Shown here piece after piece: positions 1 through 64,000 of a stretch of 64,000 nucleotides of DNA. Each line of letters begins with the position of its first letter. The stretch's first letter is position 1. Both the position numbers and the translations under genes were made by a program. The DNA comes from Skermanella rosea (GTDB lineage: Bacteria > Pseudomonadota > Alphaproteobacteria > Azospirillales > Azospirillaceae): assembly GCF_016806835.2 (NCBI RefSeq), contig NZ_CP086111.1:4953471-5017470 (forward strand), in the 5' to 3' direction. The notes under the pieces are model-generated. The model saw only the letters and a program-made list of their open reading frames with translations, made no database searches and was not told the origin of the DNA.

Positions 1-1151
1 CGGTCATGACCCTGCTGAACCAGGTGTGGGAGCCGGCCCGCGCCCAGGCGATCGCCGAGCGCGGCCTGATCCAGGCGGAGGCGGAGCAGGCCGGCTTCGA
101 CGGCGCCATCGAGGCGTGGGACTGGCGCTTCTACGCCGAGCGGGTGCGGAAGGCCCGCTACGACCTGGACGATGGCGAGATCAAGCCGTACTTCCTGCTC
201 GACAACATGGTCCGCGCGGCGTTCGACACGGCGACCCGGCTGTTCGGCATCACCTTCGCCGAGCGGACGGACCTGCCGCTCTACCATCCCGACGCCCGCC
301 TCTACGAGGTCAGGGACAAGGAGACCGGCCGGCATGTCGGCCTGTTCATCCAGGACAATTTCGCCCGCGCCTCCAAGCGGTCGGGCGCCTGGATGAGCAG
401 CTACCGCGACTCCGAATCCTACGAGGAGGAGGTCACGCCGATCATCGTCAACAACAGCAACTTCGCGAAGAGCCGGCCATCGCTGCTGACCTTCAACGAC
501 GCGGAGACGCTGTTCCACGAGTTCGGCCACGCGCTGCACGGCCTGCTGAGCAAGGCGCGCTACCCGTCGCAGTCGGGCACTTCCGTCCGCCGCGACTTCG
601 TGGAGTTCCCGTCCCAGGTCTACGAGCACTGGCTGTCGGCGCCCGAGACGCTCCGTGCCTACGCGGTGCACCACGAGACCGGCGAACCGATCCCGGAGGA
701 GCTGCTGGGCCGCCTGCTGGAGGCGCGCAAGTTCGGCCAGGGCTTCGACACGGTGGCCTATACCGGCTCGGCGCTGATGGACATGGAGATCCATTCCCAG
801 GCCAACCCGGACAACCTGGACCCGGAAGCCTTCGAGCGCGACGTGCTGGACCGGCTGGGCATGCCGAAGGAAGTGGGACTGATGCACCGGCTGCCCCACT
901 TCAAGCACCTGTTCTCCGGCGGCTACGCCGCGGGCTATTACTCGTACATGTGGTCGGAGGTGCTGGACGCCGACGGCTTCGACGCCTTCAAGGAGGCGGG
1001 CGACCTGTTCGACCCCCGCCTCGCCGCCCGCTTGAAGGACATCTACGAGGCCGGCGACACCCGCGACCCGATGGAACTCTACGTCGCGTTCCGGGGCCGC
1101 GAGCCGCAGACCGACGCGCTGTTGCGGAACCGGGGCCTGCCGGTGGGCTGA
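1..1151 (+). CDS. dcp: M3 family metallopeptidase (peptidyl-dipeptidase Dcp-like), 3' part
   Basis: C-terminal part of a zinc oligopeptidase that degrades short peptides, usually in the cytoplasm or periplasm. The frame is open from the left edge, so the N-terminal portion lies outside the window; the first in-frame ATG at position 6 is internal. The HEFGH zinc motif (HExxH) is at nucleotides 516-530. The second zinc-ligand region follows as expected for M3 enzymes (GTSVRRDFVEFPSQ), and the substrate-binding GYAAGYYSY stretch lies near nucleotides 920-945. The upstream WDWRFYAERVRKARYDLD segment is typical of Dcp rather than oligopeptidase A, but the split between the two is not certain. It ends three bases before a convergent MFS gene. 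Confidence 0.92.
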   Translation, partial: VMTLLNQVWEPARAQAIAERGLIQAEAEQAGFDGAIEAWDWRFYAERVRKARYDLDDGEIKPYFLLDNMVRAAFDTATRLFGITFAERTDLPLYHPDARLYEVRDKETGRHVGLFIQDNFARASKRSGAWMSSYRDSESYEEEVTPIIVNNSNFAKSRPSLLTFNDAETLFHEFGHALHGLLSKARYPSQSGTSVRRDFVEFPSQVYEHWLSAPETLRAYAVHHETGEPIPEELLGRLLEARKFGQGFDTVAYTGSALMDMEIHSQANPDNLDPEAFERDVLDRLGMPKEVGLMHRLPHFKHLFSGGYAAGYYSYMWSEVLDADGFDAFKEAGDLFDPRLAARLKDIYEAGDTRDPMELYVAFRGREPQTDALLRNRGLPVG

Positions 1152-1154
1152 GGA

Positions 1155-2312
1155 TCAGGCCGGCGCGGCCTCCCGCCGTTCCAGGCTGCCGGACAGCAGG
1201 GTGGTGCCGAGCGCCAGCAGGGCAAGCGCGGCGCCGACCCAGGGAATCGCGGCGTAGGACACTCCCGCCGAGATCGCGATGCCGCCGAACCAGGCGCCGG
1301 CGGCGTTGCCCAGGTTGAAGGCGCCCTGGTTGAGGATGGAGGCGAGGTTCGGGGCATCGCGCGCCTCGTCCACCACCCGCATCTGGAGCGGGGCGACCAG
1401 GGCGAAGACGACGATGCCCCAGACGAAGATCGTGGCGACGGCGGGCACGAACCAGGCGCTGGTGACGCTGAACGCCGCCAGCACCGGCACCAGGACGCAG
1501 AAGATGCCGACCAGCGCCGGCATCAGCTTCCAGTCGGCCAACCTTCCGCCCAGCAGGTTGCCCAGCGTCAGGCCGACTCCGAACAGCAGCAGGACCATGG
1601 TGACGCCGTGGGGCGAGACGCCCGTCACCTCCCGCAGGATCGGCGTGATGTAGGTGAAGACGCTGAACAGGCTGGCCGACGCCAGCACGCTGATGCCCAT
1701 GGCGAGCAGCACCTGCGGGCGGCGGACCACCCGGAACTCGCCCAGCAGGTTCGACGGCTCCTCCCGTCCGCCCCGGGGCACCCAGAGGATGATCGCCAGT
1801 TCCGCCAGGACGCTGATCGCCACCACGCCCCAGAAGGTCGAGCGCCAGCCCGCATACTGGCCGAGCGCGGTGCCGAGCGGCACGCCCAGAACGTTGGCCA
1901 GCGTCAGTCCGGCGAACATCAGCGCGATCGCGCGGGCCCGCTGGCCGGGCGGGACCAGGTTGGCCGCCACCACCGACCCGATGCCGAAGAAAGTGCCGTG
2001 GCAGAAGGCGGTGACGATCCGTGCCGCCATCAGCGTCCCGTAGCCGGGCGCCACCGCGCACAGCACGTTGCCGACGATGAACAGGCCCATCAGGGCGACC
2101 AGCGCCGTCTTGCGCCGCAGCCTGGAAGTCAGGACCGCCAGGATCGGCGCGCCGACGACGACGCCGAGGGCATAGCCGGACACCAGCATGCCCGCGTCGG
2201 GAATGCTGACGCCCAGGTCCGCCGCCACGTCGGGCAGCAGGCCCATGATCACGAATTCGGTGGTGCCGATGCCGAACGAGGCGACGGCCAATGCTAGAAG
2301 CGGGAGGGGCAT
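1155..2312 (-). CDS. MFS transporter, AraJ/YdhP-like drug or sugar exporter
   Basis: A 385-residue protein of the major facilitator superfamily with about 12 hydrophobic segments. It has the N-terminal TEFVIMGLLPDVAADLG signature of the arabinose-efflux/chloramphenicol-exporter group and a loop 2-3 motif (TSRLRRKTAL) after the second helix. Such pumps export sugars or small drugs using the proton gradient; the substrate cannot be read from sequence. The gene is convergent with the M3 peptidase (3-base gap) and stands alone. No regulator is adjacent. Confidence 0.9.
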   Translation of the reverse strand: MPLPLLALAVASFGIGTTEFVIMGLLPDVAADLGVSIPDAGMLVSGYALGVVVGAPILAVLTSRLRRKTALVALMGLFIVGNVLCAVAPGYGTLMAARIVTAFCHGTFFGIGSVVAANLVPPGQRARAIALMFAGLTLANVLGVPLGTALGQYAGWRSTFWGVVAISVLAELAIILWVPRGGREEPSNLLGEFRVVRRPQVLLAMGISVLASASLFSVFTYITPILREVTGVSPHGVTMVLLLFGVGLTLGNLLGGRLADWKLMPALVGIFCVLVPVLAAFSVTSAWFVPAVATIFVWGIVVFALVAPLQMRVVDEARDAPNLASILNQGAFNLGNAAGAWFGGIAISAGVSYAAIPWVGAALALLALGTTLLSGSLERREAAPA

Positions 2313-2449
2313 GGGGCTCGCACGGGAGATGGCCCGGAAGGGCGGTTGGAGGACGCGTGGCGGACCTTCCTCCCGGCGGTCATTGTTCGTTGGTAAAACA
2401 GTATGTCAGGCGGAGCGGTTCGCCCAGGGAGCATCGCCGCATCGCAGCA

Positions 2450-4300
2450 TTACCGGCCGCGCATGACCTCGGCGGGAACCTCCGGCGGCTCCGGCCGGCC
2501 GAGCGGCGGGATGCGCAGGATCCAGCGGGCGCCGGGCCGGGCATCTTCCGTCCGCAGGCTGGCCTGGAGCTGGAGCGACAGCCCCTTGATCACCCGCATG
2601 CCCAGGCTGCCGCCGGCCTGGTCGGGGGAGAAGCCCGGCGGCAGGCCGGCGCCATGGTCGCGCACGGACAATTCCAGGTCGCCGCCGTCGACGGGGCCGA
2701 ACCGGACATCGATCAGCCACCGTCCGTCGGACGGGTTCGAATGCTTGATCGCGTTGGTCACCAGTTCGGTGACGATCAATCCCAGGGGCACGGCGCCATC
2801 GGTCGGCAGCAGCACGGGTTCGGCTTCCACCCGGATGGTGAATTCGGGTGCCGTGGCCCTCAGGTCGTCGCACAGCGCGCGGAGATAGACGTCGAAGTCG
2901 ACCCGCTCCACGTCGGTGCCCCGGTACAGCCGCTCGTGCAGGTGGGAGATGGCGCGGACCCGTCCGGCGGCCTCCTCGAACCGCCGCCGCGTCGCCGGGT
3001 CGGCGAACTGGCGACCCTGCATCCCAAGCAGGGAGTTCACCAGCTGCAACGAGTTCTTGACCCTGTGGTTGACCTCCCGCAGCAGCAGCTCCTGCCGCTG
3101 CTCCCAGTGCTTGGCCTCGGTGATGTCCTGGGTGATGCCGAGCGCCCGGCAGGGCCGCCCCGCCGGATCGCACAGGACCCGGCCCTCGCTGGAGACCCAG
3201 CGCCAGTCGCCGTCGGACCGGGCCACGCGGTATTCGTCCCGGAAGCGCGGCGAGGATCCGCGGGTGGCGTTCCGGAGATTGGCGAGGACGCGGTCCCGGT
3301 CGTCGGGATGGAGGTTTCCCAGCCAGTTCTCCAGGGCGCCGTGGGCATCGCGGCCGGGCAGGCCGCACATCTCGGCGAACCGGTCCGACCCGCGCGCCAC
3401 GCCGGTTTCCAGGTCGACCTCCCAGGTGCCCAGGCTGGCGCCCTCGATCGCGAGGCGCAGCTTCTCGTAATCCTCCCGCCGGGCGGCGTCGCTCCGGTCG
3501 AGGTGGGCGGCGAAGCGGATCGCGAGCAGCGTCAGCATGACCGTGGTCGCGAGCACCACCAGCGCCGAGGCCAGGCGTTCGGGGAACAGGCCGGCGTCCG
3601 CCGCTTCCAGCGCGAGCCAGCCGGCCGCGACCGGCACCCCGACGATCGCCGGGATCAGGCGGCGCGCCGTCGTCCCGCCCGGTCCCCGGCCGCCCAGGCT
3701 CAGCAGCCAGTCGGGCGGGCACAGGACCAGCAGGCCGGTGAACAGGAGGGCGAAGCCCGCGGCGGTATGGACCGCCATCGTCAGGTACGGACCGGACGCG
3801 TAGAGGGCATTCTCGCTGTAGAGATATCCCAGCAGGGGCACGGAGACCAGCATCAGGCCGAGCAGCCCGACCGTGGTTCCGCTGTTGCGGCTGCGGCATT
3901 TCAGGATCAGGCAGGCGCCCAGCAGGACGAACCCGGCGGCCGACGCCGGGGCCATCCGCCCGGGATAAACCAGCGCCGCGGTCTCGATCTCCCTGGGGAA
4001 CAGGAGCCGGTCGGTACCGAAATCGAACCCGAAGGCATCCTGGATCAGCGATTGCGTTCCCGTCAGCAGAACGAACGCGCCGCCGAACCGGGCGGGAAGC
4101 CTGAACCCGGCCGACAGGGCGGCCAGCGCCACCCCGCCGACCAGGATGCCGAGGGCGGTCAGCGGCTGCATCTTGGCGTAATCGGGCGCCAGGCTCTTCA
4201 GGACCTCGATGCCGGCGGCCCAGCCGAACAGCACGAGCATCCCGAGCGTCGCGGCCAGCAGGCCGGCGGCGAACGCGTAGCGTTCGTTGGGCCGGGTCAT
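2450..4300 (-). CDS. membrane sensor histidine kinase, PAS plus HisKA_2
   Basis: A 616-residue sensor kinase. Roughly residues 1-270 carry about eight hydrophobic segments forming a membrane input domain. A PAS domain spans about 275-395, ending in the typical GITQDITEAK sequence. A HisKA_2 dimerisation segment follows with phospho-acceptor His in REVNHRVKN (near residue 410), and an ATPase domain shows an N-box (TELVTNAIKHS) and a DHGAGL G-box. HisKA_2 kinases usually work with stand-alone receivers; none is adjacent, so this looks like an orphan. I place the start at the ATG at 4300, because it overlaps the stop of a 26-codon upstream ORF. The open frame extends 80 codons further but is not kinase-like there. 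Confidence 0.9.
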   Translation of the reverse strand: MTRPNERYAFAAGLLAATLGMLVLFGWAAGIEVLKSLAPDYAKMQPLTALGILVGGVALAALSAGFRLPARFGGAFVLLTGTQSLIQDAFGFDFGTDRLLFPREIETAALVYPGRMAPASAAGFVLLGACLILKCRSRNSGTTVGLLGLMLVSVPLLGYLYSENALYASGPYLTMAVHTAAGFALLFTGLLVLCPPDWLLSLGGRGPGGTTARRLIPAIVGVPVAAGWLALEAADAGLFPERLASALVVLATTVMLTLLAIRFAAHLDRSDAARREDYEKLRLAIEGASLGTWEVDLETGVARGSDRFAEMCGLPGRDAHGALENWLGNLHPDDRDRVLANLRNATRGSSPRFRDEYRVARSDGDWRWVSSEGRVLCDPAGRPCRALGITQDITEAKHWEQRQELLLREVNHRVKNSLQLVNSLLGMQGRQFADPATRRRFEEAAGRVRAISHLHERLYRGTDVERVDFDVYLRALCDDLRATAPEFTIRVEAEPVLLPTDGAVPLGLIVTELVTNAIKHSNPSDGRWLIDVRFGPVDGGDLELSVRDHGAGLPPGFSPDQAGGSLGMRVIKGLSLQLQASLRTEDARPGARWILRIPPLGRPEPPEVPAEVMRGR

Positions 4301-4377
4301 CGATCTCCGGCTCGGGTCGTCGTCCAGGCCGGGTCGTGGATCGGTCCGGCGGGACCGGCGGTCTTCTTCCTGGTCAT
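4297..4377 (-). CDS. 26-residue upstream ORF coupled to the sensor kinase
   Basis: A short ORF with a strong ribosome binding site (AGGAGAGG five to six bases before the ATG at 4377). It ends in a TGA that shares bases with the kinase start (ATGA, 4300-4297). The product begins MTRKKTAGPAGP and is basic and Pro/Thr-rich; it has no recognisable family. The kinase start itself lacks a comparable Shine-Dalgarno, so translation of the kinase is probably coupled to this leader. It may be a regulatory leader peptide or only a translation-priming ORF. Confidence 0.45.
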   Translation of the reverse strand: MTRKKTAGPAGPIHDPAWTTTRAGDR

Positions 4378-4448
4378 GCCCTCTCCTGCGTGCAGGAGGT
4401 ACAACCCGGGTCAGGCCCACCTGTTCCCCTACCCTCCCGGTTGGGCTA

Positions 4449-5159
4449 TCAGGCGGAGACCGTCCTCTGCGCCACGTAGTAATAGATCGACAGGAAATGG
4501 CAGGTGCTGCCGGCCAGCACGAACAGGTGCCAGACCGCATGGTTGAACGGCATGCTCTCCCACAGGAAGAAGGCCACGCCGCCGGTATAGGCCAGCCCGC
4601 CGACGGCCAGCAGAAGCACCCCCTCGGTCGCCATGTTCGCGATGATCGGGCCGACGGCGAACACCCCCAGCCAGCCCATTCCCAGGTACAGCATCAGCGA
4701 CAGGCGGGCGTAGCGGTTGACGTGCAGGATCTTGAACACGACGCCGAAGGCCGCGATGCTCCACATCACGGCGAACAGGGTCCACCCCCAGGCGCCGCCC
4801 ATGACCAGCAGGCAGTAGGGCGTGTAGGTGCCGGCGATCAGCAGGAAGATGGCGGCATGGTCGCAGGTCTTGAACACCAGCTTGGCCCGCGCGTGCCGGA
4901 CCGCGTGATAGAGGGTGGAGGCGAGGTACAGCAGCACCAGGGTGGAGCCGTAGATGGTCAGGCTGACGAGGACCCAGATGTCATCTTCCACCAAGGCGAG
5001 CGCCATCAGGGCCGCCAGCGCCGCCACGGAGAGCAAGGCCCCGATGCCGTGGGTCACCGCGTTCGCGATCTCCTCCAGCAGGGTGTATTCGTTGTCGGCG
5101 GCAAGCGGGTCGGTGGCATGGGGATCGGCGGCCATGGGTTCGGCGGGATGCGCTGGCAT
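4449..5159 (-). CDS. hemolysin III / PAQR family membrane protein
   Basis: A 236-residue integral membrane protein with about seven hydrophobic segments. PAQR/hemolysin III signatures are present: NAVTHGIGALL near the N terminus, STLYHAV, the central CDHAAIFLLIAGTYTPY, and C-terminal NHAVWHLFVL with HFLS. The conserved His, Asp and Ser residues of these motifs bind zinc in the eukaryotic relatives, which act as ceramidases or receptors; bacterial function is unsettled. I chose the ATG at 5159, preceded by GAGGAG ten bases upstream. An open extension to 5276 is possible but unlikely. The gene reads away from the nucleoside-transport genes. Confidence 0.88.
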   Translation of the reverse strand: MPAHPAEPMAADPHATDPLAADNEYTLLEEIANAVTHGIGALLSVAALAALMALALVEDDIWVLVSLTIYGSTLVLLYLASTLYHAVRHARAKLVFKTCDHAAIFLLIAGTYTPYCLLVMGGAWGWTLFAVMWSIAAFGVVFKILHVNRYARLSLMLYLGMGWLGVFAVGPIIANMATEGVLLLAVGGLAYTGGVAFFLWESMPFNHAVWHLFVLAGSTCHFLSIYYYVAQRTVSA

Positions 5160-5404
5160 GGAACGGCTGCTCCTCGGTGGTGACTCCGGGCGGAACGCGA
5201 ACGCGACAGATAGAATAACAAGTCTAGTGCGTAGATGTGACGTTCCAATGAAGGATCGGATAAGGGTTCGGGTCAAAGCGTTCGCGGACCGCGCGCCGGC
5301 CTTCCTTCCGTCATTATCCCCCTGTAATCAAAGCGAACCGGGCGCTATGTTTGGAGCAACCCGATGATTCGGGGCCGATAGATCCAGGGAGCGGATGGGA
5401 ACCG
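5160..5404. other. divergent intergenic region between PAQR and bmp genes
   Basis: About 245 bases separate divergent genes and must carry promoters for both. An AT-richer stretch (5200-5260) lies nearer the PAQR side and another around 5305-5335 nearer the nucleoside-binding-protein gene. I see no known riboswitch, no clear operator palindrome and no convincing sigma-70 hexamer pair. Confidence 0.4.
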
Positions 5405-6406
5405 ATGAAGAGATTTTTTGCCGCCTTGTCCATCACGGCCTGCGCCGTATCGGCCCTCGCGGGCGGCATGGCGCCGGGATCGGCCCGGGCCCAGGATTTC
5501 AAGCCCGCCATCGTCTTCGACATGGGCGGCAAGTTCGACAAGTCCTTCAACGAGGCGGCCTATGCCGGCGCCGAGCGGTTCAAGAAGGAAACCGGCATCG
5601 AGTACCGCGAGTTCGAGGTGACGCAGGAGGCCCAGCGCGAGCAGGCGCTGCGCAACATGGCCCGGCGCGGCGCCGACGTGGTGGTCGGCGTCGGGTTCGC
5701 CCAGGCGAGCGCCATGGGCAAGGTCGCGCAGGAGTTTCCCGACACCAAGTTCTGCATCATCGACAGCGTGGTCGAGGCGCCCAACGTCCAGTCCATCACC
5801 TTCAAGGAGCATGAAGGCTCCTTCCTGGTCGGCATGATGGCGGCCATGGCGTCCAAGACCGGCAAGGTCGGGTTCGTCGGCGGCATGGACATCCCGCTGA
5901 TCCGCAACTTCGCGACCGGCTACCAGCAGGGCGTCAAGCACGCCGCCCCGCAGGCCGAGGTCTTCCAGAACATGACCGGCACCACGCCGGCCGCTTGGCG
6001 CGACCCGACCCGCGGCGGCGAACTGGCCAAGAGCCAGATGGACCGCGGCGCCGACGTGATCTACGCCGCCGCCGGCGGGACCGGGCTGGGCGTGCTCCAG
6101 GCGGTGGCCGATAACAGGAAGCTGTCGATCGGCGTGGACAGCAATCAGAACCACCTGCATCCCGGTTCCGTCCTGACCTCGATGATCAAGCGGGTGGATG
6201 TCGCCGTCCACGACTGCATGAAGTCGGCCAAGGAAGGCACCTGGGCCGCGGGCTCGCGGGTCCTGGGCCTGAAGGAGGACGGCGTCGGCTATGCCGTGGA
6301 CGAGAACAACCAGAGCCTCGTCACCGACGACATGAAGCAGAAGGTCGAGGCTGCCAAGGCCAGGATCATCGCCGGCGAGCTTCAGGTCCAGCCATACAAG
6401 CAGTAA
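5405..6406 (+). CDS. BMP-family ABC transporter substrate-binding protein (nucleoside)
   Basis: A 333-residue periplasmic binding protein of the BmpA/Med/PnrA family, which captures purine and pyrimidine nucleosides. A cleavable signal peptide (about residues 1-28, ending GSARAQ) precedes a mature start DFKPAIVFDMGGKFDKSFNE, the family hallmark. Other family features are the GVGF, VGFVGGMD and YAAAGGTGLGV segments. The start at 5405 is preferred to the open extension to 5351 because the signal peptide begins there. The ATPase gene follows after 24 bases. The cognate permeases are not next door but lie at 24.8-27.1 kb. Confidence 0.93.
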   Translation: MKRFFAALSITACAVSALAGGMAPGSARAQDFKPAIVFDMGGKFDKSFNEAAYAGAERFKKETGIEYREFEVTQEAQREQALRNMARRGADVVVGVGFAQASAMGKVAQEFPDTKFCIIDSVVEAPNVQSITFKEHEGSFLVGMMAAMASKTGKVGFVGGMDIPLIRNFATGYQQGVKHAAPQAEVFQNMTGTTPAAWRDPTRGGELAKSQMDRGADVIYAAAGGTGLGVLQAVADNRKLSIGVDSNQNHLHPGSVLTSMIKRVDVAVHDCMKSAKEGTWAAGSRVLGLKEDGVGYAVDENNQSLVTDDMKQKVEAAKARIIAGELQVQPYKQ

Positions 6407-6430
6407 AGACCAGCGGGCATCAGGACGGGG

Positions 6431-8038
6431 GTGAGCGGCATGACCGGAAACCGGGCCGGGGACACCATCGTGCGTGGCGGGTTCGGCGGCGGCCCGCCTT
6501 CCGACCGGGGGCCGCCAGCCCTTGAACTGGTGGGCGTTAACAAGTGGTTCGGCGCCAACCACGCCAACAGGAACGTGTCCCTGACCGTCCGCCGGGGCAG
6601 CATCCACGGCGTGATCGGGGAGAACGGCGCCGGCAAATCGACGATCATGAGCATCGTCTACGGCTATCTGCGCGCCGACGGCGGCACCGTGCTGGTCAAC
6701 GGCGAGCCGGCCGACATCCGCACCCCCGGGGACGCCATCGCGGCCGGCATCGGCATGGTCCACCAGCATTTCATGCTGGTCGACACCTTCACCGTGGTGG
6801 AGAACGTCCTGCTCGGCGCGGAGGGCGGCGCCACCCTGGCTCCCGGCCTGGCCCGCGCCCGCCGGGAGCTCGAGCGGCTGGAGCGGGAATACGCGCTGGA
6901 GGTCGACGTGGACGCCGTGGTCGGCGAGCTTCCCGTCGGGCTCCAGCAGCGGGTGGAGATCCTGAAGGCGCTGTACCGCGGCGCCGACCTGCTGATCCTG
7001 GACGAGCCGACCGGCGTGCTGACCCCGCAGGAAGCGGACCACCTGTTCCGCATCCTCCGCGCGCTGCGCGACCAGGGCAAGACGATCATCATCATCACCC
7101 ACAAGCTGCGCGAGATCATGGAGCTGACCGACGCGGTCACCGTGATGCGCCGGGGCGAGGTGGTCGCCAACGTCAGCACGGCGGAGACCAGCCGCGACGA
7201 GCTGGCCGAGCTGATGGTCGGCCGCAAGGTGCTGCTGCGGGTCGACAAGAAGCCGGCGGAGCCCGGCCCGGTCGTGCTCGACGTGCGCGGCCTGACGGTG
7301 ATGGAACGCGGCGGCGTCGCCCGGGTCAAGGGCGTCAGCCTGTCGGTCCGCGCCGGCGAGATCGTCGGCATCGCCGGCGTCTCGGGCAACGGCCAGTCGG
7401 AGCTTCTGGAAGCGCTGGCCGGCATCCACCCCATATCCGAGGGCACGATCCGGCTGCACGGCGAGAAGATCAGCGACAAGGCGATGTTCAACGCCCGCGG
7501 CCTGCGCCGGGCCGGGGTCGCCCACGTGCCGGAGGACCGGCAGAAGGTCGGGCTGGTGACGTCCTTCTCGGCCGCGGAATGCGCGGTGCTGGGCTACCAT
7601 GACGATCCGCGCTACAACGGCCGAATCCTGATGGACCGGGGCGCCATGCTCAGCCGGTGCCAGGCCGAGATGAAGAGCTACGACGTGCGCCCGCCCCTGT
7701 CGGACCTGCGCGCGGCCAACTTCTCCGGCGGCAACCAGCAGAAGATCGTGCTGGCCCGCGAGATCGAGCGGAACCCCGACGTTCTGCTGGTCGGCCAGCC
7801 GACCCGCGGCGTCGATATCGGCGCGATCGAGTTCATCCACCGGCGGCTGGTGGAACTGCGCGACGCCGGCAAGGCGATCCTGCTGGTCTCGGTCGAGCTG
7901 GACGAGATCCTGGCGCTGAGCGACCGCATCCTGGTGATGTTCGACGGCCACCTGGTCGGCGAGATCCCCGCCGGCCAGGCGACCGAGCGCCGGCTGGGCC
8001 TGATGATGGCCGGGATCACCGAGGAGGCGGCGGAGTAG
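6431..8038 (+). CDS. nucleoside ABC transporter ATP-binding protein, duplicated ATPase
   Basis: A 535-residue protein with two ABC domains in tandem, as in sugar/nucleoside importers of the RbsA/NupO type. The first has Walker A GENGAGKST and Walker B LLILDEPTGVLTP; its signature region reads LPVGLQQRVEILKAL. The second has a degenerate P-loop (GVSGNGQSE), signature FSGGNQQKIVLARE and Walker B region LLVGQPTRGVDIGA, where the usual Asp-Glu is replaced. Only the first ATP site is therefore likely to be canonical, which is normal for this family. The start is GTG at 6431 with GGACGGGG just upstream; an ATG at 6440 is the alternative. It pairs with the binding protein upstream. Confidence 0.93.
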   Translation: MSGMTGNRAGDTIVRGGFGGGPPSDRGPPALELVGVNKWFGANHANRNVSLTVRRGSIHGVIGENGAGKSTIMSIVYGYLRADGGTVLVNGEPADIRTPGDAIAAGIGMVHQHFMLVDTFTVVENVLLGAEGGATLAPGLARARRELERLEREYALEVDVDAVVGELPVGLQQRVEILKALYRGADLLILDEPTGVLTPQEADHLFRILRALRDQGKTIIIITHKLREIMELTDAVTVMRRGEVVANVSTAETSRDELAELMVGRKVLLRVDKKPAEPGPVVLDVRGLTVMERGGVARVKGVSLSVRAGEIVGIAGVSGNGQSELLEALAGIHPISEGTIRLHGEKISDKAMFNARGLRRAGVAHVPEDRQKVGLVTSFSAAECAVLGYHDDPRYNGRILMDRGAMLSRCQAEMKSYDVRPPLSDLRAANFSGGNQQKIVLAREIERNPDVLLVGQPTRGVDIGAIEFIHRRLVELRDAGKAILLVSVELDEILALSDRILVMFDGHLVGEIPAGQATERRLGLMMAGITEEAAE

Positions 8039-8058
8039 ACCCGTTCATCGGGAAGCGG

Positions 8059-9609
8059 TCACCACAGCAGTTCCTTGCCGAAGGTCAGCTGGGTGGCCAG
8101 GACATGCTCGAGGGTGACCAGGACGGTGCCGTCGCCATCGTCGGCATGCTGGTGGAAGACGACGGCGGTGCCGGACCCCTTCCGGGCGAGTTCGATGGAC
8201 GGATCGGAGTCGGGGCCGGCGAACGCCTTGCGGAGGACCCGCAGGTCGATCATGTCGGTGCCGGGCGTGAAGTCCATGATCACGTCGCCGGCATCGGAAA
8301 GCTGCCGGTAGGCGAAGATGTCGTTGCCGGCACCCCCGACCAGGATATCGGCTCCGCCGTTGCCGTACAGGATATCGTCGCCGGTCCCGCCGTCCAGGTA
8401 ATTGGCGCTGTCGTTGCCCATCAGGCGGTTGTCGAGATAGTTGCCGAAGCCGTCCGATGCCGTGTAGCCGTTGAGGTAGAGGTTTTCCACGTTGTCCGGC
8501 AGTCGGGTCGCGTCCAGCCAGCTTCGGATACTGTCTATGCCCTGGTTCGGCGCCTCCACGACCGCGTCGCCGTGCGAACTCACCAGATAGGTGTCGTCGC
8601 CGTCGAGACCGATCATGCGGTCCCAGCCGAGGCCGCCGTCCAGGCGGTCGTTGCCGTCGGTCCCGGACAGGGTTTCGCCGTACCGGTCGCCCTTGACCGT
8701 GTTCGTCGCCTCGCCGCTCCAGGGCAGCCAGAACGGCTTCTGTCCATGGGACTGGCCCGGGATCTGGAGTTCGATGGAACCCTTGATGGCTTGGGAGGCC
8801 GGCGTAATCACCGTTCCGTTGATCGTGATGCTATCGAGATAGAGGGTGAGGTAGGGATTCGGCCCGCCGTACTCGAAGTTGCTCACGTACTCGACGGTTA
8901 TCGATTTGGCATCGACCGGGAGATGGGTCCTCAGGACGATGTCCTGCCACTTGCCGTCCATGTGCGAAACCGTCACGGCGTTGGCCGAACCGACCGGATA
9001 ACCGTCGGCGTACAACTGGAACACTGCAGATTCGCGGTAGCCATCCCCGGCGACGCGCAGGTGGATCACATCCAGGGAGGGATTGAGCGGCGGCGGCGGC
9101 GGAATGTCCGGCCTGATCGCGGTCTCGACGACGTAGGCGTTGGAGAGCCACCAGTCGGTCGAGTCGTTCCAGTTGCCGTCCCGGTAGATCATCAGCTTGT
9201 CTTCGGTACCGTCGTAATTGTTCGGCTCCCCGGGCGCCCAGTTGGTGAAGCCGATCTCTTCGCCGTCCATCCATCGCCATTTTCCGTCGGGACCGAGGCT
9301 GCCGCCGATCCAGAGCCGCTCGCTCACGCCCATGGACAGCAGGTTGTTCTTCACGAACGCGTGCTCGGCCCGGCTGTTCAGGCTGGCCAGTTCCGTCCCC
9401 GGCCCGATCCCGGGAGCGGCCCGGGCCGCATCCAGCCACGAGATCGAATAAAGCGGAGACGTGACGAGCCTGTACCAGTGACCGTTGCCGCCTTCTTCGG
9501 CGGACCACTGCACCCATCTGTTGCTGCCGACCATATCTTCGTCCTTCTGCCCAGGAGGAGGGGCCCAGCCTGCACCCCAAAGATATGGATAAGTATATTT
9601 TCCAGTCAT
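8059..9609 (-). CDS. secreted C-type lectin / RTX calcium-binding protein
   Basis: About 516 residues from the ATG at 9609. A C-type-lectin-like domain occupies the first third: GNGHWYRLV start, ASLNSRAEHAFV, WIGGS, FTNWAPGEPNN and a closing NWNDS, with EPN as the expected calcium/sugar-binding tripeptide. A central beta-rich region (DVIHLRVAGDGY to SITVEY) resembles a carbohydrate-binding module. RTX nonapeptide repeats follow (GTDGNDRLDGG, GGTGDDILYGNGG, GGAGNDIFAY), then a C-terminal DVIMDFTPGTDMIDL block typical of type I secretion substrates. There is no Sec signal, which fits type I export. No secretion genes are adjacent. A TTG at 9696 would add 29 residues and cannot be excluded. Confidence 0.85.
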   Translation of the reverse strand: MTGKYTYPYLWGAGWAPPPGQKDEDMVGSNRWVQWSAEEGGNGHWYRLVTSPLYSISWLDAARAAPGIGPGTELASLNSRAEHAFVKNNLLSMGVSERLWIGGSLGPDGKWRWMDGEEIGFTNWAPGEPNNYDGTEDKLMIYRDGNWNDSTDWWLSNAYVVETAIRPDIPPPPPLNPSLDVIHLRVAGDGYRESAVFQLYADGYPVGSANAVTVSHMDGKWQDIVLRTHLPVDAKSITVEYVSNFEYGGPNPYLTLYLDSITINGTVITPASQAIKGSIELQIPGQSHGQKPFWLPWSGEATNTVKGDRYGETLSGTDGNDRLDGGLGWDRMIGLDGDDTYLVSSHGDAVVEAPNQGIDSIRSWLDATRLPDNVENLYLNGYTASDGFGNYLDNRLMGNDSANYLDGGTGDDILYGNGGADILVGGAGNDIFAYRQLSDAGDVIMDFTPGTDMIDLRVLRKAFAGPDSDPSIELARKGSGTAVVFHQHADDGDGTVLVTLEHVLATQLTFGKELLW

Positions 9610-9700
9610 TAATGACACATGAAGTATACGTGACTGCAGATTGCCACGGATAATACTCTTGACTTGTTCGCGAACTTCACCTGAAGGAAGCAGCAATCCA

Positions 9701-9717
9701 TTACTATAGTAATTATA
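9701..9717 (-). promoter_or_regulatory. -10 like TATAAT and 12-bp palindrome upstream of the lectin gene
   Basis: On the minus strand TATAAT lies at 9717-9712, overlapping a perfect palindrome TTACTATAGTAA at 9701-9712. The surrounding 130 bases are far more AT-rich than the rest of the window. No good -35 match is visible, so an activator or alternative factor may be involved. A transcript from here would start close to the TTG at 9696 and favour use of the ATG at 9609. Confidence 0.4.
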
Positions 9718-9721
9718 TCGG

Positions 9722-11290
9722 TCACCCCTCCCGGATCTGCCGGACCAGCCGCAACACCGCCGCCCGCAGCTCGGACGTGCCGCCCGCCAGCCGCTCGCCG
9801 ACCACCCGCACGTCGCCGGCGGCGCGGCTGGTCTCGCCGGCGGCCTCGGCCATGCCGAGCGCGTCTGACGTGACGCCGCGGGTGGACGACGCGGCCTGGG
9901 CGACGTTGCGGGCGATCTCGGCGGTGGCGGCGCCCTGCTCCTCGACCGAGGCGGCGATACCGGCGGAGATCTCGTCGATCCGGGTCACCGTCAGGGAGAT
10001 CCCGCCGATAGCGCCCGCCGCCGCCTCGCTGGCGGCACGGATGCCGGCGACCTGGGCGGCGATGTCCTCGGTGGCGCGGGCGGTCTGGCCGGCCAGGCTC
10101 TTGACCTCGCCGGCGACCACCGCGAAACCCTTGCCGGCCTCCCCCGCCCGGGCGGCCTCGATGGTGGCGTTCAGCGCCAGCAGGTTGGTCTGCTCCGCGA
10201 TCTCCTGGATCAGCCGGACCACCTCGCCGATCCGCGACGCCGCCTCCTGGAGGCCGCGCACCGTCGCGTCCGTCCGCTTCGCTTCCGCGTTGGCGTGCTT
10301 GGCGATCTCCGAGCTGGTCACCACCTGCCGGGCGATCTCGTGGATGGCGGCGGTCAGCTCCTCCGCCGCGGCGGCGACGGTCTCGACATTGACGGCGGCG
10401 TCCTCCGACGCGGTGCGGACGGCGCCGGCGCGCTCGCCGGTCTCGCGCGAGGCGCCGACCATGACGCCGGACACCTCGGCGAGCCGGGCGGAGTCGGCTT
10501 CCAGCCGGGCCAGCACCTCGCGGACGCCGCCCTCCACCTCGTCGGCGAGGCGGCCCAGCCGGGCGCGCCGATCCTGCTCGGCGTCGTGCTCGGCCCGCTG
10601 CCGCTCGGCGCGCAGCCGCTCGACCTCGTCCGCCTGGGCGCGCGACGCCGCCAGGGCGCGGGCGACGTCGCCGATATCGTCGCGCCGCTCGGCCGGCAGG
10701 TCGTCGGTCCCGGCCTGGAGCGCCCGCCGGATGCGCGACAGCGGGGCCAGCACCAGGCTCGACAGCACCACCAGGGTGGCCAGCGCGCCGACCAGGGCGA
10801 CGCCCATGTCGGACAGGAACCGGCGCAGCACGTTGCCCTGGACGAAGGCGTCGCCGCCGTCGGTGGTCAGCCGGGCGACGGCGCCCAGCCGCCCGCCCAG
10901 GTCGGCGGGCGTGAGCACGATGTCGTACCGGGTCTCCTCCGCGTTCAGCAGGTCCCGCGCGGCCTTGCCGTAGTACAGCGCCGGGGTCTCGCCGGCCCGC
11001 GCGAGCTCGGTTCCGTCCGGCCGGACCAGGATCAGCCCGATCACCCTTGTGTTCCGGATCACCCGCTCGGCCGACGCCTTGGCCGAGGCCGCGTCGGCCG
11101 CGTCGGGCAGCAGCCGCTCCAGCGCCCGGACGACGCCGGTCCCCTCCTCCGCGATCGTGCCGAGGAAGACGGAACGCTGGCCGAAATAGAAGACCAGCAG
11201 CAACAGGAGCTGGACCGCCACCAGGGCGGCCAGGACCCCGGCGGCCACCTTGCGGGCCAGCGGGCTTGAGAAGATGGCGGCGAAACTCAT
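9722..11290 (-). CDS. methyl-accepting chemotaxis protein
   Basis: A 522-residue transmembrane chemoreceptor. TM1 spans about residues 13-35, a small periplasmic sensor of roughly 120 residues follows, and TM2 lies near 157-185, before a HAMP domain (RIRRALQAG to [11 protein letters not shown]). The cytoplasmic signalling domain carries the conserved hairpin tip [20 protein letters not shown] and [15 protein letters not shown], which contacts CheA and CheW. It reads in the same direction as the operon upstream (39-base gap) and could be its last gene, but it may equally be independent. The ligand is unknown. Confidence 0.92.
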
Positions 11291-11329
11291 GCGCGGCGGC
11301 TCCGGTCAGGCGGTATGGAAGTCAGGAAA

Positions 11330-12499
11330 TCACAGGGTCGGCGGATAGTGCGGCGTCAGCGCCTTCTCGCGCCGCCAGGCCCGCCAGAACTCGCCGAGGC
11401 TCTGGCCCCGGTGCCCGCGGTCGCGGTTGGCCCTGCCGATGGCGAACAGCAGGCGGTACTGCTCCATCAGGTCGCGCCGCGCCTGCCGAAGCGATTTGGA
11501 GCGGTCCCAGACATGGGTCATCTCCGCCCCGGCGCCGTTGACCTCCAGGATGGCGAAACCCTCACCGGCCTGGAGCCGCGCGATGTCGGCGAACCGCACG
11601 TCGAACCGGCCGAACCAGAATTCCGGGATGGCGCGGGCGATGGCGTCGAAGCGTTCGGTCATGGCCGGGGTGACCAGATGCGTCCCGTCGCGGAAGATGC
11701 TGCCCCGGCTGTGGCTTCCGGCGAAGGCGAGCCGGACCGGCTCCCCCGCCTCCGGCACCTGATCCAGCCGGGCGGCGTGGCGCGGCAGGTAGAGGTGCGG
11801 CACCCGGCCTGCGCGCGGGTCGGCCAGGATCAGCTCCCGCAGGGTCGAGCGTCCGTCGCCATGGACATAGGGGAAGTATTTCAGCGTCAGCGACACGATC
11901 CGGCCACCCTCTCCACCCGGTTCACGGACGTAGAAGACGCCCGCCTCCGCCTCGTACGCCACGTGGCGCTGGAGGACCAGCCGCGCCCCGGCCGGGAACC
12001 CCTCCAGGTAGGCCGCCAGCTCCCCCGGGTCGCGGACCAGCCGCACCCCGGCGCCCCGGCAGCCCAGGTCCGGCTTGGCGACCACGGGGAAGCGAAGCCC
12101 CGCCGAGGTCATGGCCGCCTCCGCCGCCAGCGCCTCGCCGATCGCATCGTCGGGGCGTTCGGGACGGTCCACCGCGACGAAGGGAGCGACATGGTCGGGC
12201 GCCGCCGCTCGGGCGAGGTCCAGGATGGCCGACTTCGACTCGCCGACCAGGCCGCCGCCGGGGAAGGACGGGTTCGCCGCGGTCGGCAGCGTGACGCCGC
12301 GGTAGCGCACCATCAGCCACAGGGCATAGAGGGCGATCGGCCAGTAGAACCGGCGCATCGACCAGAACTCGAAGGCGCTCAGGGGGTCCCCGTCGGTGTC
12401 CAGGGGCGGCATCCCGGCGTGCGGCACCGGCCAGGGCCGATCGCGCGGTTCGGGAGCCGGCACGGGAAGGGCGGACGGCGGTTCGACGAGCATGGTCAT
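11330..12499 (-). CDS. ATP-grasp family protein, D-Ala-D-Ala ligase-like fold
   Basis: A 389-residue protein with an ATP-grasp domain: FPVVAKPDLGCRGAGVRLV matches the nucleotide-binding lysine and glycine-rich loop, and ILEVNGAGAE the Mg2+-binding E-x-N of the active site. ATP-grasp enzymes join a carboxylate to an amine or thiol through an acyl-phosphate. Which substrates are used here is not evident, and the N-terminal 100 residues do not match a standard ligase. A hydrophobic stretch around residues 50-65 (YWPIALYALWLMV) suggests membrane association. The ATG at 12499 overlaps the stop of the DedA gene (ATGA), so the two are translationally coupled. It is the last tightly coupled member of a six-gene operon. 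Confidence 0.75.
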   Translation of the reverse strand: MTMLVEPPSALPVPAPEPRDRPWPVPHAGMPPLDTDGDPLSAFEFWSMRRFYWPIALYALWLMVRYRGVTLPTAANPSFPGGGLVGESKSAILDLARAAAPDHVAPFVAVDRPERPDDAIGEALAAEAAMTSAGLRFPVVAKPDLGCRGAGVRLVRDPGELAAYLEGFPAGARLVLQRHVAYEAEAGVFYVREPGGEGGRIVSLTLKYFPYVHGDGRSTLRELILADPRAGRVPHLYLPRHAARLDQVPEAGEPVRLAFAGSHSRGSIFRDGTHLVTPAMTERFDAIARAIPEFWFGRFDVRFADIARLQAGEGFAILEVNGAGAEMTHVWDRSKSLRQARRDLMEQYRLLFAIGRANRDRGHRGQSLGEFWRAWRREKALTPHYPPTL

Positions 12500-13125
12500 G
12501 GGGACACCCCGGTATCGACGGGTTTGGCCGCGGACGGTCCGCGCAGCAGGCGCGGCAGCAGCAGGGCGAGGAGGACGAGGGGCAGAAGCGCCAGGACGAC
12601 GGCGGCCATGGGTCCGATGCCGAAGGTACGTTCCAGCAGCTCACCCAGCGCCTGTCCCAGCGCGGTCGCCAGCCAGAACAGCCCCGCGGTCCAGACCGCG
12701 ACCGCCGCGACGACCAGGGCGGCGAACCGGGGGAAGGAGACGCCGAGCAGCCCGGCGGCGGTGTATGTCGCGAGCCGCAGGCCCGGCACCACGCGGGCGA
12801 CCACGACGGCGACGCCCAGCCGCCCGTCAAGCGCGGCCCGCGCCCGATCGACCCGGTCATCCTCCAGCCGCCGGCGCAGCGCCGGCACCCGAAGCGCCAG
12901 CCGGCCCGTGCCGTACAGGCCGAGGTCGCCGAGCGCGATGCCGCCGGCCACCGCCAGGAAGGCGGCGGGCCAGCCGATGGTGCCGTCGAGCGCCAGGGCC
13001 ACGCCGGCCGCGATCGCCACGTCCTCCAGCAGGAAGGTGATCAGGACCAGCGCCGGCAGGATGACCCAGGGATCGGCGGACGCGGCGATCAGGGCCGCGA
13101 GGGTGGCTTCGAGGCAGGTCAGCAT
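12496..13125 (-). CDS. DedA family membrane protein
   Basis: A 209-residue polytopic protein of the DedA/SNARE-associated (VTT) family, thought to act as lipid scramblases or flippases such as UptA/DedA. Evidence includes FLLEDVAIAAG in the first membrane segment, the GDLGLYGTGRL motif, and a second half carrying VVVARVVPGLRLATYTAAGLLG, which contains the conserved R-x3-P-G-x-R of the family. The Glu in FLLED matches the essential acidic residue of DedA proteins. It starts at 13125 inside the end of the upstream hydrolase gene (7-base overlap) and overlaps the ATP-grasp gene by four bases. In context it suggests envelope or lipid-carrier chemistry. Confidence 0.85.
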   Translation of the reverse strand: MLTCLEATLAALIAASADPWVILPALVLITFLLEDVAIAAGVALALDGTIGWPAAFLAVAGGIALGDLGLYGTGRLALRVPALRRRLEDDRVDRARAALDGRLGVAVVVARVVPGLRLATYTAAGLLGVSFPRFAALVVAAVAVWTAGLFWLATALGQALGELLERTFGIGPMAAVVLALLPLVLLALLLPRLLRGPSAAKPVDTGVSP

Positions 13126-13964
13126 TCCATGGCCTCCGCCCGGGCGATCGCCGCCCGCACGGTCGGGGCGGCGTTCCACGGCAGGAAATGGTCGGCGCCG
13201 CCCAGGACCACGGTCTCGACCCGGCAGGCGCCGGTCAGGTGCGTCTCGGCATAGGCGACGTTGGAGAAGGGCACCAGGTCGTCGTCGGTGCCGTGGACGA
13301 TCAGTACCGGGCAGCGGACCAGGGCCAGTTCGGGGCGCAGCGCCTCCAGCTCCGGCTTCAGGGCGAACAGCTCGGCGTTGGCGTTGCGGATCGGGCGCGG
13401 CAGGACGGCCCGCACGGGCGCCCAGGCGCCGACATGCTGCATGGGATGGATCCGCTCCAGGGCGGGATCGAGGGAGGCGGCCAGCAGGATCACGGCATGC
13501 ACCCGCTCCGGATGGCGCGCCGCGGCCAGGGCCACGATCGGCCCGCCCAGGGAGTGGCCGAGCAGGATCGCCGGCCTGCCGTCGTCCGGCAGCAGCGCCG
13601 CGACGGCGTCGGCCTGGCCGTCGAGGCTGGTGACGGCACCGTCCGGACCGCTGTCCCCGAAGCCCGGCCGGTCCAGCGCCACCACCTCGACCCCCGGCGG
13701 CGGATCGGCCAGGAAGTCGGCCCAGCCGTCGGCGGCGCCCGGCGTGCCGTGGACCAGGATCAGCCGGATCCCCGAGGGGTCGCCCGCCGTCAGGTAGCTG
13801 ACCGTCACCGGCTCCCCTCCATCCGCAAGGCCGTCGAGGGACAGGCTGCGGCGCAGGGGATCCATCGCCGTCGCCGGCGTCGCCGGTCCGGGAACGCCGC
13901 ACCCGGCCATGCCGAAAGCGACGGCGATCAGGCCTGCGGCGCGGAACAGCGACCGGCATCTCAT
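13119..13964 (-). CDS. alpha/beta hydrolase, predicted lipoprotein
   Basis: A 281-residue serine hydrolase. The N-terminal segment (AVAFGMAGC) is a signal peptide with a lipobox-like cysteine near residue 22, so it is probably lipid-anchored in the periplasm. The fold shows LILVHGTPG (oxyanion loop), DRPGFGDSG, the nucleophile elbow GHSLGG, VLIVHGTDDDLVP (catalytic Asp region) and GADHFLPW (catalytic His). Substrate is unknown; an esterase or haloperoxidase-like activity is plausible. The ATG at 13964 overlaps the TPR-gene stop (ATGA), and its end overlaps the DedA start, placing it in the middle of the coupled operon. Confidence 0.85.
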   Translation of the reverse strand: MRCRSLFRAAGLIAVAFGMAGCGVPGPATPATAMDPLRRSLSLDGLADGGEPVTVSYLTAGDPSGIRLILVHGTPGAADGWADFLADPPPGVEVVALDRPGFGDSGPDGAVTSLDGQADAVAALLPDDGRPAILLGHSLGGPIVALAAARHPERVHAVILLAASLDPALERIHPMQHVGAWAPVRAVLPRPIRNANAELFALKPELEALRPELALVRCPVLIVHGTDDDLVPFSNVAYAETHLTGACRVETVVLGGADHFLPWNAAPTVRAAIARAEAMEC

Positions 13965-15214
13965 GCGCAGGCGCCCGTCCGGGCCAGTTGATCGCCGGCG
14001 GCGCGCACCCGGGCATCCTGATGCAGGCGGGTGAACCAGGTCTGCTGCGCGGTGCTGCCGCCCAGCAGGTGCAGCCTCGGCAGCAGCGGCCCCAGGGTCG
14101 CGGCGGCTTCGGCGAACCGTCCGCCGGCATGGGCGGCCAGGGCGCGGGCGGCGGGCAGCGCCACCTCCCCCCAGACCGGGCGGCAGGGCGCCGGCCCGGA
14201 CCGGGCGAACGCCTCGATCCCCGCCAGCAGGCTCGCCGCCGCCGCCTCCTCGCCCGCCCGCGCCAGGGCGTAGAGGTAATGCAGGTCCAGGAAACCGTTC
14301 TGCCGGTCGCCAACCCGCGGGCGGACATGGTCCGCCACGTCGGACCACCGGCCGCCCACGTCGATGCCGCGCAGCTCCAGGCGCGACAGCAGGGACACGG
14401 CATTGACTTGGTCCTGGACATAGGTCTTGCGCACGCCCCAGACCCGGCCGTCGAACAGGGCCAGCGCCGCCGCCCCCTCGTCCATGTCCAGGCGGAACAG
14501 GGCGGTGTGCCACCAATTGTGGGTATACATGAAGCTGGAGCAGCGCTCCCAGGTGGCCGACAGCGGCTCCAGGAAGGCCAGCCCCGCGGCGGGATCGCCG
14601 CGCGCCTCCAGAACGTGGGCCACGGCGTGCTGGGCCCAGGGATCGTCCGGGTTCATCGCGACCGCCTTGCGGCCCGCGTCCTCCGCGGCGTCGAGCGCCC
14701 CGGCCTGCTCCATCGCGAAGGCCAGCAGGCCCCAGGCGTAGCTGATCCGCCAGGCGTGCGGCAGGGCGGCCTCCGCCAGTTCCCGCATCCCCGCCCGGTC
14801 GCCCCGGTTGAGCTGGTGGATCTGGGCAAGCTTCAGGTTGAGCAGGTCGTGCGGCCAGTCCCGGGCGATCCGCCGGTGCAGGTGGAGCGCCCGGTCGGCG
14901 GCGCCCGAGCCCCAGGCGTCGAGGGCCGCCACCATCAGCCGCTCCCGTTCCGAGGCGCCGCCGACCAAGGCGCGGGCGCGGGCCAGGAACGGCGCAGCCT
15001 TCACCGCCCCCTCCGAGGTCTGGAGGAACAGGTACAGCGCCCCGGCATAGGCCTGGAGCAAGGCGCAGCCGGGATCGGCCTCGGCGGCGGCCAGCAACAG
15101 GCCGGCGTCGCGGCCGTGGCTCAGGACTTCCCCGGTGAAGCGGTCGATCGCCTCGACCGTGGCGGGAAACTCCGTCGTCACGTCCAGCCCGTAGCGGTCG
15201 CGCCGGATCGGCAT
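13961..15214 (-). CDS. tetratricopeptide repeat protein, TTC38-like
   Basis: A 417-residue all-helical protein resembling the TTC38 family. Its core shows DDPWAQHAVAHVLEARGD, SSFMYTHNWWHTALF and later FLDLHYLYALARAG, which recur in that family; the conserved His and Trp residues hint at an unrecognised active or metal site, but no catalytic function is established. No signal peptide or membrane segment is visible. It starts four bases after the DoxX stop and ends overlapping the hydrolase start, so it is in the same transcript. Family recognition is from pattern only. Confidence 0.78.
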   Translation of the reverse strand: MPIRRDRYGLDVTTEFPATVEAIDRFTGEVLSHGRDAGLLLAAAEADPGCALLQAYAGALYLFLQTSEGAVKAAPFLARARALVGGASERERLMVAALDAWGSGAADRALHLHRRIARDWPHDLLNLKLAQIHQLNRGDRAGMRELAEAALPHAWRISYAWGLLAFAMEQAGALDAAEDAGRKAVAMNPDDPWAQHAVAHVLEARGDPAAGLAFLEPLSATWERCSSFMYTHNWWHTALFRLDMDEGAAALALFDGRVWGVRKTYVQDQVNAVSLLSRLELRGIDVGGRWSDVADHVRPRVGDRQNGFLDLHYLYALARAGEEAAAASLLAGIEAFARSGPAPCRPVWGEVALPAARALAAHAGGRFAEAAATLGPLLPRLHLLGGSTAQQTWFTRLHQDARVRAAGDQLARTGACA

Positions 15215-15218
15215 CCCG

Positions 15219-15719
15219 TCAGCTCCTTCCCAGGCGGGCGCCGGACCGCCCGAACGGCAGGAGCGCCAGGAGATCGGCGCGGCGCAGTGCCAGGATGGCG
15301 GCGGACGCGATCCAGACGCCGCAGGCCAGGGCGAACAGCTCGCCGCCGTCCAGACTGCCGTCGGTGTTCACCACCTGGACGCCCAGCGGCGTGAACAGGT
15401 GGAAGAAGATGGCGCCGCTGATGACGCCCAGCGCCAGCAGGGCTCCCGCCCCCTGGAGCAGCACCCGGCCGGTGAACAGCCCGGCGATCAGGAGCGCCGA
15501 GGCGACCAGCTCGGCCGAGCCGACCACGTACTGGCTGAACGGCCCGGTCGGGGCGAACAGCCCGGCGAAGCCAAACCCGGCGGCCCAGGCGTCCAGCGTC
15601 CCGAAGATGTGCTGCGTCTCGGGGCTGTCGGTGAACTTGAAGAACAGCGACTGCACGAAGACGAAGGCGATGTAGAGGGACAGGGCTCCGACGAGGAACC
15701 GGCGTCTGCGATCGGTCAT
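15219..15719 (-). CDS. DoxX-like membrane protein
   Basis: A 166-residue protein with four hydrophobic segments in the arrangement of the DoxX/DoxD family: YIAFVFVQSLFFKFTDSPET near the N terminus, YVVGSAELVASALLIAG in the second helix, and a third helix (GALLALGVISGAIFFHLFTPLG). Relatives are quinone-linked or oxidoreductase-associated membrane subunits, often of unknown role. It lies 13 bases after the YHS gene and four bases before the TPR gene. Confidence 0.82.
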   Translation of the reverse strand: MTDRRRRFLVGALSLYIAFVFVQSLFFKFTDSPETQHIFGTLDAWAAGFGFAGLFAPTGPFSQYVVGSAELVASALLIAGLFTGRVLLQGAGALLALGVISGAIFFHLFTPLGVQVVNTDGSLDGGELFALACGVWIASAAILALRRADLLALLPFGRSGARLGRS

Positions 15720-15732
15720 CGACGGTCTCCCC

Positions 15733-16203
15733 TCACTTGCCCAGGACCGCGGGCCAGTTGCGGTCGGCGCTGGCGATGAAGCCCGGGATGTCCTTCTCCC
15801 ACCGCTGCTGGACGTCCTGGTCGTAGTTCAGGTACAGCTTGCCGTCGACCACCTTCCACAGCTTCGGGTCGCCCGACGCGGTCTTGTTCTGGGCGATCGC
15901 CCAGGCGCAGTACCCGCCGTACTGGGGCGCGTATTTCTCGGGCGCCGCGATGAAGAGGTCGCGATTGGCGGCGCTGGCGAAGCGCCATTCCGCGTCCATC
16001 CAGCGGGTCGAGAATTCCTTGCTGCCCTCGACCGGCCGGCCCTGGGTGAAATAGGCGACGGGGTCGTAGCCGCCGACCGCGACGCTGCTGAAGAAACCGG
16101 TATAGATCACGGCTTCCTTCGCCAGGGCGGGCGGTGAGAACGAGCCGACCGCCGCCAGGGCGGCCAAAGCGACGATCAGCGGGCGTACTGCGCTTCGAGA
16201 CAT
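15733..16203 (-). CDS. exported YHS domain protein
   Basis: A 156-residue protein with a signal peptide (about 1-28, ending PPALAKE). The YHS-like core reads VAVGGYDPVAYFTQGRPVEGS, then WRFASAANRDLFIAAPEKYAPQYGGYCAWA, the usual pattern of small periplasmic YHS proteins that are thought to bind metal. The Cys in GGYCAWA is conserved in that group. The start at 16203 is chosen for the signal peptide; an upstream extension to 16290 is not signal-like. It is the first gene of a co-oriented set running YHS, DoxX, TPR, hydrolase, DedA, ATP-grasp. Confidence 0.88.
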   Translation of the reverse strand: MSRSAVRPLIVALAALAAVGSFSPPALAKEAVIYTGFFSSVAVGGYDPVAYFTQGRPVEGSKEFSTRWMDAEWRFASAANRDLFIAAPEKYAPQYGGYCAWAIAQNKTASGDPKLWKVVDGKLYLNYDQDVQQRWEKDIPGFIASADRNWPAVLGK

Positions 16204-16452
16204 CGTGAAACCCTGCCAAGTGGTGGGGACTTCCGGACCACGTCCGTATCCACACCACAATGTTCTTATTCGGCGGCCTTTATAATTCACATCCGCTCAC
16301 TGAAATCGTGATGCTGTTCACAACATCGTGATTATTCTATTACCGTCGGCCGGAAAAGGCGGGAACCCTTGGTTTGTTTGAAACAAAACAAACCAGTCGG
16401 TCTTCTCCACCGGCCCTGGCCCGGCTGGCGGAAAGCTGTATGATCGGCGGGA
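16204..16452. promoter_or_regulatory. divergent control region with hairpin and repeated half-sites
   Basis: This 249-base gap separates the six-gene operon (minus) from the cyclase gene (plus). It contains the octamer ATCGTGAT twice (near 16306 and 16325) and a hairpin with GGTTTGTTT (16371-16379) pairing AAACAAACC (16386-16394). Both are candidate operator elements; neither matches a regulator I know. Confidence 0.35.
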
Positions 16453-17790
16453 ATGTCGCCGATGGCGCGCGACTCCGATCAACCGACGGGGAGTGTTCCG
16501 TTCGTGACCGCGCATCAGACTCCGGACATCCCGGCCGGCCCGGGTCCCCTGGCGACCGGCATGGCGGCAGCCCCGGCCCGGCGCCGCTGGCTGGCCGCGG
16601 CGCCCGGTCCCCTGCGGAACGCGACCATCTTCGCCTGGCTCATCACGGTGCTGGCGGCCTTCATGGCCGTGGAGAACATCGCGTTCCCGTGGCCGGGAGA
16701 GGAATATGCCGCCTTCAACCGGCTGGCCGCCTGGATCACCGGCGCCCTGCTGGCGCTCGCCGTCAGCTCGCTGCTGTGCGTGCGGGCGGGATGGATGCTG
16801 GCCGGGCGGATGGGGATGGTGCTTTACGGCTGCGGCGTCGTCGGGATCATGACGGTGATGCTGGGGCCGGGGACGGGAATCGACGTGCTCGCCGCCATGT
16901 GCCTGTTCGCCGGCCCGGCGCTGCTGTTCGCCCGCACGGAGCGCCTGGCGCTGGCCGCTGCCTGCGCGCTGTGCGTCGGCGTCATCGTCTTCATGCAGGT
17001 CTGGATCCACCAGGGCCATCCGCCCTATGCCCCGGCCACCGCCGCCAACCTGGCGGAGGTCCGGACCAGCGTGGTGATCGTCGCCGCCTGCGTCGGCGTG
17101 CTGGTGGTCTATCTCTACTGGTCGGCGGAGATCGCCCGGGGTGCGGCGGCGCGCGAGGCCGCCCGGTCCGACGCGCTGCTGCTGAACGTGCTGCCGGCCA
17201 GCGTCGCCGAGCGGCTGAAGACCGGGGAGCGGCCGATCGCCGACCGGCTGGAGGCCGTGACGGTCCTGTTCGCCGACATCGCGGGATTCACCGCCTTCGC
17301 GTCGGACCGCAACGCGGCCGAGGTGGTGGAGGTGCTGGGCGGCCTGTTCTCCCGCTTCGACGCGCTGTGCGCGGCCCACGGGGTGGAGAAGCTGAAGACC
17401 ATCGGCGACGGCTACATGGCGGTGGCGGGCGCCCCCGCCGGCCTGCCCGACCATGCCGGCGCCGCGGCCCGGGTGGCGCTGGGCATGATGGAGGCGATGG
17501 CGGAGACCCTGCGCGACCATCCCGGCCTGGGGCTGCGCGTCGGCCTGAACACCGGCCCCGTGGTCGCCGGCGTGATCGGCACGCACAAGTTCGCCTACGA
17601 CGTCTGGGGCGATACGGTCAACCTGGCGAGCCGCCTGGAGTCGCGGGCCTCCCCCGGCACCATCGCCGTCTCGTCCAGCACGCGGGAGGCGCTGGGCGAC
17701 CGCTTCCAGGTGGAGCCGCTGGGCACGGCGGAGCTGAAGGGCATCGGCGCGGTGCCGGTATGGCGGCTGGTCGGGAGTGCGGAGGGGTGA
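16453..17790 (+). CDS. membrane-bound class III adenylate cyclase
   Basis: A 445-residue protein. About six hydrophobic segments (residues 55-235) form a membrane domain, followed by a class III cyclase catalytic domain. Visible motifs are VLFADIAGFTAF (first metal Asp), EKLKTIGDGYMAV (substrate Lys and second metal Asp), GLNTGPVVAGVIG and YDVWGDTVNLASRLE (transition-state Asn and Arg). Lys in EKLKT and Asp in VWGDTVN are the adenine-specifying residues, so the product is probably cAMP. There is no HAMP domain. It is a single gene divergent from the YHS-led operon. Confidence 0.92.
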   Translation: MSPMARDSDQPTGSVPFVTAHQTPDIPAGPGPLATGMAAAPARRRWLAAAPGPLRNATIFAWLITVLAAFMAVENIAFPWPGEEYAAFNRLAAWITGALLALAVSSLLCVRAGWMLAGRMGMVLYGCGVVGIMTVMLGPGTGIDVLAAMCLFAGPALLFARTERLALAAACALCVGVIVFMQVWIHQGHPPYAPATAANLAEVRTSVVIVAACVGVLVVYLYWSAEIARGAAAREAARSDALLLNVLPASVAERLKTGERPIADRLEAVTVLFADIAGFTAFASDRNAAEVVEVLGGLFSRFDALCAAHGVEKLKTIGDGYMAVAGAPAGLPDHAGAAARVALGMMEAMAETLRDHPGLGLRVGLNTGPVVAGVIGTHKFAYDVWGDTVNLASRLESRASPGTIAVSSSTREALGDRFQVEPLGTAELKGIGAVPVWRLVGSAEG

Positions 17791-18525
17791 TGGGGAGACG
17801 GAAGAGGAAGCGAATCGCCATGAGGAAGTGTTCCAAGCTGTCCTTGGCGCTACGAAATATTGAGCGACCCGCCGTTCAAACCGCGCCGACGCGTCTGGTG
17901 CCGCTTCGGGCCTGCCTTGGACGACGTTGGAGTGAAACAACGAAAATTGGCCACAGATAACGGCGATATACTCAGATGATCCACGGCTGTCCGGCACGGC
18001 GATTGCCGATCAACCATTGAGAACATTTCTAGCGACTGTTTTTTCCTTCGGTTCGTCCTCCGCGGGCTCGACCCGCGGATCTCAAGGCACGGAGGCTTCG
18101 AGGCTTCCCGCGAACGATGGCCGGATCAAGTCCACGGCTGTCCGGCACGGCGATTGCTTTCTCAATCAGAGGGTGCTTTTCTGGTAGAGAATTCTTCCTT
18201 TTATCGTCATGACCGGGCTTGACCCGGTCATCGCTTGCAGACTCCATCAGCGCCGCCGTGCGGGGAGATACCCGGATCAAGTCCGGGTATGACGAAAAGG
18301 GGGAGATTCTGCCTATCGTTCAGCCCTGTGAGCACTCAGCAACAACCGTGCCGGACAGCCGACGGATGATCCGGTTCATATCTTTGTCCATCGCCGTAAT
18401 CTGTGGCAAGAACCTGGACTATATTTGCGCCCCTCCCGCTATCCCGGCCGGCACCCGGCGGAAGCCTGACCCCATAAGGAGCATGGCTCCGTCATGATCA
18501 AACGCCAGCGCCGGCCATAGCCGTA
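17791..18525. repeat. intergenic repeat mosaic
   Basis: About 735 bases without an intact gene, composed of repeats. A 26-base unit (CCACGGCTGTCCGGCACGGC plus six bases) occurs at 17981-18006 and 18132-18157, and a 16-base inverted copy at 18346-18361. Arms 18205-18232 and 18267-18294 form an imperfect inverted repeat (22 of 28 positions) with the TGACCGGGCTTGACCCGGTC / CCCGGATCAAGTCCGGG pattern common in alphaproteobacterial intergenic palindromes. Positions 17947-17977 and 18379-18457 match the two halves of the element at 20475-20595, as though one copy had been split by about 400 bases of other repeats. Confidence 0.75.
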
Positions 18526-18672
18526 AGATTGGCTCACCGCCTCGACACCGCGCCGAACCTTTGGCTCAACCTGCAAAATGTCGTCGATATCTGGGAGGCG
18601 GAACGGGAGTTCAGCGCCTCCCGGAAGGACATCGGGGCGTCCCCCAGCGCGCCGGAGCCGGGTCTGGGATGA
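18526..18672 (+). pseudogene. higA-type antitoxin gene, 3' fragment
   Basis: The open frame reads RLAHRLDTAPNLWLNLQN then VVDIWEAE, which is the C-terminal signature of HigA/VapI addiction-module antidotes (xRLAxxLGTSPEFWLNLQ). In this frame there is a stop at 18475-18477 and no usable start before the conserved part, so the helix-turn-helix N terminus is gone. It ends at TGA 18670-18672, directly against the convergent hipA stop. No higB toxin was found nearby. It is a decayed toxin-antitoxin remnant. Confidence 0.6.
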
Positions 18673-20019
18673 TCATGCATCCAGGCCCTCGGTGTCCCCG
18701 TTCCCCGTAGGCAGCACGGGATACGCGCCGGGCACCCGCGCGCGCAGCTCCTTTTCGGCCGCCGCCATCTCCCCGTGCTCGAAGGCGTTCTCGTACTGCT
18801 CGATCTCCCGCGCCGTCATGCCGATAGCCGGCTCGCTCGCCACGTGGTGCCACCGCCCGACGGCTTGCACCACGTCGAGCAGGACTTCCCGCGCCCGCGC
18901 GGGCTTCAGCTTGAAATAGCCCGCCACCGCCATCACGGAGGCGATGGAGGCGTCGGCACCCGATTCCTCGGAAATCCAGGTCTTCAGGACGCGCGCCTTG
19001 TCCGGGAACGGGTTGACGTCGAACGCGGGCGACAGCCGCCACTTGCCTCCGCCGATGTGCAGGAAGCCGTGGTTGTTCATGTGGTCGTCCACGTTGTTGA
19101 TAAGGACGGTGAAGGCCATGCGGCGCCACATCTCCTCCCGGTCCCGGTCCGCGTACCGGCAGTTCCGGACGATGGCGTCGGCGATCTCGGTGTAGGAGTG
19201 CTCCTGATCGTCGTCGATCTGGAGCATCGTCCTGGCCGAGGCATACATGAACCGCTTGCCGCCATCGCGGTCGAAGCGTCTGACCAGCGTGACCGGAACA
19301 TCGTCGGAATGGACGATCCGCGCCTCGGCGGCATCGATGCGGGCCAGCTTCGCCAGCTTCAGGGCAAGCACCTCTCCCAGGGTGACCGCCCTGGTGTCTC
19401 CCACGCTCGGGAATTTGGCGATGCTCAGCAAGCCGTCGTCGTCAATGACGGAGCATTTCGGGCGCATGCCGCCCAGCGAAGTCCCCTTGCCCCGGAGATA
19501 GGCCAGGTCCCGCGCGGTTTCAGTTCCGGTTTCGACGGCCCTGGTGGCGGTCAGCAGATCGCCCAGCTCGATCAGCGGCGGCGTGCCGCGTTTGCCCGGG
19601 TCCGGGACCCGGACGAACTTGCCGCCGACCTCGAACCGCAAGGCGCCCACCCTGCTCACGTCATCGACCGCCAGCAGGAAGTCGAGGCCGTCGAGCGGAC
19701 GGCCATCCGCCGCCCCCTTGCCGGCCTCCTTGAGGGACTTCGCGTGATCGCGCCGGATCACCTGGATGCCCCAGCCGTCCGGCTCGCTGTCCGCGAAACA
19801 TCCGTGGAACACCGACGCGCGCTCCGACCCGCCCCGTCCCCGGTACTGGGCACCGCGGACAAGCGGCAGTGCGGGGTCGATCTGGAAGCGCTCCTTGGAG
19901 GCCAGCCAGCGCGGATGATACTCGAACGCGCTCGCCTGGCGCCGTGAGTCGGAGGTGAAGTACAGCGTTCCGACCGGATGTTCGGCGTCACCCAGGCAGA
20001 CATTCACGTCGCGCCTCAC
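18673..20019 (-). CDS. hipA: HipA family serine/threonine kinase toxin
   Basis: A 448-residue type II toxin. The HipA N-subdomain covers about the first 120 residues (HGCFADSEPDGWG), followed by the kinase core with GTSLGGMRPK (ATP-binding loop), LLSIAKFPS (catalytic Lys), NNVDDHMNNHGFL (catalytic Asp/Asn loop, canonical form TDDHxxNHG) and LSPAFDVNP (metal Asp). HipA kinases phosphorylate glutamyl-tRNA synthetase or related targets and induce persistence. The start at 20019 overlaps the hipB stop by four bases, as usual for the pair. All catalytic residues appear intact, so it may be active. It ends next to a higA fragment. Confidence 0.92.
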   Translation of the reverse strand: MRRDVNVCLGDAEHPVGTLYFTSDSRRQASAFEYHPRWLASKERFQIDPALPLVRGAQYRGRGGSERASVFHGCFADSEPDGWGIQVIRRDHAKSLKEAGKGAADGRPLDGLDFLLAVDDVSRVGALRFEVGGKFVRVPDPGKRGTPPLIELGDLLTATRAVETGTETARDLAYLRGKGTSLGGMRPKCSVIDDDGLLSIAKFPSVGDTRAVTLGEVLALKLAKLARIDAAEARIVHSDDVPVTLVRRFDRDGGKRFMYASARTMLQIDDDQEHSYTEIADAIVRNCRYADRDREEMWRRMAFTVLINNVDDHMNNHGFLHIGGGKWRLSPAFDVNPFPDKARVLKTWISEESGADASIASVMAVAGYFKLKPARAREVLLDVVQAVGRWHHVASEPAIGMTAREIEQYENAFEHGEMAAAEKELRARVPGAYPVLPTGNGDTEGLDA

Positions 20020-20348
20020 AACGCTCCATCCCCCTTCGGCACGCGGACGCGCTTCGGCAAGCGTTCCTTGTCGAGCAGCAGTCCGGTGTCATCGTCCCGC
20101 ATGTCGGCGATGTCGCCGAAGGGATCGTTGAAACCCAGTGCGAACAGGCACATCGCATAGGCGCCGATGGATGCGGCGGGGTCGCCCTTCTCTATACGCT
20201 GATAGGTCTGCTTGGACAGGCTCGTCCGCTCCAGCATCATCACCACCGTCAGCCGGCGCTTCCGGCGGGCGACGGCGATGTCGGCGCCGAGCTTCTTCAA
20301 GCCCCTCCTCACTTTGGCCGGCATTGTGTCCAAGACACCGGAGCGCAT
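20016..20348 (-). CDS. hipB: HipB-like XRE family antitoxin
   Basis: A 110-residue helix-turn-helix protein. The HTH lies at about residues 28-80 (LGADIAVARRKRRLTV, TSLSKQTYQRIEKGDPAASI). It should neutralise HipA and repress the operon from the upstream region. The ATG at 20348 has GGGGAT eight bases upstream; an ATG at 20324 is the alternative. The stop overlaps the hipA start. Confidence 0.88.
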   Translation of the reverse strand: MRSGVLDTMPAKVRRGLKKLGADIAVARRKRRLTVVMMLERTSLSKQTYQRIEKGDPAASIGAYAMCLFALGFNDPFGDIADMRDDDTGLLLDKERLPKRVRVPKGDGAL

Positions 20349-20474
20349 GATACATCATCCCCATGGTCGGTTGGCGGATGATGGAGCATCCCATGGGCCG
20401 TGTCAAAGGGAGGCATCGGTGCTGGGCGTCGCTTCCGGCCTGCCCTGGACGACGCTGGGCCGGGAGGAAGGGGT

Positions 20475-20595
20475 TTGGCCACAGATAACGGCGATATACT
20501 CAGATAAACGGAGCCGTATCTTTGTCCATCGCCGTAATCTGTGGCAAGAACCTGGATTACGTTTGCGCCCCTCCCGCTATCCCGGCCGGCACCCG
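20475..20595. repeat. palindromic dispersed repeat, complete copy
   Basis: Arms 20475-20495 and 20528-20547 share the CCACAGAT-AACGGCGAT core in opposite orientation (one mismatch and one indel). The block 20517-20595 is repeated at 18379-18457 with about three differences in 79 bases. The arms lie just beyond the stop of the small gene at 20557 and upstream of hipB, so the transcript of either could fold into this hairpin. A related perfect inverted repeat is at 49361-49441. Confidence 0.8.
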
Positions 20596-20784
20596 CCGGT
20601 CGATGGTGAAACGGGCCGTGTTGGGGTCGAAGCCTCGGCGGTCCATCTCGTCCACCGCTTCGCCCAGCATGTTGACGAGGTAGACCGCATCGTCGTCGGT
20701 CAGCGGCGCGCCGTCGGCGTCGAACACGCGCATATCCCCCAGCCCGGCGTCGAACCGGGCCTCGTACCTTCCTGATTGTGGCAT
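20557..20784 (-). CDS. conserved-looking 75-residue hypothetical protein
   Basis: A small acidic protein beginning MPQSGRYEARFDAG, with LTDDDAVYLVNMLGEAVDE and a C-terminal RRVPAGIAGGAQT. No family is recognised. It has GGGGGTAGG upstream of the ATG. A second copy of its 3' end (encoding VPAGIAGGAQ) is left at 18425-18457, which shows that this gene or its flank was duplicated and lost. It sits between hipBA and the TIR gene in a mobile-looking patch. Confidence 0.5.
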   Translation of the reverse strand: MPQSGRYEARFDAGLGDMRVFDADGAPLTDDDAVYLVNMLGEAVDEMDRRGFDPNTARFTIDRRVPAGIAGGAQT

Positions 20785-21177
20785 GATGCCTACCCCCGCG
20801 CCGCCGGCCTGACGACGGAGGGAGCCCCCCGCCGCGACGAACGGGGTCGCCGCGGCGGGGGTAACAATGACCGGAGCGCGAGCACTCCGTTTGTGCTAAT
20901 CAACTGGGCAGCCATGGATGTATCGCCTTCGACAAGTGGCATTCATGGTCAGGCCGGGCCTAGGAGTTCCCGCTCTTCGGCTCGGCCGCCACGTCTGGAT
21001 GGTGTGGCGCGCGAATTCTGATCCGAATTCGCGCGCATGTCAAATTATGCGCAGGTTTCGGAACGGTTTGGCGCAATAATGCTCCCGCTCGGGTTCTGTC
21101 GCTGCTATCATGCTCGCATCGGTTGATTGCAAGGCTTGGGCGCCGTCGCGGCCGGGCGGTTCCGGACGGGGCGGGCG
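20785..21177. other. 393-base gap upstream of the TIR gene, with perfect palindrome
   Basis: No gene is convincing here. A perfect 12-base inverted repeat, GCGCGCGAATTC at 21007-21018 and its complement at 21025-21036, separated by six bases, lies about 140 bases before the TIR start. A GC-rich imperfect hairpin spans about 20827-20868. The stretch 21040-21120 is relatively AT-rich and probably contains the promoter. Confidence 0.4.
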
Positions 21178-22734
21178 ATGGAATACGATATCTTCTTCAG
21201 CTACGCCCACGCCGACCGCGACGCGGCGCTGCCGGTCATCACGGCGCTGAAGGCCCGGAACCTCCGCGTCTTCCATGACGAGACGGAGATCACGGACGGC
21301 GACTCCATCGTGCGGCGGATCGTGGAGGGGCTTGGCCGCGCGCGGATGCTGGTGGCCTGGTACTCGGCCACATACCCGACCCGCCGCGCCTGCCAGTGGG
21401 AGCTGACCTCCGCCCTGATCGCCGCCCGGCACGAGTTCCCCGACGGCAGGACGGTCGAGCGCCGCATCCTGGCGCTGAACCCGGAGGCGGGCATCGGGCA
21501 CCTCCATCCGGCCGACATCCTGGCGAAGAAATACGTCGATGCGCGCGGCATCCCGGCGGAGCAACTGGCCGGCCGGGCCGCCGCCCTGCTGGACGGGCTG
21601 GCCGGCAGCTTCGGCGAGATCCGGACGCTCGGCCGCCTGCACTGGTACGGCGGCAACCCGCGCGCCGGGTCCAGCCGGTTCGTCGGCCGCTTTCCCGACA
21701 TGTGGTGGATCGACGAGAAACTGTCGAAGAACCGGATCGCGCTGATCAACGGCGAGAGCGTCGGGCTGGTCCAGGTGCAGGGCATGGGCGGCATCGGCAA
21801 GACCTTGCTGGCAGAGGAATACGCCCGCCGCTTCCGCGCGGCCTATCCCGGCGGCATCTTCTGGCTCAACGCCGCCCGGGGGCAGGACCTGGGCACGCAG
21901 CGGCAGGGCTTCGCCGGAAACCTCGGCATCGCGGTCGCCGGCCTGGGGCCGCATGAGGTCGAGGGCGCGCTGAAGGAGAAGTTAGCTGAACTGGACAGCT
22001 ATCTGTGGATCGTGGACGACCTGCCGCCGGACGCCGGCACGGCCGACCTGAACGCCTGGAGCGCCCCCACCGCCAACGGCGCAACCCTGGTCACCTCCCG
22101 CGGCACCGGGCCGGGCGGAGCGGGCTTCGTCCACCGGCTGGGGCTGCTGTCGGACACCGAAGCCCACGAACTTCTGACCACGCGAAGGCTTCCGGTCACC
22201 GACGTGGAAAAGGCGGCGGCGCGGGAAATCCTGGCGCTCCTCGGCAACCACGCCCTGGCGGTGGACGTGGCGGGTGCCGCCGTCGCAATGCTGGGCTACC
22301 AGGCTTTCCGCGACCGGCTGCGCGATCCCGCCAAGGACGCGACAGAGTTGGCCGCGAAGCTGGCTGCCAAACTGGCCGGCGACCTGCCGACCGGCCATGC
22401 GCAGCAGATCGCGGCCACCCTGTTGGACAGCATCGACCGGTTGGACGCTGCGGGCCTGCGTTTCCTGCATCTTGCCGCCCTGCTGGCCCCTGCGCCGATT
22501 CCCCTGTCCTTGGCGGCCGGTGTCTTCGCCCGGCTGCCCGACGGCGACGACGGCTTGGCCGAAGCTACCCTCGCCCTCAGTGAAGCCACCCGGGAAGCCC
22601 TGGCCGAACACATACCGGGCAATGGGGAGGACGGCGGCGATGCCGCGTCGGTCCACGTGCTGGTCAGCCGCACCCTGCGCTTCCACAAGGGCGAACCGCC
22701 GCCCGCGATCCGCGATGCCGCCGTGGCGGGCTAA
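21178..22734 (+). pseudogene. TIR / NB-ARC STAND protein, N-terminal part of a broken gene
   Basis: A 518-residue product. A TIR domain spans about 1-135 (YDIFFSYAHADRDAALPV; the putative NADase Glu is in ACQWELTSAL). A P-loop NTPase follows with Walker A GMGGIGKT at residues 202-209 and Walker B LWIVDDLPP, as in NB-ARC/STAND immune proteins. It ends in TAA at 22732-22734. Shifting back one base at 22731 continues directly into the TPR frame (AAVAG then LNASMRQADD), so a one-base deletion probably truncated the protein. The TIR-NTPase half could still be made. Intact relatives sense phage through C-terminal repeats and deplete NAD+; whether this one does so is inference. The start is the ATG at 21178, not the open extension at 21127. 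Confidence 0.75.
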
Positions 22735-23042
22735 ACGCGTCGATGCGGCAGGCCGACGACATCCGCAACCACGCCGCCCTGCTGCCCCTGGTCCCCCACG
22801 CCCGCGCCCTGACCGGGGACCTGCCGGACGCTCCGACAGCCACGCTCCTGCTGTGGCTTGGAGACTACAATCGTGCACGGGGAGCCTACGCCGACGCGGC
22901 GGCGGACTTCCGCCGAACAGTCGATGCAAGCAAACGCCTGCTGGGCGCCGAGCATCCCGACACCCTGGCCAGCATGAACAATCTGGCCTCAACGCTCCGG
23001 GCACAGGGCGACCGCGGTGGCGCCCAAGCGCTCCAGGAGTAG
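22731..23042 (+). pseudogene. TPR fragment of the TIR/NB-ARC gene, first piece
   Basis: In the -1 frame relative to the TIR part, the reading continues through an ATG at 22743 (MRQADDIRNHAALLPL) into a kinesin-light-chain-type TPR unit (LGAEHPDTLASMNNLAS). It stops at a TAG at 23040-23042. The equivalent codon in the next repeat is CAA (EEQVLALRR), and a C-to-T change of CAG to TAG would explain the stop. On its own it would be a 99-residue peptide without a clear ribosome binding site. Confidence 0.7.
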
Positions 23043-23390
23043 GTGCTGGCACTCCGCCGCCGGGTGCTGGGCGACGAGCATCCCGACACCCTGACCAGCA
23101 TGAGCAATCTAGCCCTGACGCTCGGGGCACAGGGCAACCATGGCGGCGCCAGGGCGCTCGAAGAGCAAGTGCTGGCGCTCCGCCGCGGAGTGCTGGGCGA
23201 CGAGCATCCCGACACCCTGACCAGCATGAACAATCTCGCCGGAACGCTCCTGCATCTCGGTGATGCTCAGGGAGCGCGAGCGCTGGTGGCCGATGCGTTG
23301 CCCGTCGCATTACGGAAGTACGGGCGCGCGCCCGAGTTTTCGCGAGCCTTAGTCGCCTGGGCTAAGTATCTCGGCGTGCCCGAGCCGTAA
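23043..23390 (+). pseudogene. TPR fragment of the TIR/NB-ARC gene, second piece
   Basis: Same frame as the preceding fragment, directly after its TAG. It encodes two near-identical 42-residue TPR units, each with VLGDEHPDTLTSM and NLA, then a C-terminal cap ending GVPEP. These repeats are the expected sensor region of the STAND protein. It could start at the GTG at 23043 only by reinitiation. Confidence 0.7.
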
Positions 23391-23968
23391 TGCACCGCCC
23401 TACGGTGATCTTCGGATGGGAGCCGGAGCGTCGGTGTCGGCTGCCGCTTCGCTATAGCCGACCTACGAGGTGCCATGCCTCTACTCGGCCGGTCCGTACC
23501 TGTTGAGCGCCGATCGCCCGACGGCCCGGTTCGCACCGCCCTGCCGGGGGCACGCCCCAGGAAAGCATTCCTTCACCAGTTCTTGCTATGATTTGGGGGC
23601 GCCTCGCGCCGGATCTTTGCATCGTGAATATGAACCCCAACGCGGGCGGGACCGCGCCGGAGGCGCCCAAGGCTGGCCCGGCGAACCGGAAGCACGTGCC
23701 CCGCCGCGTCGTTTGTTGACATTCGCGTACATTCCCCAGGGGGAGGGGGTGAGCCGCCGTCGCGTTTTTCCCGCGCTCCGCCCCCATGGATGCTGACGAA
23801 TGCTGACATCCACCCCAGGCAAATCCCGTCCGCCCGTCCCCGCCGCGCCAGTTTGGCGACCAGCACCTATACGACCGAGGCAGTGGGTTCACTCCAAACC
23901 GGAAACCCGCGCCCCGTAGCGTCCTTTGATGACATTCGCGTACATTCCCCGGGGGGGATGCGCGCGTC
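23391..23968. repeat. gene-free stretch with 54-base direct repeats and a palindrome
   Basis: No credible gene in 578 bases. A 54-base unit occurs at 23684-23737 and 23897-23950; the last 25 bases (GACATTCGCGTACATTCCCC and flank) are nearly identical, the first half more diverged. The second copy lies 19 bases past the stop of the spermidine-synthase-like gene. A palindrome at 23436-23462 (GTCGGCT and AGCCGAC around GCTTCGC) resembles widespread intergenic elements of the GGCTATAGCGAAGC type. Confidence 0.6.
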
Positions 23969-24754
23969 CTACCCCTCGCTCAGCCACCGCTCCGCCGCGC
24001 GGGCGATGCGGTCGGGGTAGTCGGGGAGGTCGGGGCCGATCAGGGGGAGGTCCAGGTCGGCGACGATGCGGGCGACCGTGGCGGTGTCGAGGGGCAGGCC
24101 GGCGGTGCGGGCGCGGCGGGCGATGACCATTTCCTGGCCCCAGAAATAGACCTTCGTGGCGCCGGTGTTGGCGCGCATGCGGCGGACCTGCTCCACCCGG
24201 TCGTCGCCGTTGAGCGGCAGCCAGATGTCGGCCAGCAGGGTGTCGGCCGGCGCTTCGGGCGTCCAGGACAGGGCGTCGGCGTTGACGACGGCGACCTTGG
24301 CGGCGGCGTCGGGCGGGAGCTGGGCGAAGACGCCGACCGCCTCGATCATGGCGATGACCTCCGGGTCGAACTCGACCACGGTCACCGCCGCGACCTCCGG
24401 GCGGAGGGCCGAGTTGGCGGCGGCCCAGCCCATGCCGAGGCCCATCACCACCGTATGGCCGAAGGCGGCGCGGCAGCCCAGTTCCTGGCTCTCGATCTCC
24501 ATGGGGGTCATCGACATCCAGGTGCGCAGGCCCGCGGTCTCGCCGGTGCCCTCGGTGCGGGTCAGCACCGCCATGTCGGTCACGACCTGCACGCCGCTCC
24601 AATAGCCGGGGCACAGGCTGAGCGGCGCCACGTCGAGGCGCCAGCGCTCGCCCCGGGCGGGGCAGTAGGCCGGGCGGAACAGGTCCGGGGCGTAGAGCGG
24701 CGCGCCGCCCGGGCGGATCAGCCCTTCCGGAATTCCCTGCGTGTCGGCTGGCAT
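23969..24754 (-). CDS. spermidine synthase-like / class I methyltransferase-fold protein
   Basis: A 261-residue protein with the Rossmann-like fold of spermidine synthases and SAM methyltransferases. Motif I reads VVMGLGMGWAAANS, followed by the acidic loop VVEFDPEV at the end of strand 2 and VVNADALSW. The catalytic Asp pair of true spermidine synthases is not clear, so the reaction is uncertain; many such proteins are annotated only by fold. The first 60 residues contain several Cys and Tyr residues. It is separated from the divergent permease gene by about 60 bases. Confidence 0.68.
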   Translation of the reverse strand: MPADTQGIPEGLIRPGGAPLYAPDLFRPAYCPARGERWRLDVAPLSLCPGYWSGVQVVTDMAVLTRTEGTGETAGLRTWMSMTPMEIESQELGCRAAFGHTVVMGLGMGWAAANSALRPEVAAVTVVEFDPEVIAMIEAVGVFAQLPPDAAAKVAVVNADALSWTPEAPADTLLADIWLPLNGDDRVEQVRRMRANTGATKVYFWGQEMVIARRARTAGLPLDTATVARIVADLDLPLIGPDLPDYPDRIARAAERWLSEG

Positions 24755-24817
24755 GCCTTTCCCTTTCCCACGATGGCCGCAGGGTTCAACTATACATAGG
24801 GACTACCCATCAAAGAT

Positions 24818-26077
24818 ATGACCGTTTCGCGACCGTCTCCTTTCCGCCGCCCCAACCCGCTTGCCTCGCCCGGTCTAACCGGGCAAGTTCCAGGTCAACG
24901 GGAACGATCGGGGCAGGCGCTCGGCATGGCATCCGGAACGACGGCGACGGGCATCGGCAAGGGATTCGGGCAGCCCGGGGAGGTGCCGGGCTGGGTCAAC
25001 AACGCCCTGCTGCCGGTGCTCAACCTCGTGGCGGCGCTGGTGGTCTCCAGCCTCGTGATCCTGGCGATCGGCGAGAACCCGCTGGCCGCGATGGAAGTGC
25101 TGCTCTACGGCTCCTTCGGCTATCCGGAGGCGATCGGCTTCACGCTGTACTACGCCACCAACTTCATCTTCACCGGGCTGGCGGTGTCGGTTGCCTTCCA
25201 TTGCGGGCTGTTCAACATCGGCGGCGAGGGACAGGCCTATATCGGCGGGCTGGCGATCGGGCTGGTCGGGCTGGCGTTCGGCGGGATGCCGTGGCCGGTG
25301 GTGGCGGCCGTGGCGATCGTGGCGGGTGCCCTCGGCGGTGCCGCCTGGGCCTACATACCGGCCTATCTCCAGGCGAAGCGCGGCAGCCACATCGTCATCA
25401 CGACGATCATGTTCAACTTCATCGCCGCGTCGATCATGACCTACCTGCTGGTGGACGTGCTGATCGCCCCCGGCCAGCAGTCGCCGGAAAGCCGGCAGTT
25501 CGACCAGTCCACCTGGCTGCCCTTCATGCACGAGGCGCTGGGCCGGGTCGGCATCGAGATCCCCAACTCGCCGCTGAACCTGTCCTTCGTCTGGGCGCTG
25601 GCCTGCTGCGCGCTGGTCTGGGTGTTCGTCTGGCACACCCGCTGGGGCTACGAGATCCGCACCGTCGGCCAGAACGAGCGGGCGGCGGTCTATGCCGGCA
25701 TCTCGCCGTCGCGCAACATCATCCTGGCCATGGCGATCTCCGGCGCGCTGGCCGCCTTCGTCGGGCTGAACGAGGTGCTGGGCGTCCATCACCGGCTGAT
25801 CCTGGGCTTCACCGGCGGGGTCGGGTTCGTCGGCATCGCGGTGGCGCTGATGGGGCGCAACCACCCCGTCGGGATTGTGCTGGCGGCGCTGCTGTTCGGC
25901 GCGCTGTACCAGGGCGGGTCGGAACTGGCGTTCGAGTTCCCCACCATCAACCGGGAGATGGTGGTGGTGATCCAGGGGCTGGTGATCCTGTTCGCCGGCG
26001 CACTGGAGAACCTGTTCAAGGCCCGGATCGAGGCGCTGTTCCGGCGCACCGTGCGCCGGCCGGCGGCGGCGGGCTGA
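24818..26077 (+). CDS. nucleoside ABC transporter permease 1
   Basis: A 419-residue membrane protein of the BPD_transp_2 class (NupP/YufP type), with about ten hydrophobic segments. The signature region FHCGLFNIGGEGQAYIGG is typical of nucleoside and sugar importer permeases. The first 36 residues are polar and basic (MTVSRPSPFRRPNPL), and an ATG at 24926 could be the real start; neither has a strong ribosome binding site. The second permease follows 24 bases later. Its binding protein and ATPase are at 5.4-8.0 kb in the same orientation. Confidence 0.92.
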   Translation: MTVSRPSPFRRPNPLASPGLTGQVPGQRERSGQALGMASGTTATGIGKGFGQPGEVPGWVNNALLPVLNLVAALVVSSLVILAIGENPLAAMEVLLYGSFGYPEAIGFTLYYATNFIFTGLAVSVAFHCGLFNIGGEGQAYIGGLAIGLVGLAFGGMPWPVVAAVAIVAGALGGAAWAYIPAYLQAKRGSHIVITTIMFNFIAASIMTYLLVDVLIAPGQQSPESRQFDQSTWLPFMHEALGRVGIEIPNSPLNLSFVWALACCALVWVFVWHTRWGYEIRTVGQNERAAVYAGISPSRNIILAMAISGALAAFVGLNEVLGVHHRLILGFTGGVGFVGIAVALMGRNHPVGIVLAALLFGALYQGGSELAFEFPTINREMVVVIQGLVILFAGALENLFKARIEALFRRTVRRPAAAG

Positions 26078-26101
26078 GGCAGAGGGAGGCAAGGCCAAGC
26101 G

Positions 26102-27073
26102 ATGGATTACCTCACCCTCCTCTCGGTCCTGGACGGCACGGTGCGGACCGCGGCGCCGCTGGTGCTGGCCGCCCTGGCGGGGCTGTTCGCCGAACGCTCC
26201 GGCGTGGTCGATATCGGGCTGGAAGGCAAGATGCTGGCCGGGGCCTTCGCGGCCGCCGCCGCAGCCTCCGTCACCGGGAGCCCGTGGCTGGGGCTGCTTG
26301 CCGCGGTCGGCGCCGGCATCCTGCTGTCGATGGTCCACGCCTATGCCACGGTCACCCACCACGGCAACCAGGTGGTCAGCGGCATGGCGATCAATATCCT
26401 GGTCGCCGGGCTGACCCCCACCCTCGCCTTCGCCTGGTTCCAGCAGGGCGGCCAGACGCCGATCCTCCAGTCGGGGGAACGGTTCGAGTCCATCGCCCTG
26501 CCTCTGGCCGACACGCTGGGCGGCGCCGTCCCGGTGCTGGGTCCCCTCTACCGCGAGGTGATCAGCGGGCATAACATCCTGGTCTATGCGGCGGCGCTGG
26601 CGGTGCCGGCCGCGGCCTGGGTGGTCTACCGCTCCCGCTTCGGCTTGCGCTTGAGGGCGGTCGGCGAGAATCCCAGCGCGGTGGACACCGCCGGGATCTC
26701 GGTGGCCGGGCTCCGCTACCAGGCGCTGGTGATCTGCGGCGCGCTGACCGGGGCGGCGGGCGCCTATCTCTCGACCGCGCAGGGGGCGGGGTTCGTGCGC
26801 GACATGACCGCGGGGATGGGCTATCTGGCGCTGGCGGCGCTGATCTTCGGCAAGTGGCGTCCGGCGCCGACGCTGTTCGCCTGCCTGCTGTTCGCGCTGG
26901 CCGACGCGGTGCAGATCCGGCTCCAGGGCGTCGCCATCCCTGGAATCGGGATCATCCCGGTACAGTTCATCCAGATGCTGCCCTATGTGCTGACCGTGCT
27001 GCTGCTGGCGGGATTCGTCGGCAAGGCGGTGGCGCCGAAGGCCAGCGGCATACCCTATGTGAAGGAACGATGA
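26102..27073 (+). CDS. nucleoside ABC transporter permease 2
   Basis: A 323-residue partner permease with about nine membrane segments. The N-terminal ERSGVVDIGLEGKMLAGAF is the family's conserved loop region, and YRSRFGLRLRAVGENPSAVDTAGI is the cytoplasmic coupling segment that contacts the ATPase. The ATG at 26102 follows AGAGGGAGG closely. Its stop overlaps the start of cdd by four bases, tying uptake to catabolism. Confidence 0.93.
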   Translation: MDYLTLLSVLDGTVRTAAPLVLAALAGLFAERSGVVDIGLEGKMLAGAFAAAAAASVTGSPWLGLLAAVGAGILLSMVHAYATVTHHGNQVVSGMAINILVAGLTPTLAFAWFQQGGQTPILQSGERFESIALPLADTLGGAVPVLGPLYREVISGHNILVYAAALAVPAAAWVVYRSRFGLRLRAVGENPSAVDTAGISVAGLRYQALVICGALTGAAGAYLSTAQGAGFVRDMTAGMGYLALAALIFGKWRPAPTLFACLLFALADAVQIRLQGVAIPGIGIIPVQFIQMLPYVLTVLLLAGFVGKAVAPKASGIPYVKER

Positions 27074-27480
27074 GCAGTCTCGACACCATGATCCCGCTGG
27101 CGCGCGAGGCGATGCGGCGGGCCTATGCGCCCTATTCCAAGTTCCCGGTCGGCGCCTGCCTGCGCACCGGCGGCGGCCGGTTCTACGCCGCCGCCAACGT
27201 GGAGAACGCCGCCTATCCCCAGGGCCAGTGCGCCGAGGCCAGCGCCATCGGCATGATGGTCGCGGGCGGCGACCGGCGGATCGTCGAGGTCGTGGTGATG
27301 GGCGGCACGCCCGGCGACGGCATGCTCTGCACCCCCTGCGGCGGCTGCCGGCAGCGGCTGCGGGAATTCTGCGCGCCGGACGTGCAGATCCATGTCTGCG
27401 GGCCGGAAGGGCTGCGCCGGACGGTGACGCTGGAGGAACTGCTGCCGCTGTCCTTCGGCCCCGAGAACCTGAGCTTCTGA
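27070..27480 (+). CDS. cdd: cytidine deaminase
   Basis: A 136-residue homotetrameric-type enzyme converting cytidine and deoxycytidine to uridine and deoxyuridine. Zinc site motifs are NVENAAYPQGQCAEASA (C-A-E: zinc Cys and proton-shuttling Glu) and PCGGCRQ (two further Cys). The N-terminal AYAPYSKFPVGACL is diagnostic. The ATG overlaps the permease stop (ATGA). Its own stop shares a base with a possible start of the phosphorylase gene. Confidence 0.96.
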   Translation: MSSLDTMIPLAREAMRRAYAPYSKFPVGACLRTGGGRFYAAANVENAAYPQGQCAEASAIGMMVAGGDRRIVEVVVMGGTPGDGMLCTPCGGCRQRLREFCAPDVQIHVCGPEGLRRTVTLEELLPLSFGPENLSF

Positions 27481-27497
27481 TGGATAGGGAGAGAGAC

Positions 27498-28325
27498 ATG
27501 GACGGGTCGGCCACTCCCCACGATGCCGCTGCCGTCATCGCGGAGCGGGCGCCGGGGTTCACGCCCCGGGTCGGCATCGTGCTCGGCTCCGGCCTGGGCG
27601 GGCTGGCGGACCGGATCGGGGACGCCGTCGCGATCTCCTACGCCGACCTGCCCGGCTTCCCGCGTCCCGGCGTCCACGGCCATGCCGGGCGGCTGGTGCT
27701 GGGCACCCTGGGCGGGCAGAAGGTGGCCTGCATGCAGGGGCGGGTCCACCTGTACGAGGGCGCGGGTCCTGCGGCGATCCGGCTGCCGATCCGGGCGCTG
27801 AAGCTGGCCGGCTGCGAGACGCTGTTCCTGACCTGCGCCGCCGGGTCGCTCCGGACGGAGGTCGGCCCCGGCCGGTTGATGGCGATCACCGACCATATCA
27901 ACATGCAGGGCACCAACCCGCTGGTCGGCCCCAACGACGACGCCTTCGGCCCCCGGTTCCCCGGGCTGAAGGACGCCTGGGACCCCGATCTGACCGGGCA
28001 CCTGGCCGCGACGGCGGAGGGGCTGGGGATCGACCTTGCCCAAGGGGTCTACGCCGCTTGGCTCGGCCCCTGCTTCGAGACTCCGGCGGAGGTCCGGATG
28101 CTGAAGGCACTGGGCGCCGACGCGGTCGGCATGTCCACCGTGCCGGAATGCATCGTCGCCCGCCACTGCGGGTTGACGGTCGTGGGCTGCGCGGTCATCA
28201 CCAACCTGGGCGTGGGCCTGGGCGACGGCGAGGTCAGCCACGACCAGACCCTGCGCTCGGCGGCGTCGGCGGCGGCGGACCTGGAGCGGCTGGTGGTTGG
28301 ATTCCTGGAAGGATTGGACCGGTGA
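27498..28325 (+). CDS. punA: purine nucleoside phosphorylase
   Basis: A 275-residue trimeric-type PNP that splits purine nucleosides into base and ribose-1-phosphate. Visible motifs are GIVLGSGLGGLAD (phosphate loop), PGVHGHAG (active-site His), GRVHLYEG, CAAGSL, and GPCFETPAEVRMLKALGADAVGMSTVPE (purine-binding Glu and Met). I choose the ATG at 27498 with GGGAGAGAG before it; an ATG at 27480 overlapping the cdd stop adds six residues. The stop overlaps the deoC GTG start. Confidence 0.94.
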   Translation: MDGSATPHDAAAVIAERAPGFTPRVGIVLGSGLGGLADRIGDAVAISYADLPGFPRPGVHGHAGRLVLGTLGGQKVACMQGRVHLYEGAGPAAIRLPIRALKLAGCETLFLTCAAGSLRTEVGPGRLMAITDHINMQGTNPLVGPNDDAFGPRFPGLKDAWDPDLTGHLAATAEGLGIDLAQGVYAAWLGPCFETPAEVRMLKALGADAVGMSTVPECIVARHCGLTVVGCAVITNLGVGLGDGEVSHDQTLRSAASAAADLERLVVGFLEGLDR

Positions 28326-29086
28326 CGACATTGGATGCGGCGGCACGGGCACTGCCCCTGCTGGACCTGACCAGCCTGAACGACGACGACACCGACGAGC
28401 GGATCGCGGCACTGTGCGGTCGGGCGGTGACCCCGGCGGGCAGCGTCGCCGCCGTCTGCATCTATCCGCGGTTCATTCCGGTCGCGAAACGGCTTCTGGA
28501 GAACAAGGGCGTCGCTATCGCCACCGTGGCCAATTTCCCCGGCGGCGGCGCCCCCGCCGCCGAGGTCGCCGCGGATACCCGCGCCGCGATCGCGGCCGGG
28601 GCGGACGAGATCGACGTGGTGCTGCCCTGGCGCGCCTTCATGGCGGGGGAGCGGACGGTTCCCCATGACGTGCTGCGCGCCTGCCGGGACGCCTGCGGCG
28701 ACGGGATCCTCATGAAGGTGATCCTGGAGACCGGCGGCCTGGCTGACGCCGGCCTGATCGAGCAGGCCGGGCGCGACGCGGTGGCGGCCGGGGCCGATTT
28801 CCTGAAGACCTCCACCGGCAAGCTCCAGCCGGCGGCGACCCTGGAGGCGGCGGCGATCCTGCTGGATGTTATCCGCGACTGCGGGCGCCCGGTAGGCTTC
28901 AAGGCGGCGGGCGGCATCCGGGACACGGCCGGGGCCGCCGCATACCTGCATCTGGCGGATACCGTCATGGGGCCGGGCTGGGCCACGCCGGCCACTTTCC
29001 GCTTCGGCGCCAGCGGGCTGCTGGACGCGCTGCTGGCCGACCTGGGCCATGGCAGGACCGGGCAGAAGCCTTCCAGCGGTTATTAG
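28322..29086 (+). CDS. deoC: deoxyribose-phosphate aldolase
   Basis: A 254-residue class I aldolase that cleaves deoxyribose-5-phosphate into acetaldehyde and glyceraldehyde-3-phosphate. The Schiff-base Lys is in FLKTSTG, the second catalytic Lys in GFKAAGGIR, and the proton-relay Asp in DEIDVVL. The start is GTG at 28322, inside the stop of the phosphorylase gene (GTGA). The open frame extends upstream to 28058 but that part is phosphorylase in another frame. It links deoxynucleoside breakdown to glycolysis. Confidence 0.95.
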
Positions 29087-29102
29087 GGATACGGAACGAT
29101 CC

Positions 29103-30437
29103 ATGCTTCCCCCCATCCTTCCACAAGAAATCATCCGCAAGAAGCGGGACGGCGGCACCCTTTCCGATGCCGAGATCAAGGGCTTCATCGAGGGCGTCAC
29201 CGCCGGGTCGGTGACCGAGGGGCAGATCGCGGCCTTCTGCATGGCCGTATTCTTCCGCAAGATGGGCCTGGAGGAGCGGGTTGCCCTGACCCGCGCCATG
29301 ACCCGTTCCGGCACCGTACTGGACTGGAAGCCGCTGGGCCTGCCCGGCCCGGTCCTGGACAAGCACTCGACCGGCGGGGTCGGCGACAAGGTCAGCCTGA
29401 TCCTGGCCCCCGTGGTCGCCGCCTGCGGCGGGTTCGTGCCGATGATCTCGGGCCGCGGGCTCGGCCATACCGGGGGCACGCTGGACAAGCTGGACAGCAT
29501 CCCCGGCTACGTCTCCCTGCCCGACCGGCCGACGCTGGAGCGGGTGGTCCGCGACGTGGGCTGCGCCATCATCGGGGCGACCGACGCCTTCGCCCCGGCG
29601 GACAAGCGCGTCTATGCCGTCCGCGACATCACCGCGACGGTCGAGTCGCTGGACCTGATCACCGCCTCGATCCTGTCGAAGAAGCTGGCGGCGGGGCTGG
29701 ACGCGCTGGTGATGGACGTGAAGTTCGGCTCCGGCGCCTTCATGAGGGAATTCGACGACGCGCTGGCCCTGGCCGACAGCATCGCCACGGTCGCCACCGG
29801 CGCCGGCATGCCGACGGTGGCGCTGCTGACCGACATGAACCAGGTGCTGGGCCGCACCGCCGGCAACGCGCTGGAAGTTCGGGAGTCGATCGACCTGCTG
29901 ACGGGGGCCGGCCATGACGGGCGCCTGTACGAGGTGACCGCCGGCCTCTCCGCCGAGCTGCTGGTGCTGGGCGGCCTGGCGCGCGACGCGGACGCCGCCC
30001 GCGTGATGGTGGACGAGGCGATCTCCACCGGCAGGGCGGCGGAGCGGTTCGCCGCCATGGTGGCGGCCCTGGGCGGCCCGGCCGATTTGCTGGAGAACCC
30101 CGACACCCATCTGGCGGAAGCGCCGTTCCTGCGGGAGGTTCGCATCCGCGACGAAGGTTTCGTCACCGCCGTGGACACGCGCGCGCTGGGCGTCGCGGTG
30201 GTGGCGCTGGGCGGCGGCCGGACCCGCGTCCAGGACCCGATCGACCCGGCTGTGGGGCTGTCCGACGTCGCGGGCCTGGGCACGCCGACCGGCCCGCACG
30301 CCGCGCCGCTGGCGATCGTCCACGCCCGGACCGAGGAAGCCGCCGAAGCCGCGGCCGAGGCGGTCCGCGCCGCCTTCACCGTGGGACGCTCCGCCCCGGC
30401 GCCGGTGCCGCCGATCGCCCGACGGCTGGCGCGATAG
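29103..30437 (+). CDS. deoA: thymidine phosphorylase
   Basis: A 444-residue pyrimidine-nucleoside phosphorylase that converts thymidine and deoxyuridine to base and deoxyribose-1-phosphate. The N-terminal helical domain begins [18 protein letters not shown]. The family signature is [18 protein letters not shown], with phosphate-binding KHSTGG, and [19 protein letters not shown] follows. The start at 29103 is 16 bases past deoC. It completes the deoxynucleoside branch of the operon. Confidence 0.96.
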
Positions 30438-30440
30438 CAA

Positions 30441-31361
30441 GTGCGACAGGAAACCGGAAGTTCCCGGGCCGAGACCCTCCGCGGCATCGGCCTGCTGACC
30501 CTGGCCCTGGTGGCCTTCGCCGTGATGGACGTGCTGATCAAGTGGCTGTCGGCCAGCTACGGCACGTTCCAGATCGTGTTCTTCCGCTCGGTGTTCGGCC
30601 TGCTGCCGCTCTGCGTGCTGGTGGCGACCTCGGGCGGCATCCGGCTGCTGCGGACGTCCCGGCCGGGCGGGCACGTGCTGCGGTCGCTGGTCGGCGCCAG
30701 CGCGCTGGTCTGCTTCTTCTACGCCTTCAAGCACATGCCGCTGGCCGACGTCTACGCGATCCATTTCGCGGGACCGCTGTTCCTGACGGCGCTGTCCGGC
30801 CCGATGCTGGGCGAACATGTCGGCTGGCGCCGCTGGAGCGCCGTCGGGGTCGGCTTCCTCGGCGTCGTCGTGATGCTCCAGCCCGGCAGCGGCATGTTCA
30901 CCCCGGTGGCGCTGGTGCCGCTGCTGGGGGCCGTGTTCTACGCCTTCGCCATGATCTTCGTGCGGAAGCTGAGCCGGACCGAGACCAACGCGGCGATCGT
31001 CTGCTACTTCACGCTGACCGGCGTCGCGGTCGGCGCGATCGGCATGGCCGCGGACTGGCGGACGCCCGACCTGCCCGGGTTCGGCCTGCTGGCGGCCGTC
31101 GGCATCCTGGGCGGCGTCGCGCAGATCATGATGACCCAGGCCTTCCGCTCGGCCCCCGCCGCCGTGCTGGCGCCGTTCGAGTATACGGCGATGATCTGGG
31201 CGGTCCTGTTCGGCTACCTGGTGTTCGCCGACGTGCCGACCTCGGCGGTGATCACCGGCGCCCTGATCGTCTCGGCCAGCGGGCTCTATATCCTTCACCG
31301 GGAGACCCGCCGGCAGCCCCGGCCGGTCATCGAAACCACCGAGAAAGCCGTGGTGCCATGA
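30441..31361 (+). CDS. DMT superfamily transporter (EamA)
   Basis: A 306-residue protein with ten hydrophobic segments and two EamA repeats: the first begins near residue 15 (LALVAFAVMDVLIKWLS), the second near 155 (VPLLGAVFYAFAMIFVRKLS). EamA proteins usually export metabolites or drugs. The GTG start at 30441 is three bases after deoA, and the stop overlaps add, so it is co-transcribed. It could export purine bases or another salvage product; that is inference from position. Confidence 0.9.
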   Translation: MRQETGSSRAETLRGIGLLTLALVAFAVMDVLIKWLSASYGTFQIVFFRSVFGLLPLCVLVATSGGIRLLRTSRPGGHVLRSLVGASALVCFFYAFKHMPLADVYAIHFAGPLFLTALSGPMLGEHVGWRRWSAVGVGFLGVVVMLQPGSGMFTPVALVPLLGAVFYAFAMIFVRKLSRTETNAAIVCYFTLTGVAVGAIGMAADWRTPDLPGFGLLAAVGILGGVAQIMMTQAFRSAPAAVLAPFEYTAMIWAVLFGYLVFADVPTSAVITGALIVSASGLYILHRETRRQPRPVIETTEKAVVP

Positions 31362-32374
31362 CCATGCCGGGTATTCCGAAGGCCGAGCTTCACGTCCACC
31401 TGGAAGGGACCGCCACGCCCGACCTGGTCCGGGCGCTGGCGGAGCGCAACGGCATGGCCCTGCCCCCCGGCCTCTTCACGGAGGCGGGCCACTTCGCCTG
31501 GACCGACTTCCTGCATTTCCTGAAGGTCTACGACGACGCCGCGTCCGCGATCCGCACCGCGCGGGACTACCGCGACGTCACATACGACTACCTGCGCCGC
31601 TGCGCCGCCGAGGGCGCCGTCTATGTGGAGGTGATGTCGTCGCCCGACCACGCGAGGATGGCCGGCCTGTCGTTCCAGGACCACCTGGACGGCATCGTCC
31701 AGGGGTTCGAGGACGCCCGCGCCGAGTTCGGCATCGAGGCCCGGCTGATCGTCACCTGCGTCCGCCATTTCGGCGTCGAGCGGGGCCTGGAGGTCGCCAG
31801 GGCCTGCGTCCGGCACCGGCACCGGCTGCTGACCGGGTTCGGAATGGGCGGCGACGAGAACCACCTGTCCGCGGCCGACTTCGCCCCGGTCTTCGCCATC
31901 GCCCGGAACGACGCCGGCCTGGGCTGCACCGTCCATGCCGGCGAGTCCGCCGGGCCGGAGAGCGTGCGCGACGCCCTGGACCACCTGCCGGTCAGCCGGA
32001 TCGGCCACGGTGTCCGCGCGATCGAGGACGCCGACCTGATCCGCCGGATCACCGGCGAGGGCATCGTGCTGGAGGTCTGCCCGACCAGCAACATCCGCAC
32101 CGCGGTATACGGCTCCTACGCCGACCACCCGCTGGACCGCCTGCGCGCGGCCGGCTGCGCCGTCACGCTGAACAGCGACGACCCGCCCTATTTCGCGACC
32201 ACCCTGGGCCGGGAATACGAGGTCGCGGCGGAGGCGTTCGGCTGGGGTGAGGAGTACCTGCGCAATGCGACGGTGACGGCGCTGGAAGCGGCCTTCCTGG
32301 ACGACGAAACGCGCGGCCGGCTGCTCGAGACCGGCCTGCGCCGGGAAACCGGGGTCAGACCACCATTTCCCTGA
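31358..32374 (+). CDS. add: adenosine deaminase
   Basis: A 338-residue zinc enzyme converting adenosine to inosine, which the upstream phosphorylase can split. Zinc and active-site motifs are AELHVHLEGT (two zinc His), TVHAGES (zinc His region with catalytic Glu), GHGVRA and TLNSDDPP (zinc Asp). The start at 31358 overlaps the EamA stop; an ATG at 31364 is possible. The last ten codons lie inside the left arm of an inverted repeat (32343-32371), so the C-terminal residues are encoded by the repeat. Confidence 0.95.
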   Translation: MTMPGIPKAELHVHLEGTATPDLVRALAERNGMALPPGLFTEAGHFAWTDFLHFLKVYDDAASAIRTARDYRDVTYDYLRRCAAEGAVYVEVMSSPDHARMAGLSFQDHLDGIVQGFEDARAEFGIEARLIVTCVRHFGVERGLEVARACVRHRHRLLTGFGMGGDENHLSAADFAPVFAIARNDAGLGCTVHAGESAGPESVRDALDHLPVSRIGHGVRAIEDADLIRRITGEGIVLEVCPTSNIRTAVYGSYADHPLDRLRAAGCAVTLNSDDPPYFATTLGREYEVAAEAFGWGEEYLRNATVTALEAAFLDDETRGRLLETGLRRETGVRPPFP

Positions 32375-32428
32375 ATGGTCGTTGTTAACCTACGCCGTTG
32401 GGAAATGATGGTCTGACCCCGGTTTCCC
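32343..32428. repeat. 29-base inverted repeat at the end of add
   Basis: Left arm 32343-32371 and right arm 32400-32428 are complementary at 28 of 29 positions, with a 28-base spacer. The arm contains GGGGTCAGACC. The element covers the add stop codon and lies between add and the convergent chemoreceptor gene. It can act as a bidirectional terminator, or be a small palindromic element that inserted into the end of add. No copy was noticed elsewhere in the window. Confidence 0.8.
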
Positions 32429-32456
32429 TCGTCGGCATCAACCCCGCTGTGCGGTG

Positions 32457-34640
32457 TCACGTCGGCCGGCAACCCAGGCGGAGGGCGCCCCAATGGCGGC
32501 CGTGGACCAGGATCGGGGCGCTGACGTCCTTCAGAAGCAGGAACCTGCCGCCGCCCATGTCGCGGCGATAGGTCTGGACCAGGGCTGGCGCCCGGCTGCG
32601 CGCGGCGGCGATGCCGGTGAAATCGTCGAACAGGCGCCGGTTGCGGCAGTTGGCGGTGTTCCAGGCCGGCTCGCCCGGCCGCTGGGGCTGCGAATATTTC
32701 AGGTTGTGGGTCGGCAGATAGCCGTTGCGGTCCACCACGACGCAGAAATCGATCCGGGTCTCCTTCTGGAGCACCGATTCCTGGATCGGCGGCAGCAGGC
32801 GGTCGCACAGCTCCGTGTAGGCGGTCAGGTACTGCTGGGGATCGGTCCCGGGGATCGGCTGGTAGGCGGTGGAGAACATCGCCGCGGCACTGATGCCGCC
32901 CTCGTCGATGGTGTCGTCGAACAGGCCGGAGATCTGGCGCGCCGCCGCCTGCACGGTCTCGATCAGCGCCTCGTCGCCCCGGTGCCAGCGGTCCAGCGCC
33001 TCGGTCAGCGCGGCCTGGACGGCAGGGCCGAGGTCCTCGAAATGGACATGGAGCACTTCCCCTTCCACGGTGGAGACCCGGGCCGTGACCTCGCCGATGC
33101 CCGGCAGGTCGAAGGAAACGGGGGCGTTCTGCCCGGCGGTCCCGGCGGCCAGACGGACCTGGGCGCCGCCGCTGGAGATGTTCTCGACGCAGGCCGGCAC
33201 CGCGCGCCCGTCCACCCTGCATTCGGTCTTGATGTCCACGGTGACGCGCATCGCCCGCCGGCGCTCGGCGAAGCGGGAGTTGCGCAGGCTGGAGATCACC
33301 CGCTTCTCGATGTTGACGACCTGCTCGACCAGTTCAGTCGTGTTGTTGCGCAGCTGGGTCGATACCGTGGTGGTCAGTCCCGCCTGGGTGGCGACGCTGC
33401 CGATCCGCTCGTGCACCCGGCGCACGCTGTCGGCCGTCTGGGTCACGGTCTGGGCGATGTCCTGGGTGACAGCGTCCTGCTCGACCACGGCGGAGGCGAT
33501 CGCGGTGATGGTGTCGTTGACCAGCTCGACCCGGCCGGCCACGTCGGCGATCGCGCTGACCGTGTCGCCGATCGCCTTCTGCATCGACTGGATCTCGGAC
33601 CGGATATTGCCCGTGGCGTCATTGGTCTGGTCGGCCAGCAGCTTGACCTCGTTCGCGACGACCGAGAAGCCGCGCCCGGCCTCGCCGGCGCGCGCCGCCT
33701 CAATGCTGGCGTTCAGCGCGAGCAGGCGCGTCTCCTTGGCGATCTTCTCGATCAGCGAGGCGATCGAGCCGATCCTGTCGGACACGTCGGTCAGGTTGTT
33801 GGCGATGTCGCGGGCCGCCTGGGACCGGACGGTGGCGTCCTGGGCGGCCCCGGTCGAGCGGTCCACCTGCCGCGAGATCTCGGCGATGGAGGCCGAAAGC
33901 TCCTGGGTGGCGGCGGCGATGGTCTGGGCGTTGACGTCGGCCTCGTGGGACGCCTCGGCGACGTGGCCGCCGTCCTCGCTGACCATGCGGGCGGCGCCCA
34001 ACACCTCGGTCGAGGCCCTTTCCATCGCCTCGGCCTTGCGGCGGACCAGCTGGACCGCGTCGTCCAGCTCCTGCTCGAAGGTGTCGGCGAGGTCGAGCAG
34101 CTCGTCCGTCACGTGCTGCTCGGTCGTCGTGTGGGTATAGACGGAAAGCGCCAGCTCCGCCTCCATCAGGAGGGTGCGGATCAGCGTCGCCGCCTGGTCG
34201 GCCGCGGCGTGCCGGCTCCAGCGGTTGCGCTCGATCACCGAGCGGACCAGCCGCTCCAGGATGAAGGAATAGGCCGACAGATAGAAACGCGGCTTCAGCC
34301 CGACCCGGTGGTGGGCCGACCCGATCCGCTGCACCCGCTCCACGTACCCGGCGTCGATGCCGTCGACGAACAGCTTGTGCCAATGGTCCTGCTGAGCGCA
34401 GATCAGGCGGGTGACCATGCCCTCCGCCGCGATCAGCTCCGCCGTCTCGGGAAAGCGCTTCAGGAAGCCGTAGAAATCGGTGAGGATGCCGTCCAGGTCG
34501 GCGTTGACATGGGGGCCGAGCTGCCGGAGCGAGCGCTGCGTGGCACCGTCGATCCGCCAGAGCGCCAGCTCGACCGACGTGCCATGGGACGGGGCCGCGT
34601 CGGGCTGAGCCCGCGCGTCGGACAGCTCGCGAGTGTTCAT
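32457..34640 (-). CDS. globin-coupled methyl-accepting chemotaxis protein with PilZ and C-terminal sensory domain
   Basis: A 727-residue soluble receptor. Residues about 25-180 form a protoglobin (globin-coupled sensor, HemAT-like) with the probable proximal His in [14 protein letters not shown] chemoreceptor signalling domain follows (about 200-470; tip [31 protein letters not shown]). A PilZ domain begins at [11 protein letters not shown], with [10 protein letters not shown], which is the c-di-GMP-binding layout (RxxxR and D/NxSxxG). The last 170 residues form a PAS/Cache-like module ([16 protein letters not shown] to WGALRLG). No membrane segment is seen. It should sense oxygen and perhaps c-di-GMP and signal to CheA. 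It stands alone. Confidence 0.9.
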
Positions 34641-34802
34641 TGGTCATCCCCCCAGTTGCAATCGCGGACAATCGGGCGCCAGGGTTGCAGCGGCAATGAT
34701 CTACGTCAAAAGTATTAGATTAAACGGCCGGGCGCTCTCCTTCGGATAGGGCTGGCCGAGCCTTGACGGGGCCAAGCCGGACTGTCACTGTCGCGTCACG
34801 AA

Positions 34803-34882
34803 GGCTGGGGTGCCGGGCCGATCCGCCCGTGCTGAGATCATACCCATAGAACCTGATCTGGATCATGCCAGCGAAGGGAGCC
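34803..34882 (+). promoter_or_regulatory. TPP riboswitch (THI element)
   Basis: The consensus blocks occur in order: GGCT (34803-34806) pairing AGCC (34879-34882) as P1, GGGGTGCC, CTGAGA at 34832-34837, ACCC, then GAACCTGATCTGG at 34849-34861 and ATCATGCCAGCGAAGGGAG. These are the conserved bases that bind thiamine pyrophosphate. It lies 71 bases before the start of the downstream binding-protein gene and should repress that transporter operon when TPP is abundant. Confidence 0.95.
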
Positions 34883-34918
34883 CGTGGGACCGACCAAGAG
34901 CAAATCGCGGCACTCACA

Positions 34919-34949
34919 GGTTTCCGCTTCGCAAGGAGGAAGGGGAACC
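34919..34949 (+). promoter_or_regulatory. hairpin around the ribosome binding site, likely riboswitch expression platform
   Basis: GGTTTCC (34919-34925) can pair with GGGAACC (34943-34949), enclosing the Shine-Dalgarno AAGGAGG (34933-34939) in a loop five bases ahead of the binding-protein ATG. This suggests control of translation initiation. How the aptamer and this hairpin switch against each other is not resolved by eye. Confidence 0.4.
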
Positions 34950-34953
34950 GACG

Positions 34954-36081
34954 ATGTCCGCCCGGAAGTCCACACTGTTCGCCGCCGCGTTCGCCGCCGC
35001 CCTGTCGTCCGCCGCCGGCTCCGCCGCCGCGGCCGACCTGGACATCCCGGTGCTGGTGCCGGTCACCGGCTTCCTGGCGCTGGAAGGCACCAGCCAGCGG
35101 AACGGCGCCGTCCTGGCGATCCGGGAAGCTCCCGAAGGGGTTACGGTGCGGTCGGAAGTGATCGATACCGGCACCTCCCCCGAAGGCGCGGTAACCGCGC
35201 TGGAACGGGCGTCCGGGCGCGGGACCCCGACGGCGGTCGCCGCTAGCATGCTGGGCACCCAGATGCTCGCCATGCTGCCGCTGGCCGACGAGTACGGCAT
35301 CCCCCTGGTCACGGTCTCCGGCACGGCGTCGATCACCGAGCGCGGCAATCCCTGGGTCTTCCGCTTCTTCCCCGGCGACGGGGTCACCAAGACCGCCCAT
35401 GCCCGCTACGTGGCGGAGGAACTGGGCAAGCGCAGGCCGGCCGTGATCTACCAGACCACCGCCTATGGCCAGAGCGGCCAGGCGCACCTGCGCGACGCCT
35501 TCGGCAAGCTGGGCGTCGAGCCGGTGTTCGAGGAGGGCGTCGATCCCGGCATCCGCGACATGCTGCCGGTGCTGACCAAGGCCATGGCGGCCAACCCCGA
35601 CGTGCTGGTCCTGCACCTGCATTCCGGCCCGACGGCGCTGTTCGTGCGGCAGGCGACGGCCATGAACCCCGGCGTGCCGATCGTCGCCGGCTCGGCCATG
35701 CACCAGCCGTCCACCGCGGCGTTGCTGGAGCCGGCCGAACTGAGGGGCGTCTGCGCCGAGACCTCGGCCTCGCCGGTGTCGGGCGGCTCGCCGGAGATGG
35801 AGCGCTTCACCGCCGAGTACCGCACGGCCTTCGGCACCGAGCCCGACGCCTTCGCGCTCGGCCAGTACGACGGCATCCGCATGGTGTTGGACGCGGCGGC
35901 CAAGGGGGCGGACACGCCGGAGGCCGTGCGCGACGCGCTGGCCAAGGGGACGTACCGCGGGCTCGCCATGACCTACCACTCCGACGGCCGGGGCAACATG
36001 GCCCATTCCGCGGTCATCGTCTGCTACGACGGATCGTCGCGCGTTCCGGCGGTGGTCAAGCGCTACGACGTGGCGCCGTGA
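34954..36081 (+). CDS. LIV-type ABC transporter substrate-binding protein under TPP control
   Basis: A 375-residue periplasmic binding protein (Peripla_BP_6, as in LivK). A signal peptide of about 27 residues ends SAAAAD. The mature part begins DIPVLVPVTGFLALEGTSQRNGAVLAI, with the usual AVTALERA segment, and has FALGQYDGIRMVLDA near the C terminus. LivK relatives bind branched-chain amino acids, amides or other small solutes. The TPP riboswitch upstream argues for thiamine or a precursor (pyrimidine or thiazole moiety); this is inference. The start at 34954 has AAGGAGG nearby. The permease GTG overlaps its stop. Confidence 0.92.
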   Translation: MSARKSTLFAAAFAAALSSAAGSAAAADLDIPVLVPVTGFLALEGTSQRNGAVLAIREAPEGVTVRSEVIDTGTSPEGAVTALERASGRGTPTAVAASMLGTQMLAMLPLADEYGIPLVTVSGTASITERGNPWVFRFFPGDGVTKTAHARYVAEELGKRRPAVIYQTTAYGQSGQAHLRDAFGKLGVEPVFEEGVDPGIRDMLPVLTKAMAANPDVLVLHLHSGPTALFVRQATAMNPGVPIVAGSAMHQPSTAALLEPAELRGVCAETSASPVSGGSPEMERFTAEYRTAFGTEPDAFALGQYDGIRMVLDAAAKGADTPEAVRDALAKGTYRGLAMTYHSDGRGNMAHSAVIVCYDGSSRVPAVVKRYDVAP

Positions 36082-36953
36082 CGGGTGTCGCGCAGCTTCT
36101 GGTCAACGGGGTGGCACTGGGCGCCGCCTATGCGCTGGTCGCCCTGGGCTTCGTACTGGTGCTGAACGCGACCTCGGCCGTCAACTTCGCCCAGGGCGAC
36201 CTGGTCATGGCCGGCGGATTCCTGGCGGTGGCCCTGGCGGGGCTGATCCCCCTGCCCGGCATCCTGCTGCTGCCGCTGGTGGCGGCGCTGATGGCGGCGC
36301 TGGGGCTGCTGGTGTCGCTGCTGGCCTACCTGCCGCTTCGGCATCGCCCGCCGGTCAGCGTCTTCATCAGCACCATCGCGGTCGGCATCATCCTGCAGAA
36401 CGGCGCCACCCTGCTGTTCGGGCCGGAGCCGAAGGCGGCGCCGCCGCTGTTCGGGGGCGGAACGCTGGAGATCGCCGGCCTGCTCGTGCCTAAGCAGTCG
36501 CTCGCGGTCGTGGCGGTGGCCGGGCTGCTGATCCTGGGGCAGCACTGGCTGTTCGCCCGCACCCAGCTGGGCCGGCGCCTGCGGGCGACCGCCCAGGACC
36601 CGGAGATGGCGCGGGCCTGCGGCATCCCCGTGACGGCCATGGTCGCCGCCACCTTCGCGCTGGGCGCCGCGCTGGCGGGCGCCGCCGGGCTGCTGCTGTC
36701 CAACCAGTTCTTCGTGACGCCGACCTCGGGCAGCGGGCTGATCCTGAAGGCCTACATCGCCGTGACCATCGGCGGCTGGGGGTCGGTCCCGGGCGCCGTC
36801 GCCGGCGCGCTGCTGATCGCCGCGTTCGAGGTGCTGGTGTCCGCCACCCTGTCCTACTCGGCGGCGACGGCGGCGCTGTACCTGGCGCTGCTGGCGATCC
36901 TGGCGGTGCGCCCCCAGGGCCTGTTCGGCGAGGCGGCCCGCAGCCGTGCCTGA
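36078..36953 (+). CDS. LivH-type ABC transporter permease
   Basis: A 291-residue permease with about eight membrane segments. It carries the family segments NGVALGAAYALVALGFVLVLNATSAVNFAQGD at the N terminus and RRLRATAQDPEMARACGI in the cytoplasmic coupling loop. The GTG start at 36078 overlaps the binding-protein stop (GTGA), and the end overlaps the next gene by eight bases. It forms the transmembrane pore with the permease half of the next protein. Confidence 0.92.
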   Translation: MTGVAQLLVNGVALGAAYALVALGFVLVLNATSAVNFAQGDLVMAGGFLAVALAGLIPLPGILLLPLVAALMAALGLLVSLLAYLPLRHRPPVSVFISTIAVGIILQNGATLLFGPEPKAAPPLFGGGTLEIAGLLVPKQSLAVVAVAGLLILGQHWLFARTQLGRRLRATAQDPEMARACGIPVTAMVAATFALGAALAGAAGLLLSNQFFVTPTSGSGLILKAYIAVTIGGWGSVPGAVAGALLIAAFEVLVSATLSYSAATAALYLALLAILAVRPQGLFGEAARSRA

Positions 36954-38715
36954 AAACCGGCTCACGAGGATTCCCGGAAGAGGCATTCCGGTTCGGGGGG
37001 CCATGCCGCTGCTGGCGGCGGCCGGCGCGGCGCTCGCGGCCTACGCGCTGCTGTTCGCCGACCCCTACGGGCTGCGGGTGCTGACCGTGGCCGGGGTCTA
37101 TGCGCTGGCCGTGATCGGCTACCAGATGATCTTCGGCAATGCCGGCGCCCTGTCGCTGGCGCAGGGCACCTTCTATGGACTCGGGGCCTATGCCACCGGC
37201 ATCCTGGGCGGCCGGTACGGCCTCGGCTTCGAGGCGACCTTTCCGCTCTCGGTCCTGGCGCCGACCCTGCTGGCCCTCGCCGTGGCGGCGCCGGTGCTCC
37301 GGCTGGAGAGCCATTACTTCGCCCTGGCGACGCTGGGCATCGGGCAGGTGGTGCTGCTCGCCGCGGTGGAATGGCAGGACCTGACCGGCGGCTCCAACGG
37401 GATCGCCGGCGTGCCGGGGATAGAGCTGTTCGGCTGGCGCCCCGGGCGCGGCCTGCCCCTGGCGCTGTTCGTCTGGGCGCTGGCGGCGCTGGGCGCCCTG
37501 GCGGCGTGGCGGATCGGGCGGGGCCTGCGCGGGCTGGCCTTCCCCCTGATGCGCGACACGCCGGCGGCGGCCCGCACGCTGGGCATCGACATCGACCGGC
37601 TACGGCTGGAATGCTTCGTCCTCGGCGCCGCCTATGCCGGCGCGGCGGGAGCGCTCGCCGCCCATATCCAGCGGGTGGTGTCGCCCGAGGTGCTGGAGTT
37701 CCCGGTCATGGTCACGATCCTGACCATGGCGGTGATCGGCGGTCTGGGCAGCGTCGCGGGGGCGCTGGCCGGCGCCGTCCTGCTGACCCAGCTGCCGGAA
37801 TGGTTCCGCGGGCTGGAGGGCGGGTACCTGCTGCTGTACGGCGTGGCCTTGCTGGCGACGGTGGTGGCGGCGCCCTGGGGGCTGGTCGGCCTGGCGGAGC
37901 GGCTGCGCGCGCGCTGGCTGCCGGAGCCGCCCCGCCCGCCGCCGGCCCCGCTGGCGCCGGAGCCTCGGCCGGCGGCCCCGTTACGCGGCCCGGTGCTGTA
38001 TGTCGAGGGTTTCTCCAAGTCCTTCGGAGGCGTCCGGGCGGTCGACGGCGTCGGCTTGGCGATCGATCCCGGCGAGATCCTGGGGGTGATCGGCCCCAAC
38101 GGCTCGGGCAAGACGACGCTGATCAACCTGGTGACCGGCCTGGAGAAGTCGGACGGCGGCAGGCTGTACGTGAGGGGCGTGGATCTGACCGGACGGGCGC
38201 CGCACGGGATCGCGCGGGCCGGGGTCGCCCGGACCTTCCAGACCGCCAGCCTGCCGCCCGGGACGGACGCGCTTGGAGCGGTGGTGGCGGCGCGGATCAC
38301 CCTCGACCGGGATGTCCGGACGGCGGAAGCCCACGCGATGCATTTCCTGGAACGGGCCGGCGCCGCCGACCTCGCCCGCGAGCCTTGCGCGACCCTGCCG
38401 CCGGGGCTTCGGCGGCGGGTGGAACTGGCCCGCGCCATGGCCCGGCAGCCGGCAGTCCTGCTGCTTGACGAGCCGGCCGCCGGCCTGACCGAGGCCGAGC
38501 AAGTCGAATTGGCCAGGATTCTCCGCGCCGCGGCCGACGACGGCGCCGCCGTGCTGATCGTGGAGCACAACATGCCCTTCCTGCTGCCGCTGGCGGACCG
38601 GATCACCTGCCTGGACGAGGGCGGCGTCATCGCCGAGGGGACGCCCGACGCGATCCGGCGCGACCCCCGCGTGCGCGCGGCCTACCTGGGGTCGCCCGGG
38701 CCGGAGGCATCATGA
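36946..38715 (+). CDS. LivM-LivG fusion: permease plus ATPase
   Basis: A 589-residue two-domain protein. Residues about 15-320 are a LivM permease (YQMIFGNAGALSLAQGTFYG; IAGVPGIELFGW). A Pro-rich linker (about 325-345) joins it to an ABC ATPase of the LivG type: Walker A GPNGSGKTT, Walker B LLLDEPAAGLT, and a TFQTASLP Q-loop region. The signature reads LPPGLRRRVELARA, a degenerate form lacking the usual SGG. Such fusions are known in this transporter class. The start is GTG at 36946, inside the upstream gene's end. It overlaps the last ATPase gene by four bases. Confidence 0.92.
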   Translation: MPENRLTRIPGRGIPVRGAMPLLAAAGAALAAYALLFADPYGLRVLTVAGVYALAVIGYQMIFGNAGALSLAQGTFYGLGAYATGILGGRYGLGFEATFPLSVLAPTLLALAVAAPVLRLESHYFALATLGIGQVVLLAAVEWQDLTGGSNGIAGVPGIELFGWRPGRGLPLALFVWALAALGALAAWRIGRGLRGLAFPLMRDTPAAARTLGIDIDRLRLECFVLGAAYAGAAGALAAHIQRVVSPEVLEFPVMVTILTMAVIGGLGSVAGALAGAVLLTQLPEWFRGLEGGYLLLYGVALLATVVAAPWGLVGLAERLRARWLPEPPRPPPAPLAPEPRPAAPLRGPVLYVEGFSKSFGGVRAVDGVGLAIDPGEILGVIGPNGSGKTTLINLVTGLEKSDGGRLYVRGVDLTGRAPHGIARAGVARTFQTASLPPGTDALGAVVAARITLDRDVRTAEAHAMHFLERAGAADLAREPCATLPPGLRRRVELARAMARQPAVLLLDEPAAGLTEAEQVELARILRAAADDGAAVLIVEHNMPFLLPLADRITCLDEGGVIAEGTPDAIRRDPRVRAAYLGSPGPEAS

Positions 38716-39452
38716 CGCCCCGGCCGCTGCTGGCACTCGACGCCCTGTCCGTGTCCTACGGCGGCGCCCCGGTGGTCGACGGCGTCTCGCTGGAGGTGAG
38801 GCCCGGCGAGGTGGTGGCCCTGTTAGGGGCCAACGGCGCCGGCAAGTCCAGCCTGCTGAAGGCGGTGATCGGCTTGTTGCAGGCGGCGGCGGGCCGGGTC
38901 CTGCTGGACGGGTCGGACATCACCCGGCTGGCTCCCGAGCGGCGCGCCCGCCTGGGCATCGGCTACGTGCCGGAAGGCCGCAGGGTCTTTCCCGGCATGA
39001 GCGTGCGCGACAACCTGGAGGTGGCGAGCTTCGCGCCGGCCGCGGGGCGGACGCTGCTGCTGGACCGCGTCTTCGCCCTGTTCCCCCAGCTCCGGGCCAA
39101 GTCGGGCGAGCGGGCCTGGCGGCTGTCCGGCGGGCAGCAGCAGATGCTGGCGATCGGCCGCGCGCTGATGGGCGAGCCGCGCCTGCTCCTGCTGGATGAG
39201 CCGTCCCTCGGGCTGTCGCCGCTGCTGACGGCTCAGCTGATGGCGACGGTGCGCGAGATCGCCGCAGGAGGCACGGCGGTGCTGCTGGCGGAGCAGGCGA
39301 CAGCCCGCGCGCTGGAGGCGGCCGACCTCGGCGCCTGGCTCCGGCTGGGCAGGCTGACGGAAACCGGGAGCGCCGCGGACCTGCGGCGGCGGCTGGAGGC
39401 CGATCCGGACTTTATGGGCAATCCCCTTGCGACGGGCCGGCCGGCCCTATAG
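38712..39452 (+). CDS. LivF-type ABC transporter ATPase
   Basis: A 246-residue ATP-binding subunit with Walker A GANGAGKSS, the LivF-typical YVPEGRRVFPGMSVRDNL, signature LSGGQQQMLAIGRALM, and Walker B LLLLDEPSLGLSP. The ATG at 38712 overlaps the upstream stop. It completes a four-gene importer (binding protein, LivH, LivM-G fusion, LivF) downstream of the TPP riboswitch. Confidence 0.94.
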   Translation: MTPRPLLALDALSVSYGGAPVVDGVSLEVRPGEVVALLGANGAGKSSLLKAVIGLLQAAAGRVLLDGSDITRLAPERRARLGIGYVPEGRRVFPGMSVRDNLEVASFAPAAGRTLLLDRVFALFPQLRAKSGERAWRLSGGQQQMLAIGRALMGEPRLLLLDEPSLGLSPLLTAQLMATVREIAAGGTAVLLAEQATARALEAADLGAWLRLGRLTETGSAADLRRRLEADPDFMGNPLATGRPAL

Positions 39453-39482
39453 CCTGCCGCCAACCCCCAGCGCAGCCGGATA

Positions 39483-40565
39483 TTGAACGTGCAGTCTCAT
39501 CTTCTCGCTCTCGCGCTCGGCGCCGCCATCGGCCTGTCGAGCGGCCTTCCCACCGCCGCACTGGCCCAACAGGCGCCGGGCGGCGCCCAGCTGACCGGAG
39601 CGCCGATCGGCGACTGGCGCGGCGGCCCCGTGGCCGACCCGAACGGCAAGTTCGTCTATTGCGTCGCGGAGAACCGCTTCGACAACAAGCTGGCCCTGGT
39701 GTTCGCCCGCAATCCCAGCGGCGAGACCAACATCCTGATCGGCATTCCCGGCGCCGGCATGACACAGGGGACCAAGTTCCCCATGAGCGTCCGGGTCGAC
39801 GAGACGGTCAAGCGGAACTTCACGGCCGTCGCGATGGAGCCGGACCTGCTGGTGGTCCCCACCGGCAAGGACGACGAGCTCTACGAGGGCATGCGCAAGG
39901 GAAGCCGCCTGATCATGCAGGGGCCGACCGACACGGCGATCTTCCAGCTCCGCGGGACTTCCAAGGCGCTGGGCGACCTGCGCAGCTGCGTCCAGCAGGC
40001 AGTCTCGGGCGGCGGCCCCAAGCCGGGCGCCCCGGGCGGGGCCAAGCCGGTCGCGGTCATCCTGCCGGAAGGGCTGCGGGCGCTGCTCGACGCCGCCGGC
40101 CTGCGTCAGGCGGTGCCGCTGTCGCTGGCGAACGTGCCGGAGGACCGCCGCCCGGCCGACTTCGCGTGGCGGCTGGGTCCCGTCTTCGGCGGCGTGCGCG
40201 GGCACCGGGCTCCGCCGGACGCGGATTTCGCGATGCTCACCAACAACTACCTGGACGCCCTGAAGCAGCGCTGCGGCGGCGAGTTCAAGGCCGATCCCGC
40301 CGCGGTCGAGACCCTGCCGCGCGTGACCTTGCGGACCGCCATGGTCGCCTGCACTCCGCCGGAGGGCAAGATCAACGTCGCGATCCTGTTCTTCAAGAGC
40401 CAGGACAACGTCTTCAACGTGTTCTTCCACGAGGCGTCCGACGCCGACGTGGAACTGGCCAAAAAGGCGCGCGACGGGCTGACCCAGGTCGTTCGCAAGC
40501 TCGGATCGGAACAGCCGCCCCAGGCCGGCCAGCCGGCGCCGGCAGCACCGCCGGCGCAGAACTGA
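39483..40565 (+). CDS. periplasmic protein of unknown function, IalB-like in its N-terminal half
   Basis: A 360-residue exported protein: a signal peptide of about 27 residues (LALALGAAIGLSSG to ALAQQ) and a Pro/Ala-rich tail. The N-terminal half (IGDWRGGP, FVYCVAENR, MSVRVDETV, RKGSRLIMQG, GDLRSC) resembles the layout of invasion-associated locus B proteins, with two Cys spaced accordingly; this is a weak match. The second half (FAMLTNNYLDALKQRC to NVFNVFFHEASDAD) is not recognised. The start is TTG at 39483 or GTG at 39489. It lies 30 bases past livF and could be in the same transcript. Confidence 0.7.
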   Translation: MNVQSHLLALALGAAIGLSSGLPTAALAQQAPGGAQLTGAPIGDWRGGPVADPNGKFVYCVAENRFDNKLALVFARNPSGETNILIGIPGAGMTQGTKFPMSVRVDETVKRNFTAVAMEPDLLVVPTGKDDELYEGMRKGSRLIMQGPTDTAIFQLRGTSKALGDLRSCVQQAVSGGGPKPGAPGGAKPVAVILPEGLRALLDAAGLRQAVPLSLANVPEDRRPADFAWRLGPVFGGVRGHRAPPDADFAMLTNNYLDALKQRCGGEFKADPAAVETLPRVTLRTAMVACTPPEGKINVAILFFKSQDNVFNVFFHEASDADVELAKKARDGLTQVVRKLGSEQPPQAGQPAPAAPPAQN

Positions 40566-40598
40566 CCACCCGCGGACTTGGCTACGGGAGCAGGAATC

Positions 40599-41033
40599 GT
40601 GACCGTCACGATCTACCACAACCCCAAATGCGGCACCTCGCGCAACACCCTGGCCCTGATCCGCAACAGCGGCGAGGAGCCGGTTGTGGTCGAGTACCTG
40701 AAGGCGCCGCCGGGGCGCGACGAGTTGAAGGACCTGATCCGGCGCATGGGCGTGACCGTGCGCGACGTGCTGCGCCGTAAGGGCACGCCCTATGACGAGC
40801 TGGGCCTGGACGATCCGGACCTGGACGACGACCGGCTGATCGACGCCATGATGGCGCATCCGATCCTGATCAACCGCCCGATCGTCGTCACTCCCCTGGG
40901 CGTGAAGCTGTGCCGCCCGTCGGAGACGGTGCTGGATATCCTGCCTTCGCCGCAACGGGGCGCCTTCGCCAAGGAGGACGGCGAACAGGTGGTGGACGAG
41001 CAGGGCCGCCGGATCGGACCGGGACATGGATGA
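40599..41033 (+). CDS. arsC: arsenate reductase, ArsC/Spx family
   Basis: A 144-residue thioredoxin-fold reductase that uses glutathione and glutaredoxin to reduce arsenate to arsenite. The catalytic Cys is in [12 protein letters not shown] (residue about 11). Downstream are [19 protein letters not shown], with the conserved Arg that binds arsenate, and NRPIVV. The start is GTG at 40599 with GGGAGCAGG upstream. It overlaps the arsH start by eight bases. No arsenite pump or ArsR is in the window. Confidence 0.92.
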
Positions 41034-41739
41034 CCATGCCCCTCCCCCCGACACGCTGCCGGCCCTGAAGCCGGATCTGCTGAGGCAGCCCGACCCCGCC
41101 CGCCTCGAACCGGCCGCGCGGATGACCCACCCGCCGCGCATCCTGCTGCTCTACGGGTCGCTGCGGGAGCATTCCTACAGCCGCCTCCTGGTCGAGGAGG
41201 CGGCCCGGCTCCTGCGGGCGATGGGGGCCGAGACGCGAGTCTTCGATCCCCGCGACCTGCCGGCGGCCAACAGCGCCGGCCCGGACCATCCCAAGGTGCG
41301 GGAACTGCGGGACCTCTCGATCTGGTCGGAAGGCCAGGTCTGGTGCAGCCCGGAGATGCACGGGGCGGTGACCGGCGTGTTCAAGAACCAGATCGACTGG
41401 CTGCCACTGTCGGAAGGCTCGGTCCGGCCGACCCAGGGCCGAACCCTGGCGGTGATGCAGGTCTCCGGCGGGTCGCAGAGCTTCAACGCGGTGAACACGT
41501 TGCGCCTGCTGGGCCGCTGGATGCGCATGGTCACCATCCCCAACCAGTCGAGCGTGCCGAAGGCCTACGAGCAGTTCGACGAGGCGGGCCGAATGCTTCC
41601 GGGACCGCTCTACGACCGAGTGGTCGACGTGATGGAGGAGCTGGTGCGCTTCACCTGGCTATTGCGCGACCGGGCCGACTATCTGGTCGACCGCTACAGC
41701 GAGCGCAAGGAGGCGTTCAAGCTGCCGGAGAAGCTGTGA
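41026..41739 (+). CDS. arsH: ArsH family NADPH-dependent FMN reductase
   Basis: A 237-residue flavoprotein that oxidises trivalent organoarsenicals in characterised members. The FMN-binding loop is [17 protein letters not shown]; the ArsH hallmark [21 protein letters not shown] and the [15 protein letters not shown] segment are both present. The start at 41026 overlaps arsC. The pair suggests arsenic detoxification, though the absent pump must lie elsewhere. Confidence 0.93.
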
Positions 41740-41752
41740 AGGCACGTCGTGG

Positions 41753-41794
41753 AAGGTGCGCGTCCCGCGCACCTTGGGCGGCGAGACGCCGCCC
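41753..41794. terminator. two tandem perfect hairpins between convergent genes
   Basis: AAGGTGCGCG (41753-41762), loop TCC, then its exact complement to 41775, gives a 10-bp stem. GGGCGGCG (41776-41783), loop AGA, then its complement to 41794, gives an 8-bp stem. They lie between arsH and the convergent GDYXXLXY gene. No T-tract follows, so factor-independent activity is uncertain. Confidence 0.55.
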
Positions 41795-41841
41795 CTCCGC
41801 ACACCCTCCGCACCGGGGGCCGCTGGCCGGCAGCGGAAATT

Positions 41842-42432
41842 TCAGAACAACCCCTCCTCGTGGCGGACCTCGCCGTTGACCAGGATGGCCGAGATCGCCG
41901 GGGTGCCCGCCCGGTTGACCGCGACGCGGATGTCGATCCGCTCGCCCTCGGCGGGCCGTTCCAGGGTGCTTCCCGTCCCTTCCGGGACGAAATATTCCTC
42001 GATGCCGTAGCGGATGGCCGCGATGCGGCAGGGGACGATCGCGGCGGACTCGCCCGACCCGGACTCCTCGCACTGCTGCTCGGTCACCCACCTGACCTGC
42101 CCGCGAAGCACGGCGCCGGTCGGCGTCGCGGCCGGGCGCTGGCGCCAGACGCCGGTGGCCTGCCAGGCGGGGCGGCCGGGCTGGATGTCCACATAGACCG
42201 TCTCGCCCCGCTCCAGGTCGTCGTCGCCGACCAGCCGGTCCAGGCGCAGGTGCCCGATATCGTAGCTGAACTCGACATAATCGCCCTGGAACAGCGAGCG
42301 CGGGTCGACCGGGCGGATCGAGAGCACGACCGGAGTCCCGGTCTCCAGCGTCCATTGCCGGAATCCGATCAGGCCGGCCAGCACGGCGGTCTGCGCCAAC
42401 GCCAGGGTCAGCAGGCGGCCGCCGCGGGTCAT
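41842..42432 (-). CDS. GDYXXLXY domain membrane-anchored protein
   Basis: A 196-residue protein with one N-terminal membrane segment (LLTLALAQTAVLAGLIGF). The family's namesake motif is visible as LFQGDYVEFSYDI near residues 47-59, following RPVDPRS. A signal-peptidase-like repeat organisation is proposed for such proteins, but function is unknown. It is translationally coupled (ATGA) to the DUF2157 protein upstream, its standard partner. Confidence 0.85.
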   Translation of the reverse strand: MTRGGRLLTLALAQTAVLAGLIGFRQWTLETGTPVVLSIRPVDPRSLFQGDYVEFSYDIGHLRLDRLVGDDDLERGETVYVDIQPGRPAWQATGVWRQRPAATPTGAVLRGQVRWVTEQQCEESGSGESAAIVPCRIAAIRYGIEEYFVPEGTGSTLERPAEGERIDIRVAVNRAGTPAISAILVNGEVRHEEGLF

Positions 42433-43775
42433 GCCGCGGCACTCCGCTTGTCTCCCGGACCGCCGCCCGGCCCGTCACCAAGGCCGCCGACCATGAGCCG
42501 GCGCTTGCGTTCGAACAGCCAGCCCAGCGCCATGACCAGCAGCCCGCCCAGGATGAAGAACAGCGCCCGGTCGAACAGCAGCCAGAAGGTATCGAAATAG
42601 AGCCGCAGCAGGGTCAGCGCGAAAGCCAGGAATCCCAGGTTCACGGTGAAACGGTCCTCCCGGCGGTATCCCTCGGCGATCATGCCGATCAGCGCGCCGA
42701 CCAGGACCAGGTTCAGCAGGATCAGGGAGATCGCGCGGCTCTCCGGCGGCACCAGCGCGTCGGCCAGCAGCATGGCGACCACCGCCGCGGCTCCTGCGGC
42801 CAGCAGCCCGCCCTCGCGGCGCCAGGCCACCGCGGCTCCCGCCGCCGCGACCAGCAGGGGCGGCAGGGCCAGCCCCGCCCACGCCGGCCGGCCGGCCGCC
42901 GACGGGTCGGCCTGGAGCACCGGCAGGGCCAGCAGCGACGCTCCGGCGACGAGGCCCAGCAGCGCCAGCCGCTCCAGCGGGACCGCGAAGGCCGCCGCCC
43001 GGGGCGAGCCCGCCAGGACGCGGCCCAGGGCCAGGAGCGCGGCGGCGATGGCGCTGCCCAGGCGCAGCACGTCCTCCTCCGCCGCGTCGCCGGTGGAGAG
43101 CAGCGACACGAACGTCACGAGGATGAACCAGGCCAGCGACAGAAGCGCCGCATGGTAGGCGACGATCCAGCGCATGCGCAGGATCGGCGGCAGCAGCGCC
43201 GCCCAGACCGGCAGGAACGGAAGATAGACCGGGAACGGGGAGTCCGGGACGGCCAGGCTGAACCAGACCGTCACCAGGGCCAGCGCGGCGCAGGCCGCCC
43301 ACTCGCTCGGCCAGGCCCAGGCCGCCAGGATGGCGCCCAGCGCCCAGATCAGGACGCCGGCGGGCGGGTCCGCGGGCAGGTGGTAGATCTGGCCGACCAG
43401 CATGATGCCCGCGCCGAACAGCAGCACGCCCAGCAGGAGCAGCGCTTCGGCGAAATGGTCCATGCCGGCGCGCAGGGCGGCCCAGGCGGCGGCGTGCGCG
43501 CCCCACAGCGATCCGAGCAGCACGGCAAGCTTCGACAGGCGTCCCATGCCCTGCCAATTGGCCGCGAGGAACAGGAGCGCACCGACCCCGACGAGGACGG
43601 TGCCGAGCAGTGCCAGCAGCCTGGGCAGGGCGACCGGGCCGGGCCGCGCCGCCTCGGCGTCGGCCAGGACAGACTGCGCGTCCTCCGCCCGGAGCCAGCC
43701 GCGCTCCACCCAGCGCGGCAAGTCGTCCCGTAATCGTCCGACATAATATCTATTGGCAAAATAGTGTCGCAGCAC
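42429..43775 (-). CDS. DUF2157 membrane protein
   Basis: A 448-residue protein with about 12 hydrophobic segments. The N-terminal 60 residues are soluble (HYFANRYYVGRLRDDLPRWVERGWL), matching the DUF2157 head, then LLALLGTVLVGVGALLFLAANWQGM. Its function is not known; it normally occurs with a GDYXXLXY protein, as here. The start is GTG at 43775. Confidence 0.85.
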   Translation of the reverse strand: MLRHYFANRYYVGRLRDDLPRWVERGWLRAEDAQSVLADAEAARPGPVALPRLLALLGTVLVGVGALLFLAANWQGMGRLSKLAVLLGSLWGAHAAAWAALRAGMDHFAEALLLLGVLLFGAGIMLVGQIYHLPADPPAGVLIWALGAILAAWAWPSEWAACAALALVTVWFSLAVPDSPFPVYLPFLPVWAALLPPILRMRWIVAYHAALLSLAWFILVTFVSLLSTGDAAEEDVLRLGSAIAAALLALGRVLAGSPRAAAFAVPLERLALLGLVAGASLLALPVLQADPSAAGRPAWAGLALPPLLVAAAGAAVAWRREGGLLAAGAAAVVAMLLADALVPPESRAISLILLNLVLVGALIGMIAEGYRREDRFTVNLGFLAFALTLLRLYFDTFWLLFDRALFFILGGLLVMALGWLFERKRRLMVGGLGDGPGGGPGDKRSAAA

Positions 43776-43827
43776 CGCCGTGATCCGAACTGCCTCCCCG
43801 GAGGCGGATCATAGCAGAGGCGCGGCC

Positions 43828-45714
43828 CTAAAAAGCCTGTCCGATGCTGATATAGAGCTGCCAGCTCGAATCCCCCGGCCGTTTGTTCAGGGGCACGGCC
43901 ACGTCCAGCCGCAAGGGGCCGAAGCCGGTGTAGTAGCGGGCGCCGATGCCCGCCCCCCAGCGCAGCTCCTCGGAGAAGTCGAGCGTCGAGCTCTCGTAAA
44001 CGTTGCCGCCATCGATGAAGGGAACGATGCCGATGGTATCGGTCACCTTGACCCGCATCTCCGCGCCGACCTCGATCAGGCTGCGCCCGCCCGCGGGGTC
44101 GCCGAACGCGTCGCGCGGCCCGACGTCCTGGAAGCCGTAACCGCGAATCGAGCCGCCGCCGCCGGCATAGAAACGCTTGTCCGCCGGGATGTCCGTGGTG
44201 CTGGACCCGAAGATGCTGCCCACCGACAGCCGCCCCGCCGCCACGTACCAGCCGTCGCCGCGGAAATCGTAATAGGCGCTGTTGGTGACGCGGGCGACCG
44301 TGAAGATGGCGTCGGCGCCGCCGATCTGCTGGTAGGGAGTCAGGAGCAGGTCGGTGCGGAACCCGCTGGTCGGATTGAGCAGGTCGTTGGTGGCATCGTA
44401 GCTGAGATGCAGGGGGACGCCGACCAGGGTGCTCTCGGTGGTCGTGTCCGGCGGATCGACGACCCGCGACTGTTCGAGCGTGACGCCGCCGGATACCGTC
44501 AGCCGGTCGGTCAGCTCCCGCTCCAGCAGGGCGGACAGCACGATGGCGTCGCGGTCGTAGGCGTCGGGCCGCTCGCGGATCAGGCTCGCGTCCAGGATCA
44601 GCGACTGGTTGAGGGTCAGGAAGTCCGGCTTGCGGAAGTTGGCGTTCAGCCGCACCTCGGTGTCGGTCAGGTCGTTCTCGCCGAGGCGCGACACGGTGGC
44701 GGACAGCCGGAGCTGCTCGGCGCCGCCGAACAGGTTGCGATGGCCCCAATAGGTGTTGGTGGCGAAACCGTCCTCGGTCGAATAGCTGAAGCCGGCGCCG
44801 ATCACCCGGCGCGGCCGCTCCGCGACGGTCACGGTCACCGGGGTCACCCCGTCCGGGCCGGGCTCGCGCGCCAGCCCGACCCGGACCGACGAGAAGACGT
44901 TGAGGCCGGAGATCGCCTGCCTGGCGTCCTCGATCTCGTCCGGCCGGTACTCGTCGCCCGGCTCCCACGGGATCCGGTTGCGCACCAGTTGCTCGTAGAC
45001 CTGGTCCAGCCCTTCGACGCTGACCTCGCCGAAGCGGGTCAGCGGCCCCGGATCGACCGTATAGGTCACGTCCATGGTGCGCGCCTCATGGTCGACCACG
45101 GCGCGGCGCTCGGCGATCTTGGCGAAGGCGAAGCCGCGCGACGCCAGCTGGCCGGTCAACCGCGTCTCGGCATCGACGACGGTCGCCGACAAGGCGGGTT
45201 CGCCAACCTGGATGCCGATGTCCCCGGCGGTGATCGGCGCCCCTTCGAGCGGCGTGCCGCCGGCCCCGGCCACGGTGATGCGGTCGAACCTGTAGACCGG
45301 CCCGGGGGTCACGGTGACCGCCACCTTGGCGGGCTCGACCGAGGTGTCCACCGCGATCTCGACCTGGGCGTCGTAGTATCCGACCGAGCGCAGGGCGGTC
45401 TGGAGCCTTTCCCGGTCGGCGTCGGCGCGGCGGCGCAGGCCGATCGGGCTCGGCGGCGGCTGCTCGGCCAAGCGGAACAGGGTCGCGGTGCCCTCGAGCA
45501 GTTCGCGGAGGGTACCGTCCTCCACTCCCGTCAGGCTCACCTCGTAGGGGGTCTGCTGCGCCACGACCGGCGCCGCGACGATGCCGCCGACCGCGAGAAT
45601 CAGGGCCAGGCCGACGACGCCGCGCGTGATGGCCGCCCGGGGGCGGAGCCGCGGCCCCCCGGGACGCCCGGCACGGGGCTTGGAACTGCGGAAGGGGAGC
45701 AGGCCGGACTTCAG
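43828..45714 (-). CDS. tamA: TamA/BamA family outer membrane protein with probable CTG start
   Basis: An Omp85-family assembly factor. Two or three POTRA domains (about residues 60-270: GPVYRFDRITVAG, GPLTRFGEVSVEGL) precede a 16-strand barrel (RRVIGAGFSYSTEDGF to a C-terminal ISIGQAF ending in Phe). GSIRGYGFQDVGP is the conserved lid/strand motif. The first in-frame ATG, GTG or TTG is the GTG at 45564, which would cut off the signal peptide. Upstream, CTG at 45714 has GGAGAG five bases before it and opens MKSGLLPFRSSK with a hydrophobic segment ending APVVAQQ. That gives 628 residues with a complete signal sequence. The usual partner tamB is not downstream. Confidence 0.85.
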   Translation of the reverse strand: MKSGLLPFRSSKPRAGRPGGPRLRPRAAITRGVVGLALILAVGGIVAAPVVAQQTPYEVSLTGVEDGTLRELLEGTATLFRLAEQPPPSPIGLRRRADADRERLQTALRSVGYYDAQVEIAVDTSVEPAKVAVTVTPGPVYRFDRITVAGAGGTPLEGAPITAGDIGIQVGEPALSATVVDAETRLTGQLASRGFAFAKIAERRAVVDHEARTMDVTYTVDPGPLTRFGEVSVEGLDQVYEQLVRNRIPWEPGDEYRPDEIEDARQAISGLNVFSSVRVGLAREPGPDGVTPVTVTVAERPRRVIGAGFSYSTEDGFATNTYWGHRNLFGGAEQLRLSATVSRLGENDLTDTEVRLNANFRKPDFLTLNQSLILDASLIRERPDAYDRDAIVLSALLERELTDRLTVSGGVTLEQSRVVDPPDTTTESTLVGVPLHLSYDATNDLLNPTSGFRTDLLLTPYQQIGGADAIFTVARVTNSAYYDFRGDGWYVAAGRLSVGSIFGSSTTDIPADKRFYAGGGGSIRGYGFQDVGPRDAFGDPAGGRSLIEVGAEMRVKVTDTIGIVPFIDGGNVYESSTLDFSEELRWGAGIGARYYTGFGPLRLDVAVPLNKRPGDSSWQLYISIGQAF

Positions 45715-46061
45715 GGGTTCTCTCCGTTCGAACGGTGGTTGGCAAACACAGTGGTGCCGGACGATGTTCCTTAAGGCAACCCTTCATCCGGGCCTTCATC
45801 CGGGAGGGTTTTCGGTACTTGCCCTTGAAACCGCAGGGCCCCCTCCCCATTCTCTTGGGACCGAGCGGAACGGCCTGCCATTCTGGGAACAGATGGCCGC
45901 AGGCGGTTCCGCTTGTAGTTCATGGCGCAAACTGTATACTGCGCCGCAACATGACCCGGGCACTGAGAAGGACTGCGATCCATTCTCCAGGTGTTTATCC
46001 GGGCATTTTTGTTTGCCCGCGGTACGCCGCGGCTCAACCCGGGACATCAGAGAAGTTCGGT
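45715..46061. promoter_or_regulatory. divergent region with candidate typA promoter
   Basis: A 347-base gap between tamA and typA. TTGTAG at 45913-45918 and TATACT at 45935-45940 (16-base spacing) form a plausible sigma-70 promoter for typA, leaving a leader of about 115 bases. A 12-base tandem duplication (CCTTCATCCGGG twice) is at 45781-45804. No gene is convincing; open frames here are short and unlike anything known. Confidence 0.4.
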
Positions 46062-47894
46062 ATGGATCTGCGGAATATCGCCATCATCGCGCACGTCGAC
46101 CATGGCAAAACCACCCTTGTCGACGTGCTGCTTCGCCAGTCCGGTGCCTTTCGCGAAAACCAGCAGGTCGCCGAACGGGCGATGGACAGCAACGACCTGG
46201 AACGTGAGCGCGGCATCACCATCCTCGCCAAGTGCACGTCTGTCCTGTGGGACGGCACCCGCATCAACATCGTCGACACCCCCGGCCACGCCGACTTCGG
46301 CGGCGAGGTCGAGCGCATCCTGAGCATGGTCGACGGCGTCGTCGTGCTGGTGGACGCGGCCGAGGGCCCGCTGCCGCAGACCAAGTTCGTGGTCGGCAAG
46401 GCGCTGAAGCTGGGTCTGCGCCCGATCGTCGTGATCAACAAGGTGGACCGCCCGGACGCCCGTGCGCACGAGGTCCATGACGAGGTGTTCGACCTGTTCG
46501 CGGCGCTGGAAGCCAGCGACGAGCAGCTCGATTTCCCGACCCTGTTCGCCTCCGGCCGCAACGGCTGGGCGGCGGAGAGCCTGGAAGCCGAGCGGGTCGA
46601 CATGAAGCCGCTGTTCGAGCTGATCCGCAACCATGTCCCGGCTCCGAAGGTCGCCGCCAACAAGGACGACGCCAACTTCACCATGCTGGTGACGACGCTG
46701 GAGGCGAACCCCTATCTGGGCCGCATCCTGACCGGCCGCATCGAGACCGGCACCGCCCGCGCCAACATGCCGATCAAGGCGCTGTCCCGCGACGGCAAAG
46801 TGATCGAGACCGGCCGCATCTCCAAGCTGCTGGCCTTCCGCGGCCTGGAGCGGGTCGGCGTCGACGAGGCCGAGGCGGGCGACATCGTCGCGATCGCCGG
46901 CCTGACCAAGGCCACCGTCGCCGACACCATCTGCGATCCCGCCGTCGAGACCGCCCTGCCGGCCCAGCCGATCGACCCGCCGACGCTGGCGATGACCTTC
47001 TCGGTCAACGACAGCCCGCTGGCCGGACGCGAGGGCGACAAGGTGACGAGCCGCATGATCCGCGACCGGCTGTTCCGCGAGGTCGAGGGCAACGTGGCGC
47101 TGAAGGTCAGCGAGACCGACGGCACCGACGCCTACGAGGTCGCCGGCCGAGGCGAGCTTCAGCTGGGCATCCTGATCGAGACCATGCGCCGCGAAGGGTT
47201 CGAGCTGTCGATCTCCCGTCCGCGCGTGCTGTTCCAGAGCGACCCGATCACCGGCCAGCGCCAGGAGCCGATCGAGGAAGTGGTGATCGACGTGGACGAG
47301 GAGTTCTCCGGAACCGTCGTCCAGAAGATCTCCGAGCGCAAGGGCGACCTGGTCGAGATGAAGCCCTCGGGCGCCGGCAAGACCCGCCTGGTGTTCCACG
47401 TGCCGTCCCGCGGCCTGATCGGGTACCAGAGCGAGTTCCTGACGGACACCCGCGGCACCGGCCTGATGAACCGGCTGTTCCACGGCTACGCCCCGTACAA
47501 GGGTCCGATCGCGTCGCGCCACACCGGCGTGCTGATCTCCAACGGCGACGGCACCGCGGTGGCCTATGCCCTGTGGAACCTGGAAGACCGCGGCCCGATG
47601 ATGATCGAGCCGGGCGTCCCGGTCTACCAGGGCATGATCATCGGCGAGCACACCCGCGGCAACGACCTGGAAGTCAACGTCCTGAAGGGCAAGCAGCTGA
47701 CCAACATCCGCGCCGCCGGCAAGGACGAGGCGGTTCGCCTGACCAACCCGATCGTGATGACGCTGGAGAAGGCGATGTCCTACATCGCCGACGACGAGCT
47801 GCTGGAAGTGACGCCGAAGTCGATCCGGCTGCGCAAGCGCCACCTCGACCCCAACGAGCGCAAGCGCGCCCAGAAGCAGGCCGAGGCGAGCTGA
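46062..47894 (+). CDS. typA: translational GTPase TypA/BipA
   Basis: A 610-residue ribosome-associated GTPase of the EF-G superfamily, involved in 50S assembly and stress growth. G1 is AHVDHGKT, the switch I region ERERGITI, G3 DTPGHADF and G4 NKVDRPDA. Domains II, III and V follow (for example [18 protein letters not shown]), then the TypA-specific C-terminal domain. The start is the ATG at 46062; the longer open frame from 45735 has no similarity. A terminator follows at 47926. Confidence 0.96.
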
Positions 47895-47925
47895 TCGCCC
47901 GGTTTCCCTGAGGCAACCGGTATGC

Positions 47926-47957
47926 GGCGCCCCGTTCAGCGGGGCGCCGTTACTTTT
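47926..47957 (+). terminator. intrinsic terminator after typA
   Basis: GGCGCCCCG (47926-47934) and CGGGGCGCC (47940-47948) form a perfect 9-bp stem with a 5-base loop, followed by GTTACTTTTT. It ends typA transcription. The hairpin also covers the stop codon of the convergent WD40 gene (47936-47938). Confidence 0.85.
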
Positions 47958-49294
47958 TCCAGCCAGCGGATCAGCTCTTCCCGCTCCGCGTCGTTGCCGA
48001 TGGTCTGGACCGGCATCTTGGTGCCGGGAGTCACCACGTCCGGCCCGCGCTTGAACAGGTCGCCGACCGTCTCGGCGGTCCAGACGATGGTCCCGTCCCG
48101 GAGCGCCGGAGAGTAGGGATAGCCCGGCACGGTGCCGATCCGGCGGCCGAACACGCCGTAGAGCGTCGGCCCGGCCCGGTTGCCGCCGTCGGGCGTGACC
48201 GTGTGGCAGGCGCTGCACCGGCGGAACAGTTCCGCCCCGCGCTCCCCCTGCGCGTCCCGCGGCACGTCGGAGCCCGCCAGCCTGGGCGCGCCCGTGCGGA
48301 TCTCCTGCCCGGTCGCCATGTCCCAGAGGCGGATGGTCCCGTCTCCCCCCGCCGTCAGCAGCCGCTTCCCGTCCGGTTCGAAGGCCAGCGCCCAGACCGG
48401 GCCGCGATGCCCCGCCAGGGTGTGGAGCACGCGCCCGTCCTCCGGCGCCCACAGGGTGATCCCGCCGGTCACCGCGGAAACCGCACCGAGGGAGCCGTCG
48501 GGCGAGACCGCCACCGCGAGCACCGGCGTCGGATCGCCGACCACGGGACCGGCCGCCTCTGTCCCGGTATCAAGGTCCCAGATCCGGACGACGCCGTCGA
48601 TCCCGCCCGCCATGGCGCGCCGGCCATCGGGCATCAGCGCCAGCGCATTGACCGGCAAGCCGCCGCCCAGCACCTTGATCTCCCTCCCGTCGGAGCGGTT
48701 CCACACCCGTACCGTGCCGTCCTCCCCAGCGCTGACCAGCCGACTGCCGTCCGGCGTGAAGGCCACGGCATTGACGTTGCCGGCATGTCCCGTCAGCTCG
48801 GCGAGCCGTGCGCCGCTCTCCAGGTCCCACAGCCGGACCGTGCGGTCCCAGGCCGCGGAGGCCGCCGTCCGCCCGTCCGGAGCCACCGCCACGGCGGCGA
48901 CCCGGCCTTTGTGCCCGGCCATGACCCGCTCGGGAGCGCCCTGCCCCAACCGCCAGAGGATGACCTGCCCGTCGTCCCCGCCGCTGACCACGCGGCTGCC
49001 TTCGGGCGTGAAGGCGACCGCGTTGACCGCCGCCTCGTGCCCGTGCATCAGCGCCACGGCCGCCGCCGCGCTGGGGTCCCACAGCATCACCGAATAATCG
49101 AACCCGGCGCTGGCCACGCGGGTGCCGTCGGCCGAGACGGCCACCCCCTTGACCATGCCGCCATGGCCGACAAGCTGCGCCCGCGCCGGCATCGCGGCGA
49201 CCAGCAGCGCTGCGGCCACGATCAGAAAGCGGCGGATGGTTGGCGGTGCGAAGGGCACTGCGGTTGCTCCGTTCTGTCCAGGTCCCGTCACCAT
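47936..49294 (-). CDS. WD40 repeat protein fused to a C-terminal c-type cytochrome domain
   Basis: A 452-residue exported protein. A signal peptide (FLIVAAALLVAAMPARAQ) leads into about seven WD40 blades (repeats such as VNAVAFTPDGSRLVSAGEDG with VRVWN, and GHRGPVWALAF). From about residue 350 comes a mono-haem cytochrome c: CSACHTVTP is the haem motif and GTKMPVQ holds the Met ligand. The fusion suggests electron transfer docked to a periplasmic propeller scaffold. The start at 49294 is chosen because the 35 codons further upstream come from a palindromic intergenic repeat region. Confidence 0.87.
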   Translation of the reverse strand: MVTGPGQNGATAVPFAPPTIRRFLIVAAALLVAAMPARAQLVGHGGMVKGVAVSADGTRVASAGFDYSVMLWDPSAAAAVALMHGHEAAVNAVAFTPEGSRVVSGGDDGQVILWRLGQGAPERVMAGHKGRVAAVAVAPDGRTAASAAWDRTVRLWDLESGARLAELTGHAGNVNAVAFTPDGSRLVSAGEDGTVRVWNRSDGREIKVLGGGLPVNALALMPDGRRAMAGGIDGVVRIWDLDTGTEAAGPVVGDPTPVLAVAVSPDGSLGAVSAVTGGITLWAPEDGRVLHTLAGHRGPVWALAFEPDGKRLLTAGGDGTIRLWDMATGQEIRTGAPRLAGSDVPRDAQGERGAELFRRCSACHTVTPDGGNRAGPTLYGVFGRRIGTVPGYPYSPALRDGTIVWTAETVGDLFKRGPDVVTPGTKMPVQTIGNDAEREELIRWLEKVTAPR

Positions 49295-49360
49295 GCATAG
49301 TTGACCGGCGACGGTCAAATCCAGCCCGCCAGCGCTTGATGCGTCGGACGATATGTTTCT

Positions 49361-49441
49361 GGCCACAGATGAACGGCGATGGAAGCAGATATGAGGCATG
49401 GTTCATCTCTGATCTGCTTCCATCGCCGTTCATCTGTGGCC
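49361..49441. repeat. perfect 30-base inverted repeat
   Basis: Arms 49361-49390 and 49412-49441 are exactly complementary, with a 21-base loop. The arm begins GGCCACAGATGAACGGCGAT, related to the core at 17947-17967 and 20475-20495. It lies between the stop of the ABC ATPase gene (49460) and the start of the WD40 gene, and may terminate ABC operon transcription. Confidence 0.85.
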
Positions 49442-49459
49442 AAACAATGAAAACCGACC

Positions 49460-50254
49460 CTACCCCGACACCATCGCATCTGCCCGGATCGTCTCCACCC
49501 GGATCTCCTCGGTCAGGCGGGCCTTGTACTCGGCGAACCGCGGCGTCGTCTTGATCGTGTAGGTGCGGGGGTGCGGCAGGTCGATCGGGATGTCGCATTT
49601 GATCCGGCCGGGCCGCGCGGTCATGACGACCACGCGGTTCGCCAGGAAGATCGCCTCGTCGATGTCGTGGGTGACGAACAGGACGGTCTTCTGGTCGGCC
49701 TCCCAGATGCCCAGCAGAAGTTCCTGCATCAGCGCCCGGGTCTGGTGGTCCAGGGCTCCGAACGGCTCGTCGAGCAGCAGCACCTTGGGGTCGTTGGCGA
49801 GCGCCCGGGCCAGCGCCGTGCGCTGCTTCATGCCGCCGGACAGGGTCTTGGGGAAATGGTCGGCGAACTGGCGCAGGCCGACGCGCTCCAGGAAATAGTC
49901 GGAGATCTCCTTCTGCCGGGACTTCGGCAAACCCTTCTCGCGCAGCCCGAAGCAGATGTTGTCCCGGACGGTCATCCAGGGGAACAGGCTGTAGGACTGG
50001 AAGACCATGCCGCGGTCGGGTCCCGGGCCGCCGACCGGCCGGCCGTCCATCAGCACGCGCCCCTGGCTGGGCAGGTCCAGGCCGGCGACGATGCGCAACA
50101 GGGTGGACTTGCCGCAGCCGGACGGGCCCAGGATCGTGATGAAGTCGTTGTCCGCCACGGCCAGGTCGGTCGGCTGGAGTGCCACGGTAGCCGCGCCGCC
50201 GCGCCGTGCCGGGGGAAAGACCCGCCCGACGCCGTCGATATCCAAGGTGCTCAT
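49460..50254 (-). CDS. ABC transporter ATPase, TauB/SsuB type
   Basis: A 264-residue ATPase: Walker A GPSGCGKST, signature LSGGMKQRTALARAL, Walker B LLLDEPFGALD, and the H-loop TVLFVTHDIDEA. This is the nitrate/sulfonate/taurine subfamily. It is the last gene of a three-gene importer (binding protein, permease, ATPase). Substrate specificity is not shown by sequence. Confidence 0.93.
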   Translation of the reverse strand: MSTLDIDGVGRVFPPARRGGAATVALQPTDLAVADNDFITILGPSGCGKSTLLRIVAGLDLPSQGRVLMDGRPVGGPGPDRGMVFQSYSLFPWMTVRDNICFGLREKGLPKSRQKEISDYFLERVGLRQFADHFPKTLSGGMKQRTALARALANDPKVLLLDEPFGALDHQTRALMQELLLGIWEADQKTVLFVTHDIDEAIFLANRVVVMTARPGRIKCDIPIDLPHPRTYTIKTTPRFAEYKARLTEEIRVETIRADAMVSG

Positions 50255-50270
50255 TACGATTACGCCGCCG

Positions 50271-51053
50271 TCAGCTAGCCCAGGAGAACAGGTGCCGGTT
50301 CAACTGCTTGAACAGGAAGTCGGAAACCAGCCCGATCACCCCGATCACGAAGATGCCGAAGATCATCTGCCCGGTGTCGAGGAAACGCTGGGCGTCGATG
50401 ATCATGAAGCCGATGCCGGCGCTCGCCCCGATCAGCTCGGCGACGATAACGTAGGTCCAGGCCCAGCCCAGCACCAGGCGCAGGGTCTCGAAGATCTGGG
50501 GAGCCGCCGCCGGCAGCATGACCCGGAGCACGACGCCCCGGTTGCCGGCCCCCAGGGTATAGGCCGCCTCCACCAGTTCGGCGCGGGTGCCGCCGACGAT
50601 CACCGCGACCATCAGGCAGATCTGGAAGACCGCGCCGATGAAGATCACGGAGAGCTTCTGCGCCTCGCCCACCCCCGCCCACAGGATCAGCAGCGGGATG
50701 AAGGCTGAGGCCGGCAGGTAGCGCGCGAACGAGATCAGCGGCTCGAAGAAGGCCTCCACCGGCTTGAAGGCACCCATCAGGATGCCGAGCGGCACCGCGA
50801 CCGCCGTGGCGATCAGGAAGCCGCCGAACACCCGCCCGACCGTCACCAGGACGTCGCCGGCGAAGCCGAACTCGAAGAACAGGGCGTAGCCCGCCTTCAG
50901 CGTGTCCCAGGGACCGGCGAGGAACAGCGGCTTGACGAGGCCGCTGGCGGTGACGGCCCACCACAGGGCCACCACCGTGACGAAACCGAGGACGCCCAGC
51001 GCGATCCGGCGGCCGGGGGGCACCGGCTTGAGGGGAGTGAACAGGTCCGGCAT
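50271..51053 (-). CDS. ABC transporter permease, TauC/SsuC type
   Basis: A 260-residue permease with six hydrophobic segments and the BPD_transp_1 coupling loop (VEAAYTLGAGNRGVVLRVMLPAAAPQI). The N terminus is LGVLGFVTVVALWWAVTAS. It lies 16 bases before the ATPase gene and 16 bases after the binding protein, forming one operon. Confidence 0.92.
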   Translation of the reverse strand: MPDLFTPLKPVPPGRRIALGVLGFVTVVALWWAVTASGLVKPLFLAGPWDTLKAGYALFFEFGFAGDVLVTVGRVFGGFLIATAVAVPLGILMGAFKPVEAFFEPLISFARYLPASAFIPLLILWAGVGEAQKLSVIFIGAVFQICLMVAVIVGGTRAELVEAAYTLGAGNRGVVLRVMLPAAAPQIFETLRLVLGWAWTYVIVAELIGASAGIGFMIIDAQRFLDTGQMIFGIFVIGVIGLVSDFLFKQLNRHLFSWAS

Positions 51054-51069
51054 GGAAACGGCTGCGCGC

Positions 51070-52023
51070 CTACTTCACGAAGGACGCGTCGACCATGGTC
51101 GAGACGTCGGCCGGGCGGCGCACCAGCCTGGCCTCCACCATGACGTCGTTGGCCTCCTTCAGGAACTTCGGCAGGGTCTCGGCCATGTAGGTCCGGTTCA
51201 TGTCGCGGTCGTACCACCGCACGAACTTGGCCGAGGCCTGGAACTGCTCCGGCGTCTGGTTCACGTCGGCGCCCATGATGCGGTAGGCCTCTTCCGGCTG
51301 AGCCTTGATCATGTCGAGCGCCTCGAACCAGGACTTGACCATGGCCTGGACCACCTTGGGGTTCTCGGCGATGTAGTCCGGCTGGAACGCCAGGGTATCG
51401 ACGATCACGCCCGGCGTCTCGGCCGAGGTCACGATGATCTTGCCGGCATTGTTGGTCCGCACCGTGGACAGGTAGGGCTCATACGTGACCGCCAGGTCGA
51501 ACTGGCCGGCGACGAAGGCGTTGGCCGCGTCCTTGGGCTCCAGGTTGGTCAGCTTGAGGTCGTCGAGCTTCATGCCCTGCTGCTTGAGGAGGTAGGCCAG
51601 CCAGAACTGCGGGACGCCGCCGAACTGCACGGCCACCGACTTGCCCTTGGCGTCCTTCAACGACCCGATGCCTTCGCGCGCCGCGATGCCGTCGCCGCCG
51701 GCGGAGGTGTCGAGCACCAGCACCTGGGTGACCGGGACTCCGCTCGACGCGTACAGGATGTGGGTGTCGACCGTGGTCGTGATCGCCTGCACGTCGCCCG
51801 AGGCCATGGCCTGATGCCGGTTGGAGGTCGGCATCTTCTTGATTTCGACCTGGACGCCGTTGCGCTCGAAGATGCCGGCCTTCTGCGCCAGCGTGATCGG
51901 GGCGAAGCCGGTCCAACCGCTCATCGCCAGGGTCACCTTGGGCAGGTCGGCGCTCAGCGCCGAGGTGGCGGCGGACACCGCGACGGCCAGGGCCGCCACT
52001 ACGCCGAAGCATCGTCTGATCAT
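51070..52023 (-). CDS. ABC transporter substrate-binding protein, TauA/SsuA/NMT1 type
   Basis: A 317-residue periplasmic protein with a signal peptide of about 25 residues (VVAALAVAVSAATSALSAD). The mature part KVTLAMSGWTGFAPITLAQKAGIFERNG and IAAREGIGSLKDAKGKSVAVQ are typical of the taurine/sulfonate/nitrate group. The start at 52023 has AGGAAGG upstream. The solute could be a sulfonate, nitrate-like ion or pyrimidine precursor (the NMT1/THI5 fold is shared), so the substrate is open. Confidence 0.92.
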   Translation of the reverse strand: MIRRCFGVVAALAVAVSAATSALSADLPKVTLAMSGWTGFAPITLAQKAGIFERNGVQVEIKKMPTSNRHQAMASGDVQAITTTVDTHILYASSGVPVTQVLVLDTSAGGDGIAAREGIGSLKDAKGKSVAVQFGGVPQFWLAYLLKQQGMKLDDLKLTNLEPKDAANAFVAGQFDLAVTYEPYLSTVRTNNAGKIIVTSAETPGVIVDTLAFQPDYIAENPKVVQAMVKSWFEALDMIKAQPEEAYRIMGADVNQTPEQFQASAKFVRWYDRDMNRTYMAETLPKFLKEANDVMVEARLVRRPADVSTMVDASFVK

Positions 52024-52260
52024 CGCAAAACCTTCCTGTCTCTCGCAGCCTTGGTTCTTGGCCATGCCGGATGATGCAAGCGGGTTGATGCGGTGCGGCA
52101 TACGGCGGCCAGCGGAGTGTTCCACAGCATCACCGTGCTGTGAAGGGGCATGGAGACCGCGCCCGGCGCACGGGCCGCATTTTTCATAACCTTACATTAA
52201 CCATATTCCTGTTCTCTTTATCGGCGGCCCGTTTGGTGTATCGTATCGATAGAGAATCCC

Positions 52261-53694
52261 GTGCCTGAATCCCTGTTTCATCAACCAGTCCCCAGGCTCA
52301 CCACAAGCCCGTCACAGGATCACGCCCGCATGACGCAGAACTTCGCCTACGCCGCCTTCATGTCGCTGGTGCTCATGGCGCCGCTGCCGGTCCTGGCACA
52401 GCCCCCCTCGGCATCACCGGCAAAGGCGTCACCCGCCCGGGATTCGGTGGATGAACGGGCGCTGAACCTGTTCAGCGAGGTGTTCGAGCGGGTCCGCGGG
52501 CAGTATGTCGAGAAGACGACCGACGAGCAGCTCGTCAAGGCCGCGATCGAAGGCATGCTGACCTCGCTCGACCCCCATTCCAGCTTCCTCGACACCGAGG
52601 ATTTCGCCGAGATGCAGGTCCAGACCCGCGGCGAGTTCGGCGGACTGGGCATCGAGGTCACGCTGGAGAACGGCTACGTCAAGGTGATCTCGCCGATCGA
52701 CGACACGCCGGCGGCGCGCGCCGGGTTCCAGAGCGGCGACCTGATCACCCAGATCGACGGCGAGCCTGTCCAGGGCCTCAGCCTGAAGCAGGCGGTCGAG
52801 CGGATGCGCGGCCCGGTCGGCCAGCCGATCAAGGTCATGGTCCGCCGCGGTGCCGCCGAGACGGCGCCCTTCGAGGTGAGCCTGACGCGCGAGGTGATCA
52901 AGAGCCAGCCGGTCAAGTCCCGGGCGGAGGGCGACGTCGGCTATATCCGCATCACCGGCTTCAGTCGCCAAACCCAGCCGGGGCTGGAGAAGGCGGTGCA
53001 GTCGCTCCAGCAGCAGCTCGGCAACCGGCTGATCGGCTATGTGGTCGACCTGCGCAACAACCCCGGCGGCCTGCTGGACCAGGCGGTCTCCGTCGCCGAC
53101 AGTTTCCTCGACAAGGGGAACATCGTCTCGACCCGGGGCCGCGACGGGGTGGAAACGCAGCGGTTCGACGCGACATCCGGCGATCTGGCCAAGGGCCTGC
53201 CGATCGTGGTGCTGGTCAACGGCGGCTCGGCCTCCGCGTCGGAGATCGTGGCCGGCGCGCTCCAGGACCAGCACCGGGCGGTCCTGATGGGCACCCAGAC
53301 CTTCGGCAAGGGGTCGGTCCAGACGATCATGCCGCTGCCCGACCAGAAGGCCATGAAGATCACCACCGCCCGCTACTACACCCCGTCGGGCCGGTCGATC
53401 CAGGCGCTCGGCGTCACCCCCGACATCACGGTGGAGCAGGCCAAGCTGGAGCAGGTCGCCCAGGCGCCGGGCCGCAAGGAATCGGACCTGCGCGGCGCCC
53501 TGTCCAACGACACGCTGCGCGGCCAGCCGCCGGCCGCGGCGCCCGCGCCGGTTCCGGCGACACCCGCCGTGCCCGGCAGCGCCGAGGACTACCAGCTCCG
53601 CCGCGCGGTCGACCTGCTGGTCGGCACCTCGCTGTTCCGCCAGCTTCCAGCGCAGCCGCCGGCCCAGCCGCGGGTCACCAAGACCGCGGGCTGA
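52261..53694 (+). CDS. ctpA: S41 family carboxyl-terminal processing peptidase
   Basis: A 477-residue periplasmic serine protease (CtpA/Prc). The order is an N-terminal membrane/signal segment (FMSLVLMAPLPVLAQ), a helical region (LNLFSEVFERVRGQYVE), a PDZ domain (LGIEVTLENGYVKVISPIDDTPAARAG) and a catalytic domain with the nucleophile Ser in NGGSASASEIVAGALQD and the general-base Lys in TFGKGSVQT. A Pro/Ala-rich linker precedes the tail. The start is GTG at 52261, which adds basic residues before the hydrophobic segment; ATG at 52330 is the alternative. It probably processes envelope proteins. Confidence 0.93.
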   Translation: MPESLFHQPVPRLTTSPSQDHARMTQNFAYAAFMSLVLMAPLPVLAQPPSASPAKASPARDSVDERALNLFSEVFERVRGQYVEKTTDEQLVKAAIEGMLTSLDPHSSFLDTEDFAEMQVQTRGEFGGLGIEVTLENGYVKVISPIDDTPAARAGFQSGDLITQIDGEPVQGLSLKQAVERMRGPVGQPIKVMVRRGAAETAPFEVSLTREVIKSQPVKSRAEGDVGYIRITGFSRQTQPGLEKAVQSLQQQLGNRLIGYVVDLRNNPGGLLDQAVSVADSFLDKGNIVSTRGRDGVETQRFDATSGDLAKGLPIVVLVNGGSASASEIVAGALQDQHRAVLMGTQTFGKGSVQTIMPLPDQKAMKITTARYYTPSGRSIQALGVTPDITVEQAKLEQVAQAPGRKESDLRGALSNDTLRGQPPAAAPAPVPATPAVPGSAEDYQLRRAVDLLVGTSLFRQLPAQPPAQPRVTKTAG

Positions 53695-53712
53695 GCGGGG
53701 TTCCGGGAAACG

Positions 53713-53745
53713 GCCTGCCGCCGGCGGATCACACCGGCGGCAGGC
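53713..53745. terminator. 12-bp GC-rich hairpin between ctpA and motA
   Basis: GCCTGCCGCCGG (53713-53724) pairs exactly with its complement at 53734-53745, with a nine-base loop. The loop contains the motA stop codon (53729-53731), so it serves both convergent genes. There is no T-tract. Confidence 0.65.
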
Positions 53746-54595
53746 TGTTCAGCTTCTCCTCGACTTCGGCGAAGCTCGGCATGTATTCGTGGGAAATGGC
53801 CTTCCGGCCGGTCTCCACGCTGATCTGCGGCGCCTGCCCGTGCAGGTGCGCGGTGATGATCACCCGGATCACGTGGTAGAACTTGATCTCGTCCTCGTAG
53901 ATGCCCTTCAGACGCGTGGCGATCGGGCCGAAGATGCCATAGGCCAGGAGCACGCCCAGGAAGGTTCCGACCAGCGCGCCGCCGATCATCTTGCCGAGCA
54001 CGGGCGGCGGCTCGTTCAGCGAACCCATGGTCTTCACCACGCCCAGCACCGCCGCGACGATGCCGAGCGCCGGCAGCGCGTCGGCCATGCCCTGGAACGC
54101 GTGGGCCACGTGGTCGCCCTCCGCCAGGAAGCCCTTGATCTCGCGGTCCATGATGTCCTCGACCTGATGCGGGTCGTCCTGGCTCATGGAGACCATGCGC
54201 AGGTAGTCGCAGATCAGGTCCTGCGCGAAATGGTCGTGGGTGATCTTGGGATAGGCCTGGAAGATCGGGCTCTCGCTCGGCTTCTCGATATGCGGCTCGA
54301 TCGCGACGGTGCCCTTGTTCTTGGCCAGCTTCAGCAGCTGGAACATCAGGGTCAGGATGTCCATGTAGTCGGACTTCTTGAACTTGGCCCCCTTGATGAC
54401 CTTGGCCATGTCCTTCAGCGAGTGCTTGATCACGTGCCCGCTGTTGGAGATCAGGAAGGTGCCGACCGCGGCACCGCCGATGGTCGCCATCTCGTGCGGC
54501 AAGGCGCCCATGACGATCCCCATGTTGCCGCCCGTCATCGCATAGACGCCGAACACGCAAATGAAAAGAAAAACGAGACCGCCGATTGCGAGCAT
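53729..54595 (-). CDS. motA: flagellar motor stator protein MotA
   Basis: A 288-residue membrane protein forming the proton channel of the flagellar motor with MotB. Four hydrophobic segments are visible: the first at the N terminus (MLAIGGLVFLFICVFGVYA), the last two at about 180-225 (ALPALGIVAAVLGVVKTMGSL, GGALVGTFLGVLLAYGIFGPI). A large cytoplasmic loop contains the charged residues that contact FliG. I use the ATG at 54595; a GTG at 54628 adds 11 residues. motB lies divergently, 153 bases away, rather than downstream in one operon. Confidence 0.92.
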   Translation of the reverse strand: MLAIGGLVFLFICVFGVYAMTGGNMGIVMGALPHEMATIGGAAVGTFLISNSGHVIKHSLKDMAKVIKGAKFKKSDYMDILTLMFQLLKLAKNKGTVAIEPHIEKPSESPIFQAYPKITHDHFAQDLICDYLRMVSMSQDDPHQVEDIMDREIKGFLAEGDHVAHAFQGMADALPALGIVAAVLGVVKTMGSLNEPPPVLGKMIGGALVGTFLGVLLAYGIFGPIATRLKGIYEDEIKFYHVIRVIITAHLHGQAPQISVETGRKAISHEYMPSFAEVEEKLNSLPPV

Positions 54596-54748
54596 GATCG
54601 TCCGATTTGCCGATAAAGAATTGTTCACGATCTTGCGCTAGGTATTCTGCGACGACACGCAGGATGGCGCGCGGTTTTGACGCAGGACCCGTACAAGACC
54701 AGCGCATTTTGTCGTGGAAGTCTTAATATTTCGTCATTCAGGTGAGTC
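54596..54748. promoter_or_regulatory. shared divergent region between motA and motB
   Basis: A 153-base gap that must hold both stator promoters. It contains an AT-rich run (GTCTTAATATTTCGTCATTC) just before motB. No flagellar sigma-28 (TAAA-N15-GCCGATAA) or sigma-54 (TGGCAC-TTGC) match was evident by eye. Confidence 0.3.
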
Positions 54749-55684
54749 ATGGCCAAGGGCGGCGGCGAGCGTCCCATCATCATCAAGCGGATCGAGATCA
54801 GCGGTGGCGGCCACCACGGCGGCGCCTGGAAGGTGGCCTATGCCGACTTCGTGACCGCCATGATGGCGTTCTTCCTGTTGCTGTGGCTGCTCGGCTCGAC
54901 CACCGAGGACCAGCGCAAGAGCCTGGCCGACTATTTCTCGCCGAGCCCGGCGGTCTCCAGTTCCAACAGCGGCTCCGGCGGGCTGCTGGGCGGCGTCACC
55001 ATCTCCGTGCCGGGCAGCCTGTCGTCGCCCAACGCCGCCTTCACCGCCCAGGAGAGCGCGCCGAGCACGCTGGTCGCCCCGACCGAGAACGACGGCGACA
55101 GCCAGGGCGCCGGCGAGGGGGCGGAGGGCGAGGACAGCGGGTCCGGCCAGCAGGCTGCCGGCGCCCCGCCCAAGCCCGGCGCGCCGCCGTCCCTGACGCC
55201 GGAGCAGCGCGAGAAGCGCCAGTTCGACCGCGCGGCGGAGGAGCTGAAGAAGGCGATCGAGAACTCCCCCGACCTCCAGGGCCTGAAGAACAACCTGCTG
55301 GTGGACCAGACGCCGGAAGGCATGCGGGTGCAGATCGTCGATGCCGAGGGCAAGAGCATGTTCGCGCTCGGCAGCACCCAGATGAACGAAGACATGCGCA
55401 AGCTGCTGTCGCGGGTAGTCCAGGCGATCGGATCGCTGCCCAACAAAGTCGCGATCCGCGGCCACACCGACGCGACCCCGTTCGCCAACAATCCCCAGGG
55501 CAACTGGGACCTCTCCAGCCAGCGGGCCGGCGCCACGCTGCGCGCGCTGACCGCCATGGGCCTGAACCCCGGCCGCATCGCCGACGTCAGCGGCCGCGCG
55601 GAAGTGGACCCGCTGTTCCCCGAGAATCCGAACGATCCGCGCAACCGAAGGATCTCGATCATCCTGTTCAAGCAGGCGCAGTGA
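54749..55684 (+). CDS. motB: flagellar motor stator protein MotB
   Basis: A 311-residue protein with one membrane helix near residues 30-50 (KVAYADFVTAMMAFFLLLWLLG), holding the proton-accepting Asp. A variable Gly/Ser/Pro-rich linker follows, then an OmpA-like peptidoglycan-binding domain (VAIRGHTDATPF, LSSQRAGATLRAL, NRRISIILF). It anchors the stator to the cell wall. It is transcribed away from motA. Confidence 0.94.
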   Translation: MAKGGGERPIIIKRIEISGGGHHGGAWKVAYADFVTAMMAFFLLLWLLGSTTEDQRKSLADYFSPSPAVSSSNSGSGGLLGGVTISVPGSLSSPNAAFTAQESAPSTLVAPTENDGDSQGAGEGAEGEDSGSGQQAAGAPPKPGAPPSLTPEQREKRQFDRAAEELKKAIENSPDLQGLKNNLLVDQTPEGMRVQIVDAEGKSMFALGSTQMNEDMRKLLSRVVQAIGSLPNKVAIRGHTDATPFANNPQGNWDLSSQRAGATLRALTAMGLNPGRIADVSGRAEVDPLFPENPNDPRNRRISIILFKQAQ

Positions 55685-55708
55685 GGCGGAGGCGGCCGGG
55701 ACGCGGGA

Positions 55709-56599
55709 TCAGGTGTTCGCCAGTTCCAGCAGCGCTTCCCGGACATGATGCAGCGCCGGGTCGGCTTCCTTGTCCCGGCGCCGGATCAGGCCCAGCCGGC
55801 GGTGGACCGGCGGCGACAGCGGGCGGACCGCCATTCCCTCCGGCAGGGGACGCCGCAGGACCGCCTCGAACGGCAGGATCGAGACGCCCAGGCCGGCCGC
55901 CACGGTGGTCTTGATCGCCTCGATCATGTCCAGCTCCATGGCGGGACGCGGCGGCACCCCGGAGGCGGCCAGCCATTGCCGGACCATCATGCCGGTGGTG
56001 GCCTTGGCATATTCCAGGATCAGCGGCTGGCGCGCCATGTAGTCGGGCGTGACCGTCTCCGGGATGTCCGGGTAGCTGGTCGGCAGGACCGCCTGCATGG
56101 GATCGCTGCGGATATAGGTCACCTCGAACAGGCGCTCGTCCACCGGCAGGGTTACGGCCCCGATGTCGATCTCGTTGCGCAGCATGCCGTCGACGATGCC
56201 CTGGGTGGTGCCCACGGTGATGACCAGCTCGATGTTCGGATGCTGCTCGCGAAGCTTCCGCAGGATCGGCGTGAAGAAATAAGCGAGGTAGGTCGCACCG
56301 GTGCCGATCCTCACCCGGCCCAGCCAGCCTTCCCGGTGCCGCCTCATGGTGGCGGCCGCCAGATCGGCCTCGTGCGCCAGGCGATGGGCATGCTCGACCA
56401 GATCGCGGCCGGCAGGGGTGGCGAAGGCCCGCTTGCCCAGCCGCTCGACCAACTGGACGCCGAAGCGGCCTTCCAGTTCGCGGATCTGCTGGCTGACCGC
56501 AGGCTGGCTGAGGTTGAGCCGGCGCGCCGCCGCGGAGAAGCTGCCGCCTTCCACCACTTCGAGCAGGGTCCGGAGCTGGTCGAGATTCAGGCTCCTCAT
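55709..56599 (-). CDS. LysR family transcriptional regulator
   Basis: A 296-residue regulator. The winged HTH is at about 1-62 (LDQLRTLLEVVEGGSFSAAARRLNLSQPAVSQQIRELE) and the effector-binding domain at about 90-290 (GRVRIGTGATYLAYFFTPIL). The start at 56599 is chosen because the open frame beyond it lacks similarity. It is divergent from the DUF1127 gene, a possible target. The effector is unknown. Confidence 0.93.
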   Translation of the reverse strand: MRSLNLDQLRTLLEVVEGGSFSAAARRLNLSQPAVSQQIRELEGRFGVQLVERLGKRAFATPAGRDLVEHAHRLAHEADLAAATMRRHREGWLGRVRIGTGATYLAYFFTPILRKLREQHPNIELVITVGTTQGIVDGMLRNEIDIGAVTLPVDERLFEVTYIRSDPMQAVLPTSYPDIPETVTPDYMARQPLILEYAKATTGMMVRQWLAASGVPPRPAMELDMIEAIKTTVAAGLGVSILPFEAVLRRPLPEGMAVRPLSPPVHRRLGLIRRRDKEADPALHHVREALLELANT

Positions 56600-56707
56600 C
56601 CCAAGCTTTTCCTTATGGTTTTCATCCAAGGATCCAATTTGCGCTAATAGACAATTCGTCGCAATCTCTACCGGCAATCTTACGGGACTGGCTGAGAGGA
56701 GGCTGGG

Positions 56708-56956
56708 ATGAAGACGTCGGCAATCCTGCGGAGACCCGCCCTGGCGGACCTTCCGCCGCTGGCGGACGCGATCGAGGGCACCGGGCGGGCGATGCTGGCA
56801 CTGGCCGCCGGCCTGCTGGCGGCTTTCCGCGAGAGTCGCCGGATCAGGCGCGACTACCGCCGCCTGATGGAAGCGGACGACTCGCTCCTGCGCGATATCG
56901 GCGTCACGCGTGCAGACATCGCCCGGGCATCGGCACGCAGGCGGGGGCCGCGATGA
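56708..56956 (+). CDS. DUF1127 small protein
   Basis: An 82-residue protein with a C-terminal DUF1127 motif (RRDYRRLMEADDSLLRDIGVTRADIARA). Small relatives with this motif bind RNA or regulate phosphate and carbon metabolism in alphaproteobacteria. A central hydrophobic stretch (AMLALAAGLLAAF) precedes it. Its stop overlaps the acetyltransferase start by four bases. Confidence 0.88.
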   Translation: MKTSAILRRPALADLPPLADAIEGTGRAMLALAAGLLAAFRESRRIRRDYRRLMEADDSLLRDIGVTRADIARASARRRGPR

Positions 56957-57438
56957 CGGAGACGCTTCAGCGGGACGGGTTGACGATCGTCCGCGGCACG
57001 CCGGACGATCCCGACGCGGTCCCGCTGATCGACGCGCTCTCGGCTGACCTGCTGCGGCGCTTCGGACAGGACGGGCGCGGATCTTTCGCCGGCTGGGATC
57101 CGGATGACCCGGGTTCGGTCTTCCTGCTGGCACGGGACGGGGACGAGGCGGTCGGGTGCGGCGCGATCCGGCCCATCCCGGAAGAGCCCGGCGTGGCGGA
57201 GGTCAAGCGGATGTACGCGAAGCGGGGCCGCCGGGGCATCGGCTCGGGGGTGCTGAGAGTGCTGGAGCGGGAAGCCCGGCTGCGCGGGTACCGGGCGATC
57301 TGGCTGGAGACGATGGCGACCAACGCCGAGGCCCTGGCCTTCTATGCCCGGCACGGCTATCGCAGGCGCGACAATTACGGCCGCTATACCGGCCATGAAG
57401 ACCATGTCTGCCTGGAAAAGTCGCTCGACTTACTTTAG
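56953..57438 (+). CDS. GNAT family N-acetyltransferase
   Basis: A 161-residue GCN5-related acetyltransferase. Acetyl-CoA binding is indicated by VKRMYAKRGRRGIGSGVLRVLE (the R-x-x-G-x-G pattern), and the C-terminal strand by LETMATNAEALAFYARHGYRRR. The acceptor is unknown. It is translationally coupled to the DUF1127 gene. Confidence 0.9.
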   Translation: MTETLQRDGLTIVRGTPDDPDAVPLIDALSADLLRRFGQDGRGSFAGWDPDDPGSVFLLARDGDEAVGCGAIRPIPEEPGVAEVKRMYAKRGRRGIGSGVLRVLEREARLRGYRAIWLETMATNAEALAFYARHGYRRRDNYGRYTGHEDHVCLEKSLDLL

Positions 57439-57582
57439 GCGACTCCCGTTCGAGACCGTCGAGCAGCTTTACAGCTCCGCGGCGGCCGACGATCAACTCA
57501 TCGTTACTTCAGGTCATTACCGCCTCGGCGCGGATTTTGCTCCCCTGCTTTCCCGATCGATTCCGACAGACCGGAGGGAAAC

Positions 57583-58308
57583 ATGGGCAGACTCATCTAT
57601 GTGGTTTTCGCCGTGCTTCTTGGTTGCTTGGCGAACGCGACGACCGTCCACGCGACCGCCGTATTCCGTTTTGACGGCGAAACGACACGGGGCCTGTACT
57701 CGATGGCGTTCGAACTGGGATTCAGTGACGCCGTGCTGGACCGCGAAGGAAACATCCCCGTCGAGGATCTGGAATGGGCGACGGCGACGTACCAGTACGC
57801 GATCGACGAATTCGACCTGTCGTCGCCGTCGGGTCCCCCTAACCGCGTCACCATGGGGAACGGCATGCAATACCCGTTCGTCGATCCGCCCAACCTGACC
57901 GGACGCCCGGGCACGATCGCGCAATGGGGTGAGGTCAGGATCGACGGGGAACGGCTGGTCTTCGGTGATCCGCCTCCGGGGCGGCGGGTCACCGCCCTGG
58001 GCATAACCCTGCCCTGCCTCCCCCAGGGCGACGACTATTACTGCTATCCGCTGGACGACTACTTCTTCTCGATGGTCGGCGACCAGACACGGCTGGTGCT
58101 GTTCCAGGACGAAGGCAATTGCGGCCAGGGATTTTCCTTCTGCGAGGCGATCGGCACGTTCCAGCTCGTCGGCCCCGATTCCGGCACCTCGGTACCCGAG
58201 CCCGCCCCCCTGGCCCTGCTGGTCGGCGGCATCCTGGCGGGTGGCTGGCTGGGACTGCGAGGACGCGACACCGCACAGTCGCTGCGCCGGGCGGGCCGAC
58301 ATCGTTGA
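57583..58308 (+). CDS. PEP-CTERM sorting domain protein
   Basis: A 241-residue exported protein with a signal peptide (about 1-24, VVFAVLLGCLANATTVHAT). The mature domain of about 170 residues is rich in Asp, Tyr and Gly with four Cys, and is not recognised. The C terminus has the PEP-CTERM layout: VPEPAPLALL, a hydrophobic helix (VGGILAGGWLGL), then an Arg-rich tail. Exosortase would cleave it and sort it to the surface or exopolysaccharide. No exosortase is in the window. Confidence 0.82.
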   Translation: MGRLIYVVFAVLLGCLANATTVHATAVFRFDGETTRGLYSMAFELGFSDAVLDREGNIPVEDLEWATATYQYAIDEFDLSSPSGPPNRVTMGNGMQYPFVDPPNLTGRPGTIAQWGEVRIDGERLVFGDPPPGRRVTALGITLPCLPQGDDYYCYPLDDYFFSMVGDQTRLVLFQDEGNCGQGFSFCEAIGTFQLVGPDSGTSVPEPAPLALLVGGILAGGWLGLRGRDTAQSLRRAGRHR

Positions 58309-58359
58309 CCGCGACGGCAAACGCCGAGGGCCGGGTATGAAATCGGGGCTCCCCCGCCC

Positions 58360-59853
58360 TCACGCCTCCTCCAGGTACCGCCGGCGCAGGTGCTGCTGGT
58401 ACACGCCGGCGTCCAGCGGGCGGCCGGTGGCCTGCTTGAGCAGTTCGTCGGCGGGGAGCAGGCTGCCCTTGGCGTGGATGTTGGTGCGGAGCCAACCCAG
58501 CAGCGGGGAGAAGTCGCCCTTCGCGATGCCGGGAAGGACGGCGTCGTCGGCGCGGCAGGCGGCGTCGAACAGTTGGGCGGCGGTCATGGCGCCCAGGGTG
58601 TATGTCGGGAAATAGCCCCAGGCGCCGCCCGGCCAGTGGATGTCCTGGAGGCAGCCGAGCCTGTCGTTGGGGACCTTGAGGCCGAGCAGGTCGCGCATGC
58701 CGTCGTTCCAGGCGCCGGGCAGGTCGTTCAGCGTCATGTCGCCGGCGATCAGCGCCTTCTCCAGCTCGTAGCGGATCAGGATATGGGCGGGGTACGTGAC
58801 CTCGTCGGCATCGACCCGGATGAAGCCGGGCTCGACCCGTGTGTAGAGCCGGTACAGGTTGTCGGCCTCCCAGGCCGGGCCGGTGCCGCCGAAGCTCTCG
58901 CGCATCACCGGGGCGGCGAATTCCAGGAACGCGCGGCTGCGGCAGGCCTGCATCTCGATCAGCAGCGACTGGCTCTCGTGCAGGCTCATGCCGCGTGCCT
59001 CGCTGACCGGCTGGCCCAGCCACTCGGCCGGGCGGCCCTGCTCGTAGATGGCGTGGCCGGTCTCGTGCAGCACGCCCATCAGCGCCTTGGTGAAGTCCGC
59101 CTCGTCGTATCGGGTGGTCAGGCGCACGTCGTGGGTGGCACCGCCGCAGAAGGGATGCAGGCTGATGTCGAGCCGGCCGCGGCTGAAGTCGAAGCCGACC
59201 GCCTGCATCATCCGGACGCCGAGCGCCCGCTGGGTCTCCACCGGGAAAGGCCCCTGGAGCGGCAGCAGGTCGGGCCGGCGGGCCTGGCGCTCCAGGACCT
59301 GGGCCAGGAAACCGGGCAGGAACCCGCGCAGGTCGGCGAACAGGCGGTCGATGGTGTCGGTGTTGCCGCTCGGCTCGTAGGTGTCCAGCAACGCCTCGTA
59401 GGGCTGGCAGCCCAGCGCCTCGGCCTTGGCGTCCGCGATCTGCCGCTGGAGGTTCAGCACCTCCGACAGGCTCGGCAGCAGCATGGCGAAGTCGCCGGCC
59501 GGCCGGGCGTCGCGCCAGACCATCTCGCAGCGGGAGACGGCGCGGGAATTCGCCTCCACCAGGTCGGTCGGCACCGCGGTCGCGTGCAGGTAGGCCCGGT
59601 GCATCTCGTGCAGGTTCGCCGCCTGCCAGTCGGAAAGGTCGGTCTGGTGCTCGGCGTCGGCCAGCAGGTCCGCGTTATCGTCGTCGGTCAGCAGCTCGTG
59701 GCTGATCACCTTCAGGGTCGCGAGCTGTTCCGCCCTGCCGTCGGCGGCGCCGGGCGGCATCAGCGTCTCGGTGTCCCATTGCAGGATGCCCAGCGCGTCG
59801 GAAATGGCGGCGATGCGGGCGAAGCGGCGTTCGAGCGTCTGGTAGGCGGACAT
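58360..59853 (-). CDS. M32 family metallocarboxypeptidase
   Basis: A 497-residue zinc carboxypeptidase (Taq type). The zinc motif is HETGHAIYEQG (HExxH), followed by the third ligand region SLHESQSLLIEMQ and the family stretch AHILIRYELEKALI. The N terminus (LERRFARIAAISDALGILQWDTETLMPPGA) is typical. It may have roles in peptide turnover. It lies 51 bases after surf1 on the same strand but is unlikely to be part of oxidase assembly. Confidence 0.93.
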   Translation of the reverse strand: MSAYQTLERRFARIAAISDALGILQWDTETLMPPGAADGRAEQLATLKVISHELLTDDDNADLLADAEHQTDLSDWQAANLHEMHRAYLHATAVPTDLVEANSRAVSRCEMVWRDARPAGDFAMLLPSLSEVLNLQRQIADAKAEALGCQPYEALLDTYEPSGNTDTIDRLFADLRGFLPGFLAQVLERQARRPDLLPLQGPFPVETQRALGVRMMQAVGFDFSRGRLDISLHPFCGGATHDVRLTTRYDEADFTKALMGVLHETGHAIYEQGRPAEWLGQPVSEARGMSLHESQSLLIEMQACRSRAFLEFAAPVMRESFGGTGPAWEADNLYRLYTRVEPGFIRVDADEVTYPAHILIRYELEKALIAGDMTLNDLPGAWNDGMRDLLGLKVPNDRLGCLQDIHWPGGAWGYFPTYTLGAMTAAQLFDAACRADDAVLPGIAKGDFSPLLGWLRTNIHAKGSLLPADELLKQATGRPLDAGVYQQHLRRRYLEEA

Positions 59854-59904
59854 GGATTGCGGCTTCCCTGAAGGCGAAGGATGAGGACGACTGTCGGGGC
59901 GGCG

Positions 59905-60645
59905 TCAGCGCGGCTCCCGGTCGGGGTCGCGCCGCCACTGCGAGGCGACGTAGACGGCGAGCAGCGTCAACGCCAGCCCGTACCAGGTGACGGCGTACTG
60001 GAGATGGTTGTTCGGGATGGTGACGTTGGTCTGGCCGCCGACCGGCAGGCCGCCGGGATTGGCGGCGGGTCCCGCCTCCACCACCAGCGGCAGCGGGTTC
60101 TCCGCGCCGGCCGAGGCGGCCATGGCCGGGATGTCGTACCAGAACCACATGTTGGCGGCGGCGTCGTTGTCCGGCTGCATCCAGCCCGGCCCCGGCGGCA
60201 CGCGGGCGATGCCGTCGACCGTGACCGTCCCGGCGGGCAGACCGTCCGGGCGGGTCGCGGGGTCGCGCGCCTCCGTCGGCACCCAGCCGCGGTTGACCAG
60301 CACCGTGGTGCCGTCGTCGCGCCGCAGCGGCGTCACCACGTGGTAGCCGATCCGGCCGTTGAAGCTGCGGGCGGCGAGGTTCAGTTCATGGTCGTGGAGG
60401 AATTCGCCGGTGACGGAGACGCGGCGGAAGTCCCAGCCCGCGGGGTCGTCGATGCGGGACGGCAGGGGTGCAGGGTCGGCGTTCAGGCCGGCCTCGATCC
60501 GGTCGATCAAGTCGTTCTTCCAGGAGAGGCGCTCGACCTGCCAGGTGCCGAGGCCGGCCATGATCGCGACGGCCACCAGGGTGGCCAGGGTGGCGCCGAG
60601 ACCGGGGCGGAAACGCCGCCCGCTTCTGTCAGCGAGGGCAGCCAT
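59905..60645 (-). CDS. surf1: SURF1 family cytochrome oxidase assembly protein
   Basis: A 246-residue membrane protein needed for maturation of the aa3 oxidase, thought to help deliver haem a. Two membrane helices flank a periplasmic domain: about residues 18-36, then 215-233 (YGLALTLLAVYVASQW). Family motifs are GTWQVERLSWK, RRVSVTGEF and VLVNRGWVP near the middle. It lies six bases after the DUF983 gene. Confidence 0.93.
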   Translation of the reverse strand: MAALADRSGRRFRPGLGATLATLVAVAIMAGLGTWQVERLSWKNDLIDRIEAGLNADPAPLPSRIDDPAGWDFRRVSVTGEFLHDHELNLAARSFNGRIGYHVVTPLRRDDGTTVLVNRGWVPTEARDPATRPDGLPAGTVTVDGIARVPPGPGWMQPDNDAAANMWFWYDIPAMAASAGAENPLPLVVEAGPAANPGGLPVGGQTNVTIPNNHLQYAVTWYGLALTLLAVYVASQWRRDPDREPR

Positions 60646-60651
60646 GGGTCC

Positions 60652-61056
60652 TCAATTCCGGGGATCGGCCCGAGACTCCGGGGTCTCGGGGATGTCGTAT
60701 TCGCTGGCGCGGTGGCGGAACTGGAGGGCCATCAGGTAGGCCTTCGCCGGCCGCAGCATTCCCAGCGCCAGCCCCAGGATCACCACGGTCCACACGACGG
60801 CGTGGAGCCAGAGCGGCCAATCGACCGACATGGCGACCCACAGCGCGACGGGAACCACCGTGAAACCCAGGATGAAGGTCAGGAACACGGCGGGGCCGTC
60901 GCCGCTGTCGCCCCGGGCGAGCGCGAGGCCGCAGACCTCGCACCGGTCCGAGACGGACAGGAAGCCCTTGTACAGACGCCCCTCCCCGCACCGCGGGCAC
61001 CGGCACTTCAGCGCCGCGGCGAGGGGAGAGACCCGAGGGTACCGGGTTCGCGTCAG
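60652..61056 (-). CDS. DUF983 protein with zinc ribbon, probable CTG start
   Basis: A 134-residue protein. Two Cys pairs (KCRCPRCGEG, RCEVCGLA) form a zinc ribbon, followed by two membrane segments (FLTFILGFTVVPVALWVAM; AVVWTVVILGLALGML). The first in-frame ATG, GTG or TTG is the GTG at 60888, which would remove the zinc ribbon. The family normally starts with a short basic leader and RYPPVSPL-like sequence; CTG at 61056 gives MTRTRYPRVSPLAAAL, with GGGGAG nine bases upstream. It lies four bases after coxC, as usual in alphaproteobacterial oxidase clusters. Confidence 0.82.
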   Translation of the reverse strand: MTRTRYPRVSPLAAALKCRCPRCGEGRLYKGFLSVSDRCEVCGLALARGDSGDGPAVFLTFILGFTVVPVALWVAMSVDWPLWLHAVVWTVVILGLALGMLRPAKAYLMALQFRHRASEYDIPETPESRADPRN

Positions 61057-61060
61057 GGCG

Positions 61061-61873
61061 TCAGGCTCCCCACCAGTAGATGGACACGAACAGGAACAGC
61101 CAGACCACGTCGACGAAGTGCCAGTACCAGGCCGCCGCCTCGAAGCCGAAATGGCTCTTGGGCGTGAAGTGCCCGGCCACCGTGCGCCACCAGCAGACGG
61201 CCAGGAAGATCGTGCCGATGATGACGTGGAAACCGTGGAAGCCGGTCGCCATGAAGAAGGTCGACGGATAGATGCCGTCGGTGAAGCCGAAATGGGCGTG
61301 GCTGTATTCGTAGATCTGGAAGCCGCTGAACAGCACGCCCAGCAGCACGGTCAGGCCGAGCGCCACGCTGGCGGTCCGCCGGTCGCCTTCGATGATCGCG
61401 TGGTGCGCCCAGGTCACCGTGGTGCCCGATAGCAGCAGGATCAGCGTCATCATCAGCGGCAGGTGGAAGGCGTTGAACGTCTCGATGTTCTGGGGCGGCC
61501 AGACCCCGCCGATCGCCTCCTTGGGGAACAGGCTGGCGTCGAAGAAAGCCCAGAAGAAGGCCGCGAAGAACATCACCTCCGACGCGATGAACAGCGCCAT
61601 GCCGTAGCGCAGGCCCAGCTTGACGACGGGGGTGTGGGCCTTCTGGCGGACCGCCTCCTTCAGGACGTCGCGCCACCAGCCGGCCATGACCGCCAGGACG
61701 GCGACGAACCCGAGCGCCAGCAGGAGCCAGCCGCTGCCGTGCATGAACAGGATGGCGCCGACCGCCAGCAGGCCGCCGGAAAAGGCGCCGAGCAGCGGCC
61801 AGGGGCTGGGATCGACCAGGTGGTAGGGGTGGCTGTGGCCGCCCCCGGTGGCATGCGCGTTAGTCTCGGCCAT
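61061..61873 (-). CDS. coxC: cytochrome c oxidase subunit III
   Basis: A 270-residue membrane protein with seven helices. Motifs include HPYHLVDPSPWPLLGAF at the N terminus, EVMFFAAFFWAFFDASL and FMATGFHGFHVIIGT, ending in AAWYWHFVDVVWLFLFVSIYWWGA, all diagnostic of subunit III. It stabilises the aa3-type proton-pumping terminal oxidase. It lies 25 bases after cox11. Confidence 0.96.
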   Translation of the reverse strand: MAETNAHATGGGHSHPYHLVDPSPWPLLGAFSGGLLAVGAILFMHGSGWLLLALGFVAVLAVMAGWWRDVLKEAVRQKAHTPVVKLGLRYGMALFIASEVMFFAAFFWAFFDASLFPKEAIGGVWPPQNIETFNAFHLPLMMTLILLLSGTTVTWAHHAIIEGDRRTASVALGLTVLLGVLFSGFQIYEYSHAHFGFTDGIYPSTFFMATGFHGFHVIIGTIFLAVCWWRTVAGHFTPKSHFGFEAAAWYWHFVDVVWLFLFVSIYWWGA

Positions 61874-61898
61874 GCTGTGTAACCCTCGTTCTATGCTC

Positions 61899-62495
61899 TT
61901 ATTCGTTGATTGACGTTACCTGTCCCGCCGCCCCGCCGCCATGGGCCCGGAAGAAGGTATAGGACAGGGTGATGGTCTGGATGTCGTCCAGCTTGGGATC
62001 GTCGGCCATGGCCGGGTCCACGAAGAAATAGACCGGCATATCCACGCTCTGGCCGGGCTCCAGCCGCTGCTCGGTGAAGCAGAAGCACTGGATCTTGTTG
62101 AAATAGATCCCGGCCTTGTCCGGCGTGACGTTGTAGGTCGCGGTCCCGACGATCGGCTCGTCGGAATGGTTGACGGCGCGGTAGCTCATCATCGCGGACT
62201 CGCCGATGCGCACCTCCATCTGGTGGATCTCCGGCCGGAAGCCCCAGGGCAGCGCGCCGTTGACGTCGGCGTTGAAGCGGACCTTGACGGTTCGGTCCAG
62301 GATCTCCCCCGCCGGCCCCTCCGCCCGCTGCGTGGTGCCGCCGAACCCGGTGACCTGGCAGAACAGGTTGTAGAGCGGCACCGCGGCGAAGGACAGGCCG
62401 ATCATGCCGAAGACCAGCCCGAGCAGGCCGCCCATCACGACCAGGTTCTTGCGCCGCGTGCCCTGGTGCGTCCTGGGGTCCCTGCCCGGCGTCAT
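61899..62495 (-). CDS. ctaG: cytochrome c oxidase assembly protein Cox11/CtaG
   Basis: A 198-residue copper chaperone that inserts CuB into subunit I. One N-terminal membrane helix (VVMGGLLGLVFGMIGLSFAAVPLYNLFCQVTGFGG region, about residues 18-45) is followed by a periplasmic Ig-like domain with the copper-binding CFCFTEQ (KIQCFCFTEQRLEPG). The ATG at 62495 overlaps the stop of the small CoxF-like gene. Confidence 0.95.
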   Translation of the reverse strand: MTPGRDPRTHQGTRRKNLVVMGGLLGLVFGMIGLSFAAVPLYNLFCQVTGFGGTTQRAEGPAGEILDRTVKVRFNADVNGALPWGFRPEIHQMEVRIGESAMMSYRAVNHSDEPIVGTATYNVTPDKAGIYFNKIQCFCFTEQRLEPGQSVDMPVYFFVDPAMADDPKLDDIQTITLSYTFFRAHGGGAAGQVTSINE

Positions 62496-62641
62496 GAGTT
62501 CCCCCCGATGCGGACCAGGGTGATGACGTAGAGCAGGGCCACGAGGGCCAGGAGCGCCAGCAGCACGGCGATGTTCTTGCCGCGCTGTCGGCGCTTCTGC
62601 TCGTCGGTCAGCTGATGGCCGGGAAGGCGGTTGGCATTCAT
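62492..62641 (-). CDS. 49-residue CoxF-like membrane protein
   Basis: A small protein beginning MNANRLPGHQLTDEQKRRQR, then one membrane helix (NIAVLLALLALVALLYVITLV) and a short tail RIGGNS. Position and layout match the small protein commonly found between ctaB and cox11 in alphaproteobacterial oxidase operons. The stop overlaps the cox11 start (ATGA). Its role is not established; an assembly helper is likely. Confidence 0.8.
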   Translation of the reverse strand: MNANRLPGHQLTDEQKRRQRGKNIAVLLALLALVALLYVITLVRIGGNS

Positions 62642-62678
62642 GGGACCCACGCGCTCGCTTGCTTTGCGGAAACTGGCT

Positions 62679-63608
62679 TTACGGGAGCCGGGCCAGCGGC
62701 CCGGTCAGCTGCTCGCCGATCAACAGCGACAGCAGCAGGAAGAGATAGAGGATCGAGAAGACGAACATCTGCTTGGCCGCCTTGTCCGTCCTGTCGTACC
62801 AGACCTGGACCGCCAGGACGACGAACAGTCCGCCCAGGACGACAGAGCCGGCGAGATAGGCAAGGCCCGCGATGCCGACGAAATAGGGGGCGACCGCGAT
62901 GGGGAACAGCAGAAGCGTGTAGATCAGCATCTGCTTCTTGGTCTCGCGCTCGCCGGAGACGACCGGAAGCATCGGCACGCCCGCATTGGCGTAGTCGCCG
63001 TTGCGGAACAGGGCCAGCGCCCAGAAATGCGGCGGCGTCCACATGAAGATCAGCAGGAACAGGATGATCGAGGCGAGGCTGACGTCGCCGGTCACCGCGG
63101 CCCAGCCGATCATCGGCGGGAAGGCGCCCGAGGCGCCGCCGATCACGATGTTCTGCGGCGTGCGGCGCTTCAGCCAGATCGTGTAGACGAAGACATAGAC
63201 GAAGGAGGCCAGCGCCAGCAGCCCGGCCGCGACCCAGTTGACCGCCAGCCCCATCAGCACGACCGAGCCGATGGTCAGGACGACGCCGAAGCTGAGCGCC
63301 TCGTCGGGGTCCACCCTGCCCTCGGGCAGGGGGCGGTTGCGGGTGCGCTGCATCATGCGGTCGATGTCGCGCTCGTACCACATGTTGATGGCGCCGGACG
63401 CGCCGGCGGCGACGGCGATGCAGAGGATGGCGGTCAGCGCCAGCACCGGGTGGATGTGGCCGGGGGCCACGATCATCCCGGCGAAGCCGCTGAACACCAC
63501 CAGGGACATGACCCGGGGCTTCAGCAGTTCGAAATAGTCGCGGACGCCGCCGGTGGCGAAGCCCTCGGCCGGCGCCTGGGCGTCCGGCCGCATGGTGATG
63601 TCGGTCAT
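62679..63608 (-). CDS. ctaB: protohaem IX farnesyltransferase (haem O synthase)
   Basis: A 309-residue membrane enzyme that attaches a farnesyl group to haem b, giving haem O for the oxidase. Eight or nine helices are visible. The prenyltransferase motif NMWYERDIDRMMQRTRNRPLP is at about 75-95, and a second acidic site DYANAGVPMLPVV follows WTPPHFWALALF. It lies 82 bases after coxA on the same strand. Confidence 0.96.
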   Translation of the reverse strand: MTDITMRPDAQAPAEGFATGGVRDYFELLKPRVMSLVVFSGFAGMIVAPGHIHPVLALTAILCIAVAAGASGAINMWYERDIDRMMQRTRNRPLPEGRVDPDEALSFGVVLTIGSVVLMGLAVNWVAAGLLALASFVYVFVYTIWLKRRTPQNIVIGGASGAFPPMIGWAAVTGDVSLASIILFLLIFMWTPPHFWALALFRNGDYANAGVPMLPVVSGERETKKQMLIYTLLLFPIAVAPYFVGIAGLAYLAGSVVLGGLFVVLAVQVWYDRTDKAAKQMFVFSILYLFLLLSLLIGEQLTGPLARLP

Positions 63609-63690
63609 CTCTTCACGTCTTCCCCTGGTACCTTGGGATCGCGGGCCCGGTCCGAGGACCCGCGATCCTTTCCCCCGCCGGACGCCGCGC

Positions 63691-64000
63691 TTACTTCACG
63701 CGCGGCAGCTCGTTGAACTGGTGGAACGGAGGCGGCGAGCTGACCGTCCATTCCAGCGTGGTCGCCGAGTCACCCCAGTAGCTGGCGCCGACGCGCTGGC
63801 CGCGGGTGATCGTGTAGAGCGCGATGCCGACGAACAGGACCGCGGCGGCGAACGAGATGTAGGAGCCCACCGACGAGATCATGTTCCAGCCCGCGTACGC
63901 ATCCGGATAGTCCGGGATACGGCGCGGCATGCCGGCCAGACCCAGGAAGTGCTGCGGGAAGAACGTCAGGTTGACGCCGACGAAGGTCATCCAGAAATGG
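63691..64000 (-). CDS. coxA: cytochrome c oxidase subunit I, C-terminal part
   Basis: The last 103 residues of the catalytic subunit; the rest lies beyond the right edge. Visible are [27 protein letters not shown] (the conserved segment of helix XI and its loop), [19 protein letters not shown] (helix XII) and the C-terminal [18 protein letters not shown], all diagnostic. It heads the minus-strand cluster running ctaB, coxF-like, cox11, coxC, DUF983, surf1. Confidence 0.97.

What the first reader, a model, noticed from the sequence alone, without database searches (positions are those of the whole stretch)
34803..39452. TPP riboswitch controls a complete LIV-type (branched-chain amino acid class) ABC importer
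The aptamer consensus is nearly complete and lies directly upstream of a binding protein of the LivK class, with LivH, a LivM-LivG fusion and LivF in overlapping order. Known TPP-controlled importers are mainly ThiBPQ, ThiXYZ, YkoEDCB and PnuT-type systems; I do not recall a LIV-type thiamine transporter as a standard case. The simplest reading is a thiamine, pyrimidine or thiazole importer from an unexpected family. The hairpin around the Shine-Dalgarno (34919-34949) suggests translational control.
Basis: partly seen in the sequence, partly recalled or inferred. Interest (0 to 1): 0.78.

Follow-up and report, generated by a model that had tools for sequence, protein, structure and literature searches.

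The report
Vitamin B1 switch on LIV-type importer
A vitamin-B1-sensing RNA switch sits in front of a complete importer of a family usually annotated as carrying amino acids, and the pairing is kept in many related bacteria, often ones missing parts of B1 synthesis, so the importer probably brings in vitamin B1 or a piece of it.

Summary
A TPP aptamer (34796-34896 +, 60.4 bits, Rfam cut-off 54.3) lies 57 nt before a complete LivK, LivH, LivM-LivG fusion, LivF operon (34954-39452). The link is conserved: of 36 alphaproteobacterial genomes found to carry a LivK orthologue, 28 have a TPP aptamer just upstream (25 over cut-off, 3 below), in 12 family groups. LivJ's ligand residues S79, Y202 and E226 are replaced. 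Of the 36, 16 lack thiC and thiG, 6 lack only thiG, 4 only thiC. In 12 of the 16, another TPP site precedes thiXYZ, the pyrimidine importer. thiE is kept in 30 of 31 carriers. By elimination the importer supplies a thiazole-bearing B1 vitamer: hydroxyethylthiazole-like, or intact thiamine or its phosphates. That split is open: ThiM is absent in 29 of 31 carriers, and G107 has no other TPP site. Nine paper searches, with passages from six papers, showed no LIV-type B1 importer. New variant of a known kind; the ligand is inferred.

The parts
34796..34896 (+). TPP riboswitch aptamer (RF00059)
   Evidence: 60.4 bits against gathering score 54.3; conserved in an 11-row leader alignment
34919..34949 (+). 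hairpin around the Shine-Dalgarno sequence; possible expression platform
   Evidence: fold, z -1.90; kept only in the closest relatives; weak
34954..36081 (+). LivK-type substrate-binding protein, 375 aa
   Evidence: Peripla_BP_6 7e-49; AlphaFold model pLDDT 85.6; best Foldseek match 3td9
36078..36953 (+). LivH-type permease
   Evidence: BPD_transp_2 5.9e-35
36946..38715 (+). LivM-LivG fusion (permease plus ATPase)
   Evidence: BPD_transp_2, ABC_tran and BCA_ABC_TP_C in one frame
38712..39452 (+). LivF-type ATPase
   Evidence: ABC_tran 3.8e-32
39483..40565 (+). protein of unknown family 30 nt after LivF; possible operon member
   Evidence: no Pfam or NCBIfam match; relatives after LivF in L016, L017, L019, L020, L025

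Best explanation
An ABC importer of the LIV/HAAT type under a TPP riboswitch, made when the cell is short of TPP. When TPP is plentiful the aptamer closes and the operon is shut off, most likely by blocking translation of livK (inferred). The importer brings in a thiazole-bearing relative of vitamin B1; I commit to the thiazole half (hydroxyethylthiazole or close kin), which ThiE joins to the pyrimidine made by ThiC or imported by ThiXYZ, as slightly more likely than intact thiamine. Shown here: the aptamer, the operon, their conserved linkage, the altered binding site, the thi-gene content of the carriers. Inferred: direction and level of control, the ligand, and how the thiazole is phosphorylated.
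For: TPP aptamer at LIV in 28 of 36 carriers, 12 family groups. 22 of 36 carriers lack thiG while 30 of 31 keep thiE (244 of 354 others, p 0.0003 uncorrected). In 12 of 16 carriers without thiC and thiG another TPP site precedes thiXYZ. G135 and G401 have thiC, no thiG, and TPP sites only at thiC and LIV, so they lack only the thiazole half (their LIV aptamers are below the gathering score). G013 has TPP at thiC, thiM and LIV; G398 at ThiXY, thiM and LIV: the thiazole kinase is co-controlled there. Binding-site residues S79, Y202 and E226 of LivJ are replaced in the family.
Against: thiM is absent in 29 of 31 class-sample carriers and in the window's genome, so free thiazole would need an unknown kinase. 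G107 lacks thiC and thiG and has a single TPP site, at LIV, so thiazole alone would not suffice there. The window's genome and 13 other carriers have thiG. The link of TPP-at-LIV with thiG loss is strong only in a subset chosen after seeing the data (19 of 21 against 1 of 7, p 0.0005); on all 36 it is 20 of 22 against 8 of 14 (p 0.036), without two lone-livK genomes p 0.15, and the tree gives only 2 supported independent pairs. thiC and thiG were not searched in non-carriers, so no enrichment of auxotrophs is shown.
Confidence: 0.45

Rival explanations
1. The importer carries intact thiamine or its phosphates (TMP, TPP), doing the job of ThiBPQ.
For: Fits carriers without thiC and thiG, above all G107, whose single TPP site is at LIV. 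No strong thiP match in the 8 carriers of the relatives sample, while G037 (over cut-off) and G018 (331 bits, under the cut-off) have thiP with a TPP site upstream and no LIV; 0 of 8 against 2 of 31 is no significant difference. TMP would need only a ThiL-type kinase, which was not searched in the carriers.
Against: Makes the kept thiC of G013, G081, G128, G133, G135 and G401, and the kept thiE, hard to explain. TPK (PF04263) is absent from 39 of 39 relatives, 8 carriers included, though also from G018 and G037; TPK was not searched in the other carriers.
Confidence: 0.3
2. The importer carries the pyrimidine half (HMP or a derivative).
For: 20 of 36 carriers lack thiC; an NMT1-family protein gene lies on the same contig as the TPP-less operon in L022.
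Against: thiXYZ, the known pyrimidine importer, already stands under its own TPP site in 12 of 16 carriers without thiC and thiG, and in the window's genome. TPP at LIV does not follow thiC (16 of 20 without, 12 of 16 with; p 1.0).
Confidence: 0.1
3. The ligand is not a B1 vitamer but an amino-acid-like or nucleobase-like compound, and TPP control serves some other link.
For: LIV fold. An orotate phosphoribosyltransferase gene near LivF in 10 carriers and beside the lone livK of G206; nucleoside-salvage genes upstream in two Azospirillum plasmids; a beta-eliminating lyase overlapping the start of a TPP-less operon in G373, and a similar frame in G296; a gamma-glutamyltranspeptidase gene beside lone livK genes in G206 and G376.
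Against: 28 of 36 carriers place it under a TPP aptamer, and 27 of 29 best TPP loci read in the relatives adjoin thiC, thiXYZ, thiO, thiG or thiE relatives. LivJ's ligand residues are replaced. The five PyrE proteins scored exceed the cut-off for the ordinary enzyme, so that neighbourhood may be inherited gene order. The lyase and transpeptidase cases lack the TPP site.
Confidence: 0.15

Closest known systems
LIV / HAAT family importers (LivKHMGF, UrtABCDE)
   Same: Gene set and order, Pfam families, fold of the binding protein
   Different: TPP riboswitch upstream, LivM-LivG fusion, LivJ ligand residues replaced; all NCBIfam scores for the Liv and Urt equivalogs are below their cut-offs
ThiXYZ pyrimidine importer
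   Same: TPP-linked ABC importer; present in the same genome
   Different: NMT1-type binding protein and another transporter class
ThiBPQ thiamine importer
   Same: TPP sites upstream of thiP in G018 and G037; the proposed role is similar
   Different: Different transporter family; no strong thiP match in the 8 carriers of the relatives sample
Other B1 transporters scored in marine surveys (thiT, thiV, cytX, ykoF, omr1, ThiPerm, pnuC)
   Same: Uptake of B1 or precursors (passages of PMC10881298 and PMC12442306)
   Different: None is of the LIV type (family knowledge recalled)

Membership tests
TPP riboswitch (RF00059) | Covariance-model score over the gathering score | tested here: met
   60.4 against 54.3 bits
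TPP riboswitch (RF00059) | Binds TPP and represses the downstream gene | not testable with these tools
   needs a reporter or in-line probing
TPP riboswitch (RF00059) | Linkage to the gene kept in relatives | tested here: met
   28 of 36 carrier genomes, 25 over cut-off
LIV / HAAT importer | Binding protein, two permease domains and two ATPases of the right families | tested here: met
   Pfam; fold
Leu/Ile/Val importer (ligand class) | LivJ ligand residues S79, T102, Y202, E226 | tested here: not met
   S79 to G, Y202 to H, E226 to S/T/Q/A with no acid at window residues 246-254; T102 kept; the E226 region is gapped. Roles of the LivJ residues are recalled
ThiBPQ | ThiB/ThiP family membership | tested here: not met
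   Permeases and binding protein fall in BPD_transp_2 and Peripla_BP_6
ThiXYZ | NMT1/THI5-type binding protein | tested here: not met
   Peripla_BP_6; the genome's ThiY is a separate protein
Thiazole salvage route | Thiazole kinase ThiM in the carriers | tested here: not met
   2 of 31 class-sample carriers (G206, G398), plus G013
Thiamine salvage route | Thiamine pyrophosphokinase (PF04263) in the carriers | tested here: inconclusive
   0 of 39 relatives, 8 carriers included, also absent from G018 and G037 with thiP; 28 other carriers not searched

The most novel reading that the evidence does not exclude
A dedicated importer for the thiazole half of vitamin B1, of the LIV family and under TPP control, that lets thiG-lacking bacteria finish B1 with ThiE, with an unknown thiazole kinase in place of ThiM.
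Probability: 0.35. Interest if true: 0.75.

Novelty: new variant of a known kind. Interest (0 to 1): 0.6.

Why it matters
Many bacteria lack parts of B1 synthesis, and the two aquatic surveys whose passages I read score thiB, thiT, thiV, thiY, cytX, ykoF, omr1, ThiPerm or pnuC, but name no LIV-type gene in those passages (PMC10881298 and PMC12442306). If this importer carries B1 or its thiazole half, some genomes now scored as having no route would gain one, and a set of proteins named after branched-chain amino acids would need a new name. It also turns the missing thiazole (or thiamine) kinase of these genomes into a concrete question.

Tried and rejected
Chance aptamer match: rejected, because the score is over cut-off and the linkage recurs in 28 of 36 carriers. 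Intrinsic terminator or sigma-70-like promoter at 34600-35000: none found. Plain leucine transporter: disfavoured by the replaced residues. The thiG pattern as proof of a thiazole ligand: not accepted, because the whole-set test is weak and the tree allows only 2 supported pairs. pyrE neighbourhood as proof of a pyrimidine ligand: not accepted, since the five proteins scored fit the ordinary enzyme. PHROGs: no match for LivK. VIA-align library: not on the machine; the Foldseek PDB search was used.

Counting notes. Counts over genomes use handles; L011/L016 and L012/L017 look like the same genomes, and L021/L072 are identical in LivK, so loci are not added up. The TPP-less state of G376 rests on coordinates. 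Three carriers counted with TPP are under the gathering score (L085 53.4, L073 49.5, L074 48.6 bits): G394, G401 and G135. G206 and G376 show a livK-like gene without LivH, LivM or LivF hits in the stretches read but are kept among the 36 unless stated. thiC and thiG were searched in the 36 carriers only. thiE hits were taken at E up to 1e-8, so TenI-like proteins may be among them. The thiE difference (30 of 31 against 244 of 354) is uncorrected for relatedness and genome size. pyrE was sought only in the loci held; no hit in the window or in the stretches of G077, G081, G100, G101, G108, G202, G220, G237, G296, G334 and G373.
Full report
What is there. A TPP aptamer at 34796-34896 + scores 60.4 bits against a gathering score of 54.3 and is the only Rfam match over cut-off in the window. 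Fifty-seven nt after it begins a LivK-type binding protein, followed in overlapping order by LivH, a LivM-LivG fusion and LivF (34954-39452). Next come a gene of unknown family (39483-40565), ArsC and ArsH; upstream and divergent is a protein with MCP-signal, protoglobin and PilZ domains.

In its own genome. Four TPP sites were found. The other three precede thiXYZ, thiC and thiO-thiG. The genome has thiC, thiG and one thiE-family gene behind an fba-like frame, no thiM match and no TPK match. It looks like a B1 prototroph with a pyrimidine importer and this operon besides. The nearest named LivK records are from Skermanella (89 and 86% identity) and Azospirillum.

Conservation. LivK orthologues were found in 8 of 39 genomes of the relatives sample, the own genome included, and in 31 of 385 genomes of a class-wide sample, three of them in both: 36 carriers. 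A TPP aptamer lies upstream of livK in 28: all 8 of the relatives sample, and 17 over cut-off plus 3 under it among the other 28. The 28 fall into 12 family groups by the codes. Eight lack it: G077, G081, G202, G206, G212, G296, G373 and G376 (by coordinates). Of the 11 named loci, 8 have it; L022, L024 and L026 do not. As a check on the method, 27 of the 29 TPP loci returned as new loci adjoin thiC, thiXYZ, thiO, thiG or thiE relatives.

Binding protein. The AlphaFold model (mean pLDDT 85.6) matches LIV-type binding proteins, best by Foldseek E-value 3td9, also the best profile match by sequence. Aligned with E. coli LivJ, S79 falls on G101, Y202 on H223 and E226 on S253, with no acid at residues 246-254, while T102 and F276 are kept (the E226 region is gapped, and the roles of the LivJ residues are recalled). 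The ligand is therefore unlikely to be held as an ordinary alpha-amino acid.

B1 genes of the carriers. Of 36, both thiC and thiG are found in 10, thiC alone in 6, thiG alone in 4, neither in 16, of which 14 are at least 90% complete. thiE is kept in 30 of 31 class-sample carriers, all but G133, which is 81% complete; in the 13 stretches that I read it sits, by my reading of the translations, mostly among tkt, gap and fba relatives. In 12 of the 16 carriers without thiC and thiG another TPP site precedes thiXYZ genes; G101 and G215 have a TPP site before a more distant ThiX-like cassette; G107 has only the LIV site; G212 has no TPP site. G108 has a third site (see noticed items). G398 also has TPP at thiM, and G013 has TPP at thiC, thiM and LIV. 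G135 and G401 have thiC, no thiG, and TPP only at thiC and LIV, the LIV aptamer being under the gathering score in both.

Reading. A cell with thiC and thiE but no thiG needs only the thiazole half; a cell with thiXYZ and thiE but neither synthase needs it too. In both the operon is the TPP-linked system left over. That points to a thiazole-bearing vitamer. Against the pure thiazole form stand the missing thiM (29 of 31 class-sample carriers) and G107, where a single TPP-linked importer would have to supply everything. Intact thiamine or its phosphates fits G107 but leaves the kept thiC and thiE unexplained. I put the thiazole form at 0.45 and intact thiamine at 0.3.

Statistics, for and against. 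TPP at LIV against thiG: outside Azospirillaceae 19 of 21 without thiG and 1 of 7 with it (p 0.0005; a subset chosen after seeing the data; p 0.005 without the two lone-livK genomes); all 36, 20 of 22 and 8 of 14 (p 0.036); without the lone-livK genomes 20 of 22 and 8 of 12 (p 0.15). On the LivK tree only 2 independent pairs stand on supported branches, too few for any test. Against thiC: 16 of 20 without and 12 of 16 with, p 1.0. thiP: 0 of 8 carriers and 2 of 31 others, p 1.0.

Control. No terminator-like site was found near the leader. The hairpin at 34919-34949 is moderately stable in a 60-nt fold but not in a longer one (z -1.90 and -0.01), and is not kept in the Azospirillum leaders. In 5 of 36 loci (L076, L079, L080, L094, L095) no in-frame ATG or GTG lies between the modelled aptamer's end and the LivK match, so the start site may lie at the aptamer's 3' edge. 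Translational control is the best guess.

Neighbourhoods against the reading. A pyrE gene lies near LivF in 10 carriers (G107, G128, G135, G148, G212, G228, G317, G394, G398, G401) and beside the lone livK of G206; the five proteins scored all exceed the orotate phosphoribosyltransferase cut-off. In G373 a beta-eliminating lyase overlaps the start of livK, and a similar frame does in G296; both operons lack the TPP site. In G206 and G376 livK stands beside a gamma-glutamyltranspeptidase gene without the rest of the operon in the stretches read. Two Azospirillum plasmids have nucleoside-salvage genes upstream. These may mark other ligands in those lines, or inherited gene order.

Literature. 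Nine searches of the open library listed no paper that I could recognise as describing a LIV-type B1 importer or a TPP switch on such an operon. Passages were read in PMC10881298, PMC12442306, PMC9870897, PMC12452182, PMC3766115 and PMC2704228; the other papers were seen only in listings. PMC3766115 counts 19 functional orthologues of TPP-controlled thiamin and precursor transporters in a supplement that I did not see, so a LIV type could be there. The 2002 survey by Rodionov and others was seen only as a reference entry.

Noticed in passing
L106 5615-6655 and 6821-7822 (G108): A TPP site (G108:C180:6642-6770 -) lies between a thiL gene and a gene over the cut-off for a 2-aminoethylphosphonate binding protein (phnS2) that also weakly matches the ThiB-type family.
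   Followed up: partly
L102/L160 (G101), L113 (G215), L152 (G020): TPP sites stand before a second kind of cassette with distant ThiX-, ThiZ- or ThiQ-like genes and an SDR-like frame.
   Followed up: no
L130, L131, L134, L135, L136, L138, L158, L159, L164, L176 and L167: Orotate phosphoribosyltransferase (pyrE) gene after LivF in 10 carriers and beside the lone livK of G206; in L131 its frame begins where the LivF frame ends.
   Followed up: partly
L166 (G376), L167 (G206): livK-like genes beside a gamma-glutamyltranspeptidase gene, without LivH, LivM or LivF hits in the stretch.
   Followed up: partly
L170 (G296), L171 (G373): A beta-eliminating lyase frame overlaps the start of livK in TPP-less operons (Pfam run on the G373 protein only).
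   Followed up: partly
window 39483-40565: Secreted-looking protein with no Pfam or NCBIfam match, with relatives after LivF in two Skermanella and three Azospirillum loci.
   Followed up: no
L006 7663-7890 -: Cobalamin riboswitch (81.3 bits) in the window's genome, just downstream of thiC and before a CobW-like frame (CobW read by eye).
   Followed up: no
L022 1126-3430: NMT1/THI5-like binding protein and amidohydrolase genes upstream of a TPP-less LIV operon in a contig labelled as a betaproteobacterial MAG.
   Followed up: no
window 32457-34640 -: Divergent gene with protoglobin, MCP-signal and PilZ domains in one protein.
   Followed up: no
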